Source: Bacteroidota bacterium (GTDB taxonomy: Bacteria; Bacteroidota; Bacteroidia; Chitinophagales; Saprospiraceae). From it: a DNA stretch of 64,000 nt. Positions 1 to 64,000 of the stretch are shown in pieces (position 1 is the stretch's first letter; each line of letters opens with the position of its first letter). The notes below the pieces were generated by a model. That model made no database searches and was not told the origin of the DNA. It saw only the letters and a program-made list of their open reading frames with translations. The stretch lies in contig JAIUPL010000025.1 in assembly GCA_020160935.1 (NCBI GenBank), forward strand, positions 17,501 through 81,500, written 5' to 3'. A program made the position numbers and the translations under genes.

Positions 1-650
1 CCGGTGAAAAACTTTCCGAAGTAGCCCGCCTTTCCGTTTGTATGACCGGCGTACACGACGCAGAGAGTTGGCATCCGGCAGCCAAAAAAACGGTCGATTT
101 TTATACCCTGAAATCCTATGTGCGCAACCTGCTCGCCCGATTGGGTGTGAGCGGTTTTCAGGAAACTGTACTCCAGGAAACGCCTTACCAGTACGCCTTG
201 CAATACCACCGCGGACCGCAGGAACTCGTTCGTTTCGGCGCCGTACAGCCTGCTATTTTGAAAAAAATGGACATCAAAAACCCGGTGTTTTTTGCCGATT
301 TCCATTTTGACAATATCCTCAAAGCAGTGGGCAACAACAAGATTCAGTTCAGCGAAATCAGCCGCTTCCCGACGGTGCGCCGCGACCTGGCGCTGGTGCT
401 GAACCAGAACGTACCTTTCAGCGACATTGTAGCCCTGGCCAACAAAACGGCCAAAAAAATACTCAAGGAAGTGAACCTGTTCGACGTGTTCGAAGACACC
501 ACCAAACTTGGCGAAGGCAAAAAATCCTATGCCGTAAGTTTCGTTTTTGAAGACGCTGAAAAAACACTTCAGGACAAGGAAATCGACGCACTGACGCAAC
601 AACTCCAGCAGGCTTTCGAAAGCAAACTGGGGGCCGTTATCAGAAAATAA
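1..650 (+). CDS. pheT: Phenylalanyl-tRNA synthetase beta subunit, C-terminal part (cut by window edge)
   Basis: The frame is open from the left edge (first whole codon at base 3), so most of the gene lies outside the window. PheT pairs with PheS in the cytoplasm to charge tRNA-Phe. The last ~95 residues, from [12 protein letters not shown] to the C-terminus, are the ferredoxin-fold anticodon-binding domain that ends bacterial PheT. The part before it ([19 protein letters not shown]) fits the catalytic-like core of the beta subunit. The gene ends in GAVIRK with TAA at 648-650 and is followed by rny after about 100 bases. Identity is firm for the family; nothing can be said about the missing N-terminal tRNA-binding and editing regions. 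Confidence 0.93.
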
Positions 651-667
651 GCCGGCGCTTTTTCTCA

Positions 668-700
668 AAACCTGTACGGTTTTTAAAACCTTACAGGTTT
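668..700. repeat. Short palindrome between pheT and rny
   Basis: Inverted repeat AAACCTGTA...TTACAGGTTT around an inner GGTTTTTAAAACC. It sits 18 bases after the pheT stop and could act as a terminator or attenuator. From memory, AAACCTTACAGGTTT-type palindromes are common between genes in Bacteroidota, so it may be one copy of a dispersed family; I see only this copy in the window. Confidence 0.55.
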
Positions 701-754
701 GCCGTAATCGAAAAGCGCTTTCTATTCATAACTCACACACAAAATGCTCAAAAA

Positions 755-2434
755 ATGGAAATCATATCGATATTAATAGGACTTGCGATAGGAGGCGTAG
801 TAGCCTGGCTGATAGCATCCTCCACCATAAAAAAAGGAAACCAGAAATCGATTGAAGAACAAAACAGACAGGCCGATCTTATCATTCAGGAAGCCCGCCT
901 GACCGCAAAACGCCTCGAAGACGAGGCCGCAGTAAAAGCCGAAAAAGTAGTATCCAAAGCAGAGGCCGAAAACGAACGCATCAAGCAGCAGAAAATACAG
1001 GAAGCCAAAGAGCGATACGCCGCCATGCGCCAGGAAGTGGAAACGGAAAAAGCCCGCCGTCAACTGGAACTCAAGGAACTGGAAATTGAAATCGCTGCCC
1101 AGCAGAAAGACCTCAAGGTAGAAACCGACGCCATCAACGCCCGCTTTACCGAACTCGAAACCCGCAAAGGCGAACTCGATACGCGCGAACTCGATCTGGA
1201 AGCCATGCGCGAAAACCTGGATAAACAACTCAAAATCGTCCAGAAGAAAAAAGAAGAACTCGATGCCGCCAATGAAGAGCGCATCAAGGCACTGGAAAAC
1301 ATCGCCAAACTGAACCAGCAGGAGGCCAAAGACCAGTTGCTCGAAGCCGTACGTGCCAAATGCGAAACGGAAGCCACGGTCATCATCCGCGACTCCGTCA
1401 ACCAGGCCAAACTCAACGCCAGCAAGGAAGCCAAGAAAATCGTCATCCAGACGATCCAGCGCATGGCTGCCGAGTTTACCATTGAAAATACCGTGTCGGT
1501 TTTCAACCTCGAAAACGACGATATGAAAGGCCAGATCATCGGCCGTGAAGGCCGCAATATCCGCGCCCTCGAAGCCGCTACCGGCGTAGAAGTGATCGTC
1601 GACGACACGCCCGAAGCCATCGTTATCTCTTCCTTCGACCCCATCCGCCGCGAGGTGGCGCGCCTGTCGCTCCAGCGCCTGGTGGCCGACGGCCGTATTC
1701 ACCCGGCCCGCATCGAGGAAGTGGTGGCCAAAGTGCGCAAACAGCTCGAAGAGCAAATCATCGAAATCGGCGAACGCACCGTCATCGAACTGGGTATCCA
1801 CGGCCTCAATGCCGCCCTCGTGCGCATGGTGGGCCGTATGCGCTTCCGCTCGTCGTATGGCCAGAACATGCTGAAGCACTCCATCGAAACGGCCGAACTG
1901 TGCTCCATCATGGCCGCCGAACTGGGCCTCAATCCGAAGCAGATCAAGATGGCCAAACGCGCCGGTCTGCTGCACGACATCGGTAAAGTGGCCGAAGAAG
2001 AAACAGAACTCTCGCACGCCCTCGTCGGTATGAAAATGTGCGAACAATACGGCGAGCACCCGGTCATCATCAATGCCGTGGGCGCACACCACGACGAGAT
2101 CGAGATGAACAACATCATTTCGCCGATCGTACAGGCTTGCGACGCTATTTCCGGCGCACGCCCCGGCGCTCGTCGCGAAATTCTGGAAAACTACCTCAAA
2201 CGCATCGGCGAACTGGAAGAAATTGCCATGAGCCACGAAGGCGTGTCCAAGGCCTTTGCCATGCAGGCAGGCCGCGAACTGCGCGTGATCGTGGAAGCCG
2301 ACAAGGTGACCGACCAGTACGCCGACGACCTGTCGTTCCTGATTTCACAAAAAATCCAGGACGAAATGCAGTACCCCGGCCAGATCAAGGTGACGGTAAT
2401 CCGGGAAAAACGGGCGGTGGCATACGCCAGGTAG
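755..2434 (+). CDS. rny: Ribonuclease Y, membrane-anchored endoribonuclease
   Basis: 559 residues, slightly longer than the usual ~520. In order: one N-terminal membrane helix ([18 protein letters not shown], about residues 4-21), a long charged coiled coil (about 30-210), a KH RNA-binding domain ([19 protein letters not shown], about 255-320) and an HD phosphohydrolase domain with [14 protein letters not shown] holding the metal-binding HD pair. RNase Y starts mRNA decay by single-strand cuts at the inner face of the cytoplasmic membrane. ATG start at 755. Unlike many relatives there is no zapA gene between pheT and rny here. A family-B word repeat and a conventional hairpin follow the stop. 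Identity is very secure. Confidence 0.96.
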
Positions 2435-2438
2435 CGAG

Positions 2439-2513
2439 GTTATCAGTTATTAGTTATTGGTTATCAGGGTGGTAACGCTTGGGGGAATTTGAACCGGGCG
2501 TTACCATTTTTTA
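2439..2513 (+). terminator. One-armed GTTATCA repeat leading into a hairpin terminator after rny
   Basis: Bases 2439-2470 are three to four GTTATYR heptamers, the left arm of the family-B palindromes, but the matching right arm is absent. Directly after it comes a separate hairpin, GGTAACGC (2471-2478) with GCGTTACC (2499-2506), followed by ATTTTTTAT. That is a normal intrinsic terminator for rny. Confidence 0.7.
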
Positions 2514-2539
2514 TGGAATAAAATTAAACACATTTAACT

Positions 2540-3637
2540 ATGTACTCTGGTAAAATCATCGTATTCATCTGTACATTATTATTTATTAAAGTTTCCCTGG
2601 TAGCACAAAACACATCCGCCGGGGATAATACCTTTCTTATTCCGGAGATCGGCATGGAAGTGCAATTCCCCTCACAGCCCAGATTCAGTAAAGGAATGGA
2701 TAAAGGGTATCTTGGATACTTTTCAACGTGTCACTCTTACGAGGGCGCCAATGATTATTATCTGGACACCATTGCCTTTGCCTTAAGAGTGGGTGTATAC
2801 TACAATGAGAATACTTCCGATACAATCGGTGTGCATACGAAAGGTCTGAAGGCGCTTCGGAATATGGTGCAATTCGATAAAACACTCAAGATCATTCTGG
2901 ATGAAGCGACGCAATTCCATGGGCTGCCCGCGCGTCGGTTTAAAGTTCTCATTGGCGATGAAAACCCACTTGTCTTATCGATGATTACATTCGCCATGGG
3001 GCCGTACTTTATTGAATTGCAGATATATGACCCCAGCATTCCCGGTATGGAAGAAAAGGTATGGAAAAATCGTCCGTTTTTTCAGAGCATTTCCTTTACC
3101 CATCCTATGCCTGTAAGACTGCTTAGGGAAAGTCGTGCGGATAGCGATAGTTGCGAATTATTTCCTTGTTATTTAGAAGAACAACAAATGGTCGCCTATT
3201 TTCCGGCAGCACCCCTGATTATCCGGGGAAAACTTAATTCGGAAACCCAAGTGACGAAATACCTCTTGGCGCCGTTCGAGCAGGAGCAAGTACTGGTATA
3301 CGGGCTGGAATTTTATGAAGGTAAACAACCACTTGGTACCCTTACCGACTCAGCCTACATCTCGATGTTCCTGAAATCCAGCAGTGCTTTACTTAAAGTT
3401 AGTGAAGAAGAAAAATTGATTTCCTCACGCCCAATCAAATTTCAGGGCAAACCTGCTATGGATTTGCACACGTCTACGACGCTCCCTCCTAATCCGGACG
3501 GTATTCAGGAAATCGATATTCACTCCAGGATATTTATACATCAGGGCAGGGTCGTGCGTATGTTTACTTACAGAAAAGCAGGAATGCTGGAGAATTATCC
3601 GGCGATTTGCTTTTTTGACTGGATGGTGTTTTTGTAA
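2540..3637 (+). CDS. Exported protein of unknown function
   Basis: 365 residues. The N-terminus (KIIVFICTLLFIKVSLVAQ) is a signal peptide with likely cleavage after VAQ near residue 22; no lipobox cysteine is visible. I do not recognise the mature part. It looks like two related halves, each opening with a phrase about values such as MEVQFPSQPRF and MVAYFPAAPLI, suggesting a duplicated beta-rich domain; this is inference. There is no T9SS sorting domain, so a periplasmic location is most likely. Base use is richer in A+T than rny and the amylase gene. The stop codon abuts a perfect palindrome with no gap. Confidence 0.75.
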   Translation: MYSGKIIVFICTLLFIKVSLVAQNTSAGDNTFLIPEIGMEVQFPSQPRFSKGMDKGYLGYFSTCHSYEGANDYYLDTIAFALRVGVYYNENTSDTIGVHTKGLKALRNMVQFDKTLKIILDEATQFHGLPARRFKVLIGDENPLVLSMITFAMGPYFIELQIYDPSIPGMEEKVWKNRPFFQSISFTHPMPVRLLRESRADSDSCELFPCYLEEQQMVAYFPAAPLIIRGKLNSETQVTKYLLAPFEQEQVLVYGLEFYEGKQPLGTLTDSAYISMFLKSSSALLKVSEEEKLISSRPIKFQGKPAMDLHTSTTLPPNPDGIQEIDIHSRIFIHQGRVVRMFTYRKAGMLENYPAICFFDWMVFL

Positions 3638-3728
3638 CTTAGTGGTGGCATGGGGATAAAACTGGAAGAGGTTTTTTTCGCGTAGCGAAAAAAACCTCTT
3701 CCAGTTTTATCCCCATGCCACCACTAAG
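3638..3728. repeat. Perfect palindrome, 44-bp arms, 3-base loop
   Basis: Left arm 3638-3681, loop GTA, right arm 3685-3728; I find no mismatch. Outer sequence CTTAGTGGTGGCATGGGG. It starts on the base after the stop of the upstream gene. The inner 28 bp differ from the sister element at 4996-5086 while both arms of each element agree, so arms are kept matched within each copy. Probably a strong transcription terminator in either direction. Confidence 0.95.
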
Positions 3729-3767
3729 CATCCGTCTGGTTTGTCAATCGGTAAACTACTACCTGCC

Positions 3768-4988
3768 ATGTACTTCACCAATCACCCTATTGTCACCGAT
3801 TTTAACCGCTTCGTCGATTACATCTGTGATACCGAAAAAATAGAACTGACCAAAACCACTGCCAACTTACGAGCGGTAGAGTTGCTGGCCCTCAACGAGC
3901 GGATGCAACAACCCCTCCTTGATACCAAAAACAAGCCTACCCACAAGGACTTTGTTTTGTTGACGACCTTTTTCTACATCGGATTGGCGGCCGACTTATG
4001 GCGAAAAAAACGCAATGTCAAAGGAGCGTACTTTCTAACCGCGGAATCTTCCAGAATTGCCTTGTATGACCAAATGACTGACGATGAGCGCTACGGGTTC
4101 CTGCTTCAGGCGTACTGGTGTTATTTTGATGTCGAATCTGCCTTTGATGACAGAGGATATTACTTTATGGACAATTTACTGGAAGGAATTAGTCAGTTGG
4201 AAGCAGGCAAAACATACACGAACCTGGGATCTATCGGCAATTACAGAAGGCCAAAACACCTGATGGTTGTGCTGGCTGCGTTCGGCGTGTTGGAATATAC
4301 AGTAACTCCGGAAAAAGGACCTGATACCTACATCCACCTGAGTTCTTTAACCATTTCAGAAACAGGTAAAAAAATATTATCAGTGCTTGGCACAGAAAAT
4401 ATGATGATACAATGGCGTGACTTGAATCCTAATATGACCTCGCAACTTTGGGAAAAACTGTACGGTAAACCGGAGGGAGAAATACCGGAACTTTCTGATT
4501 TTTTTGAAAAATTCAAAACGGTTTTCCCGGACTGGAAAGTAAAAAAACGCCTGTTCCCGATAGGGAAACCGGCGGTTATGGGTGTTTTTAAATTAAAAAT
4601 CGCTTTGAGTGCTAAGTGTTATCGGGTCATCGAAATGCATTCCAGTATGTCTTTTGTGCAATTGCACCTTGCTATACAGGATATCTTCGATTTTGATAAT
4701 GATCACTTATACGCCTTTTACCTGAACGGTAGAGCCCATCACAAACCAGGCAATGTCATTGGCGACCCGAGGGGGGGCTACATGGATGGCGACTATCCTG
4801 CCGATTTGATTCTGTTGGGCGAGGTGGATTTGTATGCCGGACAATCGCTTTTGTATGTTTTTGACTTTGGCGATAGTTGGGAGTTTTCCGTCGAAATCAT
4901 GGATTTTTCCGTTTCTGATGATAAAATTCACGGCAATTATAAACTAATTCAGTCGGTGGGCGATTCACCGGATCAATACAATTATTAG
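3768..4988 (+). CDS. Protein with C-terminal plasmid pRiA4b ORF-3-like domain
   Basis: The start is the ATG at 3768 (MYFTNHPIVTDFN); a TTG at 3741 in the same frame is possible but lies almost inside the palindrome. About 406 residues. The C-terminal ~130 residues (VFKLKIALSAKCYRVIEMHS ... YVFDFGDSWEFSVEI) match the pRiA4b ORF-3-like/TnpR-like fold, including the hallmark FDFGDSWEF. This domain is widespread and its function is not settled. The N-terminal ~270 residues are mostly helical and I do not recognise them. The gene stands alone between two palindromes of the same family, which suggests it moves or is exchanged as a cassette. No membrane or signal segments are seen. Confidence 0.8.
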   Translation: MYFTNHPIVTDFNRFVDYICDTEKIELTKTTANLRAVELLALNERMQQPLLDTKNKPTHKDFVLLTTFFYIGLAADLWRKKRNVKGAYFLTAESSRIALYDQMTDDERYGFLLQAYWCYFDVESAFDDRGYYFMDNLLEGISQLEAGKTYTNLGSIGNYRRPKHLMVVLAAFGVLEYTVTPEKGPDTYIHLSSLTISETGKKILSVLGTENMMIQWRDLNPNMTSQLWEKLYGKPEGEIPELSDFFEKFKTVFPDWKVKKRLFPIGKPAVMGVFKLKIALSAKCYRVIEMHSSMSFVQLHLAIQDIFDFDNDHLYAFYLNGRAHHKPGNVIGDPRGGYMDGDYPADLILLGEVDLYAGQSLLYVFDFGDSWEFSVEIMDFSVSDDKIHGNYKLIQSVGDSPDQYNY

Positions 4989-4995
4989 TGTAACG

Positions 4996-5086
4996 TAGTG
5001 GTGGCATTGGGGTAAAATAAAAACGTGTTGTTTTCTCGCAAGGCGAGAAAACAACACGTTTTTATTTTACCCCAATGCCACCACTA
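4996..5086. repeat. Palindrome, 44-bp arms, 3-base loop, sister of the one at 3638
   Basis: Left arm 4996-5039, loop AAG, right arm 5043-5086. It shares the outer TAGTGGTGGCAT with the element at 3638-3728 and has the same arm and loop lengths, but a different inner sequence. It lies between the convergent ends of the pRiA4b-like gene and the amylase-family gene and would terminate both. Confidence 0.95.
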
Positions 5087-5091
5087 AGGAC

Positions 5092-6993
5092 TCACATCAA
5101 CTCAATCACCTGCACCGACATGGCCGGCACTGCTATTTTCTTCAAGTCATTCAGCGTCGTATCATCCAGCACATTTTTTCCTTTAGTAAAACCGTACAGT
5201 CGCTCCGAGAAGCGTTTGGTATCCAGCGTTTTCGCTTCGTCGCTCTGGTTTAAAATCACCATGACCGACTGCGTATCGGTATGCCGGAAATAGACGTACA
5301 TACCATCCTGCGGCAGGAACTGCGTGAGTTGGCCGCTTTGCAGGGCAGGGCTTTTTTTGCGGTATTGAGCCAGTTTTTTTACAAAATTAAAGGCTTCATT
5401 TTCTTTTGCCGTGCGGCCGGCAGCAGTGAATTTATTTTCCTTGTCGCCAGGCCAGCCCCCCGGAAAATCGCGCCGCACCTCGGCATCTGAGGGGTTTTTG
5501 AAGTTTTTCATCAAAACTTCCGTACCGTAGTACAATTGTGGCACCCCGCGCTGGGTGAGCAGTATGGCGATGCCCTGTTTGTATTTGTTCATGTCTTCGC
5601 CGACAACGGAAAAGAAACGATTCTGGTCGTGGTTGTCCAGAAAGGTCATGTTCAGGTTGGGATTTTCATAAATCATATCCTGACCAAACATGATACACAG
5701 GCGGTTGAAACCTTTATCCCAGTCCAGTTTTTCATTGAGTGCGTCGTTGATGGCGTAGTAAAAAACAAAGTCATTGGGCGAGGTGCAGTTGCTTTTAAAC
5801 GGTATATTCAGGTTGTTGCGCACAAAAAACGCCTGGCTGACCACCGTTTTTACCGCATTTTCCGCCGTAATAAACATGCCCGGATATTCGTCGAGCAGGG
5901 CGGCATTGCAGCGATTCATAAAATCGAGGTCGTTGTACTGGTAGGTATCCACCCGCCACCCGTCGATGCCGAAAAACTCCACCGTCCAGAGCGCATGTTG
6001 TATCAGGTAATTGGCAACGAAAGGATTATGCTGGTTGAGGTCGGGCAGGAACGGCACAAACCAGCCGTTTTGCTGCACGTTGAAATCGGCGGTACTACCG
6101 TGCAGCAGGTCGAATACCGCATCGTCGCGATACGATGTGTTGGTGTAGGTGTCCCACTGGTTGAGCCAGTTTTTCATGGGCTGGTCGCGCAAAAACCAGT
6201 GGTTGATGCCCACGTGGTTGTACACAGCGTCCTGGATGATTTTAATGCCCCGGGCATGTGCGGCGTCGATGAGACTTTGATAAGCAGCATTGCCGCCAAG
6301 CCGTCGGTCGACATTGTAATGGTCGGTAAATCCATATCCGTGGTAGGCCGAGCGCATGGCGCCGCCTTCATCGGTCTGGGGCTGGTTGTTTTCGATCACA
6401 GGATTGAGCCAGAGAGCCGTGATGCCCAGGTCGCTGAGGTAATCGAGGTGGTTCTGGATGCCTTTCAGGTCGCCGCCATGCCGCAGAAAAGGGTTGTTGC
6501 GGTCGGAAGCCGTATCTGCCATGTCGGCAAATTTGTCATTGGACGGGTCGCCGTTGGAAAACCGATCAGGCAACGCCAGGTAAATCAGGTCTTTGGAGGT
6601 GACGTTCTGCGGGTGCTTGTCGCGCACTTTGAGTTCGTAGGCGCGGGATGTTTTGACCGTTTCCGTCACCATTTTTTTGCCGCGTTTCACCTGCACAGTT
6701 TTGCTGAGTTCGAGGTTGAACGTACCGGCTTGTGTTTCCGGCGCGATATAGAGATCGACAAACAGGTAGTTCGGATTTTCCACTTCATACACCTGCCGAA
6801 TGACAACGCCGGGATAGGAAATTTGTACAGCCGAACCTTTCAGGTCTTTGCCGTACACCAGCAATTGCAGTTCCGGGTTTTTCATGCCCACCCACCAGTT
6901 GGTCGGGTCAATGCGTTGAATAGCAGGGTTTTGTGCAGATATATGGAGAAGCGCAAGGCAAAAGAAAAGAAAGGGGAAAGAACGTTTTTTCAT
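5092..6993 (-). CDS. Exported alpha-amylase-family glycoside hydrolase (GH13), cyclomaltodextrinase/SusA-like
   Basis: 633 residues with a signal peptide (FPFLFFCLALLHISAQ). An N-terminal beta-sandwich of the cyclomaltodextrinase type (about 25-125) precedes the GH13 barrel. Visible GH13 motifs: DAVYNH (about 255-259), GWRVDTY with nucleophile Asp349, TAEN with the acid/base Glu378, and FLDNHDQNRF for the third carboxylate; a small C-terminal beta domain ends the protein. The predicted role is hydrolysis of alpha-1,4 glucans or maltodextrins in the periplasm or at the surface. There are no SusC/SusD neighbours, so this is not a full starch-utilisation locus. The exact substrate cannot be told from sequence alone; neopullulanase is an alternative. 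Confidence 0.9.
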   Translation of the reverse strand: MKKRSFPFLFFCLALLHISAQNPAIQRIDPTNWWVGMKNPELQLLVYGKDLKGSAVQISYPGVVIRQVYEVENPNYLFVDLYIAPETQAGTFNLELSKTVQVKRGKKMVTETVKTSRAYELKVRDKHPQNVTSKDLIYLALPDRFSNGDPSNDKFADMADTASDRNNPFLRHGGDLKGIQNHLDYLSDLGITALWLNPVIENNQPQTDEGGAMRSAYHGYGFTDHYNVDRRLGGNAAYQSLIDAAHARGIKIIQDAVYNHVGINHWFLRDQPMKNWLNQWDTYTNTSYRDDAVFDLLHGSTADFNVQQNGWFVPFLPDLNQHNPFVANYLIQHALWTVEFFGIDGWRVDTYQYNDLDFMNRCNAALLDEYPGMFITAENAVKTVVSQAFFVRNNLNIPFKSNCTSPNDFVFYYAINDALNEKLDWDKGFNRLCIMFGQDMIYENPNLNMTFLDNHDQNRFFSVVGEDMNKYKQGIAILLTQRGVPQLYYGTEVLMKNFKNPSDAEVRRDFPGGWPGDKENKFTAAGRTAKENEAFNFVKKLAQYRKKSPALQSGQLTQFLPQDGMYVYFRHTDTQSVMVILNQSDEAKTLDTKRFSERLYGFTKGKNVLDDTTLNDLKKIAVPAMSVQVIELM

Positions 6994-7046
6994 AACTTGA
7001 TGTGGTTGTTGGTGTGTTGATTGGGGGATTGAATATTTATATCATT

Positions 7047-7090
7047 CCAGGGCGTTGCCCTGGGCTATTGAATACGCCCTTTCAGGGCTT
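7047..7090 (+). repeat. Dispersed GGGCGTTGCCC/CGCCCTTTCAGGGC element, copy 1
   Basis: A palindrome CCAGGGCGTTGCCCTGG (7047-7063), then GCTATTGAATACGCCC and TTTCAGGGCTT. The same 45-bp layout recurs at 34386-34430, 35749-35793 (inverted) and 42015-42060. It lies upstream of the amylase gene and before the CTCTCAC array. No coding capacity. Function unknown. Confidence 0.8.
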
Positions 7091-7153
7091 CTGGTGATTC
7101 TTGGCGTATTTCACTTGTATTGGATAATGCTCCTGCGAAGCGGCGTATGCTAC

Positions 7154-7207
7154 GGTCTCTCACCTCTCACCCTCTCACTCTCTCACCCTCTCACTCTCTC
7201 ACTCTCT
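7154..7207 (-). repeat. CTCTCAC/GTGAGAG tandem array, single arm
   Basis: Seven to eight copies of a 7-8-bp word (CTCTCACC, CTCTCACT) ending at the 3' end of the ATP-grasp gene. Read on that gene's strand it is (A)GTGAGAG, which puts TGA in successive frames just after the stop. No matching inverted arm is seen nearby. Confidence 0.8.
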
Positions 7208-7208
7208 A

Positions 7209-8426
7209 TTAATGTCCTGGTTTGTCCGGCGCCGGCGCGCTCGCGTGGTAATCCCGTTGTACCCGATGCGCATAGTCGTCGAGCAGTTCGAGTACACGTT
7301 CGCGTTTGGGCGATTGTACAATCAGGCCGATGTGGTTGGTCATATCGTACATGCGCCACACAATTTCCGGGTCGATGAACTGGCTGGTATCCGGATTTTC
7401 CTGGCGTGTGAGCGACACGATAATACCCGAATAGTCGTTGCGCACTTTGGGGAGTTTGTATTTTTCGCCGCTGGCAACGGCCACTTCAAGGCGGGCCCAT
7501 TCGTACCAGAGGTTGATGCCGGAAGACGCTTCCACCATTTCGGCGAGGTGTGCGCCGCCGACACGCGAGGCCGTTTCGAGGAAATAGAACTCCCCGGTTT
7601 CCCTGTTTTTGATGAATTCGGAGTGGCTGGCACTGTACTGCATGCCGAAAGCATCCATTACATTGGCGTTCAGTTTGAGCAGTTTTTTCTCGTCGTCGGA
7701 GCCGAAGGGCACCGTGGCGCTGCGGAAAATGCCGCCGCCGTGGGCCACTTCAAAGGGCGTAGACAGGTATTGCGACACGCGGGAGAAGATGATTTTACCA
7801 CCTTCCGACAGAGAATCGACATGGTAAACGTCGCCAGGTTTGAACTGCTCTACGAGGTAGTTATGGCGTTCCCCGCCCAGTTTTTCGAGGTGCGCCCAGA
7901 GTTCTTCTGCCGAATACACTTTTTTCATGCCGGTAGCAGAGGCCTGGCCGCGTGGTTTGACGATCCAGGGCGCTTCTACTTTCTGGGTAAACTGGTGAAT
8001 ATCATCGTCATTGAACAGCGGCGAAAATGCCGGCACCGGAATGCCTGCATCGGCGGCCGTGATGCGCATGGCGAGTTTGTCGCGGAAGTGGCGGGCAGTA
8101 GTTTGGCCCATGCCCGGGCTGCGGAAATGCTCGCGCAGGTAAGCGCCTTTTTCTACGTCGAAATCGTCGAGGGCCACAATGCGGTCGATTTTTCTGGAAC
8201 GCATCAGCCAGGCCAGCCCGGCCGCTACATCTTCCATATTCCACTCATTTTCAGGGCCTTGTTCGACGAAAAAAATGTCGTCGAGCGCTTCTCTTGCCCA
8301 GGGCTTGTGCTCCAGTTTTTTGGAGGTGACCAGGTAAACGGTCGCTCCGGCGGCTTTCATGCCGCGCAAAAAATCATTGCCCTTGAAATAACTGGCAATA
8401 CATATAAATGCTACAGGTCTGGACAT
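7209..8426 (-). CDS. ATP-grasp domain ligase
   Basis: 405 residues, cytoplasmic. An N-terminal pre-ATP-grasp domain (VAFICIASYFKGNDFLRGMK) is followed by ATP-grasp motifs: KLAMRITAADAGIPVPAF, WIVKPRGQASATGMKKVYS for nucleotide binding, FLETASRVGGAHLAEMV for the metal-binding Glu/Arg loop. This class joins a carboxylate to an amine or thiol through an acyl-phosphate; the substrate is not readable from sequence. The general layout matches single-domain carboxylate-amine ligases found next to secondary-metabolite or cell-surface genes. The next gene on the same strand is a nucleotidyltransferase/GHMP-kinase fusion, separated by a large palindrome, so the two are probably separate transcripts. 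Confidence 0.85.
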   Translation of the reverse strand: MSRPVAFICIASYFKGNDFLRGMKAAGATVYLVTSKKLEHKPWAREALDDIFFVEQGPENEWNMEDVAAGLAWLMRSRKIDRIVALDDFDVEKGAYLREHFRSPGMGQTTARHFRDKLAMRITAADAGIPVPAFSPLFNDDDIHQFTQKVEAPWIVKPRGQASATGMKKVYSAEELWAHLEKLGGERHNYLVEQFKPGDVYHVDSLSEGGKIIFSRVSQYLSTPFEVAHGGGIFRSATVPFGSDDEKKLLKLNANVMDAFGMQYSASHSEFIKNRETGEFYFLETASRVGGAHLAEMVEASSGINLWYEWARLEVAVASGEKYKLPKVRNDYSGIIVSLTRQENPDTSQFIDPEIVWRMYDMTNHIGLIVQSPKRERVLELLDDYAHRVQRDYHASAPAPDKPGH

Positions 8427-8540
8427 AGGATGCGGGTTTGTTCTTTAATTCTGGCAAAAAACGTGAAAAGTTCGCAATCCAAGGCCAGGAATGGATTTTT
8501 GCGGTAAATTATTTTTGGATGGGTGTGGGAATCAGGATTT

Positions 8541-8694
8541 TTGGGAGGTTGAATTAGGATTTTGGGGATATTATAGGATTAGAAGGATTCCCGGCGTGAT
8601 GTTGACAATTTATCAGAATTCATAAAATTGTGCAATCAAGTTCGGAGTCATTCTAATCCTATAATATCCCCAAAATCCTAATTCAACCTCCCAA
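8541..8694. repeat. Large palindrome, 44-bp arms rich in AGGATT
   Basis: Left arm 8541-8584, loop of 66 bases, right arm 8651-8694; arms match over 44 bp and partly beyond. AGGATT-like words recur within each arm. The loop holds a weak inner pairing (ACAATTT/AAATTGT). The stop codon of the fusion gene (8706) lies in the imperfect outer extension. Confidence 0.93.
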
Positions 8695-8705
8695 AAAATC
8701 TTGAT

Positions 8706-9941
8706 TCAAACCTCCAGCGCCCGCCTCCGAATCTTCACCTGCAAAGCATTTTCCACCGGCTCATCTGACCACAACACCAGGTATCCGCCACCGCCCGCGC
8801 CACTCAGTTTCCAGCCCAGCGCCTGGTTGCGGTACTGGTCGATCATGCGGAAAATATCTGCATCGACCATATTGGGAAACATCGCGATTTGTGCTTCGAA
8901 GGATTGGCAGAAGTGCGCACCGAATGCAGCGGAGTCCATGCGCAAGGCCGCTTCCCAGCAGCCTTCGGCGGCTTCGGCGAGGGCGCGGGCGCCCGCTTCT
9001 GTAATGTGCGTATCGGCCAGCACGTCGTATTCCCAGGTGCGGGGGCCCAAGGTGACGAGGTACAGGTGTTGTTCAAGCCATTGCAACAAAGCCTCATCAT
9101 GTTCGCTGTCGATGCGTTCGGGCCAGTAAGAGCCATTGTAGTGCGAGCGGTTGAAGCCGGGAAACACAATGCCGATACTGTCTTGCGAGCCCGCCACTTC
9201 TTTCGTTCCCGGCGGGTTTTCGTAGGCAAACAGCAGGCGCGCCAGTTGTTCAGGATCGCCGGCAGGCAGGGCTGTTCGCCACAATTCGATGGCTTTTTTG
9301 CGCGTACTCGTGGCCATGCCACTGCGGAAATTGAAATCGTAGGTGGGCTCGATGCTCACGGTCAGCACGGGGCCGGGAAAGTGGCACGACACCCAGGGCT
9401 GGTCGAGCCAGCCGCCGGCCAGGTCGATCCGGAAAGGGATGGTGCATTCCACCCGCAAGGCAGTGGTGCTGCGGGCAGGGAGTGCTCCCGCCGGTTGTCG
9501 GCGCGATACCACGTACCGGATTCCGCGCTCCCGGCACAAAGCCTCTTTCGCAGGCGTATGGCCATCTTCGTTGACAAAAAAGACGTCGGGTGCGATCTCG
9601 TCCATCTCATTCAGGAAGTCGATGATGCCCACCCCACTGTTGACAGAGACGCTGTGCACACAGGAAAGCGCTTGTAACATAAACTGTCGTTCGTCCTGTG
9701 AATTCACCGGGTATCGCCCTTTCAGATGGTGTACATTTTCGTCGGAGCCGATGCACACGTACACATCGCCCAACTGGGCTGCTTCCTGCAAAAAGGCCAC
9801 ATGCCCGCTGTGCAGCAGGTCGAAGCAGCCGCTCACCATTACTTTGGGGCGCGGCGGGTTGTTTATTTGCTCTGGTTCCTTGTTCAGCATTTTCTTTTTG
9901 CGGTATTTTTCAGCCGCAAAGTCAGGAACAAAATTCTTCAT
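8706..9941 (-). CDS. Nucleotidyltransferase fused to GHMP-family kinase
   Basis: From the ATG at 9941 (MKNFVPDFAAEKY) the protein has 411 residues; an ATG at 9890 (MLNKEPEQ) is also plausible. Residues ~30-160 form a cytidylyl/adenylyltransferase domain with VSGCFDLLHSGHVAFLQEA (the HxGH nucleotide motif) and RYVVSRR. Residues ~175-400 resemble a GHMP kinase: IPFRIDLAGGWLDQP at the start and LSGAGGGGYLVLW near the end. Such pairs activate a sugar by phosphorylation and nucleotidyl transfer, as in heptose or fucose activation, so a nucleotide-sugar role is likely; the sugar is unknown. Both domains look intact. It is divergent from the membrane glycosyltransferase, so the two may share a promoter region and a pathway. 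Confidence 0.82.
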   Translation of the reverse strand: MKNFVPDFAAEKYRKKKMLNKEPEQINNPPRPKVMVSGCFDLLHSGHVAFLQEAAQLGDVYVCIGSDENVHHLKGRYPVNSQDERQFMLQALSCVHSVSVNSGVGIIDFLNEMDEIAPDVFFVNEDGHTPAKEALCRERGIRYVVSRRQPAGALPARSTTALRVECTIPFRIDLAGGWLDQPWVSCHFPGPVLTVSIEPTYDFNFRSGMATSTRKKAIELWRTALPAGDPEQLARLLFAYENPPGTKEVAGSQDSIGIVFPGFNRSHYNGSYWPERIDSEHDEALLQWLEQHLYLVTLGPRTWEYDVLADTHITEAGARALAEAAEGCWEAALRMDSAAFGAHFCQSFEAQIAMFPNMVDADIFRMIDQYRNQALGWKLSGAGGGGYLVLWSDEPVENALQVKIRRRALEV

Positions 9942-9990
9942 TCTCAACCTTTCCGTTCTGAAAAATATTTCCCCATCCCAATATTTACCA

Positions 9991-11584
<1,594 letters not shown>

Positions 11585-11589
11585 ACTTC

Positions 11590-13200
11590 ATGTTTCAAAT
11601 AAAAACCGACGTGCTCGTACTCGGCTCTGGCATAGCCGGCCTCACCTTCGCCATCAAAATGGCACGGCAATTCCCTGATCGTCAAATACTTGTGCTGACC
11701 AAAACCGTAGAAGGAGAGAGCAATACCCGTTATGCCCAAGGCGGGGTTGCGGCTGTGTGGGATGATGAAAAAGACAATTTTGAAAAACACGTAGCCGATA
11801 CGCTCGATGCGGGCGACGGTCTTTGCAAAGAGGATATTGTACGCATCGTCGTAGAAGAAGGCCCGGAGCGTGTGCGCGAAATCATTGAATGGGGCGCGCG
11901 TTTTGATAAGGAAAAAGGCAGCAATGAATACGACCTCGCCCGCGAAGGTGGGCACTCCGAGCACCGCATCCTGCACTACAAAGACCTGACGGGTTGGGAA
12001 ATGCAGCGCACCCTGATGGAATCCGCGGCCAAACTTCCCAATATCAAGGTACTGGAACATTATTTTGCACTCGACCTTATCACACAGCACCATCTGGGGC
12101 GAATGGTCATCCGCGTGACGCCGGACATCGAGTGTTATGGCTGCTACGCGCTGAACAAACAAAACGGAGAAATCGATACCATTCTCGCGCGCGCAACGGT
12201 GCTGTGTACCGGCGGTGGCGGCCAGGTGTACCGATCCACCACCAACCCCGTCATTGCCACCGGCGACGGCGTAGCGATGACCTACCGTGCTAAAGGACGG
12301 GTGGAAAACATGGAATTCATGCAGTTTCACCCCACCTCGTTGTACAATCCTGCCGGAGAAAACCCGTCATTTCTGGTGTCGGAAGCCGTGCGCGGGCATG
12401 GTGGTATCCTGAAAACCGCTGAAGGGGAGGAGTTTATGCAACATTACGATCCGCGCCTGTCGCTCGCGCCGCGCGACATAGTAGCCCGCGCCATCGACTC
12501 CGAAATGAAAAAACGAGGTACCGATTGTATGTACCTCGATTGCCGGCACCTCGACAAGGAAGACTTTGTGGCGCATTTTCCTACCATTTATGAAAAATGC
12601 GTGAGTATCGGCATCGATCCCATGCAACAAATGATCCCGGTCGTGCCAGCCTGCCATTACATGTGCGGCGGGATCATGGTGGATGAGTTTGGCCGTAGCA
12701 GCATTCACCGGCTTTATGCCGCAGGAGAATGCAGTAGCACGGGCCTGCACGGCGCCAATCGCCTTGCTTCCAATTCACTGCTGGAAGCGATGGTGTTTGC
12801 CCACCGCATTTTTCTCGATCTGAAGGATAAACTGACAGACTGGGATTTTCAGGAAAATGTACCCGACTGGAATGCCGAAGGAACTACTGATCCCAAGGAA
12901 ATGGTACTTATTACGCAAAGTATGAAAGAGTTGAAGGATATTATGTCCTACTATGTGGGCATCGTACGTTCCAATGTGCGCCTTCAACGCGCGTTGGATC
13001 GCCTTTTCCTGCTGTACCGCGAAACAGAAGATTTGTACAAAACGACTTCCATTTCACCTCAATTGATGGAATTGCGCAACCTCATCACCATCGCTTACCT
13101 CATCACGCGCTCGGCCACGCATCGGCACGAAAGCCGCGGGCTGCACTTTACGACGGATTATCCGGAGCAGTTGCCGTTTATTGAGCATTCGGTTTTATGA
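11590..13200 (+). CDS. nadB: L-aspartate oxidase
   Basis: 536 residues from the ATG at 11590 (MFQIKTDVLVLGSGIAG). The frame continues upstream through the ATTCATC repeat, but those residues (HHSSFIIHHSSF) are repeat translation, not protein. NadB oxidises L-aspartate to iminoaspartate with FAD, the first step of de novo NAD synthesis. FAD-binding motifs: VLGSGIAGLTFAIKMA at the N-terminus, SNTRYAQGGVAAVW, the active-site REGGHSEHRILH, and GECSSTGLHGANRLASNSL near residue 380. Length is as usual for the family. nadA and nadC are not in the window. The TGA stop is the first part of the next repeat. Fumarate reductase flavoproteins are related, but these motifs favour NadB. Confidence 0.93.
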   Translation: MFQIKTDVLVLGSGIAGLTFAIKMARQFPDRQILVLTKTVEGESNTRYAQGGVAAVWDDEKDNFEKHVADTLDAGDGLCKEDIVRIVVEEGPERVREIIEWGARFDKEKGSNEYDLAREGGHSEHRILHYKDLTGWEMQRTLMESAAKLPNIKVLEHYFALDLITQHHLGRMVIRVTPDIECYGCYALNKQNGEIDTILARATVLCTGGGGQVYRSTTNPVIATGDGVAMTYRAKGRVENMEFMQFHPTSLYNPAGENPSFLVSEAVRGHGGILKTAEGEEFMQHYDPRLSLAPRDIVARAIDSEMKKRGTDCMYLDCRHLDKEDFVAHFPTIYEKCVSIGIDPMQQMIPVVPACHYMCGGIMVDEFGRSSIHRLYAAGECSSTGLHGANRLASNSLLEAMVFAHRIFLDLKDKLTDWDFQENVPDWNAEGTTDPKEMVLITQSMKELKDIMSYYVGIVRSNVRLQRALDRLFLLYRETEDLYKTTSISPQLMELRNLITIAYLITRSATHRHESRGLHFTTDYPEQLPFIEHSVL

Positions 13201-13332
13201 GTCCTGAGTCGTAAGTCCTGAGTCCTGAGTCTGTAGAGTTGACCACGTTACTTTGGGATTTTATCAGTAGGTATGCCAAAGTAACGTGGTCAACTCTACA
13301 GACTCAGGACTCAGGACTTACGACTTAGGACT
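13200..13332. repeat. Family-A palindrome (AGTCCTG heptamers), nadB/purQ
   Basis: 57-bp arms (13200-13256 and 13276-13332) with one mismatch and a 19-base loop. Each arm is AGTCCTG-type heptamers followed by the core TGTAGAGTTGACCACGTTAC. It lies between convergent nadB and purQ and supplies the last residues and stop of purQ. The loop on the minus strand reads GGCATACCTACTGATAAAAT, a relative of the shared loop motif. Confidence 0.96.
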
Positions 13333-14025
13333 CAAGACTAGCAGCGACTCAAACAACCCCTTCCCATCCACATTTCCCAGCACATCTTCGCTGGCGCGTT
13401 CGGGGTGGGGCATCATGCCGAATACATTGCGGCGGGCGTTGCAGATACCTGCAATGTTGCGAGCGGCGCCATTGGGGTTGGATTCGGGTGTTACCCGGCC
13501 ATCTGGCGTGCAGTAGCGAAACAACACCTGATCATTGCGTTCCAGTTCGTCGAGCGTGGCCTCGTCGGCATAGTAACGGCCTTCGGCATGGGCGATAGGG
13601 ATTTTGAGCGCTGTGTGCAGATCCAGATCCGAGGTGATAGCAGAGTCGTTCGTAGTTGGGAGCAGCCAGACGTTGTCGCAGATAAACTGCAGGTTGGCAT
13701 TGCGTAGCAACACGCCCGGCAGCAGACCAGATTCGCACAAAATCTGGAAGCCATTGCAGATACCGAACACATAACCGCCTTCATCGGCAAATACTTTTAC
13801 GGCCTGCATGATCGGAGACAGATGGGCAATGGCCCCTGCCCGTACATAGTCGCCAAAAGAAAAGCCGCCAGGCAGCACCACACAGTCGCCAGGGCCAAAA
13901 CCTTCGGGCAGGCTGGTGTTTTTGTGCCATATTTTTACCACGTCTTGTCCCATGACATCTCCCAGAACATGTACCATATCGTCGTCGCAATTGGAGCCGG
14001 GAAAAACGATCACGCCAAATTTCAT
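13318..14025 (-). CDS. purQ: Phosphoribosylformylglycinamidine synthase, glutaminase subunit
   Basis: 235 residues. PurQ is the class I glutamine amidotransferase that feeds ammonia to PurL in step four of purine synthesis. Motifs: KFGVIVFPGSNCDDD at the N-terminus, VLPGGFSFGDYVRAGAIA (oxyanion region), GYVFGICNGFQIL with the nucleophilic Cys, and GMMPHPERA with the His/Glu of the triad. The final residues LVLSPKS and the TAA stop are encoded inside the palindrome's heptamers, so the last six or so residues are repeat-derived. It is a separate subunit here, as in Gram-positive bacteria and many Bacteroidota; purL and purS are not in the window. Confidence in identity is high. Confidence 0.95.
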   Translation of the reverse strand: MKFGVIVFPGSNCDDDMVHVLGDVMGQDVVKIWHKNTSLPEGFGPGDCVVLPGGFSFGDYVRAGAIAHLSPIMQAVKVFADEGGYVFGICNGFQILCESGLLPGVLLRNANLQFICDNVWLLPTTNDSAITSDLDLHTALKIPIAHAEGRYYADEATLDELERNDQVLFRYCTPDGRVTPESNPNGAARNIAGICNARRNVFGMMPHPERASEDVLGNVDGKGLFESLLVLSPKS

Positions 14026-14067
14026 TGGATATATATTTTTTTAGAACAATGATGCTTGTGAAGGTAT

Positions 14068-15132
14068 TCAGGGGAAAATCTGGATAAAAAACAAGGCGGC
14101 CAAAAGGGCCAGGTGCAGCACTTCTGCAATGAGTTTCCGGCGTATTCCGTGAAAGGAAAAAGCCAGGAAAATGCTGGCCGCTGCGGCAGGCAACAGAAAG
14201 TGCTCCCAGTGCCAATCTGCCCGAAACAGCACCAGCAAACCGCCCGTAAACAATACCCAGTACAAGGTTGTAATGGCCTTTTGTGTCTGTATCAGTTTGC
14301 GCTGGAAGTATTGACCCAACCCAAAAATAAATACAAAAAACAGGATCACCAGCAGGGCTGTTTTCAGTAGCATTTTATGGTCGATCGTGACATTAAAGCG
14401 GTACAATTGAAATATTCCGCCAAACTGTATGGCTCTAAATTCACTGCCCTGATCGGCCCATAAATACCATAGCCACGCCAAAAACAAAGGCGTAAATGCG
14501 CCAGTGAAAAACACCAGTTGCTCGCGTACCTGAAATGAACGCATCACCATAATACCGCTGTATGCAGCCAACAACAGCATCAATGCTGGCGGGTAGAACA
14601 AAGCCGCTACCGACATCCACAGGGCCGCATCGAAAACCAGCGGCGTTGCCTGCATGCTTTTGTATGATTTGAACACCTTGCGCAGGGATATGGGTACGAA
14701 TGTGGCGGCTACCAGTGGCGCTGAAATGAACAAAAACTCAGGTAAAATGCTGGTTACCAGCACATAAAATAAGCCCGGAAACCAGTTTCGGTCGCTCATG
14801 AGGCGAAATTCATCCACCAGCCAATTGACCATGAGTGCCTGCAAATACACCAGTACAGCCGCCGCCAGTGCCGAATAAAAAGGCGCATTTTCTGTCCATC
14901 CAAACCACGATTTGTACAACAGGCTGCCGTTTGCTGCCGGCCAGGGCATCACATGCACCCAGCCAAACAGTGCGGTGGCACGTGTCAGCACCACATACAG
15001 TGCAAGAAAAATGGCAGTAGAAACCCGGTTATTTCGGAAAATGGCAAGCACCATGAAAAAGGCCTGGAGCAAAAGGTATACGCCCCGATCAGCGGGTGCG
15101 AAGTTCGGGAAAAGTGTCGGAGTTTGGAGCAT
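14068..15132 (-). CDS. Polytopic membrane protein, DUF6427-like
   Basis: 354 residues with about nine to ten hydrophobic helices and short loops, for example VYLLLQAFFMVLAIF, FLALYVVLTRATALFGW and LLVILFFVFIFGLGQYF. There is no signal peptide beyond the first helix. Size, composition and position beside a purine gene recall a Bacteroidota-specific family that I remember as DUF6427; I cannot confirm this without a profile search. No catalytic motif is visible. It is read in the same direction as purQ, with about 40 bases between them, so co-transcription is likely. Function unknown. Confidence 0.75.
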   Translation of the reverse strand: MLQTPTLFPNFAPADRGVYLLLQAFFMVLAIFRNNRVSTAIFLALYVVLTRATALFGWVHVMPWPAANGSLLYKSWFGWTENAPFYSALAAAVLVYLQALMVNWLVDEFRLMSDRNWFPGLFYVLVTSILPEFLFISAPLVAATFVPISLRKVFKSYKSMQATPLVFDAALWMSVAALFYPPALMLLLAAYSGIMVMRSFQVREQLVFFTGAFTPLFLAWLWYLWADQGSEFRAIQFGGIFQLYRFNVTIDHKMLLKTALLVILFFVFIFGLGQYFQRKLIQTQKAITTLYWVLFTGGLLVLFRADWHWEHFLLPAAAASIFLAFSFHGIRRKLIAEVLHLALLAALFFIQIFP

Positions 15133-15140
15133 TGGAACTA

Positions 15141-15467
15141 CTATTTATCAGGTAATTCCCATTCATAAGCCCGTTCCACCTTGCAAATGCGGGTGTGATA
15201 GGCTGTGTACCACTGCTCGCGGCCTTGTTGCTGGGCTAGGAGGTGCTCGCTGTTCCGCTTCCAGTCGCGTATGGCTTCCAGACTTTCCCAGTAGGAGACG
15301 GTAATACCAAGACCGCTTCTGGCCGATTCGACACCTAGAAACCCGGGTTGTTCGGCTGCCAGTTCTACCATGCGGTCAGCCATATTTCCATATCCGGCTT
15401 CGACATCCGTGCGGAAGGAAGTGAAAATAACGGCGTAATAGGGTGGGGGAGGCGTTTTTGCTATCAT
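15141..15467 (-). CDS. Small antibiotic-biosynthesis-monooxygenase-fold protein
   Basis: 108 residues from the ATG at 15467 (MIAKTPPPPYYAVIFTSF); the frame runs a little further up but enters non-coding sequence. The pattern YYAVIFTSF...GYGNMADRMVELAAEQPGF...SYWESLEAIRDWKRNSEH fits the dimeric ferredoxin-like ABM/JEMB fold. Members range from heme-degrading and quinol monooxygenases to proteins of unknown role. The order Phe-Leu-Gly-Val-Glu-Ser followed by SYWESLEAI is typical of the uncharacterised branch. It ends 8 bases before the start of the membrane protein on the same strand and is likely its operon partner. Confidence 0.82.
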   Translation of the reverse strand: MIAKTPPPPYYAVIFTSFRTDVEAGYGNMADRMVELAAEQPGFLGVESARSGLGITVSYWESLEAIRDWKRNSEHLLAQQQGREQWYTAYHTRICKVERAYEWELPDK

Positions 15468-15485
15468 AGAGTAGTATGGATGTTT

Positions 15486-15750
15486 GGACGTTCGGCTTCG
15501 CCTCACTGAGGGGTTTGGGATTGGGCGGATAAAGCGGATAAAATGGATGTTTGTGTCCTGTCGGCCACTTGTTTGATGGATTCGTTTTTTGGTTAATACT
15601 TCAATGTTCGATATTTTTTGAATATCAAACGCCAGAATGATATCAAAAGTCAGATAAAATCAAAAAAGGTGGCCGACAGGACACAAACATCCATTTTATC
15701 CGCTTTATCCGCCCGATCCCAAATCCCCCGTGAGGCGAAGCCGAACGTCC
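15486..15750. repeat. Large palindrome with ~82-bp arms upstream of the ABM gene
   Basis: Left arm 15486-15568 and right arm 15669-15750 agree except for a few mismatches and one indel around CACTGAGGGG/CCCCCGTGAG. The loop is 100 bases. Arms contain GGCGGATAAAGCGGATAAAATGGAT, a roughly 9-bp word (GGATAAAGC/GGATAAAAT), plus GGACGTTCGGCTTCGCCTCA at the outer edge. It lies between two genes on the minus strand, so it can terminate the upstream cupin gene and also precedes the ABM gene. Confidence 0.93.
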
Positions 15751-15762
15751 CATCCCCAAAAA

Positions 15763-16611
15763 TCACATCGCTGCTTCCGCCCGGCGCTCCGCCATCCGTT
15801 CCTTCATTTTGCGCCAACTGGGCCCGATCAGGCGATTCATCCCTTTGTCCACTACATAATGTGTGGCGATATTGGCGATACCGCGCAGGCGAGCCGGCAC
15901 AGAGCCGAACGAACGCAGGCTGATGGAATACCCTCCGTCGGTGTATTCGATGTAGTGCCAGTAACCGGAAGGCATGAACAGCGATTCGCCAGGTTGCAGC
16001 ATGACCTCGAATCCTTTTGCCTTGGACAGCGCCGGGTATTTTTCGTAGTCGGGATTGTTGAGGTCTACATAACTGGCCACAGTAAAAGGATGGCGATACA
16101 GGTTGCGGCTCTGGTCGGGCGCGAACAACAGTACGCGTTTGCGGCCATGAATCTGATTCAAAAACACATGGCTCATATCGATGTCGTAGTGGAGCGCCAC
16201 CCGGGAGCCTTCACCGCCAAAAAACATAAACGGAAGTTCGTCCACAAATCCATCCATGATGGTTGGGATATGAAAATCCTGGCGCAATTCAGGCGCTACC
16301 TTAAAAATATTCCACAAGAAAATACGCAGGTCGTTTGGCCCCGATTCCAGAATTTCCAGGTATTCGCGGAAGGAGATGACCCGATCGGGTTCCATATATC
16401 CCTTGCCTGGTTTGGAGTAATTGTTGGAAACGACGGGTACGCGCAAGTGGCCGTATTTATCCTTGAAATGTTCGATGGTCCATCTTTCTCGGGCAGGCCA
16501 GGAAGCGGTAAGGTCGGTAAATACGACCGGTTTCATGGGGGTCAGGTACTCCTTGGTGAAGGTTTCTGGAGTAAGGCCGGTTCGGCGTTCAACAGGTTGA
16601 AATTCCAACAT
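15763..16611 (-). CDS. JmjC/cupin_8-type putative 2-oxoglutarate dioxygenase
   Basis: 282 residues, cytoplasmic. The cupin core carries ALHYDIDMSHVFLNQIHGRK, with the HxD iron ligands, and FMPSGYWHYIEY with the distal His ligand; GRKRVLLF supplies a Lys typical of 2-oxoglutarate binding. This is the JmjC-like cupin_8 family that hydroxylates proteins or small molecules using Fe(II), 2-oxoglutarate and oxygen. The target is unknown; ribosomal-protein hydroxylases and peptide hydroxylases belong to related groups. It stands alone between the large palindrome and a 235-base divergent gap to pepA. Confidence in fold is high, in reaction moderate. Confidence 0.87.
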   Translation of the reverse strand: MLEFQPVERRTGLTPETFTKEYLTPMKPVVFTDLTASWPARERWTIEHFKDKYGHLRVPVVSNNYSKPGKGYMEPDRVISFREYLEILESGPNDLRIFLWNIFKVAPELRQDFHIPTIMDGFVDELPFMFFGGEGSRVALHYDIDMSHVFLNQIHGRKRVLLFAPDQSRNLYRHPFTVASYVDLNNPDYEKYPALSKAKGFEVMLQPGESLFMPSGYWHYIEYTDGGYSISLRSFGSVPARLRGIANIATHYVVDKGMNRLIGPSWRKMKERMAERRAEAAM

Positions 16612-16847
16612 ACACTGTAATTTAGTGGTGAACGGAATGGATAGGCGCAGTTTTCGGCGGTAAATGTAAGTACGAAAACGCTTTTGAATTCTGATGGTTG
16701 GCTGCTTTTAAAAATCTTTTATCTTTTTGGGATATGATTATTCTGTTTAAATGCCTGTCTACCAAATATTTATACAAATGCTTGACGATGCCCGCATTAA
16801 ACCGTTCCTTTGCGGGCAATTCGAAAGCCCCCGTTTGAATAAATAAT

Positions 16848-18347
16848 ATGACAGTAATCATCTCCGATCAAAAAACGCCCGATGCACTGCTTGTCCCGCT
16901 GGTGCAGAACGACCGCCTGAATTCCTTGCTCGCAGACCTGGCCTTGCGCGTCGGTATGGACGCTGCAACCCTGCAACAGGATTTTCGCGCTGAATCCAAA
17001 GAAACCCTGATCCTCTATCCGAAAAACGGCGGCCCGGAAAAACGACTCTACCTGCTGGGGCTGGGTAAAAAATGCACTTTTGCCGACCTGCAAATGGCCC
17101 TTCGCGGGTTTAGCCATCGCACCAAATCGAAACTTCCGGCCCAACTGGGTGTCGACCTGCGCCATTTCCCCGCTTCGGAGGCGCCGCGACTGGCCGAAGC
17201 AACCCTCACCGGCTTGTCCATGGGACTGTACGACATCGGCCGTTTCCGCACGGGCACAGAAAAAACCATTCCTGCTTTCGGTTCCGAAACATCCGAACTG
17301 ACGGTATTGGTTCCGTCGGAATCCCTTCCTGCTGCGCTTCCAGTGGCCCGTCGTTCGGAGGTTTTTGCGGCTACCGCAAAAAAAATACTCGACCTGATGA
17401 ATGCGCCCGGCAACTTCAAAACGCCGCTGATGCTGGCCGATTGGGTGAAGCAACACGCCGTAGAACACGGCTTCGGTGTGCGTATGTTGCACGTGGATGC
17501 CATTGAAAAAGAAAGGCTCGGCGCACTGTATGCCGTAGGCAAAGGCAGCCCCAACCCGCCCGTATTGATATTGCTGGAATACGGCAACAAATCGGCCGAT
17601 ACTCCGGTGATCGGCCTCGTTGGCAAAGGTATCACCTTCGATACCGGAGGTATCAGCCTGAAACCCTCCGCCAATATGCACTACATGAAAAGCGACATGG
17701 GCGGCGCTGCTGCCGTGCTGGGCGCTTTCATGGTAGCCGCTCAACTGAAACTCCCGGTGCGACTCATCGGCGCCATCCCTGCTGCTGAAAATATGGTAGA
17801 CGGCGTGGCTGTAAAACCCGGTGATGTCATCACCACCTACGCCGGTAAAACAGTGGAAGTGACCGACACCGACGCGGAAGGCCGCCTGGTGCTGGCCGAC
17901 GCCCTGGCATACCTGCTGAAAGAAGAAACCCCTGAAGTATTGATCGATCTGGCTACGCTGACCGGCAGCATTATTCGCGCCATCGGAACGCAGGCCGGGG
18001 GATTGTTTACTTCCAACGACCAACTGGCGGCAGCACTCACAGCCAGTGGCGATGCCTGTGGCGAACGCCTGTGGCGCATGCCCATGTGGGAAGAATATGG
18101 CAGCGACCTGAAAAGCGATGTAGCGGATTTGCGCAACTACACGGGTAAACCCATGGCTGAAAGCATTTCCGCAGCCAAATTCCTCGAGCACTTTACATCG
18201 GCGCATCCGGCCTGGGCTCACCTCGATATTGCGGGTATGGCTTTTGCAGACAGCGAGTTTGCCCAAACCAAAAGCGCTACGGCGTATGGCGTACGGCTTC
18301 TGACGGAATTCATTGAACAATGGAAAAAGGCTGGTGACGCGCTATGA
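16848..18347 (+). CDS. pepA: Leucyl aminopeptidase, family M17
   Basis: 499 residues, standard length. An N-terminal macro-like domain (1-180) is followed by the M17 catalytic domain with VGKGITFDTGGISLKPS and TDTDAEGRLVLADAL holding the two-metal ligands and catalytic Arg. The usual signature NTDAEGRL reads DTDAEGRL here, a conservative change. The enzyme removes N-terminal residues from peptides as a cytosolic hexamer. Its stop overlaps the alkaline phosphatase start by four bases (ATGA at 18344-18347), so the two are translated together. Upstream, a small hairpin (CCCGCA...TGCGGG near 16790-16815) lies in the leader region. Confidence 0.95.
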   Translation: MTVIISDQKTPDALLVPLVQNDRLNSLLADLALRVGMDAATLQQDFRAESKETLILYPKNGGPEKRLYLLGLGKKCTFADLQMALRGFSHRTKSKLPAQLGVDLRHFPASEAPRLAEATLTGLSMGLYDIGRFRTGTEKTIPAFGSETSELTVLVPSESLPAALPVARRSEVFAATAKKILDLMNAPGNFKTPLMLADWVKQHAVEHGFGVRMLHVDAIEKERLGALYAVGKGSPNPPVLILLEYGNKSADTPVIGLVGKGITFDTGGISLKPSANMHYMKSDMGGAAAVLGAFMVAAQLKLPVRLIGAIPAAENMVDGVAVKPGDVITTYAGKTVEVTDTDAEGRLVLADALAYLLKEETPEVLIDLATLTGSIIRAIGTQAGGLFTSNDQLAAALTASGDACGERLWRMPMWEEYGSDLKSDVADLRNYTGKPMAESISAAKFLEHFTSAHPAWAHLDIAGMAFADSEFAQTKSATAYGVRLLTEFIEQWKKAGDAL

Positions 18348-19453
18348 AGTTATTGATTCTGAACCTGTTGGCCGTTTTTTGTGCCTTGTTTCCATCCACA
18401 ACGGTGCACAATTCACTTCCCAACCCGAGCGAACCAGGTCGGAAACCTAAAAATATTATCCTGCTGATCGGCGATGGTATGGGGCTTGCCCAGGTTACCG
18501 CAGGGCAGTATGCCCACCAGAAAGCCTTGAACCTGGATCGCTTTCCAGTCACCGGATTGAGCCGCACGCAATCAGCCAAACACCTCATCACCGATTCGGC
18601 TGCGGGCGCTACTGCTTTTTCCTGCGGCTGCAAAACGATCAACACGTATATCGGGGTGGATGCGAAAGAAAAACCCTGCGAAACCATCCTTGAACAGGCC
18701 CGAAAAAATGGACTGGCCGTAGGGCTGGTCGCTGCATGCAGTATTACCCATGCTACCCCGGCATCGTTCATCGCCCATGTAAACGACCGGGCTGAAATGG
18801 AACAGATTGCCACCTATTTCATTGACACACAGGCCGATCTGCTCATTGGTGGCGGCATGAAATATTTCAACCAGCGCAAGTCGGACCAGCGTAATCTGGT
18901 GGCGGAGATGAGCCAGAAAGGAACCGTCGTATCGGATTTTTCCCGGCAACCCCTTGCCGAAATGCACCCCGACCCACAGCATCCATTTGTCTGGTTTTCG
19001 GCGGAGGGCGAACCAACTTCCGTCGCAAAAGGCCGCGATTACCTGCCGGTGGCTGCCGGCCTGGCGCCCGCCTTTTTAAAACAACGCAGCGGTAAAGGTT
19101 TTTTCCTGATGCTGGAAGGCTCTCAGATCGATTGGGCCTGCCACGACAAAAACGGTCCGCGCGAAGTCAGCGAAATGCTTGATTTCGACCAGGCGATCGG
19201 CGCCATTCTCGAATTTGCTGCCCGCGACGGCGAAACGTTGGTCATTGTCACCGCCGACCACGAAACGGGCGGAATGACCCTCGAACAAGGCACCAGCCCC
19301 GACAGCATTGCGATCAACTTCAACACCAATTATCACACGGCATCCATGGTGCCCGTTTATGCCTACGGACCCGGCGCGGAGTTGTTCAACGGCATGTATG
19401 AAAATACGGAAATTTATTTCCGGATGCGGAAATTGTTCGGATGGGGAGAGTGA
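18344..19453 (+). CDS. Exported alkaline phosphatase (PhoA superfamily)
   Basis: 369 residues with a hydrophobic N-terminus (LLILNLLAVFCALF) for export. Active-site motifs: IILLIGDGMGLAQ (metal Asp), ITDSAAGATAFSCG with the nucleophilic Ser, ITHATPASF, MLEGSQIDWACHDK and VIVTADHETGG (metal ligands), and a late His in NYHTASM. It hydrolyses phosphate monoesters in the periplasm using zinc and magnesium. It is shorter than E. coli PhoA (~450 residues) and lacks much of the crown region, as in many environmental relatives. The ATGA overlap with pepA shows coupled translation. No PhoB-type box is obvious because it has no promoter of its own. Confidence 0.92.
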   Translation: MKLLILNLLAVFCALFPSTTVHNSLPNPSEPGRKPKNIILLIGDGMGLAQVTAGQYAHQKALNLDRFPVTGLSRTQSAKHLITDSAAGATAFSCGCKTINTYIGVDAKEKPCETILEQARKNGLAVGLVAACSITHATPASFIAHVNDRAEMEQIATYFIDTQADLLIGGGMKYFNQRKSDQRNLVAEMSQKGTVVSDFSRQPLAEMHPDPQHPFVWFSAEGEPTSVAKGRDYLPVAAGLAPAFLKQRSGKGFFLMLEGSQIDWACHDKNGPREVSEMLDFDQAIGAILEFAARDGETLVIVTADHETGGMTLEQGTSPDSIAINFNTNYHTASMVPVYAYGPGAELFNGMYENTEIYFRMRKLFGWGE

Positions 19454-19458
19454 AAGGG

Positions 19459-19689
19459 GCGAGAGGCAAAAAATAAAAAGCAAAAGGCAAGGGGCAAAGA
19501 GCAAAAGGCAAAAAAATAAAAGGCAAGAGGCAAAGAGCAAAAGGCAAAAAAATAAAAGGCAAGGGGCAAAGAGCAAGAGGCAAAAAATAGGTTGCCATCA
19601 TTTGCTCATTGCCCCTTGCCTTTTGCTTTTTATTTTTTGCCTTTTGCCTTTTGCCTTTTGCCCCTTGCCTCTTGCTCTTTGCCTCTCGC
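19459..19689. repeat. Palindrome with GAGGCAA/GGCAAAA word arms
   Basis: Purine-rich left arm 19459-19590 (GGCAAGAGGCAAAGAGCAAA words with AAATAAAA inserts), short loop, pyrimidine-rich right arm ~19607-19689. The arms pair over most of the shorter right arm with a few indels; the left arm contains extra internal duplications. It follows the alkaline phosphatase stop. Related words occur at 45147-45258. Confidence 0.92.
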
Positions 19690-20098
19690 TTCCTGGGAAG
19701 CAAGTGTGGTGAGGAGACCAGCCCTACCCCCCAAAAATGGACTGGTCCCTCGCCCACGGGCTTAAGGTCGCATTCGACCCTAATTATTTTAGCAGGCTTA
19801 AGACCTGCGGTGTTTTAAAACGTCACAACCGTGATAACACTTTTTATGCAAAAGTGTGCTTCAAGTTAAATAAACGCGCAAGTACTATGCCAAATTTGTC
19901 GTTTGTTTTGCTGACAGCAGACAAAAGTTTTGCACATTTTCTGCCATGTGACTGGAAAAAATACCCGGCAGTCAGTTTTTTGTTAGGCTTCTGCCATTTT
20001 GTCGGATTTGAATCCTGTGGCACAGGCTTTGAAAATGTCCCCCTACATAACAATAGAACCACATTTACCCGTTTCTCTACAACCAAAACCATCACAAT
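19690..20098. other. 409-base gap before htpG
   Basis: I see no gene here. Bases ~19708-19748 can pair (GACCAG/CTGGTC), and ~19757-19817 contains GGTCGCATTCGACC and GCAGGCTTAAGACCTGC, two small hairpins that look like a dispersed Bacteroidota repeat, recalled from memory only. The htpG promoter must lie in the last ~200 bases, where TTTG occurs several times, but no clear TTTG/TANNTTTG pair stands out. No heat-shock operator such as CIRCE is recognised. Confidence 0.5.
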
Positions 20099-21982
20099 AT
20101 GCAGACCGGTACCATTTCCGTTCAGACCGAGAACATTTTTCCCATCATCAAAAAATTCCTGTATTCCGATCACGAGATTTTTCTGCGCGAACTCGTGTCG
20201 AATGCCGTCGATGCCACCACAAAATTGCAGGCGCTGGCCCGCAGCGGCGAAGTAAAAGGTGAAATCGGCGATACACATATTGAAGTGATTTGCGAAAGCG
20301 ATGCACAACGCATCATTATCCGCGACCGCGGCATCGGTATGACATCCGATGAGGTGCTCAAATACCTCAATCAGATTGCCTTCTCCAGCGCCGGCGAGTT
20401 TCTGGAAAAATACAAGGACAACAGCATCATCGGCCACTTCGGCCTGGGTTTTTACTCGGCATTTATGGTGGCCGACAAAGTGGAGGTAGTGACCAAATCA
20501 TGGCAGGAAGGCGCCGAAGCCGTGCGCTGGACCTGCGCTGGCGACCCTTCTTTTACCATCGAAACGGTGGATAAAGCCGAGCGTGGCACCGATGTGATTC
20601 TGTATGTCAATGAGGAAAACAAAGACTTTCTCGACAAATTCAAACTGGAAGGGCTGCTGGAAAAATACTGCAAATACCTGCCCATTCCGATCCAGTTTGG
20701 CACCAAAACCGAAACCATTACCACGGGTGAAGGCGAACTCCAGCAAGACGAAAGTGTGGAGGTGCCCAACATCATCAATGAAACGCACCCCATCTGGAAA
20801 AAACAGCCGGTTGATCTCAAGGACGAGGACTATTTGTCGTTCTATCGGGAGTTGCACCCCATGTCGCCCGAGCCGATGTTCTGGATTCACCTCAATATCG
20901 ACTATCCTTTCAACCTGACGGGCGTGTTGTATTTCCCCAAACTGGGCAATGCAATGGAGGTCACGCGCAACAAAATCCACCTGTATTCCAACCAGGTATT
21001 TGTGACCGACGACGTGCGCGACATCGTGCCCGAGTGGCTGCTGCTGCTGCACGGCGTGATCGATTCGCCGGATATTCCGCTCAATGTGTCGCGCTCGTAC
21101 CTGCAGGCCGACGGCAACGTCAAAAAAATCAGCGAATACATCACCCGCAAGGTGGCCGACAAACTGCACGACCTGTTTAAAAACGACCGTCCTGCCTTCG
21201 AGCAAAAATGGCGCGACCTGGGCGTTTTTGTGAAATACGGCGTTATTTCCGATAAAAAATTCGAAGAACGTGCCAACAATTTCACGCTGGTAGAAAATAC
21301 CAAAGGGGAGTTCTTCCTGCTGTCGGAATATAAAGACAAAATCAAGGACAACCAGACCGACAAACACGGCAAAACGGTGGTCATTTATACCAACGACACG
21401 GAAGCGCACCACGCACCCATTGCTGCTGCTACTGCCCGTGGATACGACGTGCTGCGCCTCGAAACCGTGCTCGACAACCATTGGGTACAGCACATGGAAT
21501 ACCGTTCCGAACTCGGACTGGTGTTTGTACGTGTCGACTCCGATACGGTAGATAACCTGGTGCAAAAAGAGGAAAAACGGGAATCGATTCTTTCCGAGGC
21601 CGAACAAAACGACGTGAAAAGCCTGTTTGAAACGGCTTCGAAAGGCCAGGCCGGTGCTTCCGTTTCGCTCTCGCCACTCTCTCCCGACGACGCTCCGGTG
21701 CTCATTACGCGCCCCGAATTTATGCGCCGCATGAAAGAAATGCAAGCCCTGCACGGCATGGGCATGATGGGCGATTTGCCCGATAGTTACAATGTAGTGG
21801 TCAATTCCAACCACCCCATCATCGTTAATAAGTTGCTGAAAATCAGCGACTCCAACGAAAAAGAAGGCCTCGCCAAATACCTGCTCAACCTGGCTCAACT
21901 ACAGCATGGCATGCTGAAAGGAGAGGCGCTGACGGGGTTTGTGAATACGACACTGGGGAAAGTCCTGAGTCCTGAGTCCTAA
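20099..21982 (+). CDS. htpG: Molecular chaperone HtpG (Hsp90)
   Basis: 627 residues. N-terminal GHKL ATPase domain: EIFLRELVSNAVDATTKL (catalytic Glu and Asn), DRGIGMTSDEV, and GHFGLGFYSAFMVADKVEV (ATP lid). The middle domain includes NVSRSYLQADGNVKKI with the catalytic-loop Arg, and the C-terminal dimerisation domain ends near TGFVNTTLGK. The usual SNASDA is SNAVDA here, a mild change. It folds and remodels client proteins in the cytoplasm with ATP. The last residues VLSPES and the TAA stop are read from the AGTCCTG heptamers of the following palindrome; a bacterial HtpG has no fixed C-terminal signal, so this tail may be tolerated. Confidence 0.96.
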   Translation: MQTGTISVQTENIFPIIKKFLYSDHEIFLRELVSNAVDATTKLQALARSGEVKGEIGDTHIEVICESDAQRIIIRDRGIGMTSDEVLKYLNQIAFSSAGEFLEKYKDNSIIGHFGLGFYSAFMVADKVEVVTKSWQEGAEAVRWTCAGDPSFTIETVDKAERGTDVILYVNEENKDFLDKFKLEGLLEKYCKYLPIPIQFGTKTETITTGEGELQQDESVEVPNIINETHPIWKKQPVDLKDEDYLSFYRELHPMSPEPMFWIHLNIDYPFNLTGVLYFPKLGNAMEVTRNKIHLYSNQVFVTDDVRDIVPEWLLLLHGVIDSPDIPLNVSRSYLQADGNVKKISEYITRKVADKLHDLFKNDRPAFEQKWRDLGVFVKYGVISDKKFEERANNFTLVENTKGEFFLLSEYKDKIKDNQTDKHGKTVVIYTNDTEAHHAPIAAATARGYDVLRLETVLDNHWVQHMEYRSELGLVFVRVDSDTVDNLVQKEEKRESILSEAEQNDVKSLFETASKGQAGASVSLSPLSPDDAPVLITRPEFMRRMKEMQALHGMGMMGDLPDSYNVVVNSNHPIIVNKLLKISDSNEKEGLAKYLLNLAQLQHGMLKGEALTGFVNTTLGKVLSPES

Positions 21983-22094
21983 GTCCTAAGTCTGTAGAGT
22001 ACACCTTGTTTTTCTCGGGTTTTCTGAATATGAATGCCAAGAGTAACAAGGTGTACTCTACAGACTTAGGACTCAGGACTTACGACTCAGGACT
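21961..22094. repeat. Family-A palindrome after htpG
   Basis: 50-bp arms (21961-22010 and 22045-22094), about three mismatches, 34-base loop. Heptamers AGTCCTG/AGTCCTA lead into the core TGTAGAGTACACCTTGTT, the second core type. The left arm encodes the last residues of HtpG. The next gene runs in the same direction, so the element separates tandem genes here. Confidence 0.96.
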
Positions 22095-22223
22095 ATTTTG
22101 AGAGTTGACTCAACGTTCCCACCCTTCCTCCCCGTCTCTTGGTCGGAAACGATACCGACGGTGCGGCGGCAGCGCTGCGAGTTGCAAGGGTATCTATTGT
22201 GAACACTCAACTACTCAATTGAC

Positions 22224-23576
22224 ATGAAATCGATTTTCCTTTCTTTTTTTGTTCTTTTCCTGGGAATAGGAGCCTTGCGCGCACAGCCCAATTGCGATGC
22301 GCCGGAGCCGATCCGCGCTTTCTACCACGAAGACGCCAAGCAACTGGCTGTCCGCATGATGCAGATGTTCCAGACGTATCAGGATTCCGTTGCCATTCCC
22401 GATGTATTGTATAAACAGGCGATGCGCGCCTTGCTGGCGGTGTACAATGCCGTACAAATTCCCGAGCGCGACACCGTGGTGGAATGCCTGGCGCTGCACA
22501 CATTTCCGCGCATCAATATGTACAGTATCAGCGTAGGGCTCGATGCCAATGCGACCTGGGCGCAAAACCTGGGCAACGGGATCATTCCGACGGGCAATGC
22601 CGAAGTAGATGGGCTGCTATCGCACTACAACCTGAGTAATAGTTCGAGTTTTTCCATTGGCAACCTGATTTTTGTTACGCTGTCTACCCCGGATGCCCTG
22701 AATCCCGTTGCGCTGGCGACACAGTTCGATGCTATTCCGGGGGTAGAATTTGCAGAGCAAAACGGCACCTTCGGCGACGGCAGCGATATTACTTTCCAGC
22801 CAACCCTGATTGAAGATGTAGAGTTGACCTACCGCGCCGCCTGGGGCGATTGTCCGGCAGGTTGTACATCGTCGCGCAACTGGAAATTCAGGATCAAACT
22901 TGACTGCGGTGTGCAGTTGCTGGATGTGTGGGGAGAGGAATTGCCGCAGGAGTTTGCCTGCAACAACAGTTTTGATTGCGCCACCGAGCCACTCTGCCTC
23001 GACTGGCTGCGTGATACTGTGGCCTTTTATCAGGCATTGTTTCCCGAATGCAACCAGCCGGCGTACGGCTCCGTAGTAACACAAATGAACAATGGTTCGG
23101 TAATCGGGCTGCACCACTTTGTGGGCGCTGATTTCGATTTCGTCCGGTTTTATACCTGCCAGGGCGAGTACCTGGGTCAGTGCCTGACAACGATTGCCGG
23201 CGGGTCGTGCGAGGATCCGGTGTTTGAACAATACCTGGCCAGTACCGACACGATCTGGACCTGTGCCGATCCATATCCTACGCCGGAAGAATGCGGTGTA
23301 TTGGGTACCGACGATGTGCCTGTCTGGGCGTCTTCCTTGCAGGTTAACCCAAATCCGGGTAGCGGTTTTTTCCAGTTGTCGGCTGTTTTTAATGAACAGC
23401 GCAAGGGTGTGTTTCGGGTCGTAAATGTGCTGGGTCAAACCGTTGTGGAACGTGCTTTTCAGGCTTCTTTCCTGAATGAAAGCATTGATTTACAAGGAAA
23501 TGCGCCAGGTGTGTATTTCGTTCAGGTGCTGAGCGGCAAGGAAGTGGCGAGTCGGAAGGTGGTGCTGCGGAGGTGA
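22224..23576 (+). CDS. Secreted protein with C-terminal type IX secretion sorting domain
   Basis: 450 residues. Signal peptide IFLSFFVLFLGIGALRAQ, a Cys-rich body of unknown fold (CDAPEPIRAFYHEDAKQ, CPAGCTSSRNWKFRIKLDCG, several CxxP and CG pairs), and a C-terminal ~75-residue sorting domain: VNPNPGSGFFQLSAV, VVNVLGQTVVERAF, IDLQGNAPGVYFVQVLSG, SRKVVLRR. Such domains send proteins through the outer membrane by T9SS, where most are anchored to surface polysaccharide. The function of the body is not recognised. It is a single gene between two large palindromes and converges with the next gene. Confidence 0.87.
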   Translation: MKSIFLSFFVLFLGIGALRAQPNCDAPEPIRAFYHEDAKQLAVRMMQMFQTYQDSVAIPDVLYKQAMRALLAVYNAVQIPERDTVVECLALHTFPRINMYSISVGLDANATWAQNLGNGIIPTGNAEVDGLLSHYNLSNSSSFSIGNLIFVTLSTPDALNPVALATQFDAIPGVEFAEQNGTFGDGSDITFQPTLIEDVELTYRAAWGDCPAGCTSSRNWKFRIKLDCGVQLLDVWGEELPQEFACNNSFDCATEPLCLDWLRDTVAFYQALFPECNQPAYGSVVTQMNNGSVIGLHHFVGADFDFVRFYTCQGEYLGQCLTTIAGGSCEDPVFEQYLASTDTIWTCADPYPTPEECGVLGTDDVPVWASSLQVNPNPGSGFFQLSAVFNEQRKGVFRVVNVLGQTVVERAFQASFLNESIDLQGNAPGVYFVQVLSGKEVASRKVVLRR

Positions 23577-23588
23577 GGATTTTTGATT

Positions 23589-23750
23589 TAAGATTACATG
23601 ATTTAAGATTACATGATTTAAGATTTAAGATTGGATTTTTGAATTATGATTTTTGATTGAATGAGACGCCCCAATCATAAATCATAATTCAAAAATCCAA
23701 TCTTAAATCATGTAATCTTAAATCATGTAATCTTAAATCATGTAATCTTA
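23589..23750. repeat. Palindrome with GATTTAAGATTACAT arms
   Basis: Left arm ~23589-23659, 12-base loop, right arm 23672-23750. The arms are built of GATTTAA (7) and GATTACAT (8) words, then TTGGATTTTTGAATTATGAT. The two arms differ by one missing word and a single base near the loop. It lies between convergent genes and contains the stop of the minus-strand gene. Confidence 0.95.
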
Positions 23751-24557
23751 CCGCTCCTTCCAAGCCACCAATGCTTCCGCGCTATCCTGATACACATCCG
23801 GATAAAACACCAGGTTCAACTTTCTTAGCGGCAAGCCGTCACACCAGATTTCCAACACTTGCATGGGGCCTGGATTGGGTGGCCGACGCGGAGGGTCATA
23901 AACCCGTATCGGGCGGCGAACAAGAATGGTTTCGGTTGCAGGTTCAACAGGAAAACGCGCTTCGGCTTGTTCTGCTGAAACGGTATCACTTTTTATCTCG
24001 CGGATACTTTCCTTTGGAATAATCCAGCCTTTGTCTTGCTGGTAATCGACTACCATCATTTCATCTTTTCCCAAAGACAAGGAAAGCCGATAACCTTCAT
24101 CCGGGAAACACCAGGTTTTTTCGGGTTTGAAATCGAGTTTTTTAGCCAGTTTTTCTATCCGTTTTTGTGCTCGAGTATGTACTTCGCGGCTGGTTTCGCG
24201 GCCAAACACCAACCCGAACATGCCCATGAGTACGAAGCCGCCACTCAGGCTCACGGCCAGCCATACCAGGATTATACGCCAAAAAACGCTCGATATTGGC
24301 CACAATACCGCCAGTCCCCACCATGTCCCCACCAGCAAAGCCAGGCCCAGGAGTATTACGCCCACACCTACCGGATTAAGGCGAGGTCGGAGCCGGCGCT
24401 TTTGCTTTTGGATGCCCGAAGGCTGAAAACTGCGATAAGCGCTTTCTTGCGCTCCCCTGGCAGTAGTATGCGCAGCAAAAGGGGGAGCGGTAGCAGGCTC
24501 TGGTTCGGTAGTGGGCAGCACAAAGGCCAGCAGAAAGTACAACAGGAGTGGCTTCAC
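23748..24557 (-). CDS. Membrane protein of unknown function
   Basis: 269 residues if started at GTG 24557 (KPLLLYFLLAFVLPTTEPEP), which gives a clean signal-like N-terminus; a TTG at 24593 in frame is the alternative. Layout: signal segment, Pro/Ala-rich stretch, two membrane helices (VGVILLGLALLVGTWWGLAV and WRIILVWLAVSLSGGFVLMG), then a ~150-residue C-terminal domain with FKPEKTWCFPDEGYRLSLS and a Pro-rich PPRRPPNPGP. I do not recognise the C-terminal domain. The stop TAA is the first base set of the repeat arm. No neighbour hints at its role. Confidence 0.7.
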   Translation of the reverse strand: MKPLLLYFLLAFVLPTTEPEPATAPPFAAHTTARGAQESAYRSFQPSGIQKQKRRLRPRLNPVGVGVILLGLALLVGTWWGLAVLWPISSVFWRIILVWLAVSLSGGFVLMGMFGLVFGRETSREVHTRAQKRIEKLAKKLDFKPEKTWCFPDEGYRLSLSLGKDEMMVVDYQQDKGWIIPKESIREIKSDTVSAEQAEARFPVEPATETILVRRPIRVYDPPRRPPNPGPMQVLEIWCDGLPLRKLNLVFYPDVYQDSAEALVAWKER

Positions 24558-24634
24558 GAAAAAAAGATTTTTTGAAAGCAATATGCCTTTCAAATGCGGT
24601 TTGCTGCTTCCATATTATCTGACGCAGTATTTTA

Positions 24635-25756
24635 TTACATAATCACCACCCGAATGCTGTAAAGCGTCTGGCTATCGGTGACGCTGCTGCCTTTGTTGTA
24701 ATTGAAATTCAATTGAATGGCATAACGAATACCCTCTGATTGGTAATAGGCCATCACTTCGGCTGTAAGGCAGGGTTTGCCCTCGTATTGTTCTGTTTTT
24801 GGGGGCTTGGTGACGACGGTTTCGTAGCCCAGTTTTTTTAAAACCGCCAGCCATTCCTGGTAAGAGAGCCTCCAGGAAAAGCCCATTCCATGCCATTTGT
24901 CCGGTATTTTTTTGAAATTGGGCATGTACATATTGTGCGCCACGCCCCGGTCGTACCAAAAATCCACTCCATTTACCTCATACAGGTTGTAGGGTTGCTT
25001 GGTGCGATCATTGATCATGGTGGAATGTGTGCCGAGTCGTTTCAATTCTTCCACTGTGGTTTTACCCAGCGTAATACCATGCAGGGGGAACAGGGAAACC
25101 GGCAGCGACGTTTTTTTGGGAGCGGCAGCGGGAACAATTGGCTTGCGAGCCGCTGGTTGGGCTTTTTTTACTGCTGTGGCTTGTGCCCTTGTTGGAGCAG
25201 TGCTTTCTGTCGCCGTCTTTTTCTTAGCGGCAGCGGGCGTGGTTTTTACTTTGCTGGAAGTGGCGACGTTCGATATTTCGCCGTTTTTTTTCTTCTGAAA
25301 GTCAGCAATAGCCTCCTTGATGCCGCGCACTGTTTCAAAATAAGGTTCATCTTCATTGTCCCAGAGCATACGCGACATGATCGGTTTTTCGCCGCTGGGC
25401 AATGCCTGCAAATCGCCCATTCGGGCGTAGTCGCCAAACGCCGTGTCCTTCCAGTGACACATGCGCGCCAACACGGGAATAATCTGGCAATCGCCTTTGC
25501 GGTGCCGGGCAATAATTTCGGGCAGTTCGGTATCGAGGATATAACTGGAATTGAAAAAATCGGTGCTGAGGAGCAGAATGACTACATCCGAACCGAAGAG
25601 CCGCTGTTTGATTTCGGCGTCCCAGCGTTCACCGGCTTTTATTTCCACGGCCGACCAGATGGTCCAGCCCTGCCGGTCTTTGACCAGGTTCATCTGCCGC
25701 AGCAGTTTGTCGCGCACGTCGCGATCTTCGTTGGCAAAGGCGATGAAAATATTCAT
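24635..25756 (-). CDS. TIR-domain protein with unknown C-terminal domain
   Basis: 373 residues from the ATG at 25756 (MNIFIAFANEDRDVRDKLL). Residues 1-155 form a TIR domain: IFIAFANEDRDVRDKLLRQM, SDVVILLLSTDFFNSSYI, then DTELPEIIARH, whose Glu is placed like the catalytic Glu of TIR NADases. A ~55-residue linker rich in Ala, Lys, Pro and Thr follows. The C-terminal ~165 residues (PLHGITLGKTTVEELKRLG ... YAIQLNFNYNKGSS) are a compact domain I do not recognise and could sense a ligand. Bacterial TIR proteins often act in phage defence by destroying NAD, but no partner defence gene is adjacent, so a signalling role is equally possible. Spacing to dcd is ~105 bases. Confidence 0.83.
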   Translation of the reverse strand: MNIFIAFANEDRDVRDKLLRQMNLVKDRQGWTIWSAVEIKAGERWDAEIKQRLFGSDVVILLLSTDFFNSSYILDTELPEIIARHRKGDCQIIPVLARMCHWKDTAFGDYARMGDLQALPSGEKPIMSRMLWDNEDEPYFETVRGIKEAIADFQKKKNGEISNVATSSKVKTTPAAAKKKTATESTAPTRAQATAVKKAQPAARKPIVPAAAPKKTSLPVSLFPLHGITLGKTTVEELKRLGTHSTMINDRTKQPYNLYEVNGVDFWYDRGVAHNMYMPNFKKIPDKWHGMGFSWRLSYQEWLAVLKKLGYETVVTKPPKTEQYEGKPCLTAEVMAYYQSEGIRYAIQLNFNYNKGSSVTDSQTLYSIRVVIM

Positions 25757-25861
25757 ACGAAGCCGACCCCTCAAATGGCGGGTTTGGGCAACAAATATAG
25801 GCAACCGTGTTCAACCCTCCGCTGCTTGCCGCGTCATATCTTTTGCGGCAATCCGAAGAGG

Positions 25862-26407
25862 CTATTCATCCACCGGAAAATTTTTCCACATCATGCTTTC
25901 CACGGGTTTATCCGTCCGCTGGTTGTACTTGGCGTTTTTCTTTTTGTTGTAATAATTTTCAATATCGCCGTCGATGAGGAAGTAGATCAATTGCCCGACT
26001 GGCATGCCTGCATACACGCGTACGGGCTGTACGCAGGAAATTTCAAGTGTCCAGGTATTGGAAAAACCCACATCGCCTTTGCCGGCCGTCGCGTGGATGT
26101 CGATACCCAGTCGGCCAATGCTGCTTTTGCCTTCCAGAAACGGCACGCAATGATGCGTTTCAGTGTATTCTTCTGTAACACCCAGGTAGAGGGTGCCGGG
26201 CTGCAGCACAAACCCTTCGGGGCCGATTTCGAACAATTCTACCGGATTGTGTTTTTTGGCGTCCAGCACCCGGTCGCGGTACACGGCCAGGTATTTGCCC
26301 AGGTGCACGTCGTAGGAGTTGGTGCCGAGGCATTCGGAGCGAAAGGGTTCGATCACAATCTGGCCACGATCGATGGCTTCGAGTATTTTTTTATCGGTAA
26401 GAATCAT
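25862..26407 (-). CDS. dcd: dCTP deaminase
   Basis: 181 residues from the ATG at 26407 (MILTDKKILEAIDRGQIVIEPF). It converts dCTP to dUTP, the source of dUMP for thymidylate synthesis. Motifs: SYDVHLGKYLAVYRD, FLEGKSSIGRLGIDIHATAG, GFSNTWTLEISC with the catalytic Glu, and GMPVGQLIYF. The trimeric dUTPase-like fold is preserved. The usual AGWGDPGF loop reads AGKGDVGF. A TACTTTTG box ~55 bases upstream is a likely promoter. It is divergent from the CoA-binding gene and may be followed by transcription into the TIR gene. Bifunctional dCTP deaminase/dUTPase is an alternative I cannot exclude. Confidence 0.92.
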   Translation of the reverse strand: MILTDKKILEAIDRGQIVIEPFRSECLGTNSYDVHLGKYLAVYRDRVLDAKKHNPVELFEIGPEGFVLQPGTLYLGVTEEYTETHHCVPFLEGKSSIGRLGIDIHATAGKGDVGFSNTWTLEISCVQPVRVYAGMPVGQLIYFLIDGDIENYYNKKKNAKYNQRTDKPVESMMWKNFPVDE

Positions 26408-26461
26408 GTCGGTGCTGTTGTTGGATCGGGTAAAGTGCGGAAATGACACTCAAAAAGTGCG

Positions 26462-26469
26462 CAAAAGTA
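26462..26469 (-). promoter_or_regulatory. Candidate -7 box TACTTTTG for dcd
   Basis: Minus strand TACTTTTG fits the Bacteroidota -7 consensus TANNTTTG. It is 54 bases from the dcd start. No TTTG at the expected ~19-base distance upstream is clear (one lies ~31 bases away), so the call rests on the -7 box alone. Confidence 0.35.
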
Positions 26470-26567
26470 TTTGATTTTTCCTTGTGAACGATGGAATTTC
26501 CAAAACTAAACTTAGTAGAAGTTCTGTTGTTTTGCAGATTCTGTAATGTTCACCTGGCATTTAAAAT

Positions 26568-26930
26568 ATGAAAAAGACCCTCGTTCTTGGTGCTACTGAC
26601 AACCCTTCCCGATATGCCTACCTGGCCGTGCAGCGACTGTTGCGTCATGGCCATGAAGTGGTGCCCGTTGGCGTTCGCACCGGAATGGTGGAAGGCCTGG
26701 AAATTCAGCATGGCATGCCTGAGGTGAGTGATGTGGATACGGTGACTTTGTACCTGCGCCCGGAAAGACAAGAGGAATACTACGACTATATCCTGCACAC
26801 CCTGCATCCGAAAAGGATCATTTTCAACCCTGGCACTGAAAACCCCGACTTGATCGAAATGGCCGAGAAAGAAGGCATCGAGCCGGTGGAGGGGTGTACA
26901 CTGGTGATGCTTTCCATAGGAAGTTATTAG
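26568..26930 (+). CDS. CoA-binding domain protein
   Basis: 120 residues. A single Rossmann-like CoA_binding_2 domain: KKTLVLGATDNPSRYAYLAVQRL at the N-terminus binds nucleotide, GHEVVPVGVR and LYLRPERQEEYYDYIL follow, and PKRIIFNPGTENPDLIEMA is the C-terminal half. The family (E. coli YccU) is related to the succinyl-CoA ligase CoA-binding domain; its physiological role is not known. The last codons and the stop (GSY, TAG) run straight into GTTATTAG of the downstream family-B repeat. Confidence 0.88.
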   Translation: MKKTLVLGATDNPSRYAYLAVQRLLRHGHEVVPVGVRTGMVEGLEIQHGMPEVSDVDTVTLYLRPERQEEYYDYILHTLHPKRIIFNPGTENPDLIEMAEKEGIEPVEGCTLVMLSIGSY

Positions 26931-27069
26931 TGATCAGTTATTGGTTATTAGGGGTGGGTAAGGGTTTATGTGTTCGTTTCTTGTGGCCGCTCGAACAGGG
27001 AGGCTAAGACTAATGAACAGACAAACCCTTACCCACCCCTAATAACCAATAACTGATAACCAATAACTA
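26928..27069. repeat. Family-B palindrome (GTTATTA words), between convergent genes
   Basis: Left arm ~26928-26967, right arm 27023-27069, 55-base loop. Arms: GTTATYR heptamers, then AGGGGTGGGTAAGGGTTT. In the loop the minus strand (27005-26986) reads AGCCTCCCTGTTCGAGCGGC, 16 of 20 matching the motif at 59996-60015. Both flanking genes take their stop from it. Confidence 0.94.
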
Positions 27070-27582
27070 CCCCGCATAGAGTTTCACGCAACTCTCGCAC
27101 AAACACGTTGTTCCGAATTGCCGGATCAGTGTTTCCTTCGTGGCGGGGTGCAGATTGGCTTCTTTGCACCAACAGGTTTGGTCGCCGTAGCAGATGTGCT
27201 TTTTTTTGCAGCGCGGGCAGGAGGCTACAAAATCCGCGTCTTCTTCCACCCAGGCCTGTTCTACGCGGCCGCCGAGTGGCGGATGCAGTTTGCGAACGCG
27301 TACGCGAATGGCCTGCAAACTGGCAAACTGGTGTTTCATACGGGCGATAATGCCGGCAAGTACCGTTTCAATCAGGTGTCGCGGCTGTTCCATTTCCATC
27401 TGGCAGATGCGGAATATCACTTCGTAGTTGACGGTTTGGTCTACCTGATCGGTAGCGGCTGCTTTTGCAATACCTGCTTTGACATAAACGTCGACCAGGT
27501 ATTCCGTACCCAATGCTTTTTCTGCGTCGTATACGCCATGATATGCGTGAAACCGCATGCCTTCCAATGCTATCCAGGCCAT
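27067..27582 (-). CDS. folB: Dihydroneopterin aldolase fused to a cysteine-rich CWC-type domain
   Basis: 171 residues. The first ~118 are FolB: GMRFHAYHGVYDAEKALG (substrate pocket), EVIFRICQMEMEQPRHLIET (catalytic Glu region) and AIRVRVRKLHPPLGG. FolB cleaves dihydroneopterin to 6-hydroxymethyl-dihydropterin in folate synthesis. Normal FolB has ~120 residues. The extra ~50 hold eight Cys: CPRCKKKHICYG, TCWCKE, TTCLCESCVKLYAG, a pattern like the stand-alone cysteine-rich CWC family, probably a zinc site. No stop or frameshift separates the two parts. The fusion suggests the CWC protein is linked to pterin chemistry, which is inference. The TAG stop is the start of the repeat. Confidence 0.87.
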   Translation of the reverse strand: MAWIALEGMRFHAYHGVYDAEKALGTEYLVDVYVKAGIAKAAATDQVDQTVNYEVIFRICQMEMEQPRHLIETVLAGIIARMKHQFASLQAIRVRVRKLHPPLGGRVEQAWVEEDADFVASCPRCKKKHICYGDQTCWCKEANLHPATKETLIRQFGTTCLCESCVKLYAG

Positions 27583-27618
27583 GTATTCGGGTTTTTTTAT
27601 TTAAAACAGCGTTACATT

Positions 27619-27670
27619 TCTCACCCTCTCACCCTCTCACCCTCTCACCCTCTCACTTTCTCACTCTCTA
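27619..27670 (-). repeat. CCCTCTCA octamer array, single arm
   Basis: Six tandem octamers CTCACCCT/CTCACTTT on the plus strand directly after the 3' end of the lipoprotein gene; on that gene's strand it is GTGAGAGG. No inverted partner is present before folB, 37 bases away. Confidence 0.8.
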
Positions 27671-28030
27671 TTATTCCCCCAGCATCTCCCTCAACAAATC
27701 CCTCTGGGTAGCCAGATCCGGGCATTTGCCGGCTAGGGCTTTTTCCACCAGTGGAAATTCTTCTTTTTTCAATTGTCCGTATTGTGCTACAACCGTCCCC
27801 GAGCATTCCTTGGCATTGTTGTATGCTTCCTGAATTTGCTTCAATTTTTCCTGAAAATTCGCTTGTGCAGTGGTGTCTGATGCCAGGTTGGCGGCTTCCT
27901 GATTGAGGGCTACAAGCGGGCCTGTGCATTCACAGAATGCCTGGGCTATTTTATCGATCCGGGATGATGCCGGTTTGGGATTGTCGCAAGCCAGGCAGAA
28001 AAGCAAAAAGGTGAAAAAGAGTAGTCGCAT
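27671..28030 (-). CDS. Small lipoprotein of unknown function
   Basis: 119 residues from the ATG at 28030 (MRLLFFTFLLFCLACDNPKP). The N-terminus is a lipoprotein signal with lipobox LAC-D; Asp after the Cys suggests inner-membrane retention by the E. coli rule, which may not hold in Bacteroidota. The mature part is helical and Cys-containing (AFCECTGPLVALNQEA, AKECSGTVVAQYG, AGKCPDLATQRDLL). I do not recognise a family. It follows radC on the same strand after 44 bases and may be co-transcribed. A TACTTTTG sequence at 28043-28036 overlaps the gap but is too close to the start to be a standard promoter. Confidence 0.78.
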   Translation of the reverse strand: MRLLFFTFLLFCLACDNPKPASSRIDKIAQAFCECTGPLVALNQEAANLASDTTAQANFQEKLKQIQEAYNNAKECSGTVVAQYGQLKKEEFPLVEKALAGKCPDLATQRDLLREMLGE

Positions 28031-28074
28031 GCAGGCAAAAGTACAGTAGCGGAATGGAAATCGGGATTTTTTAT

Positions 28075-28770
28075 TCACATCAATCCTTCGTCTGCAAAAC
28101 TGAAATAGCCACGTTCCGAAACGATCAGGTGATCCAGCAGCGGAAGGTCGATGAGGTGCCCCGATTGTTTGAGACGGCGCGTGAGATCGATGTCGGCCTG
28201 GCTGGGTTGCAGGTTTCCGGAGGGGTGGTTGTGAACGGCAATAAATGCAGCGGCTTTGGCTTGCAGTGCTGCTTTGAGCACCATTTTCAGGTCGACTACC
28301 GTGCCGCTCATGCCGCCGCTGCTCAGGCGTTCGCGGGCAAAAATTTCATTGGCTTTATTGAGCAGTAGCAGCCAGAATTCTTCATGCTGCAAGTCAGTCA
28401 GCAAAGGCGCTATGGCTTGAAATGCGTCGCGGCTGTGGGTCACTCGCGGTCGTTCGCGCAGGTCGGAGAGTTGCCGGCGGCGGCCAAGTTCGAGGGCAGC
28501 GGCAATGGTGACGGCTTTGGCCTCGCCTATTCCGGGAAATTTTTGCAGGTCGGGAAGTGAGCATTTGCCCAGTTCGTTGAGATCGCAATCTACCGACTGC
28601 AGCACTTGTTGCGCCAGTGCAACGGCGCTGAGGCCCGTAGTACCCGAACCGATCAGGATGGCCAGCAATTCGGCATCTGAAAGCGCCTGGCGGCCTTTGA
28701 GGATCATTTTTTCGCGCGGCCGGTCTTCCTCTGCCCAGGCCGTGATGGCGCGGTAAGTTTGTTCTGACAT
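28075..28770 (-). CDS. radC: RadC family JAB/MPN+ protein
   Basis: 231 residues, usual length. An N-terminal helix-hairpin-helix (LQKFPGIGEAKAVTIAAALEL) is followed by the MPN+/JAMM metalloprotease-like domain with AAFIAVHNHPSGNLQPSQADIDLT carrying the zinc ligands HxH and D. Despite the old name, a role in DNA repair has been disputed; the biochemical activity is unknown. It is complete and ATG-started. It precedes the small lipoprotein on the same strand. Family assignment is very secure. Confidence 0.94.
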   Translation of the reverse strand: MSEQTYRAITAWAEEDRPREKMILKGRQALSDAELLAILIGSGTTGLSAVALAQQVLQSVDCDLNELGKCSLPDLQKFPGIGEAKAVTIAAALELGRRRQLSDLRERPRVTHSRDAFQAIAPLLTDLQHEEFWLLLLNKANEIFARERLSSGGMSGTVVDLKMVLKAALQAKAAAFIAVHNHPSGNLQPSQADIDLTRRLKQSGHLIDLPLLDHLIVSERGYFSFADEGLM

Positions 28771-28950
28771 AAATGAAAACGTGTAAAAACTTGATTAATA
28801 CAATTGCTCCTGCGAATGTCGCAAAAAATCCCGAACAAACACAGGCACAAACTTTTTACTTGCCACATTAAACCCGGCCACACAAATTCATTCTAACAAA
28901 CACTTCTGTTATTTGCAGCAGTATTTCACTCATAAAATCTGAATATTACC

Positions 28951-29352
28951 ATGAAAATCCAATTGCTCGTAGCCGCCCTGGCTGCTTTGGTCACCATGTC
29001 TTTTACCTCCCTGCCTTCATCCGATGCGCGCCCATGGGAACTTCTGGGCGTCAAAAAAGTCAATTACGGGCTCGACCGCGATGAAATCGACGTAACAGCC
29101 AGCGAAGGCATGTTTACTGGACTAAAACTGAAAGTAAAACACAGCCCGATCAATATGCACCGGCTGGCAGTACATTTTGGCAACGGCGAAGTACAGGAGT
29201 TTGACTTGCGCGAAAATTTCCGTGCCGGCAGCGAAAGCCGCATTCTCGATCTGCCCGGCAACCGCCGCGTGATTCGTAAAATTGTTATCTGGTACGATAC
29301 TAAAAACCTGGCAGTGGGCAAGGGAATGGTGGAAGTGTGGGGAAGGCACTGA
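28951..29352 (+). CDS. Exported protein resembling DUF2541
   Basis: 133 residues with a signal peptide (KIQLLVAALAALVTMSFTSLP). The mature part WELLGVKKVNYGLDRDEIDV, LKLKVKHSPINMHRLAVHFG, EVQEFDLRENFRAGSESRIL, IRKIVIWYDTKN fits a small all-beta family that I recall as DUF2541. Function unknown, probably periplasmic. Single gene, with about 180 bases of non-coding sequence upstream where its promoter must lie. The next gene is convergent, with a palindrome between. Confidence 0.78.
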   Translation: MKIQLLVAALAALVTMSFTSLPSSDARPWELLGVKKVNYGLDRDEIDVTASEGMFTGLKLKVKHSPINMHRLAVHFGNGEVQEFDLRENFRAGSESRILDLPGNRRVIRKIVIWYDTKNLAVGKGMVEVWGRH

Positions 29353-29354
29353 TA

Positions 29355-29477
29355 GAGTTATGAGTTTTTGAGTTATGAGTTATGAGTTATACACACATTG
29401 CTATTGGCTTCTTTAATAGAGTGACCAATAGCAATGTGAGTATAACTCATAACTCATAACTCAAAAACTCATAACTT
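29355..29477. repeat. Palindrome with GAGTTAT heptamer arms
   Basis: 53-bp arms (29355-29407 and 29425-29477) with one internal mismatch, 17-base loop. The arms are GAGTTAT/GAGTTTT heptamers followed by ACACACATTGCTATTGG. The plus strand 29406-29425 reads GGCTTCTTTAATAGAGTGAC, a copy of the loop motif found in family-B elements despite unrelated arm words. It supplies the stop of the DinB gene. Confidence 0.95.
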
Positions 29478-29906
29478 CAAAAAGTGGTGCCTCATGTGTG
29501 CTACATAGTCCTCGGCAAGCCATTCCAGGGTGTGGAGATCGGGGCCGTTTTTGCCCGTATCGCACACGTGCTGGTAAGCGTCGGAGGGCATATTTTCCAG
29601 TATCCGGACAATTTGGAGGTTGAGTAGTTGCCACAAGGCAATGAGCTCAGGCGTGTGGGCCTGCTGGTAATTTTGGGAAGCCACCCATTGATCCTGGGCG
29701 TACACAATGTTTTGTCCTTGTGCATATTGGCCCACCACGAAGCGCCGGTGGTTGTTCAGGGCGCTGTCAATCAGGTGGCCGAGTACTTCCTTTTTCGACC
29801 ATTTGGCCGGGTCTGGTTTGGCAGCCCATTCCGATTCGGGCATTTGTATAAAATGCTGCGTGCCGTCGGCAATAAGTTGGGAGAGTTCGGCAATAACTTG
29901 TTGCAT
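29469..29906 (-). CDS. DinB family protein
   Basis: 145 residues. Four-helix DinB/YfiT-like fold: SKKEVLGHLIDSALNNHRRF, ALWQLLNLQIVRILENMP and DYVAHMRHHFLKL; the His residues at GHLIDS and HMRHHF are placed for the usual metal site. Bacteroidota members include thiol transferases and many of unknown role; the name reflects damage-inducible dinB of Bacillus, not a polymerase. The ATG is 2 bases after the stop of the epimerase, so the two form an operon. The final Leu and TGA come from the repeat. Confidence 0.88.
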   Translation of the reverse strand: MQQVIAELSQLIADGTQHFIQMPESEWAAKPDPAKWSKKEVLGHLIDSALNNHRRFVVGQYAQGQNIVYAQDQWVASQNYQQAHTPELIALWQLLNLQIVRILENMPSDAYQHVCDTGKNGPDLHTLEWLAEDYVAHMRHHFLKL

Positions 29907-29908
29907 GT

Positions 29909-30802
29909 TCAGGTAAAAATGGCTTCCAGGGCTTCGTTCACCCCTGGGTAAAGAAAAGTAAAACCTGCCTGTTCCACTTTTTCGGAAGAAACTCGGTTGC
30001 TGTTCAGGATCGTTGCCGACATTTCTCCCAGTGCTATTTTCAATGCAAAAGCAGGAACGGGCATCAGAATGGCCGGTTTTTTTCGTGCCCGCGCAATCGC
30101 CTGCACGAGTGTTTTGTTTCTGACCGGATTCGGTGCTACCGCATTGAACACCCCTTCCACCTCATCTTGTTCCAATGCCCAGATCATCATACGGCAAATG
30201 TCGTCGCGATGAATCCATGAATACCAGGCTTGCCCGTTCCCGAAATAGGCGCCGATGCCGAATAGAAAGGGTTTGAGCATTTCACGCAGTGCGCCGCCTT
30301 CCTTACCCAGCACAATGCCGATGCGCAGTTTTACGGTTCGAATGCTCAGTTGGGCAATCTCGTCGGCCGCCTGTTCCCAGCGTTCGCAACAGTCCACCAT
30401 AAAACCGTTGCCGACAGGTAAATCAGACTCCAGCATTTCTTTCTCTCCGGAATTTCCATAATAACCAATGGCGGCAGCAGATACCAAAGCCTTGGGGCGG
30501 CGCCCACTCTTTCGGATGGCTTCAGCCAGCACCTGCGCACTTTTTGTCCGGCTTTCGATGAGTTCCTTTTTACGGGCAGTGGTCCAGCGCTTGTCGGCAA
30601 TGCCTGCGCCAGTCAGATTAATCAGATAATCAACACCTTGCAGCGCCCTTTCATCCATTGTCCCGGCATTCAAATCCCAGGCAAATTGATCCGGGCCCTT
30701 CGGCTGCCGGCTCAACAATCGAACGGTGTGCCCCTGCTGACGGAGCATTTCAGTAAGTCGGGCGCCAATGAATCCAGTGCCGCCTGCGAGGAGAGTAGTC
30801 AT
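29909..30802 (-). CDS. TIGR01777/YfcH-family NAD(P)-dependent epimerase-like protein
   Basis: 297 residues. An extended SDR with TLLAGGTGFIGARLTEML (nucleotide site), YLINLTGAGIADKRWTTARK and VSAAAIGYYGNSGEKEMLE (Tyr of the active site), and a C-terminal RNKTLVQAIARARKKPAILM domain typical of YfcH/SULA-like proteins. The substrate is unknown; sugar-nucleotide epimerisation is only a class guess. The ATG lies 30 bases from the repeat to its right. It is the first gene of a two-gene operon with DinB. Confidence 0.88.
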   Translation of the reverse strand: MTTLLAGGTGFIGARLTEMLRQQGHTVRLLSRQPKGPDQFAWDLNAGTMDERALQGVDYLINLTGAGIADKRWTTARKKELIESRTKSAQVLAEAIRKSGRRPKALVSAAAIGYYGNSGEKEMLESDLPVGNGFMVDCCERWEQAADEIAQLSIRTVKLRIGIVLGKEGGALREMLKPFLFGIGAYFGNGQAWYSWIHRDDICRMMIWALEQDEVEGVFNAVAPNPVRNKTLVQAIARARKKPAILMPVPAFALKIALGEMSATILNSNRVSSEKVEQAGFTFLYPGVNEALEAIFT

Positions 30803-30831
30803 GAGTGGGAGTTGATGTGGTTGATGAGGGC

Positions 30832-30942
30832 TGAGGGGTTGAGGAGTTGAAAGGTTGAGGAGTTGAAAGGTTGAGGAGTTGAGATTCTTACCCTTGGCCC
30901 TGCCTGATTAGGTTGCCCTCAACCCCTCAACCCCTCAACCCT
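30832..30942. repeat. Palindrome with GGTTGAGG/AGTTGAAA arms
   Basis: Left arm 30832-30883 alternates GGTTGAGG and AGTTGAAA octamers; right arm 30916-30942 is CCCTCAACCCCTCAACCCC. Arms are unequal in length and pair imperfectly. The right arm encodes the last six residues (VEGLRG) and stop of the GT87-like gene on the minus strand. Confidence 0.85.
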
Positions 30943-32058
30943 AAAAAAAACCATCCGTACCGTCAGTAGCATCCAAATCACGATGCATGGTACGGCTTTC
31001 AAGACAAACGGCTGTACGATTTGTTCACGCCAGGCACGTGGAAATACATCGGTAGGGGAGAGCGAAACAAATATGAACGTAACGACCAGCAGGGCCGTTT
31101 CCCAATGCCGGCGTTGAGAAGTAAGATACCAAATAGCGACACCGCACATGGCAATGACGAAAGTGGGCGATTCTGCTTTATGGTTGAAAATAACCACCCA
31201 CAACAGGATAGATGCGAGGGCCAGTAAAGCGCCCTGTGGCAAACGGCGGGCATAAAAAATGGAAACCAGAAGCGCTGCAAGGCCTGCCAGTGTCACGCCG
31301 GTTTTGGAGGGCATCCACCCAAACCAGGTTTGCAGCCAGCCTTGTACAGAAAGCCCTATGGAGTTGGCGTGGTCATTGAACAGCAATTCCCACCACCAGG
31401 CATATACCTGAATAAGGTGACTCCATCCGATAAACAGGGCAGGAAGGAGGGTGAAAAGAATCGTCCACACAGCCAGCCATCCTGCAAAACGCCACTTCCC
31501 GGGGTAAAACCAGGCCAGCAATCCCGAAAAGATGCCAAAAATTTTCAAAAATGCACCGGCAGCCGTCCAGCCTGCCGCTGCGCCTGCCCGGTTTTGATGA
31601 AGCGTCACGTATGTCCAGAGGATCAATGCGGCTGTCAGGCCATTGCTTTGGCTGTTTTGCATGGATACGACCAGTTCCGGCAAAATCCACCATGCCATAA
31701 AAGTACGCTGTGGATCACTCAGGCCCGGAAGTCGCCAGATGGCACCCAGCAGCAGCAGCGCATTCAGCAGGTTCCACAGGGGCAGGCCCAGCCAGTCGGG
31801 TACGGCCGCAAAAGGGGCCATACCCAATGCGAACGCCGGACTGTATTTAAACAAATCCCATTGCTCGGCCGGGAAGGAAGCATACGGGTTTTGCCCGTTG
31901 AGCAGATGAAAAAACGCATTCCTGAAAATGCGGTAGTTCTCGTAGGCGCTATACCCCTTGGCATCAAAGCCGAGGCTTAGCCGCTGCAGAGAAATGAGCA
32001 GGGCCGCCAGGGTGTAAATGGCCCATGTGAGCCAGCGTTTTTGAAAAAAATGAAACAT
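30919..32058 (-). CDS. GT87/DUF2029-like membrane glycosyltransferase
   Basis: 379 residues with about nine helices. An early periplasmic loop with SAYENYRIFRNAFFHLLNGQNPYASFP has the DxxxY-like acidic/aromatic look of GT-C enzymes such as mannosyltransferases of family GT87, and FKYSPAFALGMAPFAAVP is the typical next segment. It likely transfers a sugar from a lipid-linked donor in the membrane. The C-terminal residues VEGLRG and stop are encoded by the repeat. The acceptor is unknown. It stands alone between two palindromes. Confidence 0.82.
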   Translation of the reverse strand: MFHFFQKRWLTWAIYTLAALLISLQRLSLGFDAKGYSAYENYRIFRNAFFHLLNGQNPYASFPAEQWDLFKYSPAFALGMAPFAAVPDWLGLPLWNLLNALLLLGAIWRLPGLSDPQRTFMAWWILPELVVSMQNSQSNGLTAALILWTYVTLHQNRAGAAAGWTAAGAFLKIFGIFSGLLAWFYPGKWRFAGWLAVWTILFTLLPALFIGWSHLIQVYAWWWELLFNDHANSIGLSVQGWLQTWFGWMPSKTGVTLAGLAALLVSIFYARRLPQGALLALASILLWVVIFNHKAESPTFVIAMCGVAIWYLTSQRRHWETALLVVTFIFVSLSPTDVFPRAWREQIVQPFVLKAVPCIVIWMLLTVRMVFFRVEGLRG

Positions 32059-32072
32059 ATATGGGACTGAAA

Positions 32073-32213
32073 AGTCCTGAGTCGTAAGTCCTGAGTCCTG
32101 AGTCTGTAGAGTTGACCACGTTGCTTTCGGCTACTTCATAAATAAATGCTAAAAGTAACAAGGTGTACTCTACGGACTCAGGACTCAGGACTCAGGACTT
32201 AGGACTTAGGACT
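32073..32213. repeat. Family-A palindrome with hybrid core
   Basis: Left arm from 32073: AGTCCTG heptamers, then core GTAGAGTTGACCACGTT (type 1). Right arm to 32213: heptamers, then core, read on the minus strand, GTAGAGTACACCTTGTT (type 2). The heptamer parts pair; the cores pair only partly. It separates two minus-strand genes and gives the TAG stop of the gene at 32212. Confidence 0.93.
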
Positions 32214-32907
32214 ATTTTTTCTCTACTCCCAGCACCCCTTCCATACTCTTTAGCAAATCCATCATTTCCTGTTCGGTGTGCTGTGTTGGGTCGTATCCGA
32301 TCATCCAGTTGTTTTCGCTCGAAACGCGGCGCACGAGGCGGAGCAGGCTTTCATCTTGCAAGGGTTTTGACCAATTGCCCGCATTGAGGTCTGGTTTGAG
32401 TTTGACGATCAGCATAGCCGTCATTTTCAGGGCAGGGTCATTTGGATTCACGCCTTTTTTTACCTGCAATCCGTGTGCTTCTGCCAGGTCTTTCAGTTTG
32501 TTTTCCAGTTCGAGCAATGGTCTGGGGCGGTCGATGCTGCCGGAAACAGGGTGGGTTTTATCGCCATTGTACACGGTCAGGGTAGCGTAAGGGGCATCTG
32601 CGATTCTGCTTTCTATTTGCTCGGGGTATTGCCATAGGTCGGCTTTTTTCACCGTTTCTTTCAGGCTGTTCAGTTCATCAGCGGTCAACTGAAACTCCGA
32701 TTTACCCGTTTTTTCTACAAATCGGATGCCTTCATACGCCACTTTCCCGCTGTTGTGAAAGTCGAGTACGTACATAGGGCACCAGCCCCGGCAACCTTGT
32801 GTGGCAAGACTAATGAGCCGGTCGTCGACGGCAGGCGCAGGCATTTCCTTGCGGGTTTTGCAGGCAAAAAGTGCTGCGAAGAGGAAGAGAAAGAGGGTGT
32901 GGCGCAT
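32212..32907 (-). CDS. Lipoprotein-like exported protein with DUF6438-like domain
   Basis: 231 residues. N-terminus RHTLFLFLFAALFACKTRKE has a lipobox-like FAC-K. The central part LISLATQGCRGWCPMYVLDFHNSGKVAYEGIRF resembles the DUF6438 family (GxCxGxCPxY followed by a GxVxYEG strand). Its C-terminal half (KPLQDESLLRLVRRVSSE, EQEMMDLLKSMEGV) is helical. Function unknown, likely an envelope lipoprotein. A family-B palindrome lies upstream, so its promoter must be between 32908 and the start or within the repeat itself. The stop comes from the family-A repeat. Confidence 0.78.
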   Translation of the reverse strand: MRHTLFLFLFAALFACKTRKEMPAPAVDDRLISLATQGCRGWCPMYVLDFHNSGKVAYEGIRFVEKTGKSEFQLTADELNSLKETVKKADLWQYPEQIESRIADAPYATLTVYNGDKTHPVSGSIDRPRPLLELENKLKDLAEAHGLQVKKGVNPNDPALKMTAMLIVKLKPDLNAGNWSKPLQDESLLRLVRRVSSENNWMIGYDPTQHTEQEMMDLLKSMEGVLGVEKK

Positions 32908-32910
32908 CTT

Positions 32911-33105
32911 TAGTTATCAGTTATTGGTTATTAGTTATTGGTTATCAGGGTGGTTGGGGTACATGTGTACGCTGTTTTGACTTTACTGAAGGGGAGGAAA
33001 TTCACAACCTTCATCCTTTGGACACCTGAGCGGGTAGCCAATATCGAGTACAAATGTACCCCAACCACCCTGATAACCAATAACTGATAACCGATAACTG
33101 ATAAC
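32911..33105. repeat. Family-B palindrome with ~52-bp arms
   Basis: Left arm 32911-32964 (GTTATCA words then GGGTGGTTGGGGTACAT), right arm 33054-33105, with an 89-base loop. Arms match apart from two or three changes in the words. The minus-strand loop at 33042-33020 reads ATTGGCTACCC then GCTCAGGTGTCC, a weak copy of the shared loop motif. It lies between two minus-strand genes. Confidence 0.93.
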
Positions 33106-33108
33106 AAG

Positions 33109-34293
33109 TTATCCGAATGCTTGCTCCAGATCCTCTACAATATCTTCCACATTTTCAATGCCCACAGAAACCCGTACCAGCCCGTCGGTAATGCCATTTG
33201 CGAGTCGTACTTCTTTTGGAATGCTCAGGTGCGACATGGAAGCCGGGTGCAAAATAAGCGTATCGGTATCGCCAAGGGTAGGCGCCAGGGTACAGAAACG
33301 AATTCGATTCATACAGGAAATGCCTGCTTCGAGCCCGCCTTTCAACTCAAAACTGAGCATGCCGCCAAATCCGCGCATCTGGCGCCGGGCCAGCACATGA
33401 TCGGGGTGCGATGTCAGGCCCGGGTAATTGACCCGTTCTACTGCCGGATGATTTTCCAGAAAATGCGCGAGTGCAAGCGCATTGGCGCAGTGGCGATCCA
33501 TACGTAAGGTCAAGGTTTTCAGGCCATTGTAAGTGAGCCACGCTTCGAAGGGCGAGCAATTGGTGCCCACTAATTTCATGGCATTCCACACTTTTTTGCG
33601 CATCACCTCTTTGTCTTTCCCTATGACAACGCCGGCCGTTGAATTGCCGTGCCCGTTGAGAAATTTGGTGGTGGAATGAATGATAAAATCCACGCCAAAA
33701 GCAAATGGCTGCTGCAAATATGGCGTCGGAAAGGTATTGTCGATGGCACACCAGGCCCCGTACTTATGCGCTACATCGCTGAGCGCCTGAATGTCCACAC
33801 ATGCCAGGGTGGGGTTGGCGGGTGTTTCGCAATACAGCATTTTGATAGACGGGTCGTTGCGAAAAGCGCTGTCCACGTCTTCCAGGTTGCGGAGATTTAC
33901 AAAAACGGTTTCCACCCCGAATTGCCCAAATATGTTTTTTAGCAAATCGGTGGTTCCACCGTACAGGTTGGCCTGACTCAGCACTTTGTCGCCTGTTTTC
34001 AGCACCCCCATCAGCAAGGTAGAAATAGCCGACATGCCGCTGGAAGTCATCACGGCATGTGCCGTCATATCGAGTCCGTGCGTCTCCAGATCGGCAATTT
34101 TCTGCGCCACTGTATCCACCGTCGGATTGGCATAACGGCTGTACACATGGCCGCTTTCAATGTTTTGGAAAATCCCGATGCCCTGGTCGATGCTTTCAAA
34201 AGCAAAAGAAGAGGTGGCATATATCGGCAATATATGCGGTCGGGTGGTGCGGTTATCTGGGCTTTCTTTTACTGTAAATGAGTCGAAATGCAT
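33109..34293 (-). CDS. PLP-dependent trans-sulfuration enzyme (cystathionine gamma-synthase / methionine gamma-lyase type)
   Basis: 394 residues. Cys/Met metabolism PLP family: HVYSRYANPTVDTVAQKIA, VMTSSGMSAISTLLMGVL, YCETPANPTLACVDI, WCAIDNTFPTPYLQQP and HSTTKFLNGHGNSTAGVVIG, in which the Lys binds pyridoxal phosphate. Members make cystathionine from O-acyl-homoserine or break down methionine or cystathionine; sequence alone does not decide which. Without met neighbours the choice is open; a synthase/lyase role in methionine supply is most common in this phylum. It is cytoplasmic and single. No SAM riboswitch is recognised upstream. The stop is 3 bases from the repeat. Confidence 0.9.
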   Translation of the reverse strand: MHFDSFTVKESPDNRTTRPHILPIYATSSFAFESIDQGIGIFQNIESGHVYSRYANPTVDTVAQKIADLETHGLDMTAHAVMTSSGMSAISTLLMGVLKTGDKVLSQANLYGGTTDLLKNIFGQFGVETVFVNLRNLEDVDSAFRNDPSIKMLYCETPANPTLACVDIQALSDVAHKYGAWCAIDNTFPTPYLQQPFAFGVDFIIHSTTKFLNGHGNSTAGVVIGKDKEVMRKKVWNAMKLVGTNCSPFEAWLTYNGLKTLTLRMDRHCANALALAHFLENHPAVERVNYPGLTSHPDHVLARRQMRGFGGMLSFELKGGLEAGISCMNRIRFCTLAPTLGDTDTLILHPASMSHLSIPKEVRLANGITDGLVRVSVGIENVEDIVEDLEQAFG

Positions 34294-34327
34294 GGAAGAG
34301 GAAATTTGTTGCGTCTGGGAATGGTGG

Positions 34328-34571
34328 TTTTTGGGGGGATATGTTTTTGTGTTTTTGTGTTTTCGTGTTTTCGTTTTTACGAATACACAGTGCGTTGCGC
34401 TGTGCTATTGGATACACCCTTTCAGGGCTTGCAGTGGTGGTAAGGGGTGATTGCAGCGCTCAACCCTCAACTCTTCAACCCTCAACACCTCAACCCTTAT
34501 TCTCAAATACCACGAGCGAAGCCCCCAAAACACAAAAACACCAAAACACCAAAACACAAAAACACCCAAAA
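34328..34571. repeat. Composite repeat left of the SH3 gene
   Basis: Order: GTGTTTTC/GTGTTTTTGT words (34340-34377), dispersed CGTTGC...CAGGGCTT element (34386-34430), CAACCCTCAACTC words (34461-34496), AAAACACC words (34526-34571). The outer arms (TTTTGTG and CAAAACAC words) are inverted to each other, so the whole forms one palindrome around inner elements. The same order appears in inverted orientation at 35608-35856 on the other side of the SH3 gene. Confidence 0.9.
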
Positions 34572-34578
34572 ATGCCTC

Positions 34579-35568
34579 TTAATCCCCCGGCCAGTAATGC
34601 TCGCAAGCCTTGCGGATATACTCACCGGGGCGCGCCTTCGACGACAGAAACAGCGAGGCGCGGCATCCTACTTCATAGGGGCAGTCGTTGATGATAGCAT
34701 CGGCTTTGCCGTCGCGATCCAGGTCGCCAAACCACAACAGATCGACCGAAGGGCTGGCATCCGGTGCTTCGGGTTTTACCCAGGGCGTAAGGTCCTGATA
34801 TCGAACCGGTTCTGCGCTAAAATCAATAAGTCGCAATTGGTAATCACTTACCCGCACATAGGTGTTTTCCAGCGCGGCACAGCCCGTAGCCGCGAGGCCG
34901 TAGGTGGGTAGCGAAATGGTGTCGTTCACGTCGTTGCCGGGGTAAATGGACAATTGCCCGCCGGGGTTCAGTGTTGGGGAAAAAAACATTTGACCGATTT
35001 CGAATTTTCCCAGCGGGCCGCAATAACCTGTCGGTATAGGTTGCAGGCTGGAAACCAGAAATTTGCTGGGATCGGCCTGGTTGGTTTTCAGCACTTTTAC
35101 CTGCGACTGGTAAAATTCGTTGAATTCGCTGACGATGCGTACCTGCACCCGTCGCACTTCGTCGGCAAAGGAGTCGCGCGCATACACGCCAAACCACTGG
35201 AGCGGAGGCAGGTTTTCTCCTTCCGGCATGATTTCATTTTCATAATGCAGGCCCATGGTTCCGGTGAGGTAAGCGCCGAATGCCCAGCCAGTGGTGTTTT
35301 TATATCGCACTTTCAACCAGGGAGCGTATGGCGATTCAGGGTCGGTCGTGTCGGCCTGTACGTACTCGCCGTTGTTGTAGGTTTCCAGCACCTGTACGAC
35401 GGCGCCCTGGGTAAGAGAGCCCGTTTTTTTGGCATTTTTATCGGGGGCATCGCGCAGGTTCAAAGAACTGGCGGTAACGATCATTTCTTCAGGCAGGAAA
35501 ATGCCGGATTGTGCCGACAGGCCGGCCGCAAGCAAAAAGAATGGCAATAGAAAGTAAAAAAACTTCAT
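34579..35568 (-). CDS. Exported SH3-domain protein
   Basis: 329 residues from the ATG at 35568 (MKFFYFLLPFFLLAAGLSAQ, signal peptide); the frame runs further up through repeat sequence, which I exclude. A bacterial SH3 domain (MIVTASSLNLRDAPDKNAKK ... GWAFGAYLTGT, about residues 30-105) is followed by ~220 residues of unknown fold. Near the C-terminus VDLLWFGDLDRDGKADAII is a calcium-type DxDxDG loop, as in FG-GAP or EF-like repeats. Bacterial SH3 domains often bind cell-wall peptides. The gene is framed by inverted composite repeats. A second exported SH3 protein is at 48239-49102. Confidence 0.82.
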   Translation of the reverse strand: MKFFYFLLPFFLLAAGLSAQSGIFLPEEMIVTASSLNLRDAPDKNAKKTGSLTQGAVVQVLETYNNGEYVQADTTDPESPYAPWLKVRYKNTTGWAFGAYLTGTMGLHYENEIMPEGENLPPLQWFGVYARDSFADEVRRVQVRIVSEFNEFYQSQVKVLKTNQADPSKFLVSSLQPIPTGYCGPLGKFEIGQMFFSPTLNPGGQLSIYPGNDVNDTISLPTYGLAATGCAALENTYVRVSDYQLRLIDFSAEPVRYQDLTPWVKPEAPDASPSVDLLWFGDLDRDGKADAIINDCPYEVGCRASLFLSSKARPGEYIRKACEHYWPGD

Positions 35569-35607
35569 TGAAGTGTTGAGGCGTTGAAAATGATAAAAGT
35601 GGGATAG

Positions 35608-35856
35608 AGGTGTTTTGGTGTTTTGGTGTTTTGGAGGGCGTTGCACTTGGCATTGTGAAGGAGGTGGAGGAGAGGGGTTGAGAGGTTGAGGTGTTGAGAG
35701 TTGAGAGTTGAGAAGGGTAGCATCCAAATAATACCTTACCACCACTGCAAGCCCTGAAAGGGCGTATCCAATAGTACAGCGCAACGCGCTGTGTATTCGT
35801 AAACACCAAAACACCAAAACACAAAAACACGTAAACACAAAAACACAAAAACACAA
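35608..35856. repeat. Composite repeat right of the SH3 gene
   Basis: GTGTTTTG words (35608-35634), GTTGAGAG words (35671-35713), the dispersed CGTTGC/CAGGGCTT element inverted (35749-35793), then AAACACCA/AAACACAA words (35801-35856). Reverse-complemented, the part TTTACGAATACACAG through GGCTTGCAGTGGTGGTAAGG is nearly identical to 34375-34445. The two composites thus flank the SH3 gene as inverted repeats. Confidence 0.9.
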
Positions 35857-35865
35857 ATCCCCTTC

Positions 35866-36633
35866 CTAAAACGCCCGAAAAACATCCCACGCAAAACGCA
35901 GGACGATACCGGCTACCACCACCAAAAAGACTTTTCGAATAAACTCGTTGCCGCGCAGTACCGCCAATCGGCTGCCAAAGTACGAACCAGCGACATTGCA
36001 AACCAGCATTGGCAATGCCAAATGAAAAAGTACATGTTTATGGATCAGAAAAAAGACCAGCGAGGAAACATCGGCAATCACATTGACTACCTTTGAAATG
36101 CCAGAGGCGTTCAAAAACGAATACCCAACTACACTTACAAAGGCAAATACCAGCAAACTGCCGGTGCCAGGGCCTACAAAGCCATTGTAAAATCCCAATA
36201 CAGCCCCAATGCCGGCAGCCACCCAGGGCAACTGTTTTTCAGAAAAACGAAAAGACTGCTGCTGCCCGAGGTTCTTTTTTCGGTAAGTGTACATCGCTAT
36301 CGCTACAATCAGTACCAGAATGATGGGCTTCAGTACATACGATGGCACCATGCTCTGCACCGTCGCGCCTGCATACGAACACATAGAAGCACTGATGCCG
36401 GCAAAAAATATCGTTTTCCAGGGCATTTTCATCACCCGGCTGTAATTCCAGGCCGCAATGGTAGTGCCTGCCGCCGATGCCAGCCTGTTCGTGCTGATAA
36501 TGTTGGGAACCGTCAGTTGTGGATACAACACGAAAAATGCCGGTATCTGTACCAGCCCGCCGCCGCCCACGATGCTGTCGATAAAGCCGGAGAGGAAGGC
36601 GAAAAAACAAAGAAGAAATAAGTCAAGAGTCAT
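35866..36633 (-). CDS. TauE/SafE family membrane transporter
   Basis: 255 residues, about eight helices in two repeated halves: LCFFAFLSGFIDSIVGGGGLVQIPA opens the first and AGIGAVLGFYNGFVGPGTGSLL opens the second, both with the family's Gly-rich pattern. TauE/SafE proteins export sulfite, sulfoacetate or other small organic anions; the substrate here is unknown. The start codon and first residues (MTLDL) lie in the AGTCCTG-type repeat (GACTCTTGACTTA), so the element reaches into the gene. No sulfur-metabolism neighbours. Confidence 0.88.
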   Translation of the reverse strand: MTLDLFLLCFFAFLSGFIDSIVGGGGLVQIPAFFVLYPQLTVPNIISTNRLASAAGTTIAAWNYSRVMKMPWKTIFFAGISASMCSYAGATVQSMVPSYVLKPIILVLIVAIAMYTYRKKNLGQQQSFRFSEKQLPWVAAGIGAVLGFYNGFVGPGTGSLLVFAFVSVVGYSFLNASGISKVVNVIADVSSLVFFLIHKHVLFHLALPMLVCNVAGSYFGSRLAVLRGNEFIRKVFLVVVAGIVLRFAWDVFRAF

Positions 36634-36641
36634 AAGACAAG

Positions 36642-36782
36642 AGTCCTAAGTCAAGAGTCCTGAGTCCTAAGTCCTGAGTCTGTAGCGTACACCTTCTTCA
36701 GTTTGGCATTCTAATGGATAGAGGCCCTAGATAACGTGGTCAACTCTACAGACTCAGGACTTAGGACTCAGGACTCTTGACT
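36642..36782. repeat. Family-A palindrome with hybrid core
   Basis: Identical 37-bp heptamer parts (36649-36685 and 36746-36782), but the inner cores differ: left GTAGCGTACACCTTC (type 2), right, read on the minus strand, GTAGAGTTGACCACGTT (type 1). The plus-strand loop 36703-36726 begins TTGGCATTCTAATGGATAGA. It overlaps the start of TauE/SafE and the end of the flippase-like gene, both on the minus strand. Confidence 0.94.
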
Positions 36783-37852
36783 ATTTTAGTTACCCACGCT
36801 GGCACCACCACCGCCCCAACCAGCAAATATCCATAATAGGCCATCCCACGCCACAGCAATGCTACCACCAGTCCAATGCCGGCAGGCACATAATCCGAAA
36901 TAAATCCTACCAGTGCCATTTCCGCCAGTCCTGCGCCGCCGGGCGTCGGGCTGAACGCCATGATGATAAACATCGCCACCAGGCGCGCATAAATAAACGC
37001 CTGCGTACCGCCATCGAGTGGGGTAGTGGGCACCACTGCGATAATCAGACAGTTAATCATGATGAATTTGGACGTCCAGGCGCCCACTGTTCCCGCGATG
37101 ACGCCGAGGTGATAGCGCCAGCCTTGCCGGTGCATTTCCTCGGCAGCCAGGGCAAACTCTTCTCCGAGTAGATCGAGCCGTTCCGCATATTTTTTCAAAA
37201 AAGGGCGCTTGGCCAGCCAGTGCAGGGCCACTTTGGCATAGCGCGGACGAATAAGCAGCAGAAATACCAGAACACTCCAGTAACTGAACATCAGCGCGTA
37301 TGTCACGAAAAAAGTGCCACTCGCCAGTCCGACATCGCTGTACGTTTTCATACCCGGATAAAGCATGGGCGGACCGTAAATCAACAACAGCAGAGGTAAA
37401 CTGATGATAAAAAAGCCCGAATCGCACACCATGGTATAAAATACTGCGGCGGCTGTGCGACCTGCCGAAAGTTTTTCCTTTGTCAGCACAAACAACATCA
37501 CAAACGGCCCGCCCTTGCTGGTGGGCGTAAGCGCCGCACTAAACTCCCACAAAATGATCAGTTCTATGCATTTGCTCCATGAAAAACCTGTGAGGGTGCG
37601 CATCCGCAGAGAGTAAAACAAATGCCTGACTATCAGAACAATAAAAGCAAGTATTATCCAGAAAATGGCATGACCTGTCCATTCGATTGCTCGAAATTGC
37701 GCCGGATCGAACTGCCGGTAAAACAAATACCCGACTGCTGCCATGCCCAACAAAACAGGCAGGATAATGCGCGACAAACGGAAGGATCGCAACACACGCT
37801 GCTGGCTTTGTTCGTCCAGTTCAGGTGGGGGAGTGGTGGTGGGCTCTTGCAC
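36761..37852 (-). CDS. UPF0104/LPG-synthase-TM-type flippase-like membrane protein
   Basis: 363 residues, GTG start at 37852 (QEPTTTPPPELDEQ). Eight or more helices. Signature parts: FSAALTPTSKGGPFVMLFVLTKEK, YTMVCDSGFFIISLPLLLL and AFSPTPGGAGLAEMALVGF, typical of the lysylphosphatidylglycerol synthase transmembrane family, whose members flip or modify lipids. A separate catalytic domain is missing, so this is a stand-alone membrane part of unknown lipid specificity. The C-terminal VKSPES and stop are encoded by the repeat, like the tails of HtpG and PurQ. Confidence 0.87.
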   Translation of the reverse strand: MQEPTTTPPPELDEQSQQRVLRSFRLSRIILPVLLGMAAVGYLFYRQFDPAQFRAIEWTGHAIFWIILAFIVLIVRHLFYSLRMRTLTGFSWSKCIELIILWEFSAALTPTSKGGPFVMLFVLTKEKLSAGRTAAAVFYTMVCDSGFFIISLPLLLLIYGPPMLYPGMKTYSDVGLASGTFFVTYALMFSYWSVLVFLLLIRPRYAKVALHWLAKRPFLKKYAERLDLLGEEFALAAEEMHRQGWRYHLGVIAGTVGAWTSKFIMINCLIIAVVPTTPLDGGTQAFIYARLVAMFIIMAFSPTPGGAGLAEMALVGFISDYVPAGIGLVVALLWRGMAYYGYLLVGAVVVPAWVTKIVKSPES

Positions 37853-37998
37853 GGGTGTGTGGTTTTTGAAAGGGCAAAGGTGTAGGATTTTGGGAGGTGT
37901 TGCACCAAAAAAACGGTTTTTCTTCCGACCATCCCCTGATAAAATGCATTTGGGACGTGTATATTTACCAGCGTAATATTATCCAAAAACTTGAAACT

Positions 37999-40443
37999 AT
38001 GTTCAGACGCGTTTACCTGCTTCTTTTATGTTCCCTGTTTGCTGAAATCACCCTTCATGCCCAGTCCTCTTCACAGGATGCTGCCCTCGCGCTGGAAGCC
38101 ACGGCCGATACGGTACAACTTTCCATTGCACTCAAATGGCCCAATCCCTCGCCTGCCAATACGGTGATTAAACGCCGCAAAAAAGGCCAGGCTGGTAACC
38201 AGTGGACAACCCTCATCAATCAGACAAATTCGACACTTTCTACCTACACAGATACCAATCTGGAAAAAGGCGCCACCTATGAGTATGTTGTTCGCCGCAC
38301 GACTACTTATTCAAGCACCGGATTTGTGCAGGTAGCCATGCTGGCACCCGTAGTCGATTTTCGGGGCAAAATCCTGATATTCATCGACTCCACTACGGCT
38401 GATGCCACGGGAATCGAATTAAAGAAATTCAAAGACGGCATGCGCGGCGACGGCTGGCAAACAGTACCCATTAAAACTGGCCCTTCCAGTACCGTTCAGA
38501 GCGTAAAAAGCCGCATCATATCGGAATACAATGCCGATCCGCTCCATGTCAAAGCGGTACTGCTCATCGGGAATATACCCGTTCCATATTCCGGCAATGT
38601 GGCCTGGGACGGGCACACCGACCACTACGGCGCATGGCCTTGCGATAATTATTATGCGGATGTAGATGGTGTGTGGACAGATGTGTCGGTCAACACCACC
38701 TCTCCTGCGAGAGATGCCAATGACAATGTTCCGGGTGACGGGAAATTTGATCAAAGCACAATGCCGTCCTCAGCCGAATTGATGGTGGGTCGCATCGATT
38801 TCCGCCACCTGAATCCGACATCTTTCGGCGTTTCCAGCACGGCCGATTTGTATAATCGTTATTTCCGGAAAAACTACCTGTGGCGCAACGGGCTATATCG
38901 GGTGGAAAATCGGGCACTGGTGGACGACAATTTTGGTTATTTCGGAGGCGAGGCTTTCGCTGCCAACGGTTATAGAAATGCCTACCCGCTGGTAGGCGCT
39001 GCCCATGTCGTTGCCGGTGATTTTTTGAACGATACTGATACTAGTTCCTACCTGATGGGCTATGCTTGCGGCCCGGGTTCGTACACCAGTGCTTACGGCG
39101 TTGGCAATAGCACTGAGGTAGCAGCAGATTCTATCAATGTCGTTTTTTCAAACATTTTTGGCAGTTATCATGGCGATTGGGATTATGATAACAATCCCCT
39201 GATGCCTTCTTCATTGGCTTCCAGAGGCGGGATTCTCTCTTGTTCCTGGGCAGGCCGTCCACACTGGTTTATGCAGGGACTGGCTTCGGGCGAGCCGATT
39301 GGGTATTGCTCCCTCGAAACCATACGCGCTTCCTCCAACAGCGAATATGTTTCGACAAGCGCTTATGGCGCCAGCGGCGCACACGTGGCCTTGCTCGGCG
39401 ACCCGACCGTACGAGCGCATATCATTGCGCCTGTAGGTGAAATAAATGCCGTCAGTACCTGCACTGCGGTAGAAATTTCATGGACGGCCTCGCCAGATAC
39501 CGGCATTTTGGGGTATCATGTGTATCGGTCTACTTCGCTCGACGGGCCGTATGTTCGCCTGACCAATCAATTGGTGACTGCACTCTCCTGGACTACTGAT
39601 GGAACTGTATCGGATACTTTTTATTATCAGGTTCGGCCAGTCAGGATAGAACATGCGCCCGGCGGCGGATTCTATTACAACACCGGAGTAGGAAAGATTT
39701 TGCAACATATTCACGTGGGGACACCGGTGGTGACGCTGTCTTCCGATAACCCTGTGCTCACTTGTGACCATCCCTGCGCACAATTGATAGCCAACATTGA
39801 TGCGCCAGGACAGCCGATTGAATTTTTTGTGAGTGGCCCTGATTTGATCGACAGCACCTGGACCGTTTGCCAGCCTGGTTTGTATTCCTTGCAGGCTACC
39901 AACCTGAGCAATGGTTGTGTGGCAACCGCTTCGCAAGGGATTGACGCCAATTTTAATTTGCCCATTATTTTTGGAATCGATATCACACCTGTGAGCGCTC
40001 CAGGAGCATCAGATGGCGTCATTTCGGTGCTGGGTCCGGGTATCCCATACGATTATCTCTGGGAAAATGGTGAAACCGGCGCACAGCGGACTGGCCTGAC
40101 AGCCGGATTTTATTCCGTCACGGTTACCAATCCGGTCAATGGCTGCACGGTCGTCTGGTCTGTTTCAGTGGGTATGGTCAATGGCACAACCTCCCCAATG
40201 GAAGCGATTGACTGGCAAATTTACCCCAACCCTGCAACGAATTTCCTTTCGGTTATACAAGCAGAAAATGGAGACGAAATACGTATTTTCGATGCCAGTG
40301 GCCGTTTGGTGCTGCACGAAAAACGCTCCGGCGCGCAGTACTCGCTGGATATTTCTGCTTTGCAAGCGGGTTTTTATTTCGCCACGCTTTACCACAAAGG
40401 CCGGAGCCTTGGCAGCAGGCATTTTTCTAAAATTAAACCCTGA
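37999..40443 (+). CDS. Large T9SS-secreted protein with possible C25/caspase-like peptidase domain and FN3 domains
   Basis: 814 residues from the ATG at 37999 (MFRRVYLLLLCSLFAEITLHAQ, signal peptide). Fibronectin-type repeats occupy ~20-115. Residues ~115-470 resemble the gingipain-like fold: AVLLIGNIPVPYSG, HYGAWPCDNYYADVDG, AELMVGRIDFRHL, then FGSYHGDWDYDNN and GGILSCSWAGRPHW, with a His and Cys 24 residues apart that may be catalytic. A second fibronectin domain (ISWTASPDTGILGYHVYRST) and a cohesin/SprB-like segment follow, and the T9SS sorting domain closes it (IYPNPATNFLSV, RIFDASGRLVLHEK, DISALQAGFYFATLYHKG). Surface location is likely; protease activity is inference. Confidence 0.83.
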   Translation: MFRRVYLLLLCSLFAEITLHAQSSSQDAALALEATADTVQLSIALKWPNPSPANTVIKRRKKGQAGNQWTTLINQTNSTLSTYTDTNLEKGATYEYVVRRTTTYSSTGFVQVAMLAPVVDFRGKILIFIDSTTADATGIELKKFKDGMRGDGWQTVPIKTGPSSTVQSVKSRIISEYNADPLHVKAVLLIGNIPVPYSGNVAWDGHTDHYGAWPCDNYYADVDGVWTDVSVNTTSPARDANDNVPGDGKFDQSTMPSSAELMVGRIDFRHLNPTSFGVSSTADLYNRYFRKNYLWRNGLYRVENRALVDDNFGYFGGEAFAANGYRNAYPLVGAAHVVAGDFLNDTDTSSYLMGYACGPGSYTSAYGVGNSTEVAADSINVVFSNIFGSYHGDWDYDNNPLMPSSLASRGGILSCSWAGRPHWFMQGLASGEPIGYCSLETIRASSNSEYVSTSAYGASGAHVALLGDPTVRAHIIAPVGEINAVSTCTAVEISWTASPDTGILGYHVYRSTSLDGPYVRLTNQLVTALSWTTDGTVSDTFYYQVRPVRIEHAPGGGFYYNTGVGKILQHIHVGTPVVTLSSDNPVLTCDHPCAQLIANIDAPGQPIEFFVSGPDLIDSTWTVCQPGLYSLQATNLSNGCVATASQGIDANFNLPIIFGIDITPVSAPGASDGVISVLGPGIPYDYLWENGETGAQRTGLTAGFYSVTVTNPVNGCTVVWSVSVGMVNGTTSPMEAIDWQIYPNPATNFLSVIQAENGDEIRIFDASGRLVLHEKRSGAQYSLDISALQAGFYFATLYHKGRSLGSRHFSKIKP

Positions 40444-40460
40444 CGTCGCCAAAAAAAAAA

Positions 40461-40492
40461 TCCCGCATTTTCCTCCAATGAGGAAAACCGGG
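40461..40492 (-). terminator. Hairpin with T-run on the minus strand
   Basis: TCCCGCATTTTCCTC pairs with GAGGAAAACCGGGA around CAAT; ten A's precede it on the plus strand (40451-40460), which are U's after the hairpin for leftward transcription. It would stop leftward reading that passes the palindrome at 40538-40687. Confidence 0.6.
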
Positions 40493-40537
40493 AAACTATG
40501 GTACTCATTCGTATGAAGTCAAAAAAGCCACCCTATA

Positions 40538-40687
40538 GAGATGTGAGAGAGTGAGAGCGTGAGAGTTGTGAGAGCGTGAGAGTTCGTAGAGTACACCGCT
40601 CGACGTTTAAAATTGCAAGAGTACAGCGGTGTACTCTACGAACTCTCACGCTCTCACAACTCTCACGCTCTCACTCTCTCACATCTC
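40538..40687. repeat. Perfect palindrome, 63-bp arms, GTGAGAG words
   Basis: Left arm 40538-40600 and right arm 40625-40687 agree at every position; the loop is 24 bases. Arms: GTGAGAGx octamers, then CGTAGAGTACACCGCT, the type-2 core otherwise seen with AGTCCTG arms. It lies between convergent genes (T9SS cargo and LpxH-like). Confidence 0.97.
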
Positions 40688-40701
40688 TCACGCTCTCTCT
40701 T

Positions 40702-41559
40702 TTATACCGCTTCCATCGCCGCTGCCTGCACTTCCGGCAGCACTTCTTCCTGGCGGAGGGTAAATATTTTGGGTTCTTTTTCCACCACTTGCAGGCGCGG
40801 ATTCGGCATGCTGAACTCGGATTCGTCGTATTGGTAAATGCTCCATTTCCCGTGTGCAAATTCCAGGGAAGTGAGGTGCTCTACCCAGTCGCCGCTGTTC
40901 ATGTAGGTGACCGTACGGCCGTTTTGAGCCGTTACATCGCGCAATTGCGGGCGGTGAATATGGCCGCATACCACATAGTCGTAGCCTTTTTCGGCCGCCA
41001 GTTGGATGGCAGTGTCTTCAAAATCGCTGATGTAGCGAACGGCGCCTTTCACACCTTTTTTCACTCGGGCAGCAAACGAGACAGGGCCTAGTCCAAACAA
41101 CCTGCGCATGCGATTAATGCCCCGGTTGATGCGGATGAGCAAGTCGTACCCTTCTCCGCCGAGTTTGGCCAGCCAGCGTGCACGTTGAATGCTGGCATCG
41201 AATACATCGCCGTGGAACACCCAGTGTGTTTTGCCGTCTACCTGAAATACAAGTTTGTTGCGCAGGTGGATCATGCCGAAGGCCATTTCACCAAACTTGC
41301 GCAACACATCGTCGTGGTTGCCGGTGAGGTAGTACACTTTTGTGCCCGAAACGGCCATTTTCATGAGTCGCCGGATCACTTCAAAATGCTCTTTCGGAAA
41401 ATAACTTTTTTTGAAAAACCACATGTCGATAATATCGCCGTTGAGCACCAGCGTACGCGGCTGGATGCTCTTGAGGTAGTTCAACAGTTCGCGGGCATGG
41501 CACCCGTAGGTACCTAAATGCAGGTCGGAAAGAACAACGATGTCCAGTTCTCTTTTCAT
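40702..41559 (-). CDS. Calcineurin-like phosphoesterase, LpxH-like (UDP-2,3-diacylglucosamine diphosphatase family)
   Basis: 285 residues from the ATG at 41559 (MKRELDIVVLSDLHLGTYG). Metal motifs: SDLHLG, LVLNGDIIDMW, YLTGNHDD, VFHGDVFD and VVCGHIHRPQ, in the order of the UDP-2,3-diacylglucosamine hydrolase branch. LpxH releases UMP to form lipid X in lipid A synthesis. Bacteroidota often carry several such paralogues, so I do not assign lpxH. The small membrane-protein gene ends 8 bases before this start, so they form an operon. A 63-bp-arm palindrome follows the stop. Confidence 0.88.
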   Translation of the reverse strand: MKRELDIVVLSDLHLGTYGCHARELLNYLKSIQPRTLVLNGDIIDMWFFKKSYFPKEHFEVIRRLMKMAVSGTKVYYLTGNHDDVLRKFGEMAFGMIHLRNKLVFQVDGKTHWVFHGDVFDASIQRARWLAKLGGEGYDLLIRINRGINRMRRLFGLGPVSFAARVKKGVKGAVRYISDFEDTAIQLAAEKGYDYVVCGHIHRPQLRDVTAQNGRTVTYMNSGDWVEHLTSLEFAHGKWSIYQYDESEFSMPNPRLQVVEKEPKIFTLRQEEVLPEVQAAAMEAV

Positions 41560-41567
41560 AATTTGGC

Positions 41568-41846
41568 TCAACGAACGGTGTGTTCAAAAATATTTTTAAA
41601 AAACCACAGCAGATAAACGACCGCCAACACGGCTCCGGCCAGCCAGGCGGCGCCTGTCAGACAATCGGAAAACAGCCGCCGTGTGCGTTGTTGTCGGGTG
41701 GTAGTATTGTTGAAATCCCGCGCCGTGGAAATGAGACCGTCCTGACTGAAACCTGAACCGGAATCCAGCGAATGCCGAAGCGATTGTAATGAGCGACCAA
41801 AGAAGAGGTGGACGTGCGAGGTGTGCCGGCGCGGGTGTAATTGCAT
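41568..41846 (-). CDS. Small membrane protein
   Basis: 92 residues from the ATG at 41846 (MQLHPRRHTSHVHLFF); an ATG at 41876 in frame is less likely because a TACTTTTG box overlaps it. Soluble Ser/Thr-rich N-terminal half, then one helix AAWLAGAVLAVVYLLWFF near the C-terminus, like a tail-anchored or single-pass protein. I do not recognise a family. It precedes the LpxH-like gene with an 8-base gap, so the two are co-transcribed; the reading frame is supported by position and by the candidate promoter, not by homology. Confidence 0.5.
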   Translation of the reverse strand: MQLHPRRHTSHVHLFFGRSLQSLRHSLDSGSGFSQDGLISTARDFNNTTTRQQRTRRLFSDCLTGAAWLAGAVLAVVYLLWFFKNIFEHTVR

Positions 41847-41873
41847 GGTTATCAATGTTTCAAATTGATACTG

Positions 41874-41881
41874 CAAAAGTA
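41874..41881 (-). promoter_or_regulatory. Candidate -7 box TACTTTTG
   Basis: Minus strand TACTTTTG, 28 bases before the ATG at 41846; matches TANNTTTG. A clear -33 TTTG is not seen. Its position decides against the upstream start at 41876. Confidence 0.4.
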
Positions 41882-41956
41882 GTGGCCGGGCCGGGCATGG
41901 ATGTTAAGCGTATATGAAGTTAGGGTTAAATGTGGGTGGATACGAGATATGGATGC

Positions 41957-42060
41957 GTATTGGTATTCGAATTGGTATTCGTATTGGTATTCGAATTCGT
42001 ATTCGTATTCGAATACACAGGGCGTTGCCCTGTGCTATTGGATACGCCCTTTCAGGGCTT
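41957..42060 (+). repeat. GTATTC tandem words joined to a dispersed CGTTGCCC element
   Basis: Bases 41957-42014 are GTATTG/GTATTC/GAATTC-type 6-bp words; 42015-42060 is another copy of the CACAGGGCGTTGCCCTGTG, CGCCCTTTCAGGGC element. It is in the same plus orientation as the copy at 34386, where the CGAATACACAG junction is identical. Confidence 0.83.
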
Positions 42061-42119
42061 CGTCGTGGCAATGATGTGTGCCCATATTTGATATTTATAA
42101 GCGAAGCGGTCAACTCTAC

Positions 42120-42196
42120 ATACTCTCACTCTCTCACTCTCTCACTCTCTCACGCTCTCACCTCTCACGCTCTCACGCTCTCACCTCTCACCTCTA
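42120..42196 (-). repeat. CTCTCACT/CTCTCACG word array, single arm
   Basis: About nine octamer/heptamer words CTCTCAC(T/G). It is preceded at 42105-42120 by AGCGGTCAACTCTACA, a half core of type 1. The inverted arm is missing. An AAAAAAGCCCCGCC...GGCAGGGCACTTT stretch follows, which may form a small hairpin. Confidence 0.78.
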
Positions 42197-42268
42197 AAAA
42201 AGCCCCGCCAGTATTGCACAGGCAGGGCACTTTCTCCGATAAACCAAATCAAACTTTCATTTTCTTAA

Positions 42269-42401
42269 AGTCCTCAGTCGTAAGTCCTGAGTCCTGAGTC
42301 CGTAGCGTACACCTTCATTTGTTGGGCATAATTATTATAAATTCCAACAGCAACGCGGTCAACTCTACAGACTGAGGACTCAGGACTGTCGACTTAGGAC
42401 T
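42269..42401. repeat. Family-A palindrome with hybrid core, after the TonB receptor
   Basis: Left arm ~42269-42313 (AGTCCTG words, core CGTAGCGTACACC), right arm ~42356-42401 (core GCGGTCAACTCTACA). Core types differ between arms, as at 32073 and 36642. It gives a hairpin just past the stop of the TonB-dependent receptor gene. Confidence 0.92.
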
Positions 42402-44835
42402 ATTTATTTTTTACCCGGTTTTTCTCATCGTCCAGCCCCGTTTTGCGCTGGCGGGCGTCCTTGATTTCCGAACTGCCGAAGCGGTACGAGAAACTCATGG
42501 TTACGGTACGGCTTTCCCAGTTGCCACGTGCTACCATTTTCAGGTTGGGGGTGAAGAGGTTTTCGCCACCCCAACCGGCCGTGTGCAGGATGTCGCCAAA
42601 ACGCAGGCGCAGGTCACCTTTGCCGTCGAACAGTTTTTTCTGGATACCCAGGTCCATCGAACCTTGTGGCGTGCTGCGCAGGGTGCCCCAGAAAGCGCGG
42701 CTGTTGAACCAGCCCGATATCTGTACGCTGATTCCTTTCGGCAGTTTGATCGTTTGTTCGCTGTAGGCGTTGAAGGCGTTGAACGATTGATCGATCACGA
42801 AATCAGGTGTTTCGGGCGTACTGAAATCTGCTTTGAAGTGACTGCGGAAACCAGTGATACTGACGAATCCTTCCCACCATTTGGCTATTGGCGTGGGCGC
42901 GTTGATGCTCAGGGAGTAGTTCTGTTGGTCGGCCAGGTTCTCATTGGTAATGAAGGTAGCGCGCACATTGTTGACATCGGTTTTGAGCACCTGGGTAAAT
43001 ACGTCTTTGGTGTGGCTGTAGCCGAAGGTCATCACCGGATAACCCTGGTAGGTAGGGCTGATCTCAAAACTATTGGTAAACTGTGGGCGCAGCATCGGGT
43101 TGCCACGCTGGAAAGTCAGTTCATCCAGTTTGTTTTCAAATGGATTCAGGTCCTGGTAACTCGGGCGATCGATGCGGCGGCTGTAGGTCACATTCAGGCC
43201 CATTTTCGGATTGAATGTATAGGTCAGGGCTGCGCTCGGGAACAGTTTCGTGTAGTTGTTGGTGTTAATGGTGTCTTTTTGGGCACTCAGCAACTGGCCT
43301 TCGTAGTCGGTGTTTTCGGCGCGTAAACCAGCCTGTACATTCAGGTTTTTGCCAAATTTGCGGTTGTAATTGAGGTATGCAGCACTGGTACGCTCGGAGT
43401 AAACAAAACGGTTGCTCACAGTTAAGTCCAGCACGGGTTGTCCGTCGATCACATTAAAAAAGTCGAATGTATTGTCTGTTTTCACATCGGCTACCTTGAC
43501 ACCGACGCCCAGTGTGCCTTTAAACAGTTGCTGTTCGTAGTCGGCTTTCGCTGTAAAAATGTCGATGAGTGTAGGTGTGCTGTTGCGGTAAATGCGCTGG
43601 CGGTACAGTTCCGAACCATCCGGGGTGAAATACAAATTGGGCTGATAACTGGCGCTTTTGATATTGAAATTGCCGTAATCGACGTCGATATTCAGCGAAT
43701 GGCCGGTGGTGTCGGCAAATCGATAGTTGACATTTCCGTTAAAATTGTTGCGGGTGCTTTCCACGGTGTTGGAGGCGCGCAGCAGCGTATCGACCTGGCC
43801 GCCATTGTTGGCAAAACCGATATTCGTGAAACTCTTGTTGCTCCATCCGGCAGGGTTGGCGTTGCCATTCACCAATACGCCGACGGTGTGTTTGGAGTTG
43901 ATTGACCAGTCAATACCAGCCCGGTAAGCATTGAAACGGCTTTTCCAGATTTCCTCGTTTTGTTGGTTGTAAAAACGCCCGTTTTGTTCCCGCTCAAACG
44001 ACTGTGTATTGTGCCAGTCGCCGTAGTGGTTGTTGTACGAACCAAAGATATTGACGTTTTTTTCGCGGTGGTTAAGGCTGAGGTTGGCGCCGCCTTTCAG
44101 TGATTTTCCGTAAATGCCTTCCACACCGGCGTTGCCGTTGGTTCCGAGGGCTTTGTTCTTTTTCAGGCGAATGTTGATGATACCTGCATTGCCGGCAGCG
44201 TCGTATTTGGCTGAAGGGTTGGAAATGATCTCGATATTGGAAATGTCGGCTGCCTGGGTGCCTTTCAGCAGGGCGGAGAGGTCTTTGCCATCGAGCGGCA
44301 CTTCCCGGCCGTCGATCATGATTTTAACGGCATTTTTGCCTTTTACATTGACATTTTCGTTGTTGTCGACGGTTACACCCGGGGCTTTGCGCAGCAATTC
44401 GAGTGCATTCAGTCCGGTTGAGTTGACGGTGCCTTCCACATTCAGCACCGTTTTGTCGGCTTTCACTTCGATAGGCGGGCGGCGTGCCGTAACAGTCACC
44501 TGTGCCAGTTCATTGGAGGCTTCCGTTACGACCATCGGATCGATGATTTTATCGCCGCCGTCGTAGTCGAACACCGGACTGGCGCCAGCGCCCATACCGA
44601 TGGCGTTTGTTTTCAGGAAATATTGTCCGGCAGCAATTCCTGTCATTTCAAAACGGCCGTCATCGCCGCTGAGGGTTCCTTTTACCAGGGCAGAGTCTTT
44701 GGAGGTATGAATGGTAACGGTGGCAAATTCTACCGGTTGTCCGTTGCTTTGTTGTATCAGGCCGCTGATTTTTTGGGCAGTGGCAGAGGATATCACGCCC
44801 AGAAATAGCAGAATAGGCAAGAGAAGATGTTTCAT
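42400..44835 (-). CDS. TonB-dependent receptor with carboxypeptidase-like N-terminal domain and outer-membrane beta-barrel
   Basis: 811 residues. Signal peptide HLLLPILLFLGVISSATAQ, then a carboxypeptidase-regulatory-like domain (ISGLIQQSNGQPVEFATVTI, about 22-105), a plug-type domain (NALELLRKAPGVTVDNNENV ... ISNPSAKYDAAGNAGIINI) and a long C-terminal barrel of the OMP_b-brl_3 type ending SFSYRFGSSEIKD. No SusD partner follows, so this is not a glycan SusCD pair; iron complexes or signalling are possible. The upstream 310-base gap should hold its promoter. The TonB box is not evident. Confidence 0.92.
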   Translation of the reverse strand: MKHLLLPILLFLGVISSATAQKISGLIQQSNGQPVEFATVTIHTSKDSALVKGTLSGDDGRFEMTGIAAGQYFLKTNAIGMGAGASPVFDYDGGDKIIDPMVVTEASNELAQVTVTARRPPIEVKADKTVLNVEGTVNSTGLNALELLRKAPGVTVDNNENVNVKGKNAVKIMIDGREVPLDGKDLSALLKGTQAADISNIEIISNPSAKYDAAGNAGIINIRLKKNKALGTNGNAGVEGIYGKSLKGGANLSLNHREKNVNIFGSYNNHYGDWHNTQSFEREQNGRFYNQQNEEIWKSRFNAYRAGIDWSINSKHTVGVLVNGNANPAGWSNKSFTNIGFANNGGQVDTLLRASNTVESTRNNFNGNVNYRFADTTGHSLNIDVDYGNFNIKSASYQPNLYFTPDGSELYRQRIYRNSTPTLIDIFTAKADYEQQLFKGTLGVGVKVADVKTDNTFDFFNVIDGQPVLDLTVSNRFVYSERTSAAYLNYNRKFGKNLNVQAGLRAENTDYEGQLLSAQKDTINTNNYTKLFPSAALTYTFNPKMGLNVTYSRRIDRPSYQDLNPFENKLDELTFQRGNPMLRPQFTNSFEISPTYQGYPVMTFGYSHTKDVFTQVLKTDVNNVRATFITNENLADQQNYSLSINAPTPIAKWWEGFVSITGFRSHFKADFSTPETPDFVIDQSFNAFNAYSEQTIKLPKGISVQISGWFNSRAFWGTLRSTPQGSMDLGIQKKLFDGKGDLRLRFGDILHTAGWGGENLFTPNLKMVARGNWESRTVTMSFSYRFGSSEIKDARQRKTGLDDEKNRVKNK

Positions 44836-45146
44836 AGCTTAATCAGAAAGTTGTTGGTCTTGTGTGCTTTCAAAAAGATGTTTTCATTTGGTTATTGAGG
44901 TGTTGCAAAGGTGTGGGAGTTTGGTAGTTTGTAAAACATAGAACCTGCCAAAACAAGGTTCCTTTATATGGACAGAAGCGTTCCGACGACGAACGGTTTT
45001 TTTCCCGAATCAAACTGAATGGAAATACCGTTCTCGTGCCACACAAGACAGGGGCAAAGACCGGAACGTTACAGGAAGGCTGCATAGTTCCGATGAAATA
45101 ACATAAGTGATAGATGAAGTAAATGAATTCGGGGACAGACGGGAAA
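44836..45146. other. 311-base gap upstream of the TonB receptor
   Basis: No gene seen. Bases ~44936-45010 have A+T-rich stretches on which the receptor promoter may lie, and AACGGTTTTTTTCCCG near 44993 could be part of a small hairpin, but neither is convincing. The right end (45147 on) is a word repeat. Confidence 0.5.
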
Positions 45147-45258
45147 TTGCCTCTTGCCCCTTGTCCCTTGCCTCTTTTCTCTTGCCCCTTGCCTTTTGCC
45201 GCTTGCCTCTTGCCCCTTGTCCCTTGCCTCTTTTCTCTTGCCCCTTGCCTTTTGCCGC
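45147..45258 (-). repeat. TTGCCTC heptamer array, two 56-bp copies
   Basis: Each copy (45147-45202 and 45203-45258) is eight heptamers: TTGCCTC, TTGCCCC, TTGTCCC, TTGCCTC, TTTTCTC, TTGCCCC, TTGCCTT, TTGCCGC. The two copies are identical. It adjoins the stop of the anti-sigma gene. The complementary arm is absent. Related words make the arms at 19459-19689. Confidence 0.93.
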
Positions 45259-45260
45259 TT

Positions 45261-45860
45261 CTACTTCCTCCCCGGCTGCGTAAAAAACTGAAGCAGTTCT
45301 GGCTGTTCGCCAATCGGCGCGCCTGGCGCAGCATAATCAGGCTCCGGCTGAGGCATAGGAGGTATTGTCGGCGTTGTAGCAAGGCCGGTAAAATTTTCGG
45401 CAGCAGAGACCACGGGCGAGGCCGGTGCAGGTGTGCGCCACACCACTTTTTCTTTCCAACGGATATGTTCGATCAAAACGGTATCTGTACGGACTTCTGT
45501 TTTTACAACTACTACTGGTTCGGCAGGCAGCGAGGCGGGTTGTGTACCTGCCCATTTCCCTATGGCAAATGCGAGTACAACAGCAGCGGCGGTTTGCCAA
45601 ACAGGCATGCGCCATCGGGAAACAAGATGTCGGCCAGGCGCCTGGGTTTCCGGAACACTTTTCAGGGCCATGTGCCGCTGAAGCCGGCTGGCCAATTCCG
45701 GCGTCGGCGCCACTTCGGCATCGAGTGCAGCGGCGCGGCGCAGTAATTCATGCAGGCGCGTGTAGTTTTCCGCAGGCATGAGGGCCAATACCTGTGCTTT
45801 TTCGGATTCGCTGAGTTGATCGAACGATTTTTCAGCAGCCAGCAACTCGATCTGTTTCAT
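45261..45860 (-). CDS. Probable anti-sigma factor
   Basis: 199 residues. Soluble N-terminal helical part (IELLAAEKSFDQLSESEKAQ ... LHELLRRAAALDAEVA), one membrane helix (MPVWQTAAAVVLAFAIGKWAG, about 88-105) and a Pro-rich periplasmic part. The order cytosolic helices, membrane anchor, periplasmic tail and its position right after an ECF sigma gene (3-base gap) argue for an anti-sigma factor. The zinc-binding HxxxCxxC motif of the ZAS type is missing. Its target is likely the upstream sigma factor; this is inferred from position. Confidence 0.75.
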   Translation of the reverse strand: MKQIELLAAEKSFDQLSESEKAQVLALMPAENYTRLHELLRRAAALDAEVAPTPELASRLQRHMALKSVPETQAPGRHLVSRWRMPVWQTAAAVVLAFAIGKWAGTQPASLPAEPVVVVKTEVRTDTVLIEHIRWKEKVVWRTPAPASPVVSAAENFTGLATTPTIPPMPQPEPDYAAPGAPIGEQPELLQFFTQPGRK

Positions 45861-45863
45861 GTG

Positions 45864-46463
45864 TCACAAATATTTGATAACGAGGTTTTTATAGAGTTCC
45901 TGCGTGTTGGATGGCCCCCAAATATGCTGCATGTCGGCAGCCAGTTTTTGAATAGCATGGTGCAAACGCGACTTGACAGTGCCTTCGGGACAACCCACGA
46001 TATCGGCAATGGCCTGCACGCTCAATTCTTCCTGATAACGGAGTATAAAACATTGCCGCTGTGCCTCTGGAAGGGCGTCGAGGGCAGCCCGAAGTTGTTG
46101 TTCCAGCAATTCCTGGTCGGGGTTTTCGGGTTGGTATGCGGGTGCGACTTCGGTCTGTGCGCCATTTTGCCGCGCCAGGGAGCGTACCTGGCGGCGGTAT
46201 TCATTTTTGCACAGGTTGTGGGCCAGGGTGTACAGCCACGTCACGAAAGGCCGGGACACGTTGTACGCCTCCGGCCTTTCGATGATTTTTATAAAAAGTT
46301 CCTGTGTGAAATCTTCTGCCCGCGCAGCATCCTGCCACAGCATGCGGTAAAAAAAACGATACATGCGACGGCCATAGCGGCCGTACAGCTCGGCGAATGC
46401 CTGCTCGTCGTTTCGGCCAATGGCCTCCATCAGCGCATTATCGGTGGCAGCGCCGTACTTCAT
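45864..46463 (-). CDS. ECF RNA polymerase sigma factor
   Basis: 199 residues from the ATG at 46463 (MKYGAATDNALMEAIGRND). Sigma-70 region 2: FAELYGRYGRRMYRFFYRML and DFTQELFIKIIERPEAYN (core and -10 binding); region 4: LPEAQRQCFILRYQEELSVQ and CPEGTVKSRLHHAIQKLA (helix-turn-helix for -35). The start overlaps the stop of the SUMF1-like gene by 4 bases (ATGA), so the three genes 48025-45261 form one operon: SUMF1-like, sigma, anti-sigma. Such sigma factors typically respond to an envelope signal. Confidence 0.93.
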   Translation of the reverse strand: MKYGAATDNALMEAIGRNDEQAFAELYGRYGRRMYRFFYRMLWQDAARAEDFTQELFIKIIERPEAYNVSRPFVTWLYTLAHNLCKNEYRRQVRSLARQNGAQTEVAPAYQPENPDQELLEQQLRAALDALPEAQRQCFILRYQEELSVQAIADIVGCPEGTVKSRLHHAIQKLAADMQHIWGPSNTQELYKNLVIKYL

Positions 46464-48025
46464 TCTTCTATTACTTCCATAAATACACGAAAACCGACCG
46501 CCGGGCTGGGCGCTGTACATTCGCCCACGGTTTTGATCTGGCCGTAGTAGTGGATGTCGTTCCAACTACCGCCCTTGGTTTTGCCGACCTCTTGTAGCAT
46601 TTCGGCCACATTGCCCGACACATTATAGAGTCCGTAATTGTTAGGAAAATACGAGTCGGCGGCTACCGGGAAAAATCCTCCGTCTGCATCTGGGCCTCCT
46701 TTGCCGGTACAACCAGTACAAGGTTCTTCCACTTTCATATTTACCAGGTAGCAGCCTTTGGAATTGCGCACGTAGTAGCCGCCCCAGGGGTAGGGCGCAC
46801 TTTTAATTCCTCCAGCGGCTGCCAGCATCCATTCTTCTTCAGTGGGCAGGCGGAAAACGACTTTTTTGAATTTTTTTCGCTCCAAAGAAGCGTTGTACAC
46901 GGCCGTCATCCAGGTGCAGTAGCGTTCCGCGGCTTCATGGCTGATGTTTTGGATAGGCATTTCCGGCTGTTCGGGACGTCCGTGCGGAAAAATAACGGCA
47001 TCAGGGCGGTTTTTCAGCGAATCGGGCAGGTAGGTTCGCCAGTCGGTTTTTGAGGTTTTGCACAGTTCCAGTTGTTGAAAATCGCGGTTTTTCAGCAAAT
47101 CCTGCAAGAATCGATCATATTGGGCATTGGTCGTTTCTGTTTCGGCGGCATACAGGTTACCTCCGATGTTTTTCATACCTTTTTCAAGCATTTTGGGGGT
47201 AATATCGCTGATAACCTGCTCGGCTGTCTCATTTTTGTCGAGCAAGGCACGCACTTCCGCTTCTTTGTTGCCCGCTTGCCCGATGTGTACGATCAGGTCG
47301 CGGAGGACCACGGATTTTTCCGTTTCTCCGGCGGTGGAGTAGTGGCGATAGAGCAGCACAAATGCCGGCAGGTAGTTGAGGTTGATTTGGGCAATGGCTG
47401 CCGGGTCGGCTTCATACACAATCGGCAATTTCAGGTAGTCGAGCCTGAACCGGTTTTCGTAATTGTTGCGCAGCACGGCGATGTTGTCGAATGGCCGGGC
47501 GCTGTATTTCAGGGCCAGCCCTGTGAGGTACAGGCTGTTTTTGGCTGTTTCAAAACGACTTTTGTCGGTCATGACCCCGAAATAAGTCGGCATGACATTT
47601 TTCCCGGAAACACAACCCTGTAAAAACTCGCTCAACGACGCGCCTTCGGGGATGAATGAGAACCGTTCGCGGTGAATTATTCGTGCGCGGTAAGCCTGGT
47701 TTTGCAACAGGTCGAGGTTGAGCACATGCACATCGGGGCGCACCTGAAGGGCATATTGCAGCAGCCAGACCGGATAAGTGTCGTTGTCGTTTTGTGTGAT
47801 GAGCAGGGCGTCGGGTTCGAGCGACATCAGGGCGTTGTAGTTCCAGTCGAGCAGGCCCGAAGAGAACTGGCCGCTGGCGTACCATGCGCGGCAACTACTG
47901 GCTACCTGCTCGCTGTTGCCGGCCATTTCTGCCTCGCGGATGCGGGCAATAAAATCTTCGGCCGTTGCGTGCACGGCGGTATGTAAATACAGGAAAATCA
48001 ACAGGCTGAAAAAAGAACGTAGCAT
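46460..48025 (-). CDS. Exported protein with formylglycine-generating-enzyme-like (SUMF1) domain
   Basis: 521 residues from the ATG at 48025 (MLRSFFSLLIFLYLHTAVHA, signal peptide); the frame continues upstream but over unlikely sequence. N-terminal ~300 residues of unknown, helical type (LLITQNDNDTYPVWLLQYAL, VRPDVHVLNLDLLQN), then the SUMF1/FGE-sulfatase fold: MKNIGGNLYAAETETTNAQY, FRLPTEEEWMLAAAGG, GLYNVSGNVAEMLQEVGKTK, GGSWND and AVGFRVFMEV. Catalytic Cys pairs of true FGE are not obvious, as in GldJ/GldK-like and other non-enzymatic relatives. It overlaps the ECF sigma gene, suggesting an envelope role controlled by that sigma. Confidence 0.85.
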   Translation of the reverse strand: MLRSFFSLLIFLYLHTAVHATAEDFIARIREAEMAGNSEQVASSCRAWYASGQFSSGLLDWNYNALMSLEPDALLITQNDNDTYPVWLLQYALQVRPDVHVLNLDLLQNQAYRARIIHRERFSFIPEGASLSEFLQGCVSGKNVMPTYFGVMTDKSRFETAKNSLYLTGLALKYSARPFDNIAVLRNNYENRFRLDYLKLPIVYEADPAAIAQINLNYLPAFVLLYRHYSTAGETEKSVVLRDLIVHIGQAGNKEAEVRALLDKNETAEQVISDITPKMLEKGMKNIGGNLYAAETETTNAQYDRFLQDLLKNRDFQQLELCKTSKTDWRTYLPDSLKNRPDAVIFPHGRPEQPEMPIQNISHEAAERYCTWMTAVYNASLERKKFKKVVFRLPTEEEWMLAAAGGIKSAPYPWGGYYVRNSKGCYLVNMKVEEPCTGCTGKGGPDADGGFFPVAADSYFPNNYGLYNVSGNVAEMLQEVGKTKGGSWNDIHYYGQIKTVGECTAPSPAVGFRVFMEVIEE

Positions 48026-48206
48026 GGTGTATTTTTTTAGGAAACGATTGATTTTTCCTGAGCGTACACCGCCCATGTCCCAACGTTCACTCGTTGCAAA
48101 AAAAAATCCAGGCAAAGCATCAGGCAGCCCTGGAGCCACTGTATGTTGCCGCCATATCTCTACGGCACGAGGGCTCAACCAGCCCAACAATGTCATGAAA
48201 CCCGCC

Positions 48207-48238
48207 GACTGAGGACTGAGGACTGTCGACTCAGGACT
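48207..48238. repeat. One-armed family-A remnant
   Basis: GACTGAGGACTGAGGACTGT then CGACTCAGGACT at the end of the SH3-domain gene. A lone GAGCGTACACCGCC at 48060-48073 looks like a leftover type-2 core about 130 bases away. It appears to be a decayed element. Confidence 0.7.
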
Positions 48239-49102
48239 TTACTTGGGTTCATCCATCTTTTTCGGGCGTATCCATTGTTTCCCGCTGCGGGTCATAGGGC
48301 GCACCCGTTTCCAGCTATTTTCATTCCAGCCGCCGGTGTCCAGTTCTTCCATTTCGTGGTGTTCGATAGCGAAATAGACCTGGTCTTCGGGGCCGTAATG
48401 GCCGGGGGAGTATTCATCGGGCCCCTGTGGAAACATATAGGATTCGGTATGGGAAAATACGCCGGCATCGGCGATGGACTCGCAAACGGGCAGTGCCGAC
48501 AACTGACTGCCGTCCCACAAAACATACCACTCATACCAGGGGTATCCGCAGGCTTCGTAACCCATGTTCATGATCAGGAGCAAAGAATAGCCTTTCAGTC
48601 CGCGGGCGCCCTGTTCCACAGAGGAGAAATAGGCATGTCCTCCACTTTTTATGCTGGTAGATATTTTGTTGACGACGGCGCCATTGCGCACTGCACGGAG
48701 TTCGAACTGATATTCGGCAGGGTTGTCGCCTGTGCCAGGCACGCTTTTTATGGCACCAGCCACCAGTTGTACACCATTGGAAAGGGTAGGGGGCATAATA
48801 GACAACAGCCCGCCCCAAACGTATCCCGTTGATCGGGTGCCCAGCGCCTGCACTTTGTACCAGGGCAAGGTGAGGCCATTGAGCGTAGCAGTTTTGTCGC
48901 TCACTTCAAGGATACTTACCTGATCGGCTGCTGCGAGTTGTGTCACGGTACCGGCATCGGTGGAGGGCTGCGCGCGCATGTTGATTTTATCGCCAAAAAT
49001 GGCTGCGGTATCCCCCGGATTCCATTGGTGATAGGAAAAATCCTGCGCCATGACAGGGCAGGTGCAGAAAAGAATGATGATTAGGATGGAGAGATGTTTC
49101 AT
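48239..49102 (-). CDS. Exported SH3-like protein (second copy)
   Basis: 287 residues from the ATG at 49102 (MKHLSILIIILFCTCPVMAQ, signal peptide). The N-terminal domain GDKINMRAQPSTDAGTVTQL with GYVWGGLL fits a bacterial SH3-b fold (about 40-110). The remaining ~180 residues (ARGLKGYSLLLIMNMGYEAC, GPEDQVYFAIEHHEMEELD) are unrecognised. It may be a distant relative of the protein at 34579-35568, which has the same N-terminal plan. It is transcribed alone; a TACTTTTG box lies 25 bases upstream. Function unknown. Confidence 0.8.
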   Translation of the reverse strand: MKHLSILIIILFCTCPVMAQDFSYHQWNPGDTAAIFGDKINMRAQPSTDAGTVTQLAAADQVSILEVSDKTATLNGLTLPWYKVQALGTRSTGYVWGGLLSIMPPTLSNGVQLVAGAIKSVPGTGDNPAEYQFELRAVRNGAVVNKISTSIKSGGHAYFSSVEQGARGLKGYSLLLIMNMGYEACGYPWYEWYVLWDGSQLSALPVCESIADAGVFSHTESYMFPQGPDEYSPGHYGPEDQVYFAIEHHEMEELDTGGWNENSWKRVRPMTRSGKQWIRPKKMDEPK

Positions 49103-49126
49103 GATGTTTTGGTTGTGATATAAGTG

Positions 49127-49134
49127 CAAAAGTA
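49127..49134 (-). promoter_or_regulatory. Candidate -7 box TACTTTTG
   Basis: Minus strand TACTTTTG, 24 bases before the ATG at 49102; matches TANNTTTG. No clear -33 element. Between it and birA lies only the large palindrome. Confidence 0.4.
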
Positions 49135-49140
49135 TTTTTT

Positions 49141-49355
49141 GCGGTGTGATTTCCCGTAGATTTGTTTTCCGTAGAGTAGTTTCCCGCAGATGAACGCAGA
49201 TTTACCCGCAGATTTACGCAGAACGTAGATTACACCTAATTTCTTCAAAGCGATGTAACTGTGTACTCTACGTTCTGCGTAAATCTGCGGGTAAATCTGC
49301 GTTCATCTGCGGGAAACTACTCTACGGAAAACAAATCTGCGGGAAATCACCCTGC
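49141..49355. repeat. Largest palindrome: 89-bp arms with CGCAGAT words
   Basis: Left arm 49141-49229 and right arm 49267-49355 differ at three positions in 89; the loop is 37 bases. Arms: GATTTNCCCGCAGAT-type words and GTAGAGTAGTTTCCC; the inner end is CGTAGATTACACC / GTGTACTCTACG, related to the GTAGAGTACACC core of other families. It lies between SH3-like and birA, both on the minus strand, and follows birA's stop by 11 bases. Confidence 0.96.
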
Positions 49356-49366
49356 GGTAAACCCAC

Positions 49367-50149
49367 CTACAAAAACCGCACTTCCTTAATCCCGAAAGTG
49401 CGTTCCCCCTGCTCCGTCATCACCCGCAGCAAACCAGCACGATGTACGCCCAGGATGGTTCCGGTGAATACCTCGCCTGTGACCGTTTCCTCATATTCGG
49501 CAGCCACGCCCAGTTGGTAAAGCAAGGCTTCATATGCAGTATGCAGCGGTTCCAGTTGTCCTGCTTTCAACTGCAAATACCGGCGTTCGAGGCATTCCAG
49601 TACGCGGTCGAGCACCTCATCCGGCTCGTGCTCCCGGCCGGTAGCCGCTGCCAGCGACACAGCATTGGGCAACAGTGGGCCAAATTGCAACTGGTTGATA
49701 TTAAGCCCGATACCAACAATAGCCGACTGGATGCCATTCCCGCTCAGGGTATTTTGAATCAGAATACCGCCTGTTTTTCGGCTGCCGAGGTACAGGTCGT
49801 TGGGCCATTTGATACACACGGCAGGGCGATCCTGACAAATTTCTTTCAGCGCATCCTGTACCCCCAGCGCGACTGCCATGCTAAGGTAAAATTGTGCCTC
49901 CACATTCAGCCAGGTCGGGTACAATATTACACTGAAAGTCAGGTTTTTACCCGCTTCACTTTCCCATCGGCTGCCAAATTGGCCGCGTCCTGCTGACTGC
50001 CTGTCAGCCCGGATCACCGTACCTTCGGCTGGCTTGCTTTTTGTGTACCTATCCTGACCTGCGGCGAGCAATCCGGCAGCATAATCGTTCGTTGACGGAA
50101 GTTCGTCGAAACGCAGGTAAACTTTTCCGATAAAAAGGGTGTTTGGCAT
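49367..50149 (-). CDS. birA: Biotin-[acetyl-CoA carboxylase] ligase, short form without HTH
   Basis: 260 residues from the ATG at 50149 (MPNTLFIGKVYLRFDELPST). Motifs: ELPSTNDYA, ADRQSAGRGQFGSRWES (the GRGRxGRxW-like biotinyl-AMP loop), CIKWPNDLYL and GGILIQN. It makes biotinyl-AMP and attaches biotin to carrier proteins. The N-terminal DNA-binding domain of E. coli BirA is absent, so no repressor role. It is divergent from rsfS with a 187-base gap. The stop TAG adjoins the large palindrome. Confidence 0.93.
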   Translation of the reverse strand: MPNTLFIGKVYLRFDELPSTNDYAAGLLAAGQDRYTKSKPAEGTVIRADRQSAGRGQFGSRWESEAGKNLTFSVILYPTWLNVEAQFYLSMAVALGVQDALKEICQDRPAVCIKWPNDLYLGSRKTGGILIQNTLSGNGIQSAIVGIGLNINQLQFGPLLPNAVSLAAATGREHEPDEVLDRVLECLERRYLQLKAGQLEPLHTAYEALLYQLGVAAEYEETVTGEVFTGTILGVHRAGLLRVMTEQGERTFGIKEVRFL

Positions 50150-50336
50150 GTGTTTCCGCTGGTGAAGCATATACAAATTACCGGGGAAATTCGTTATCAG
50201 TGCCGAACAGAACAGGAAACAGGTTGTCGGGGCCGCTTGAAAGCAGTACCTTTATGCCCATCCTTCCAACAGTACAGATAATCAAATAACAACCGCAAAC
50301 CACCGTATTTTTCACCAATTTCTCATTCTGCTTATC

Positions 50337-50729
50337 TTGAATTTGACAGCATCTCCACGGGTAAAAATTAAAAATCCGTTTTCTGAAGAACTCAACCACC
50401 TCATTATTGAAGGTATTCGTGATAAAAAGGGCAAAAATATCGTTCAACTGGACCTCCGCCAGATCAGCGACGCTCCCACCGATTTTTTCATTATTTGTGA
50501 AGGCGACTCCAATACCCATGTCAAAGCCATCAGCGACAGTATTTTCAAAAAAGTAAAGGACGAATTGCACACGGCGCCTACGCATACCGAAGGGTCTAGC
50601 AACGCCAAGTGGATACTGATGGACTATTTCAATACCGTCGTACACGTTTTTTACCCTGAAACGCGTGCATTTTATGAAATAGAAAACCTCTGGAGCGACG
50701 CACAGGTAACCGAGTACGGGGAAGTGTGA
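50337..50729 (+). CDS. rsfS: Ribosomal silencing factor RsfS
   Basis: 130 residues; a TTG start at 50337 (NLTASPRVKIKNPFSEELN) is the best in-frame choice. RsfS-like fold: LDLRQISDAPTDFFIICEGDSNTHVKAISD, HTEGSSNAKWILMDYFNTVV and HVFYPETRAFYEIENLW. It binds ribosomal protein uL14 and blocks 30S-50S joining when nutrients fall. It is 94 bases upstream of ftsH on the same strand, a pairing known in Bacteroidota, and likely co-transcribed. Confidence 0.93.
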   Translation: MNLTASPRVKIKNPFSEELNHLIIEGIRDKKGKNIVQLDLRQISDAPTDFFIICEGDSNTHVKAISDSIFKKVKDELHTAPTHTEGSSNAKWILMDYFNTVVHVFYPETRAFYEIENLWSDAQVTEYGEV

Positions 50730-50823
50730 ACTTTGCTTAGCGCAGCACAACCAGGCGCTTTGAACCATTCAAAAACACCTTAAACGCGACTGTGCCCAAA
50801 AAAGCAGCGCGGAACAAAAAAAT

Positions 50824-52845
50824 ATGGAACAAGAAGAAAAAAAACGTTCAAGACGCGAGGATGACAGCGAAAATCCACGCAGGGGAGATGAAGGCGGCGA
50901 CGGCATGCCGCGCTTCAGTTTTACCTGGATTTACGTGCTCGTAGGTCTGGCCCTGCTCGGTTTGCAAATGTCCAAAATGATGGGCGCTTCGCGCAAGGCC
51001 GACTGGTCCGACTTCGACCGCTGGGCCCACAAAGGCCAGATCGACCGCCTCGTGGTTGTTAACAACGAAGAAGCCTACATTTATATCCAGAAAGACTCGC
51101 TGGGCTTTGGCGAACACAAAGACATCAAATCGGAGCCCAACAAGTTCAATGCCGACCAGCCGCACTACATCATGAACATCGGTAAACCCGAGGTGATGGA
51201 GCCCAAACTGGCCAAACTGAACGAAGCGCTGATCAAGGAGAAAAAACAACCGATCACCGCCGAATACGACCCGCGCACCAACTGGACGGCCACTATACTG
51301 ACCTACCTGCTGCCCTTGCTGCTGTTCGTAGGCCTCTGGCTTTTTATCCTGCGCCGTATGGGCGGAGGCGCCGGTGGACCGGGCTCGCAGATTTTCAATA
51401 TCGGCAAATCGAAGGCTACCCTGTTCGATAACAGCACCAAGGTGAATATCACTTTTGCCGACGTGGCTGGCCTCGACGAAGCCAAAGAAGAAGTGATGGA
51501 AGTGGTGGATTTCCTGAAAAATCCGAAAAAATACACGACCCTGGGTGGTAAAATCCCCAAAGGTGTGCTGCTCGTAGGCCCTCCAGGTACCGGTAAAACC
51601 CTGCTGGCAAAAGCCGTGGCGGGAGAAGCCGGCGCGCCGTTTTTCTCCATTTCCGGTTCCGATTTCGTGGAAATGTTTGTCGGCGTAGGTGCCTCTCGCG
51701 TCCGCGACCTGTTCCGCCAGGCCCGTGAAAAAGCGCCTTGTATCATCTTTATCGACGAAATCGACGCCATCGGTCGCGCACGCGGTCGCGGCGCCATTCA
51801 AGGTGGCAACGACGAACGTGAAAACACCCTCAACCAGTTGCTGGTGGAAATGGACGGCTTCCCGACCGACAAGGGCGTTATCCTGATGGCTGCTACCAAT
51901 CGCCCGGATATTCTCGACCAGGCGCTGATGCGCCCGGGGCGCTTCGACCGCCAGATCGGCATCGGCCGACCGGATTTGAAAGGCCGTGCGCAGATTTTCG
52001 AGGTACACATGAAAACCATCAAAACAGCGCCGGAAGTGACTTCAAGCCAACTGGCCGAAATGACGCCCGGTTTTGTAGGCGCCGACATCGCCAATGTGTG
52101 CAACGAAGCAGCGCTGATCGCCGCCCGCCGGGGCAAAAAAGCCGTTGACATCGACGATTTTAACTACGCCCTCGATAAGGTAATCGGCGGTCTGGAAAAG
52201 AAAAACAAGATCATCAGTCCGGAAGAAAAGCAGATCATCGCCTACCACGAAGCAGGCCATGCGATTTGCGGCTGGTTCCTCGAACACGCGCATCCGCTCG
52301 TAAAAGTAACCATCGTGCCCCGTGGCTTGGCGGCGCTTGGCTACGCGCAATACCTGCCAAAAGAGCAATACATCACCCGCAAGGAAAAACTGCTCGACGA
52401 TATTTGTATGACCCTCGGCGGCCGCGCGGCCGAATCGGTGGTGTTCAACAAAATCAGCACCGGCGCACAAAGCGACCTCGACCATATCACACGCCTGTCG
52501 TACGATATGATTGTCAACTACGGCCTGAGCGACAAAATCGGCAATGTTTCGTATTACAGCATGCTGAACGAAAGTTATCAGCGTCCGTTCTCCGAGCAGA
52601 CGGCTTTTGCCATCGACCAGGAAGTGAAGGGTATGATCGACGAGCAATACGAGCGTTCGAAAAACCTGCTGCGTGAAAAACGCAAGGAACTCGACGCCCT
52701 GGCGCATGCCCTGCTCGAAAAAGAGGTACTGCACCGCAGCGATCTGGAGAATATCATCGGCAAACGCCCGTTCTCCGATCCAACGCCGGGCGAGAGTTTT
52801 ACCGTTCCAGAAATCGGCCCGGTTCGCACTGAAGACGATGATTAA
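50824..52845 (+). CDS. ftsH: ATP-dependent zinc metalloprotease FtsH
   Basis: 673 residues. Two membrane helices ([18 protein letters not shown] near 35; [20 protein letters not shown] near 160) flank a periplasmic domain. AAA module: Walker [13 protein letters not shown] (about 255), Walker [13 protein letters not shown], second region [23 protein letters not shown] with arginine fingers. Peptidase: [18 protein letters not shown] with HEAGH zinc ligands (about 475), and a later Asp. It degrades membrane and short-lived proteins as a hexamer. The charged N-terminus ([20 protein letters not shown]) is common in the phylum. ATG at 50824. Confidence 0.97.
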
Positions 52846-52964
52846 GCACATTGGATGATACGGATGGAGGACGGGCAGGAAAATTTTATCTGGTTTGATT
52901 ACAAAAAAGAAGAAATTTTCAGACGCCTGTGCTCCATCCGAAAAATCCGTTTTACCTTCGCCGC

Positions 52965-53024
52965 ATGTTCAAACACATCATTATTAGCAGCATTATTATT
53001 ATTCGTCCCGGCCAAAACGCCTGA
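52965..53024 (+). CDS. Candidate Ile-rich leader peptide upstream of ileS
   Basis: 19-codon frame ATG...TGA reading MFKHIIISSIIIIRPGQNA; 7 of 19 residues are Ile and all but one Ile codon is ATT. It lies 254 bases before ileS and 26 bases before a terminator hairpin. CCCGGC (53007-53012), just after the Ile codons, can pair with GCCGGG (53073-53078) in the terminator's right strand. Together this resembles a transcription attenuator that would sense charged tRNA-Ile. No ribosome-binding site is visible and no homologue is known to me; chance cannot be ruled out. Confidence 0.45.
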   Translation: MFKHIIISSIIIIRPGQNA

Positions 53025-53049
53025 CGTGGTGATGCTGTTCATAAAACAG

Positions 53050-53085
53050 AAACCCCGGTAGGTGCGATACTTGCCGGGGTTTTTG
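53050..53085 (+). terminator. Intrinsic terminator before ileS
   Basis: AAACCCCGG (53050-53058) pairs with CCGGGGTTT (53074-53082), followed by TTTTT. It can terminate ftsH transcription or act as the terminator half of an attenuator with the Ile-rich peptide. Confidence 0.8.
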
Positions 53086-53095
53086 ACTTAAATCT

Positions 53096-53247
53096 GTTAG
53101 TTATTAGTTATCAGTTATTGGTTATCAGGGTGGCAAGGAGACCGTCTGTGGATTTGTTTGGCATCCCTTATCGAGTGGCTATACAATTGTATAGACGGTC
53201 TCCTTACCACCCTGATAACTAATAACCAATAACTGATAACTAATAAC
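53096..53247. repeat. Family-B palindrome before ileS
   Basis: Left arm ~53096-53147 (GTTATTA/GTTATCA words, then AGGGTGGCAAGGAGACCGTCT), right arm ~53193-53247. Arms differ by one word. The loop contains GGCATCCCTTATCGAGTGGC at 53160-53179. The ileS start codon is 31 bases downstream. Confidence 0.95.
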
Positions 53248-53277
53248 TTCTTGCCCTCAACATTCACCTTTACTCAG

Positions 53278-56200
53278 ATGTACCGCGAATTCAAACACCT
53301 CCACCTCCCTTCCATCGACGCTGAAATCAGGCAATTCTGGGAAGACGAGCGCATTTTTGAAAAGTCAGTCGAACAGCGCCCCGCTGAGCAGTCATTCGTA
53401 TTTTACGAAGGCCCGCCATCGGCCAACGGTAAACCTGGTATTCACCACGTCATGGCACGGACGGTGAAAGACCTGTTTTGCCGCTACAACACCCTGAAAG
53501 GGCACCGCGTGGAGCGCAAAGGCGGTTGGGATACGCACGGGCTGCCCATCGAATTGCAGGTGGAAAAGGAACTTGGCATCACCAAGGAAGACATCGGTAA
53601 AAAAGTAACGGTAGAAGAATACAACCAGGCCTGCCGCAGCACCGTGATGCGCTACAAGGACTTGTGGGACGACATCACGCGCCGCATGGGCTACTGGGTC
53701 GACCTCGATAATCCGTACATCACATTTGAAAACGATTACATCGAGTCGTGCTGGTGGGTACTGCAACAGTTGTACGAGAAAAAGACTGCTTCCGGAGAGT
53801 CGTTTCTCTACAAAGGCTTTACTATTCAGCCGTATAGCCCCGCCGCTGGTACCGGCCTGAGCACGCACGAACTGAACATGCCAGGCTGCTACAAGGAGGT
53901 GACGGATATTTCCGTGGTCGCACAATTTAAAGTTAAATATGATGATAAGTCGGCTTTCCTATTTGATAGGGTTGATGAAGATGTTTATATCTTGGCGTGG
54001 ACGACCACACCGTGGACATTGCCTAGCAATGTTGCCCTTACTGTTGGGCCTAACATTGAATATGTGAAAGTTAGAACTTATAGCCAATATAGCCATAAAC
54101 CAATTTCAGTTGTTTTGGCTAAACATGCCGTCGAGGATTTTGATAGATATTTAGGAAGACCTACTTTTTCTAACCCTGAATGGAGTATGGGTTTATCAGG
54201 TGAAGTAGTTCAGAAAATTGAAAATTGGCTTCGTCAAGGCATTCCAACAGAAGTAGATTTGCAAAATGGCTACTATAATGTAACAATTGCAGGAGGCTTA
54301 AAACGTATAAGACGAACCCCATATAATTATTCACCAAATAATTCATTTTTAGGCTCCGAACTGGTCGGCCTGCGCTACGAACAACTCCTGCCCACACCGG
54401 CAGCCTCTACTCCCGAACTGGAGGCCAAAGCCTTCCGCGTGATCCCGGGCGATTTCGTGACGACGGAAGATGGTACCGGCGTGGTACACACAGCGCCTTA
54501 TTTTGGCGCCGACGACTTCCGGGCCAGCAAGGCTGCGGGCATTCCGTTTATCGGCATTCCAAACCCGAAAAACCCTGATTTGCCGTTTCCACTGGTGGAC
54601 AAGCAGGGGAAATTCGTGGAGGAGGTGCCGGAGTTTGGCGGCCGCTACGTCAAAGCCGAATACTATTCCAAAGAAGTGACGGCCGACAAGGAATTCAAAC
54701 CTACCGACCTGCTCATTTTCTTGCGCCTGAAAGAAGATAACAAGGCGTTTAAAGTAGAACGCTATAAACACAACTATCCGCACTGCTGGCGGACCGACAA
54801 ACCTGTGTTGTACTACCCGCTCGATTCATGGTTCATCCGTGCATCGGCCGCCCGCGAACGCATGTCGGAACTGAATAAAACCATCAACTGGAAACCGGCC
54901 AGCACCGGCACCGGTCGTTTTGGTCAGTGGCTCGACAACCTGCAGGACTGGAACCTTTCCCGTTCGCGCTATTGGGGCGTGCCGCTGCCGGTATGGCGCA
55001 CGGAAGATGGTGAAGAGGAAATCTGTATTGGATCGGTGGAAGAGTTGTACGATGAGATCGAGCGGGCCGTGGATGCCGGGGTGATGAAGGAGAATCCGTA
55101 TAAACGCATGGATGCGGAAGCAACGCGCGAAAAATTTGTTTTTACAGGAGATGTGACTATCTGGAATATTTTAAAACGTTTTAGCAGGGATAATCGGCAT
55201 GCCCCTACGCAAGAAGAAGATATGTTGTGGCAGGTACTGCGCAATCGCCAAGTAGAAGGTTTTAAATTCAGGCGGCAACATGCCATAGGTTCTTTCATAG
55301 CCGATTTTGTTTGCCTAGCAGCCAAACTGGTGGTGGAAGTGGACGGAGATTATCATAACTCTTCTGAGCAACGTGAATTTGATGAGGCAAGAACGGCTTA
55401 TCTAAATAATTTGGGATTTGAGGTAATTCGATTTACCAATGAAGAGGTGAATAGTAAAAAAGATTGGGTATTGAATGAAATTGCGCGTGTGTTGACCTCA
55501 CCCCCCGGCCCCCTCTCCGAGGGAGAGGGGGAGCGAGTACCCTTGGCATCCTTATCGGGGGATGCCAAGCGGGAAGTCACCCCCTCTCCCTCGGAGAGGG
55601 GGCCGGGGGGTGAGGTCTCAATGGCAGAGGTCGATCTCCACCGCCCCTACATCGATGAAGTTATCCTCGTTTCCCCTTCCGGCAAACCCATGCGCCGCGA
55701 ACTCGACCTCATCGACGTGTGGTTCGACAGCGGCTCCATGCCTTATGCGCAGTGGCACTATCCTTTTGAAAATCAGGGAGTTTTCAAAAATAACTTCCCG
55801 GCCAACTTCATTGCGGAAGGCGTCGACCAGACACGTGGATGGTTCTATACCCTGCATGCTATCGCTACGATGGTGTTCGACTCGGTGGCGTTTAAAAACG
55901 TGGTGTCCAACGGCCTGGTACTCGACAAGGAAGGCAACAAAATGTCGAAATCGAAGGGCAATGTGGTCGACCCGTTTGAAACGATCGCTGAATATGGCGC
56001 CGATGCTACCCGCTGGTACATGATGGCGAATGCCAACCCCTGGGACAACCTCAAATTCGACACTGGAGGCATCCTGGAAGTGCGGAATAAACTGTTCGGT
56101 ACGCTGTTCAATACGTACAACTTCTTTGCGCTGTATGCCAACCTCGACGGGTTTAAAATGGACGAATTCAAGGTGTTGCCGTACGACAAACGCAGCGAAC

Positions 56201-57327
56201 TCGACCGTTGGATCATTTCCAAACTATACTCGCTGGTGGCCGATTACCGCGAAGCCATGGATGATTACGATGTGACCCGCGGCTGCCGTGCTATCGAGTC
56301 ATTTGTCGATGAACACCTGTCGAACTGGTATGTGCGCCTGAGCCGCCGCCGTTTCTGGAAAGGTGAACTCAATGAAGACAAAACGGCGGCCTACCAAACG
56401 CTGTTTGAATGCCTGACGGTGGTGAGCCAACTCATGTCGTCGGTCGCGCCGTTCTTTGCCGATTGGCTGTTTCGCAACCTCACCGCGCCGGTGAAAGACG
56501 TGGCCAAAGCAAAAAACACACCCTTGCGCCACGATTCGGTGCACCTGAGCGACCTCGTGCAGCCCGACGCTTCGAAAGTAGACCAAGACCTGGAAAAGCG
56601 TATGGACTATGCCCAGCGCATTTGTTCGCTGGCATTGAGCATCCGCAAAAAGGAAAAACTACGCGTGCGTTTGCCTTTGCAAAAAATTATGCTGCCGGTA
56701 CTCGACGAAGCCTTTATCGCCGAAGTGGATGGTGTAAAAGACCTGATTCTCAGCGAGATCAATGTGAAAGGGATCGAATACATCACCGATGCGAGTGGCT
56801 TGCTGAAAAAAGCGGCCAAAGCCAATTTCAAAACCCTGGGTGCCAAACTGGGTAAGGATATGAAAGATGCTGCGGCGTTGATTGCAGAATTTACCAACGA
56901 TGACATCAACACCATCGAAAAAACGGGCGACATCAAAATACTGGTTCAGGGCAATGAGTACACCATCACGCCGGAAGACCTGGTGGTGACCACCGAAGAC
57001 CTGCCAGGCTGGAAAGTGGCCTCCGAAGGTGCGCTCACCGTAGCGCTCGATGTGCACATGACGCCCGCATTGCAGGCAGAAGGCACTGCACGCGACCTGG
57101 TGAATCGCATTCAAAACATTCGCAAGGAAAAGGATTTCAACGTGACCGACCGCATCACCGTGACGCTCGAGAAACACCAGGCTATTCTGTCTGCCGTCGA
57201 GCAATTCCACGAATACATCAAAGCCGAAGTGCTGGCCACCGATCTGGTGCTGGCTGATCAGGTAGGCGGCGAAAAAGTGGAACTGGATGATGTGGTGTCG
57301 ATTGGGATCGAAGTGACGGCGAATTGA
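53278..57327 (+). CDS. ileS: Isoleucyl-tRNA synthetase with inserted DUF559 domain
   Basis: 1349 residues from the ATG at 53278 (MYREFKHLHLPSIDAEIRQF), about 200 more than is usual for the phylum. Class I motifs: PSANGKPGIHHVMARTVKD (HIGH variant HHVM), editing-domain AWTTTPWTLPSNVALTVGPN, LIDVWFDSGSMPYAQWHYPF and GNKMSKSKGNVVDP (KMSKS). The HHVM form is the eukaryote-like branch that in known cases resists mupirocin. Residues ~620-783 are a foreign DUF559 endonuclease domain plus a palindrome-encoded peptide, inserted between NPYKRMDAEATREKF and VDLHRPYIDE without breaking the frame. Residues ~217-359 are encoded by A+T-rich DNA unlike the rest. All catalytic motifs are present, so the enzyme is probably active. 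Confidence 0.95.
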   Translation: MYREFKHLHLPSIDAEIRQFWEDERIFEKSVEQRPAEQSFVFYEGPPSANGKPGIHHVMARTVKDLFCRYNTLKGHRVERKGGWDTHGLPIELQVEKELGITKEDIGKKVTVEEYNQACRSTVMRYKDLWDDITRRMGYWVDLDNPYITFENDYIESCWWVLQQLYEKKTASGESFLYKGFTIQPYSPAAGTGLSTHELNMPGCYKEVTDISVVAQFKVKYDDKSAFLFDRVDEDVYILAWTTTPWTLPSNVALTVGPNIEYVKVRTYSQYSHKPISVVLAKHAVEDFDRYLGRPTFSNPEWSMGLSGEVVQKIENWLRQGIPTEVDLQNGYYNVTIAGGLKRIRRTPYNYSPNNSFLGSELVGLRYEQLLPTPAASTPELEAKAFRVIPGDFVTTEDGTGVVHTAPYFGADDFRASKAAGIPFIGIPNPKNPDLPFPLVDKQGKFVEEVPEFGGRYVKAEYYSKEVTADKEFKPTDLLIFLRLKEDNKAFKVERYKHNYPHCWRTDKPVLYYPLDSWFIRASAARERMSELNKTINWKPASTGTGRFGQWLDNLQDWNLSRSRYWGVPLPVWRTEDGEEEICIGSVEELYDEIERAVDAGVMKENPYKRMDAEATREKFVFTGDVTIWNILKRFSRDNRHAPTQEEDMLWQVLRNRQVEGFKFRRQHAIGSFIADFVCLAAKLVVEVDGDYHNSSEQREFDEARTAYLNNLGFEVIRFTNEEVNSKKDWVLNEIARVLTSPPGPLSEGEGERVPLASLSGDAKREVTPSPSERGPGGEVSMAEVDLHRPYIDEVILVSPSGKPMRRELDLIDVWFDSGSMPYAQWHYPFENQGVFKNNFPANFIAEGVDQTRGWFYTLHAIATMVFDSVAFKNVVSNGLVLDKEGNKMSKSKGNVVDPFETIAEYGADATRWYMMANANPWDNLKFDTGGILEVRNKLFGTLFNTYNFFALYANLDGFKMDEFKVLPYDKRSELDRWIISKLYSLVADYREAMDDYDVTRGCRAIESFVDEHLSNWYVRLSRRRFWKGELNEDKTAAYQTLFECLTVVSQLMSSVAPFFADWLFRNLTAPVKDVAKAKNTPLRHDSVHLSDLVQPDASKVDQDLEKRMDYAQRICSLALSIRKKEKLRVRLPLQKIMLPVLDEAFIAEVDGVKDLILSEINVKGIEYITDASGLLKKAAKANFKTLGAKLGKDMKDAAALIAEFTNDDINTIEKTGDIKILVQGNEYTITPEDLVVTTEDLPGWKVASEGALTVALDVHMTPALQAEGTARDLVNRIQNIRKEKDFNVTDRITVTLEKHQAILSAVEQFHEYIKAEVLATDLVLADQVGGEKVELDDVVSIGIEVTAN
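53925..54355 (+). other. A+T-rich mosaic segment inside ileS
   Basis: Codons change abruptly near GTGGTCGCACAATTTAAAG to GAT, GTT, AGA, TAT and AAT-rich use, and return at GGCTCCGAACTGGTCGG. The encoded part (FKVKYDDKSAFLF to YNYSPNNSFLGS) still fits the IleRS editing-domain region. It looks like a homologous replacement from a lower-GC relative. Boundaries are approximate. Confidence 0.65.
55136..55626 (+). mobile_element. In-frame DUF559 endonuclease cassette in ileS
   Basis: About 490 bases with no stop. It encodes a DUF559 domain: TQEEDMLWQVLRNRQVEGFK, FRRQHAIGSFIADFVCLA, KLVVEVDGDYHNSSEQREF, DEARTAYLNNLGFEVIRFTN and EVNSKKDWVLNEIARVL. The Asp of ADFVC and the EVD of VVEVDG fit the PD-(D/E)xK metal site of the Vsr-like nuclease fold. 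A palindrome (55494-55617) completes it. Stand-alone DUF559 genes are common in bacteria. There are no intein splice motifs, so the segment probably stays in the protein. Confidence 0.8.
55494..55617. repeat. GC-rich palindrome within the DUF559 cassette, translated in frame
   Basis: Perfect 38-bp arms 55494-55531 and 55580-55617 (GACCTCACCCCCCGGCCCCC outward), loop 48 bases with an inner hairpin CTTGGCATCC (55542-55551) / GGATGCCAAG (55560-55569). The arms are read as TSPPGPLSEGEGE and SPSERGPGGEV. I recall similar sequence next to DUF559 genes in other Bacteroidota. Confidence 0.95.
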
Positions 57328-57344
57328 AGTCGACAGTAGGAGAA

Positions 57345-57376
57345 AGGCGATGACGGGGAGTCATCGCCTATTTTTA
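57345..57376. terminator. Bidirectional terminator between ileS and the Fic gene
   Basis: AGGCGATGA (57345-57353) pairs with TCATCGCCT (57361-57369), then ATTTTTAT on the plus strand. The minus strand also has a run of T's before the Fic stop. It is a normal short hairpin, unlike the word-repeat palindromes elsewhere. Confidence 0.8.
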
Positions 57377-58765
57377 TATACCTTTAGATTGGCGGTTGAT
57401 TTGTTCCATTATCGCGTTTATGAATGATTTTCTTAGTTCATAGTTTTCGGCCTTGCTGATTTCCTGATGGTATAATTTTTCAATATGAGGGATGGAGGCG
57501 ATTTTTCCTTGATTAAATTTATACTTATACTTGTCCAATTTGATATTAATATCTTGGTGAATATCTGAAGGTTCTACGGTGTGTAAAAAGCCTTGCCAGT
57601 TAGTTCTGAAAATAATTTCATGAATATCTGACCATTTTCCTTTGAGTTCGTTTACCCAGTACTGATCAAAATTGTCTTTATTGGTAATGTGTTCATATTT
57701 ACCCTCAGTAGATAAACCACTACCTTGAAAATCAATGATAAAGGACACCGAATGAAACATGTCTTTCAACTTTAAACAATCTTCTTTTAATTGTTCAAAA
57801 AAAGGCAATATGCTTTTTTCAATTAAGTTGTTGACTACCGTTATATCCTTGATCGTTTTTACAACAGGTTCTGACTTGAACCCTTTTTTAAAGAGTGCAA
57901 TCTCCTTATCCAAATCCCCTTCATCTTCAATACTTTCTCCTTTAGCTCCTTTCAAATAAATTTCGAGGGAATGCAACAGGTTTTCTCCTATGAATTCCAC
58001 GAATGAAGCCAAGTCACCTGCATCCGCTTGTCTTAGAGCATTGTAGTATAAATTGCGTTCTTCCTGTTTTATTACAACTGGAGGGTAACCATCCTGCATC
58101 AACAACAAATTCATGAGCAAGCGTGACATCCGGCCATTCCCGTCATCAAAAGGGTGGATGTCAACAAAACGATAATGGAAAATGGCTGCTATGGCTAAAG
58201 GGTGCAACTCTTTTTTTACTTGTTCTTCTCGCAGCCAGGCCATTAAATCGGCCATTTTTGAGGGCGTTTCCTCAGGGGTGGCGTAATAGTGTATTTCGCC
58301 AGTGGGAGTTTTTACATGATTGGGCATTTTCTTGTATGCCCCGAGTGTTATTTCTTTTTCAACCCGTAACCCATCCTGTGTTTGTGCAGGCGTTTTGTAT
58401 GGTTCTACTAAAATAACCCGGTGTAATTCTCGTATTGCTTTTTCAGATAATTCCTGATGATTTTTTATCATTTCCATCAGGTAGTTAATTGCGTCGTTAT
58501 GCCCTCTGATATCCAGGTGATCTTTGAATGGTTTGCCTTTTGCGGTGAGGCCTTCCATTAAAAATGCAATGGTTTCGCCATAAGTCAATGAATTTCCTTC
58601 AATAGAATTGGAATGATAGTTCCAGTCCAGCCTGAATTTCTGCATTACTCTTGCCTCCTGTTCGGCATCCAAAGGCCGAAGGGAATCCAGTGCGGCTTTT
58701 AGTTGATCTACTCTTTCCAGCAAGGTTTTCAATCCCGAGATTATTTCAGGCAAATTGGATGGCAT
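57374..58765 (-). CDS. Fic family protein (Fic_N plus Fic domain)
   Basis: 463 residues, ATG at 58765. N-terminal Fic_N domain with WNYHSNSIEGNSLTYGETIAF; the SNSIEGN segment is the inhibitory helix of class II Fic proteins. The core motif is HPFDDGNGRMSRLLMN (His for AMP transfer, Asp-Gly-Asn-Gly-Arg for ATP). A ~190-residue C-terminal region is of unknown type. Fic proteins add AMP or other groups to target hydroxyls; the target is unknown and no separate antitoxin is needed with the built-in inhibitory helix. Codons are more A+T-rich than neighbours, suggesting transfer. A TACCTTTG box precedes it. Confidence 0.92.
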   Translation of the reverse strand: MPSNLPEIISGLKTLLERVDQLKAALDSLRPLDAEQEARVMQKFRLDWNYHSNSIEGNSLTYGETIAFLMEGLTAKGKPFKDHLDIRGHNDAINYLMEMIKNHQELSEKAIRELHRVILVEPYKTPAQTQDGLRVEKEITLGAYKKMPNHVKTPTGEIHYYATPEETPSKMADLMAWLREEQVKKELHPLAIAAIFHYRFVDIHPFDDGNGRMSRLLMNLLLMQDGYPPVVIKQEERNLYYNALRQADAGDLASFVEFIGENLLHSLEIYLKGAKGESIEDEGDLDKEIALFKKGFKSEPVVKTIKDITVVNNLIEKSILPFFEQLKEDCLKLKDMFHSVSFIIDFQGSGLSTEGKYEHITNKDNFDQYWVNELKGKWSDIHEIIFRTNWQGFLHTVEPSDIHQDINIKLDKYKYKFNQGKIASIPHIEKLYHQEISKAENYELRKSFINAIMEQINRQSKGI

Positions 58766-58781
58766 GCGTGTTATTTTTTCT

Positions 58782-58789
58782 CAAAGGTA
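58782..58789 (-). promoter_or_regulatory. Candidate -7 box TACCTTTG for the Fic gene
   Basis: Minus strand TACCTTTG, 16 bases before the ATG at 58765; fits TANNTTTG. A TTTTGG lies 12 bases further up, closer than the usual -33 spacing. Confidence 0.4.
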
Positions 58790-58936
58790 GCGAAAGACGT
58801 CCAAAATTGAAGAATGAAAGCGCTGCTTCTTCATTTGTAAGAAATGCCAGGCACGATTTTTTTAACATATTTACATTTCCACATACACATCCCCTCTCCC
58901 TTTCCGTTACTTAGCGCACTTCATACAAAACGACAT

Positions 58937-59932
58937 ATGAAAAATACAAGCGATATGGAAACGCTGGGCCGCTACATCCAGGCGGAAAGCGCATTTCTGG
59001 AACCCTTGCTGGCAGCCACAGCGCAGGTTATTGTGGGGCAAAAAGGCATGGTGGAGCGACTGCTGGTCGGGCTGCTTACCAAAGGCCACATCCTGCTGGA
59101 AGGCATGCCGGGTCTGGCTAAAACACTGGCTATCAAAACCTTGTCGCAGGCGGTGGACGCGCATTTCAGCCGGATACAGTTTACACCCGATCTTTTGCCT
59201 GCCGACGTGGTGGGTACGCAGATTTACAACCCGGCCAAAGGCGAGTTTTCGATACGCAAAGGGCCCATTTTTGCCAATTTTGTGCTGGCTGACGAAATCA
59301 ACCGCGCGCCCGCCAAGGTGCAAAGCGCCCTGCTGGAGGCCATGCAGGAACGCCAGGTAACCATCGGTTCTGAAACATTTCACCTGAAAGAACCTTTCCT
59401 GGTACTGGCTACTCAAAACCCCATCGAACAGGAAGGAACGTACCCGCTTCCCGAAGCGCAGGTCGACCGCTTTCTCTTGAAAGTTAAAATTTCCTATCCC
59501 CAGCAGGAAGACGAGCGTGGCATCATCCGCCGTTTTTTGAACGACGATGAGCCCGAAGTGAAAAAAGTGGTGTCGATGGAAACCCTGCTCAATGCCCGGA
59601 AGGCTGTGACGAAGATTTACCTCGACGAAAAAATAGAGCAATACATCCTTGACATCATCTTTGCTACGCGTACGCCACAGCAATATGGCCTGCAAAATAT
59701 TGCGCCCATGATCAGTTACGGCGCTTCGCCGCGTGCGAGCCTTGCGCTGGCCCGTGCTGCCCGCGCCATGGCTTTTCTCGACCGTCGCGCTTTTGTGACA
59801 CCCGACGATGTGCGCGCTATTTGCCCGGATGTGTTGCGCCACCGCATTGGCCTCACCTACGAAGCACAGGCGGAGAATATGACCCAGGAGGATATTGTGG
59901 CGCGGATATTGGGTACGATTGTCATCCCTTAA
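58937..59932 (+). CDS. MoxR-family AAA ATPase
   Basis: 331 residues from the ATG at 58937 (MKNTSDMETLGRYIQAESAF). AAA_3 domain: IVGQKGMVERLLVGLL, GHILLEGMPGLAKTLAIKTL (Walker A variant GMPGLAKT), FANFVLADEINRAPAKVQSA (Walker B) and ATQNPIEQEGTYPLPEAQVDRF (sensor 1). A C-terminal lid with PRASLALARAARAMAF follows. MoxR ATPases are thought to act as chaperones that load metals or fold von Willebrand-A proteins. It opens the operon moxR, DUF58, BatD-like, batA, batB. Confidence 0.95.
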   Translation: MKNTSDMETLGRYIQAESAFLEPLLAATAQVIVGQKGMVERLLVGLLTKGHILLEGMPGLAKTLAIKTLSQAVDAHFSRIQFTPDLLPADVVGTQIYNPAKGEFSIRKGPIFANFVLADEINRAPAKVQSALLEAMQERQVTIGSETFHLKEPFLVLATQNPIEQEGTYPLPEAQVDRFLLKVKISYPQQEDERGIIRRFLNDDEPEVKKVVSMETLLNARKAVTKIYLDEKIEQYILDIIFATRTPQQYGLQNIAPMISYGASPRASLALARAARAMAFLDRRAFVTPDDVRAICPDVLRHRIGLTYEAQAENMTQEDIVARILGTIVIP

Positions 59933-60166
59933 TAGTTATCAGTTATTGGTTATTGGTTATCGGGGCAGGTAAGGGTTTGTTTGATCATATTCTTTGGCAT
60001 CCCTGATAGAGTGGCTATTCATTGGTGAGCATCAACCCTTACCTGTCCTGATAACCAATAACTAATAACTGATAACTAAAACGATTCCCGAAATGCTACA
60101 GAAAACGAGCAAACAAACCCTTATCTGCCCTGATAACCAATAACCAATAACCAATAACTAATAACC
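59933..60166. repeat. Family-B element with one left and two right arms
   Basis: Left arm ~59933-59979 (GTTATTG words, then CGGGGCAGGTAAGGGTTT), right arm 60034-60079, then a second right arm ~60115-60166 after a spacer with ACGATTCCCGA and AAAACGAGCAAA. The second right arm matches the left arm at least as well. The loop at 59996-60015 is GGCATCCCTGATAGAGTGGC. It separates moxR from DUF58. Confidence 0.95.
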
Positions 60167-60170
60167 CAAA

Positions 60171-61055
60171 ATGGATTCCGCCGAACTTCTCAAAAAAGTC
60201 CGCAAGATCGAGATCAAAACCCGCGGACTGAGCAGCCACCTTTTCACGGGCGGCTATCACAGTGCCTTTAAGGGTCGCGGTATGTCGTTCAGCGATGTGC
60301 GGGCCTACCACCCTGGCGACGACGTGCGGGCCATCGACTGGAATGTGACGGCGCGTACGGGCGATGCCTATATCAAGGTGTTCGAAGAAGAGCGTGAAAA
60401 CACAGTGATGCTGCTGGTCGACATCAGCGGGTCGGCCGTGTTTGGCAGCCATACACAGTTTAAAGAAGAATACCTGACGGAGTTGTGCGGTGTGCTGGCA
60501 TTTTCGGCCATTGCCAACAACGACAAGGTAGGCGTCATGCTGTTTTCCGATCATACGGAGTTGTTTATTCCCCCGCAAAAAGGCAAACAGCACATCCTGC
60601 GCATCATCCGGGAAATTTTGACGGCCAAACCCACGGGCCGCGGAACGGATATTGCAGGCGCACTTCAGTTTGTACACAATGCCCTGAAAAAACGCTGCGT
60701 GTGTTTTGTATTGTCCGATTTTCTGGACGATAAATATGAACGGGCATTGGGCATTTTGGCGCGGCAGCATGATTGTATCGGTATTCATTGCTGGGATGCG
60801 CTCGAACGCGATTTGCCGGATGTGGGTATACTACGTGTAGCCGATGCCGAAACGGGACAGCAGATATGGGTCGACACGACCAGTATTCGCTTGCGCCGAC
60901 AATATGCCCACACCTTCGAAACGCATCTGGAGGCTACGCGCAGCCTGTTTCGGCGCGTGGGCGCTGATTTTTTGAGTCTGCGCACCGATCAGCCGTATGT
61001 GCAGGCCCTGTTGCAATTTTTTAACCGCCGCTCGCGCACCGTTGCGCATGGATAA
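60171..61055 (+). CDS. DUF58 domain protein
   Basis: 294 residues, soluble. Contains the DUF58 signature YHPGDDVRAIDWNVTARTGDAY and a von Willebrand-A-like core with MLLVDISGSAVFG (MIDAS-like DxSxS, here DISGS) and DKVGVMLFSD. DUF58 proteins travel with MoxR; they are taken to be the adaptor or client in that system. Here it follows moxR and precedes a BatD-like gene, the usual order in Bacteroidota. The start ATG (MDSAELLKKVRKIEIKTRG) is just after the family-B repeat. Confidence in family is high. Confidence 0.94.
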   Translation: MDSAELLKKVRKIEIKTRGLSSHLFTGGYHSAFKGRGMSFSDVRAYHPGDDVRAIDWNVTARTGDAYIKVFEEERENTVMLLVDISGSAVFGSHTQFKEEYLTELCGVLAFSAIANNDKVGVMLFSDHTELFIPPQKGKQHILRIIREILTAKPTGRGTDIAGALQFVHNALKKRCVCFVLSDFLDDKYERALGILARQHDCIGIHCWDALERDLPDVGILRVADAETGQQIWVDTTSIRLRRQYAHTFETHLEATRSLFRRVGADFLSLRTDQPYVQALLQFFNRRSRTVAHG

Positions 61056-61070
61056 GTATTGAAATGGCCC

Positions 61071-62000
61071 ATGTTAAATAAAAGCCTGTTTATCATTGCA
61101 TTGTGTGTTGGGGCGGCCGCGCTGTCGGCCCAGGCAGTAGCCAATGCCGTGCTGAACAAAGCGGTGGTGGAAACGGGCGATACCTTTAGCATGCGTATTC
61201 TGGTAAACAATGCACCTGCAGAACCCATCAAAGTGGATTTTTCGCCCTGGGCCCCCACACTTACTTCTGAAAATATCCTTTCGGAATCGGCATGGAGCAG
61301 GAATGGTCGCCGCTGGCAACGGCAATACACCTTGCTGTTGTTCGACAGTGCACGACTGGAATTGCCGCCGCTGAATATCATTTTGCGAAATGGGGAAAAA
61401 CTACCCACCAATCCCGTAGAGTTGTCGGTTACGCCTACACCCGGCGGCTCTGAAGTGTCGGATGCCGACACCATCCGCGATATTCAGCGCGAACCCGAGC
61501 ACTGGACTGATTACTGGCCCTGGGCAGCCGCGGGGCTGGCACTGATTTTTTTACTGGTATTTTTCAGGCGGAAAAAACTGCAACCCCTGCCACAGGTTAT
61601 TGTACCGCCGCCGCCGCTTCAAGTGCCGCCACATGAAATTGCACTGAAACAATTGGCGGCACTGGAACATCAAAAACCCTGGAAAAACGGCCGTACGGAC
61701 GCTTTTTATGCCGATCTGAGTATGATTCTGCGCACGTATCTGGAACAACGTTTTCAAATTCCCGCGCTGGAATCTACCACCCGCGAGATTATGCCTTTGC
61801 TGAAAAATACAAATTTCCCGGCATCGCTCACAAAAGCCTTGCAAGAGATTCTGTTTCAATCGGATATGGCAAAATTTGCTGCACAAGCACCTGAAGAACA
61901 ACAACATGAGAAAAACCTGCACAGCGCCCGTCAGGTAGTCATGTCGAGCGCTGGAATTGCCCCCACCACAACCACTTCAACCCTCTACTCCAACCTCTAA
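61071..62000 (+). CDS. BatD-like exported membrane protein
   Basis: 309 residues from the ATG at 61071 (MLNKSLFIIALCVGAAALSA, signal); a TTG 12 bases up is possible. Beta-rich extracytoplasmic part (VVETGDTFSMRILVNNAPAE ... LPTNPVELSVTPTPGG), one helix (WPWAAAGLALIFLLVFFRRK, about 150-170), then a soluble C-terminal domain with RTDAFYADLSMILRTYLEQR. This plan matches the small proteins between DUF58 and batA in bat operons. It probably holds the Bat VWA proteins together. The final residues TLYSNL are repeat-like sequence. Confidence 0.82.
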   Translation: MLNKSLFIIALCVGAAALSAQAVANAVLNKAVVETGDTFSMRILVNNAPAEPIKVDFSPWAPTLTSENILSESAWSRNGRRWQRQYTLLLFDSARLELPPLNIILRNGEKLPTNPVELSVTPTPGGSEVSDADTIRDIQREPEHWTDYWPWAAAGLALIFLLVFFRRKKLQPLPQVIVPPPPLQVPPHEIALKQLAALEHQKPWKNGRTDAFYADLSMILRTYLEQRFQIPALESTTREIMPLLKNTNFPASLTKALQEILFQSDMAKFAAQAPEEQQHEKNLHSARQVVMSSAGIAPTTTTSTLYSNL

Positions 62001-62061
62001 CCCTCAACTCTTCAACCCCTCAACTTCTCAACTAGTCTCACCTTCTCACCTCTCACCTCTC
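61974..62061 (+). repeat. CAACCCTC and CTCACCTC word array, single arm
   Basis: CTTCAACC/CTCCAACC/CTCAACTC words run from the end of the BatD-like gene to 62030, then CTCACCTT/CTCACCTC words to ~62061, just before the batA start. It joins words of two families seen as separate arms elsewhere. No inverted arm is found. Confidence 0.8.
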
Positions 62062-62065
62062 TTCC

Positions 62066-63055
62066 ATGTCCTTCGCCCAACCGTACTGGCTTTTGCTCCT
62101 GCTCCTCCTGCCCCTGCTGGCATGGATATACCGCCGTGCAGCCACCGAGCGGCACGTAGCGTTGCAGGTATCGCGCCAGCAGGCCATGCGAGGGGTGCGC
62201 ACCTGGGTGGTCTATGCCCGCAAGTGGATTCAGGGATTGCGCTGGCTGGTGCTGGCACTGATGATGGTGGCCATGGCGCGGCCGCAGAAAAAGTGGTTTG
62301 AGCAAAAAATAGAAGCCGAAGCCATCGATATTATGCTGGTGATGGACGTGTCGGCGAGTATGTTGAGCAAGGATTTTTCGCCCGACAGGCTGACAGTAGC
62401 CAAGCAGGTGGCCGCTGATTTTGTGTCAAGAAGGCGATACGACCGCCTGGGGCTGGTGGTGTTTTCGGGTGGCGCATTCACGCAATGCCCACTCACGGCC
62501 GACCACCGCATTTTACAGGCATTTATCAACAACCTGCAGGTGGGGCGACTGAAAGATGGCACGGCCATCGGCATGGGACTGGCAACGGCGCTCAACCATT
62601 TCAAGGATTCCCAAACCGCCAGTAAGGTGGTGATCCTGCTGACCGACAGCGAACAAAATGCCGGTGCCATGGGCCCTTTGCAGGCGGCAGAAATTGCCAA
62701 AGCCCTCGGCGTTCGGGTATATACCATCGGCTTGGGTGCAGATGGTACGGTGATGTCGCCCGTTTCTCGCAATTTCGACGGGACGTATAACTATGGCGCC
62801 CGCAACATGACGTTTAACACAGCATTGCTGGAAGAAATGGCACAGATCAGCGGAGGTCGGTTTTTCCGGGCAAAATCATCGCAAGACCTGGAAGATATGT
62901 ACACTTCCATCGATCAACTGGAAAAAACAAAAATCACGAACACCCGTGTAAGTCGTACCCTCGATCTGTATTTCTGGCTGCTGGATGCGGCATTTTGCCT
63001 GCTGGTGCTGGAAATGTTGTTGAGATGGGGGCCGTTGCGGGTGATTACCGTTTAG
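62066..63055 (+). CDS. batA: BatA-type von Willebrand-A membrane protein
   Basis: 329 residues. N-terminal helix YWLLLLLLLPLLAWIYRRA and a second around WIQGLRWLVLALMMVAMARP, then a VWA domain: IDIMLVMDVSASMLSKDFSP (MIDAS DxSxS), GLVVFSGGAFTQCPLT, VVILLTDSEQN. A C-terminal helix (LYFWLLDAAFCLLVLEMLL) ends it. The plan fits BatA of the Bacteroides aerotolerance operon: membrane-anchored with the VWA domain in the periplasm. The metal site looks intact. The stop TAG is the first part of the family-B repeat. Confidence 0.92.
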   Translation: MSFAQPYWLLLLLLLPLLAWIYRRAATERHVALQVSRQQAMRGVRTWVVYARKWIQGLRWLVLALMMVAMARPQKKWFEQKIEAEAIDIMLVMDVSASMLSKDFSPDRLTVAKQVAADFVSRRRYDRLGLVVFSGGAFTQCPLTADHRILQAFINNLQVGRLKDGTAIGMGLATALNHFKDSQTASKVVILLTDSEQNAGAMGPLQAAEIAKALGVRVYTIGLGADGTVMSPVSRNFDGTYNYGARNMTFNTALLEEMAQISGGRFFRAKSSQDLEDMYTSIDQLEKTKITNTRVSRTLDLYFWLLDAAFCLLVLEMLLRWGPLRVITV

Positions 63056-63323
63056 TTATCAGTTATTGGTTATTGGTTATTGGTTATCAGGACAGGTAAG
63101 GGTTGGTGACCACGAATGAATGGCTTCTTAATCAGTGATACCAAAAAATATGGGCAAACCAACCCTTACCTGTCCTGATAACCAATAACCAATAACTGAT
63201 AACCAATAACTGATAACCAATAACGGATAACCAATAACTAAACCGATTCCCGAGCGGCCAAATAAAACGAGCAAATCAACCCTTACCTGTCCTGATAACC
63301 AATAACCAATAACCAATAACTAA
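63053..63323. repeat. Family-B element with one left and two right arms, batA/batB
   Basis: Left arm ~63053-63106 (GTTATTG words, CAGGACAGGTAAGGGTTGGT), right arm ~63158-63240, then a second right arm ~63278-63323 after a spacer CCGATTCCCGAGCGGCC...AAAACGAGCAAA. The spacer is related to the one at 60080-60114. The loop copy is 63122-63141, GGCTTCTTAATCAGTGATAC. Confidence 0.95.
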
Positions 63324-63324
63324 A

Positions 63325-64000
63325 ATGCAACTCGAAAATCCCGTTCTCCTCCACCTCCTATGGGCCCTGCTCCTGCAGGCAATCCTGCTGGTGGTGTATT
63401 GGCGCTGGCGAAAGCGCACTTTGCGCAGGCTGGGTTCTCCGGCGCTGGCAGAAAGGCTGTTGCTGGGTTTTTCGGAGAAAAGGTTCTGGCTCAAAAATGG
63501 CCTTTTTGCGGCAGCCCTGGCATTGCTGGTGCTGGCTATTGTGAATCCGCGAGCGGCCGTACGCCGAACCCCGCCGCCGCAACTGGGTTCGGATGTATTG
63601 ATCGGGCTGGATATTTCCCGAAGCATGCTGGCAAAAGACGTGTCGCCCAGCCGATTGCAACAGGCCCAGAAAATGATCCGCGAACTGGTTGCTTCTCTGG
63701 AGGGCGAGCGCATTGGACTCCTCTTTTTTGCTGGCGATGCTTATGTGCAAATGCCATTGTCGACCGACTACGAAGCGCTGCTCATGTTCGCCAGCAATGC
63801 AACGCCGGATTACATCACAGATCAGGGCACAGACTTTACGCCGCCCATCGATCTGGCTGCGAGGCTGTTTGCTTCCAATCCGGAATCGGGCCATGCACTT
63901 ATCCTGTTTTCGGATGGCGAGCAGCACAATGGCCTGCCCCTCGAACGCGCCCGGCAGGCCCATGCCGATGGTATGATTATTCATACCGTGAGTCTGGGAG
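63325..64000 (+). CDS. batB: BatB-type von Willebrand-A membrane protein (cut by window edge)
   Basis: ATG at 63325 (MQLENPVLLHLLWALLLQAI). At least 225 residues, still open at the window end. Two early helices (LLHLLWALLLQAILLVVYW and KNGLFAAALALLVLAIVNP), then a VWA domain with VLIGLDISRSMLAKDVSPSR (MIDAS DxSxS; here DISRS), GERIGLLFFAGDAYVQMPLS and HALILFSDGEQH. This is the plan of BatB, usually followed by TPR protein BatC, beyond this window. It pairs with BatA. Nothing in the visible part is broken. Confidence 0.92.
   Translation, partial: MQLENPVLLHLLWALLLQAILLVVYWRWRKRTLRRLGSPALAERLLLGFSEKRFWLKNGLFAAALALLVLAIVNPRAAVRRTPPPQLGSDVLIGLDISRSMLAKDVSPSRLQQAQKMIRELVASLEGERIGLLFFAGDAYVQMPLSTDYEALLMFASNATPDYITDQGTDFTPPIDLAARLFASNPESGHALILFSDGEQHNGLPLERARQAHADGMIIHTVSLG

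Follow-up and report, generated by a model that had tools for sequence, protein, structure and literature searches.

The ileS gene in the window (the whole stretch of 64,000 nucleotides of Saprospiraceae DNA analyzed here) raises the question of how an endonuclease domain and a palindrome came to lie within the reading frame of an essential tRNA synthetase, and whether they are an old domain, an artefact or a copy of something mobile. The first-pass annotation had reported a DUF559 nuclease and a translated palindrome in frame inside ileS. This was borne out by the open frame, which runs from 53251 to 57327 uninterrupted through the insert, and by Pfam, which found tRNA-synt_1, Anticodon_1 and DUF5915 flanking the insert and DUF559 at residues 632-738 of the window IleRS (E 3.8e-34). 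The features of the locus are as follows.

53281..57327, + strand: ileS (isoleucyl-tRNA synthetase) host gene, from the open frame and Pfam, with the start picked by likeness to relatives
55075..55629, + strand: entire extra stretch, residues 599-783, from comparison with solved IleRS and the empty relative G028
55075..55134, + strand: left linker, read by eye; the left palindrome is absent
55135..55494, + strand: nuclease domain (DUF559, Vsr/EDxHD-like), from Pfam, invariant columns, structure model, fold match and selection
55494..55617, + strand: REPIN-like palindrome of 124 nt, with its two hairpins inversely ordered, translated in frame
55509..55531, + strand: hairpin 1, CCCCCTCTCC-GAG-GGAGAGGGGG
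55580..55602, + strand: hairpin 2, CCCCCTCTCC-CTC-GGAGAGGGGG
55630..57327, + strand: IleRS restarts in frame (VDLHRPYIDE...), from the open frame and the match to solved IleRS

The nuclease and palindrome in the ileS frame

The insert had initially been placed at 55136-55626, with about 164 residues. The left limit holds as the start of the nuclease, but the alignment that had been proposed for finding the exact junction gave a larger extra stretch, at about 55075-55629 and with about 185 residues. In a phmmer comparison with IleRS from the PDB, the match ends at residue 598 and restarts at 784. The relative that lies nearest on the host tree, G028, has 27 nt in place of residues 599-783. A single ileS match (10 of 40 first-look candidates were scored) and one DUF559 were found in the window genome. 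A structure model of IleRS with the insert had a mean pLDDT of 42.4 and a pTM of 0.26 and was unusable for placing the domain. Elsewhere at the locus, an AT-rich stretch of the IleRS gene was observed at about 53900-54399 (200-nt windows have 37.5-41% GC, whereas most of those in the host have 50-60%), within which residues about 285-345 match relatives poorly. A 66-nt inverted repeat of the GTTATTAGTTATCAG type, 83% complementary, lies directly upstream of ileS at 53097-53243.

The nuclease domain alone was modeled with a pLDDT of 88.4, and its fold matches Vsr and the homing endonuclease I-Bth0305I. Residues E646, D675, E686, D688 and H692 are invariant across 41 aligned rows; the fold together with these conserved acidic and histidine residues places the insert nuclease in the EDxHD/Vsr type. 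Among five alleles of the same nuclease type (type A, below), pN/pS was 0.15-0.30 for the nuclease, whose synonymous sites are near saturation, and 0.04-0.16 for the host. To judge from these substitution ratios, the nuclease is constrained as a protein (purifying selection). For the palindromes of the same five alleles pN/pS was 0.57-2.14 with a low pS of 0.15-0.45, and the palindrome is rather constrained as DNA, or young, or refreshed.

The arms of the palindrome (55494-55551 and 55560-55617) are 58 nt long and 86% complementary. When 55490-55622 was folded as RNA, the energy was -124.7 kcal/mol (z -12.25), a value equaled by 0 of 200 shuffles. As an aside, the -124.7 kcal/mol hairpin of this translated palindrome would stand in the ileS mRNA, in the path of the ribosomes.

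Occurrence at the ileS site and in other genes

A nuclease was found at the ileS site in 9 of the 42 genus genomes searched, and three types were sorted by eye: type A in G000, G006, G031, G007 and G021, type B in G026, G034 and G064, and type C in G061. The frame past the insert in G034 is not IleRS, and a contig edge is present. Only residues that look palindrome-derived were seen at the site in G020 and G033, and the remaining relatives that were read have a linker without a nuclease. The insert is therefore not phylum-wide in IleRS, a distribution that the first-pass annotation had said would make it an old domain; it is patchy even within the genus, with close relatives lacking it. The other concern raised there, an assembly error joining two loci, is disfavored by the same type of nuclease at the same place in G006, G031, G007 and G021. 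By eye, a left-linker tail like AG.M..N.Y is common to the other type A alleles and to the uninserted alleles of G005, G013 and G014; the linker ahead of the nuclease is also unlike empty alleles. Two further observations concern these genomes: G021 and G061 (L053 and L055) appear by eye to have a second palindrome-like in-frame insertion in IleRS, both at FWK..DK, and contig C185 of G031 has a second ileS-like gene, with no nuclease region matched, beside the inserted one, which may be contamination.

In a host tree built from 30 ileS genes with the insert region left out, type A requires at least four changes; the mean for shuffled labels was 4.7, so its clustering is no greater than that of shuffled labels. 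Neighbors with opposite insert states are G000/G028, G007/G009 and G021/G017 (support 99, 95 and 91, respectively). When the host topology was tested against the type A nucleases, it was not rejected (AU 0.205 for DNA and 0.05 for protein), so that gain and loss at the ileS site are indistinguishable from the trees. Topological proof of type A transfer was sought and failed. Descent with many losses could explain the pattern at the ileS site and is compatible with these sequence comparisons, which counts against a mobile reading. Distances among the nucleases do not correlate with those among the hosts (rho 0.12 over 10 non-independent pairs), a result that is suggestive only. Co-conversion of the flanks of the ileS site gained no support: adjoining blocks are at best slightly nearer to insert-bearing alleles than to G028, nor is G028 the closest allele for the remaining blocks.

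To look beyond ileS, an alignment of 13 insert nucleases (query A1) was searched against named genomes, which gave at least 557 relatives, the best 80 of which were kept. In 64 of these best 80 loci the open frame extends for over 80 residues to either side of the nuclease, a share that is biased because the query was built from embedded copies and only the best 80 were kept. A less biased survey with PF04480 found a DUF559 match in 222 of 392 phylum genomes, and 40 of the 150 matches listed sit in frames of at least 500 aa. The named carriers among the best 80 are Bacteroidota plus one Ignavibacterium bin (embedded in MetH) and one Anaerolineales bin (free-standing). Pfam searches of 21 hosts, the window protein among them, named 20 host families: IleRS, MutS, a DNA2-like AAA helicase, HemD, MetH, LeuRS, ValRS, MetRS, RecG, CinA, adenine deaminase, methylmalonyl-CoA mutase with MeaB, GH31, ABC-F, an M23 peptidase, urocanase, UDP-GlcNAc 2-epimerase, PurL, a UvrD-type helicase and RecQ. 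Host domains lie on both sides of DUF559 in 14 of the 20 families. The ABC-F and epimerase hosts have a second host stretch whose place is not given by the Pfam output; in the AAA helicase, HemD and M23 hosts the host matches given are all 3' of the insert, and the nuclease is at the N-terminal edge in RecQ. The insert sits between Pfam domains in MetH, CinA, RecG, MetRS, urocanase and PurL. The inserted LeuRS is the sole LeuRS at E 1e-60 in eight genomes, including the single-contig G522, and the LeuRS genes without an insert in G105 and G184 have the two host parts 6 nt apart. Same-kind nuclease inserts were also noticed by eye in apparent type I restriction R and S subunits (L194, L197, L202 and L189). 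Plasmids and phages were rejected as carriers, since few of their records match (41 of 72,556 and 3 of 50,697, respectively) and every one is under 60% identity.

A nuclease tree was built from 161 nucleases and 120 columns (71 of 158 inner branches are open; the L156-L159 repeats and two identical rows were excluded). Host/site labels change 56 times on this tree, between the minimum of 18 and the shuffled mean of 115, which indicates that sites are partly inherited and partly switched. A single site can hold nucleases of different lineages, and related nucleases are found at separate sites. For example, one clade (support 90) joins 11 rows of the window genus, with IleRS, MutS, HemD and helicase hosts, to one MetH row of Rufibacter. 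The nucleases at the two MetH sites of Flavobacterium L114 are 84.7% identical, while the site-1 MetH copies of L114 and L112 are 53.3% identical and L112's own two copies 52.5%.

Hairpins, element ends and start codons

The ileS palindrome belongs to a family in its own genome, where 22 perfect hairpins were found versus none in the reversed control. Six hairpin pairs, the window's included, are spaced 70-71 nt, and hairpins free of a nuclease are present elsewhere in the genome. Fifteen of the 22 hairpin loci were read: eight lie inside some open frame of more than 150 codons, with no host identified, and seven lie in none. Three full-length copies from the same genome are 91.9-93.6% identical to the window palindrome, a fourth 88.5% and a shorter-spaced one 70.2%; the ileS palindromes of G006, G031 and G007 are 88.0, 90.0 and 68.6% identical to it. 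The idea that the window palindrome was refreshed from its own family was dropped, as the own copies are barely closer than the G006 and G031 alleles and the gap is small.

Across the genus, at least three hairpins are present in 11 of 15 genomes with an insert nuclease (assigned by reading) versus 4 of 27 without (p 4e-4, with phylogeny ignored and the elements' own hairpins counted). Counting against a mobile reading, G033, G025, G009 and G016 have at least three hairpins and no insert nuclease, and G026 and G063 have the nuclease and no hairpin of the pattern.

In the named loci, 41 of 80 elements have an inverted repeat with a score of at least 15 between the 240-nt stretches flanking the nuclease, versus 0 of 306 random windows from the same loci (80 of 83 element rows were counted, the other three having too little flank). 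The 39 elements of the 80 that have no strong repeat pair count against a mobile reading, and the window nuclease itself is not bracketed by one: its copy is atypical, with both hairpins 3' of the nuclease and none left on the 5' side. Among the phylum loci, 22 of 30 beat the best of 20 shuffles for inverted repeats. In a test of 136 of 137 rows (the flank of the remaining row was too short), the flank repeats beat the best of 20 mononucleotide shuffles in 83 of 110 embedded rows, which include the repeat loci L156-L159, and in 18 of 26 others. Clear ends consist of a tail and a hairpin, for example CCTCACCCCCCGG-CCCCCTCTCC-NNN-GGAGAGGGGG, or CCCCCC.G-CCCCC-GAA-GGGGG-AG in Flavobacteriia. Insertion sequences and MITEs have terminal inverted repeats and a target site duplication; the repeats here bracket 41 of the 80 elements but not the window nuclease, and a target duplication was not established, the linkers being too diverged for the ends to be placed with base precision. 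Inverted hairpins were also seen on both sides of another DUF559 subfamily, which is free-standing (L065 and L073).

Among elements with a repeat score of at least 15, an in-frame ATG between the left repeat and the nuclease is present in 9 of 57 embedded copies versus 17 of 18 free-standing ones (frame under 260 aa); counting GTG and TTG, a possible start is present in 29 of the 57. The scarcity of own ATGs suggests that intragenic copies mostly rely on host translation.

Readings of the insert and known systems

We consider it likely that the insert is one copy of a mobile family dispersed across Bacteroidota, consisting of a Vsr/EDxHD-type nuclease, often bracketed by REP-like hairpins, that sits in frame in tolerant linkers of housekeeping proteins and is translated with its host. 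Support comes from its anatomy and frame, the ends of many copies, patchiness, site switching, nuclease constraint and the linkage of nuclease and hairpins. An old fusion, in which the nuclease is an accessory domain that helps the host and was lost in some lineages, would account for the purifying selection, for the grouping of same-site copies on the nuclease tree and for the compatibility of nuclease and host topologies at the ileS site. It is nevertheless improbable: the hosts belong to about 20 unrelated families, neighboring species have opposite states, one site can carry nucleases from different lineages, and many copies are edged by hairpin repeats. That the arrangement is an assembly or frameshift artefact has a negligible probability: many of the genomes are metagenome bins and G034 has a frame problem past its insert, but the same arrangement recurs in separate assemblies, copies occur in named cultured strains such as Flavobacterium frigidimaris DSM 15937 (MetH) and Marinilabilia salmonicolor (IleRS), and long-frame copies are found in single-contig genomes (e.g. 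G522, G525, G549 and G649).

Two other readings accept the insert as real but differ on what moves it or what becomes of it. A Y1 (REP-type) transposase might move the hairpins while the nuclease hitch-hikes, as the ends resemble REP/REPIN units and the window genome has two Y1_Tnp genes. We regard this as unlikely, since Y1_Tnp presence shows no association with three or more hairpins in the 42 genus genomes (13 of 34 genomes with Y1_Tnp versus 2 of 8 lacking it, p 0.69; rho 0.05 for the counts; phylogeny ignored), hairpins occur in G061 and G032 where Y1_Tnp gave no match, and no complete hairpin of the ileS kind lies within 3.2-3.3 kb around the two Y1 genes. Similarly, the insert might be removed before the mature enzyme forms, by splicing of the protein, by an intron of unknown type or by ribosomes bypassing the hairpin, and both the great stability of the hairpin and the essentiality of the host gene favor such removal. 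Its likelihood is low, however. The first-pass annotation had seen no intein motifs, and in agreement Pfam found no intein or other splicing-domain family in the window protein (E 1e-3) or the 20 other hosts (1e-8). No Rfam intron reached the gathering score in window positions 52800-57500 or 7 host loci, and the 64 embedded loci (embedded being defined by an open frame) keep their frame open across arms, nuclease and host parts, which would be needless for removal at the RNA level.

On the mobile reading, the insert residues would stay in the finished enzyme. The nuclease, produced within the host protein, would cut or nick empty alleles or hairpin ends, and repair would copy the element into the cut site. 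The hairpins may be the recognized ends and may be able to spread alone, and a site inside an essential gene would give expression and make imprecise loss lethal. A more far-reaching proposal, which we put forward tentatively, is that these form a new class of mobile element in bacteria, hairpin-ended homing nucleases without their own start codon, permanently unspliced inside essential proteins, that use host translation and essentiality and also move nuclease-free REP-like hairpins, thus being the missing mobilizer for some REPs. If this is true, core enzymes can harbor a selfish nuclease lastingly even though it does not remove itself, mobile DNA lives throughout a phylum in the linkers of tRNA synthetases, MetH and MutS, and the driver of some REP-like repeats may be a nuclease and not a transposase. 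The over-long core proteins of Bacteroidota would then have an explanation, and the inserts would show where large enzymes naturally tolerate added sequence.

No description of such elements was found in the titles and abstract openings of open-licence PubMed Central articles, subscription journals and preprints being outside this scope; DUF559 itself occurs in 14 of these articles. According to excerpts of two papers (PMC10969869, PMC3733652), Rickettsia palindromic elements (RPE) and intragenic REPs are palindromic repeats in frame in genes of proteins that likely work. The likeness to RPE with a nuclease added, drawn in the first-pass annotation, is apt in that the ileS palindrome is in frame in a protein gene and translated. 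The repeats in those excerpts are short and code for a peptide but not for a nuclease, and RPE are elements of Rickettsiales, whereas here a nuclease is carried and the carriers are mostly Bacteroidota. No resemblance between the hairpin and the GTAG or CGTC tags was seen by eye; CGTC REPs, some of them in Bacteroidetes, are described in an excerpt as having no known transposase (PMC3733652). As in REP/REPIN systems, paired inverted hairpins occur in many copies per genome, but unlike in REPIN/RAYT the hairpins of this genus go with the insert DUF559 and not with a Y1 transposase. Inteins with a homing endonuclease share the in-frame nuclease in an essential protein and the patchy presence; they differ in that no splicing (Hint) domain was reported around the insert nuclease. 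DUF559 has been placed in the EDxHD homing family (PMC9403480, in excerpt), whose members, such as I-Bth0305I, have extended DNA-binding parts and are among the group I intron endonucleases (PMC3943268, in excerpt). The insert nuclease has the same catalytic fold as I-Bth0305I and Vsr, but unlike I-Bth0305I it is a bare catalytic domain in an apparently unspliced protein, often between hairpins. The element fails a defining test of each known kind tried and could be categorically new, or, on a stricter view, could belong within the in-frame palindromic elements.
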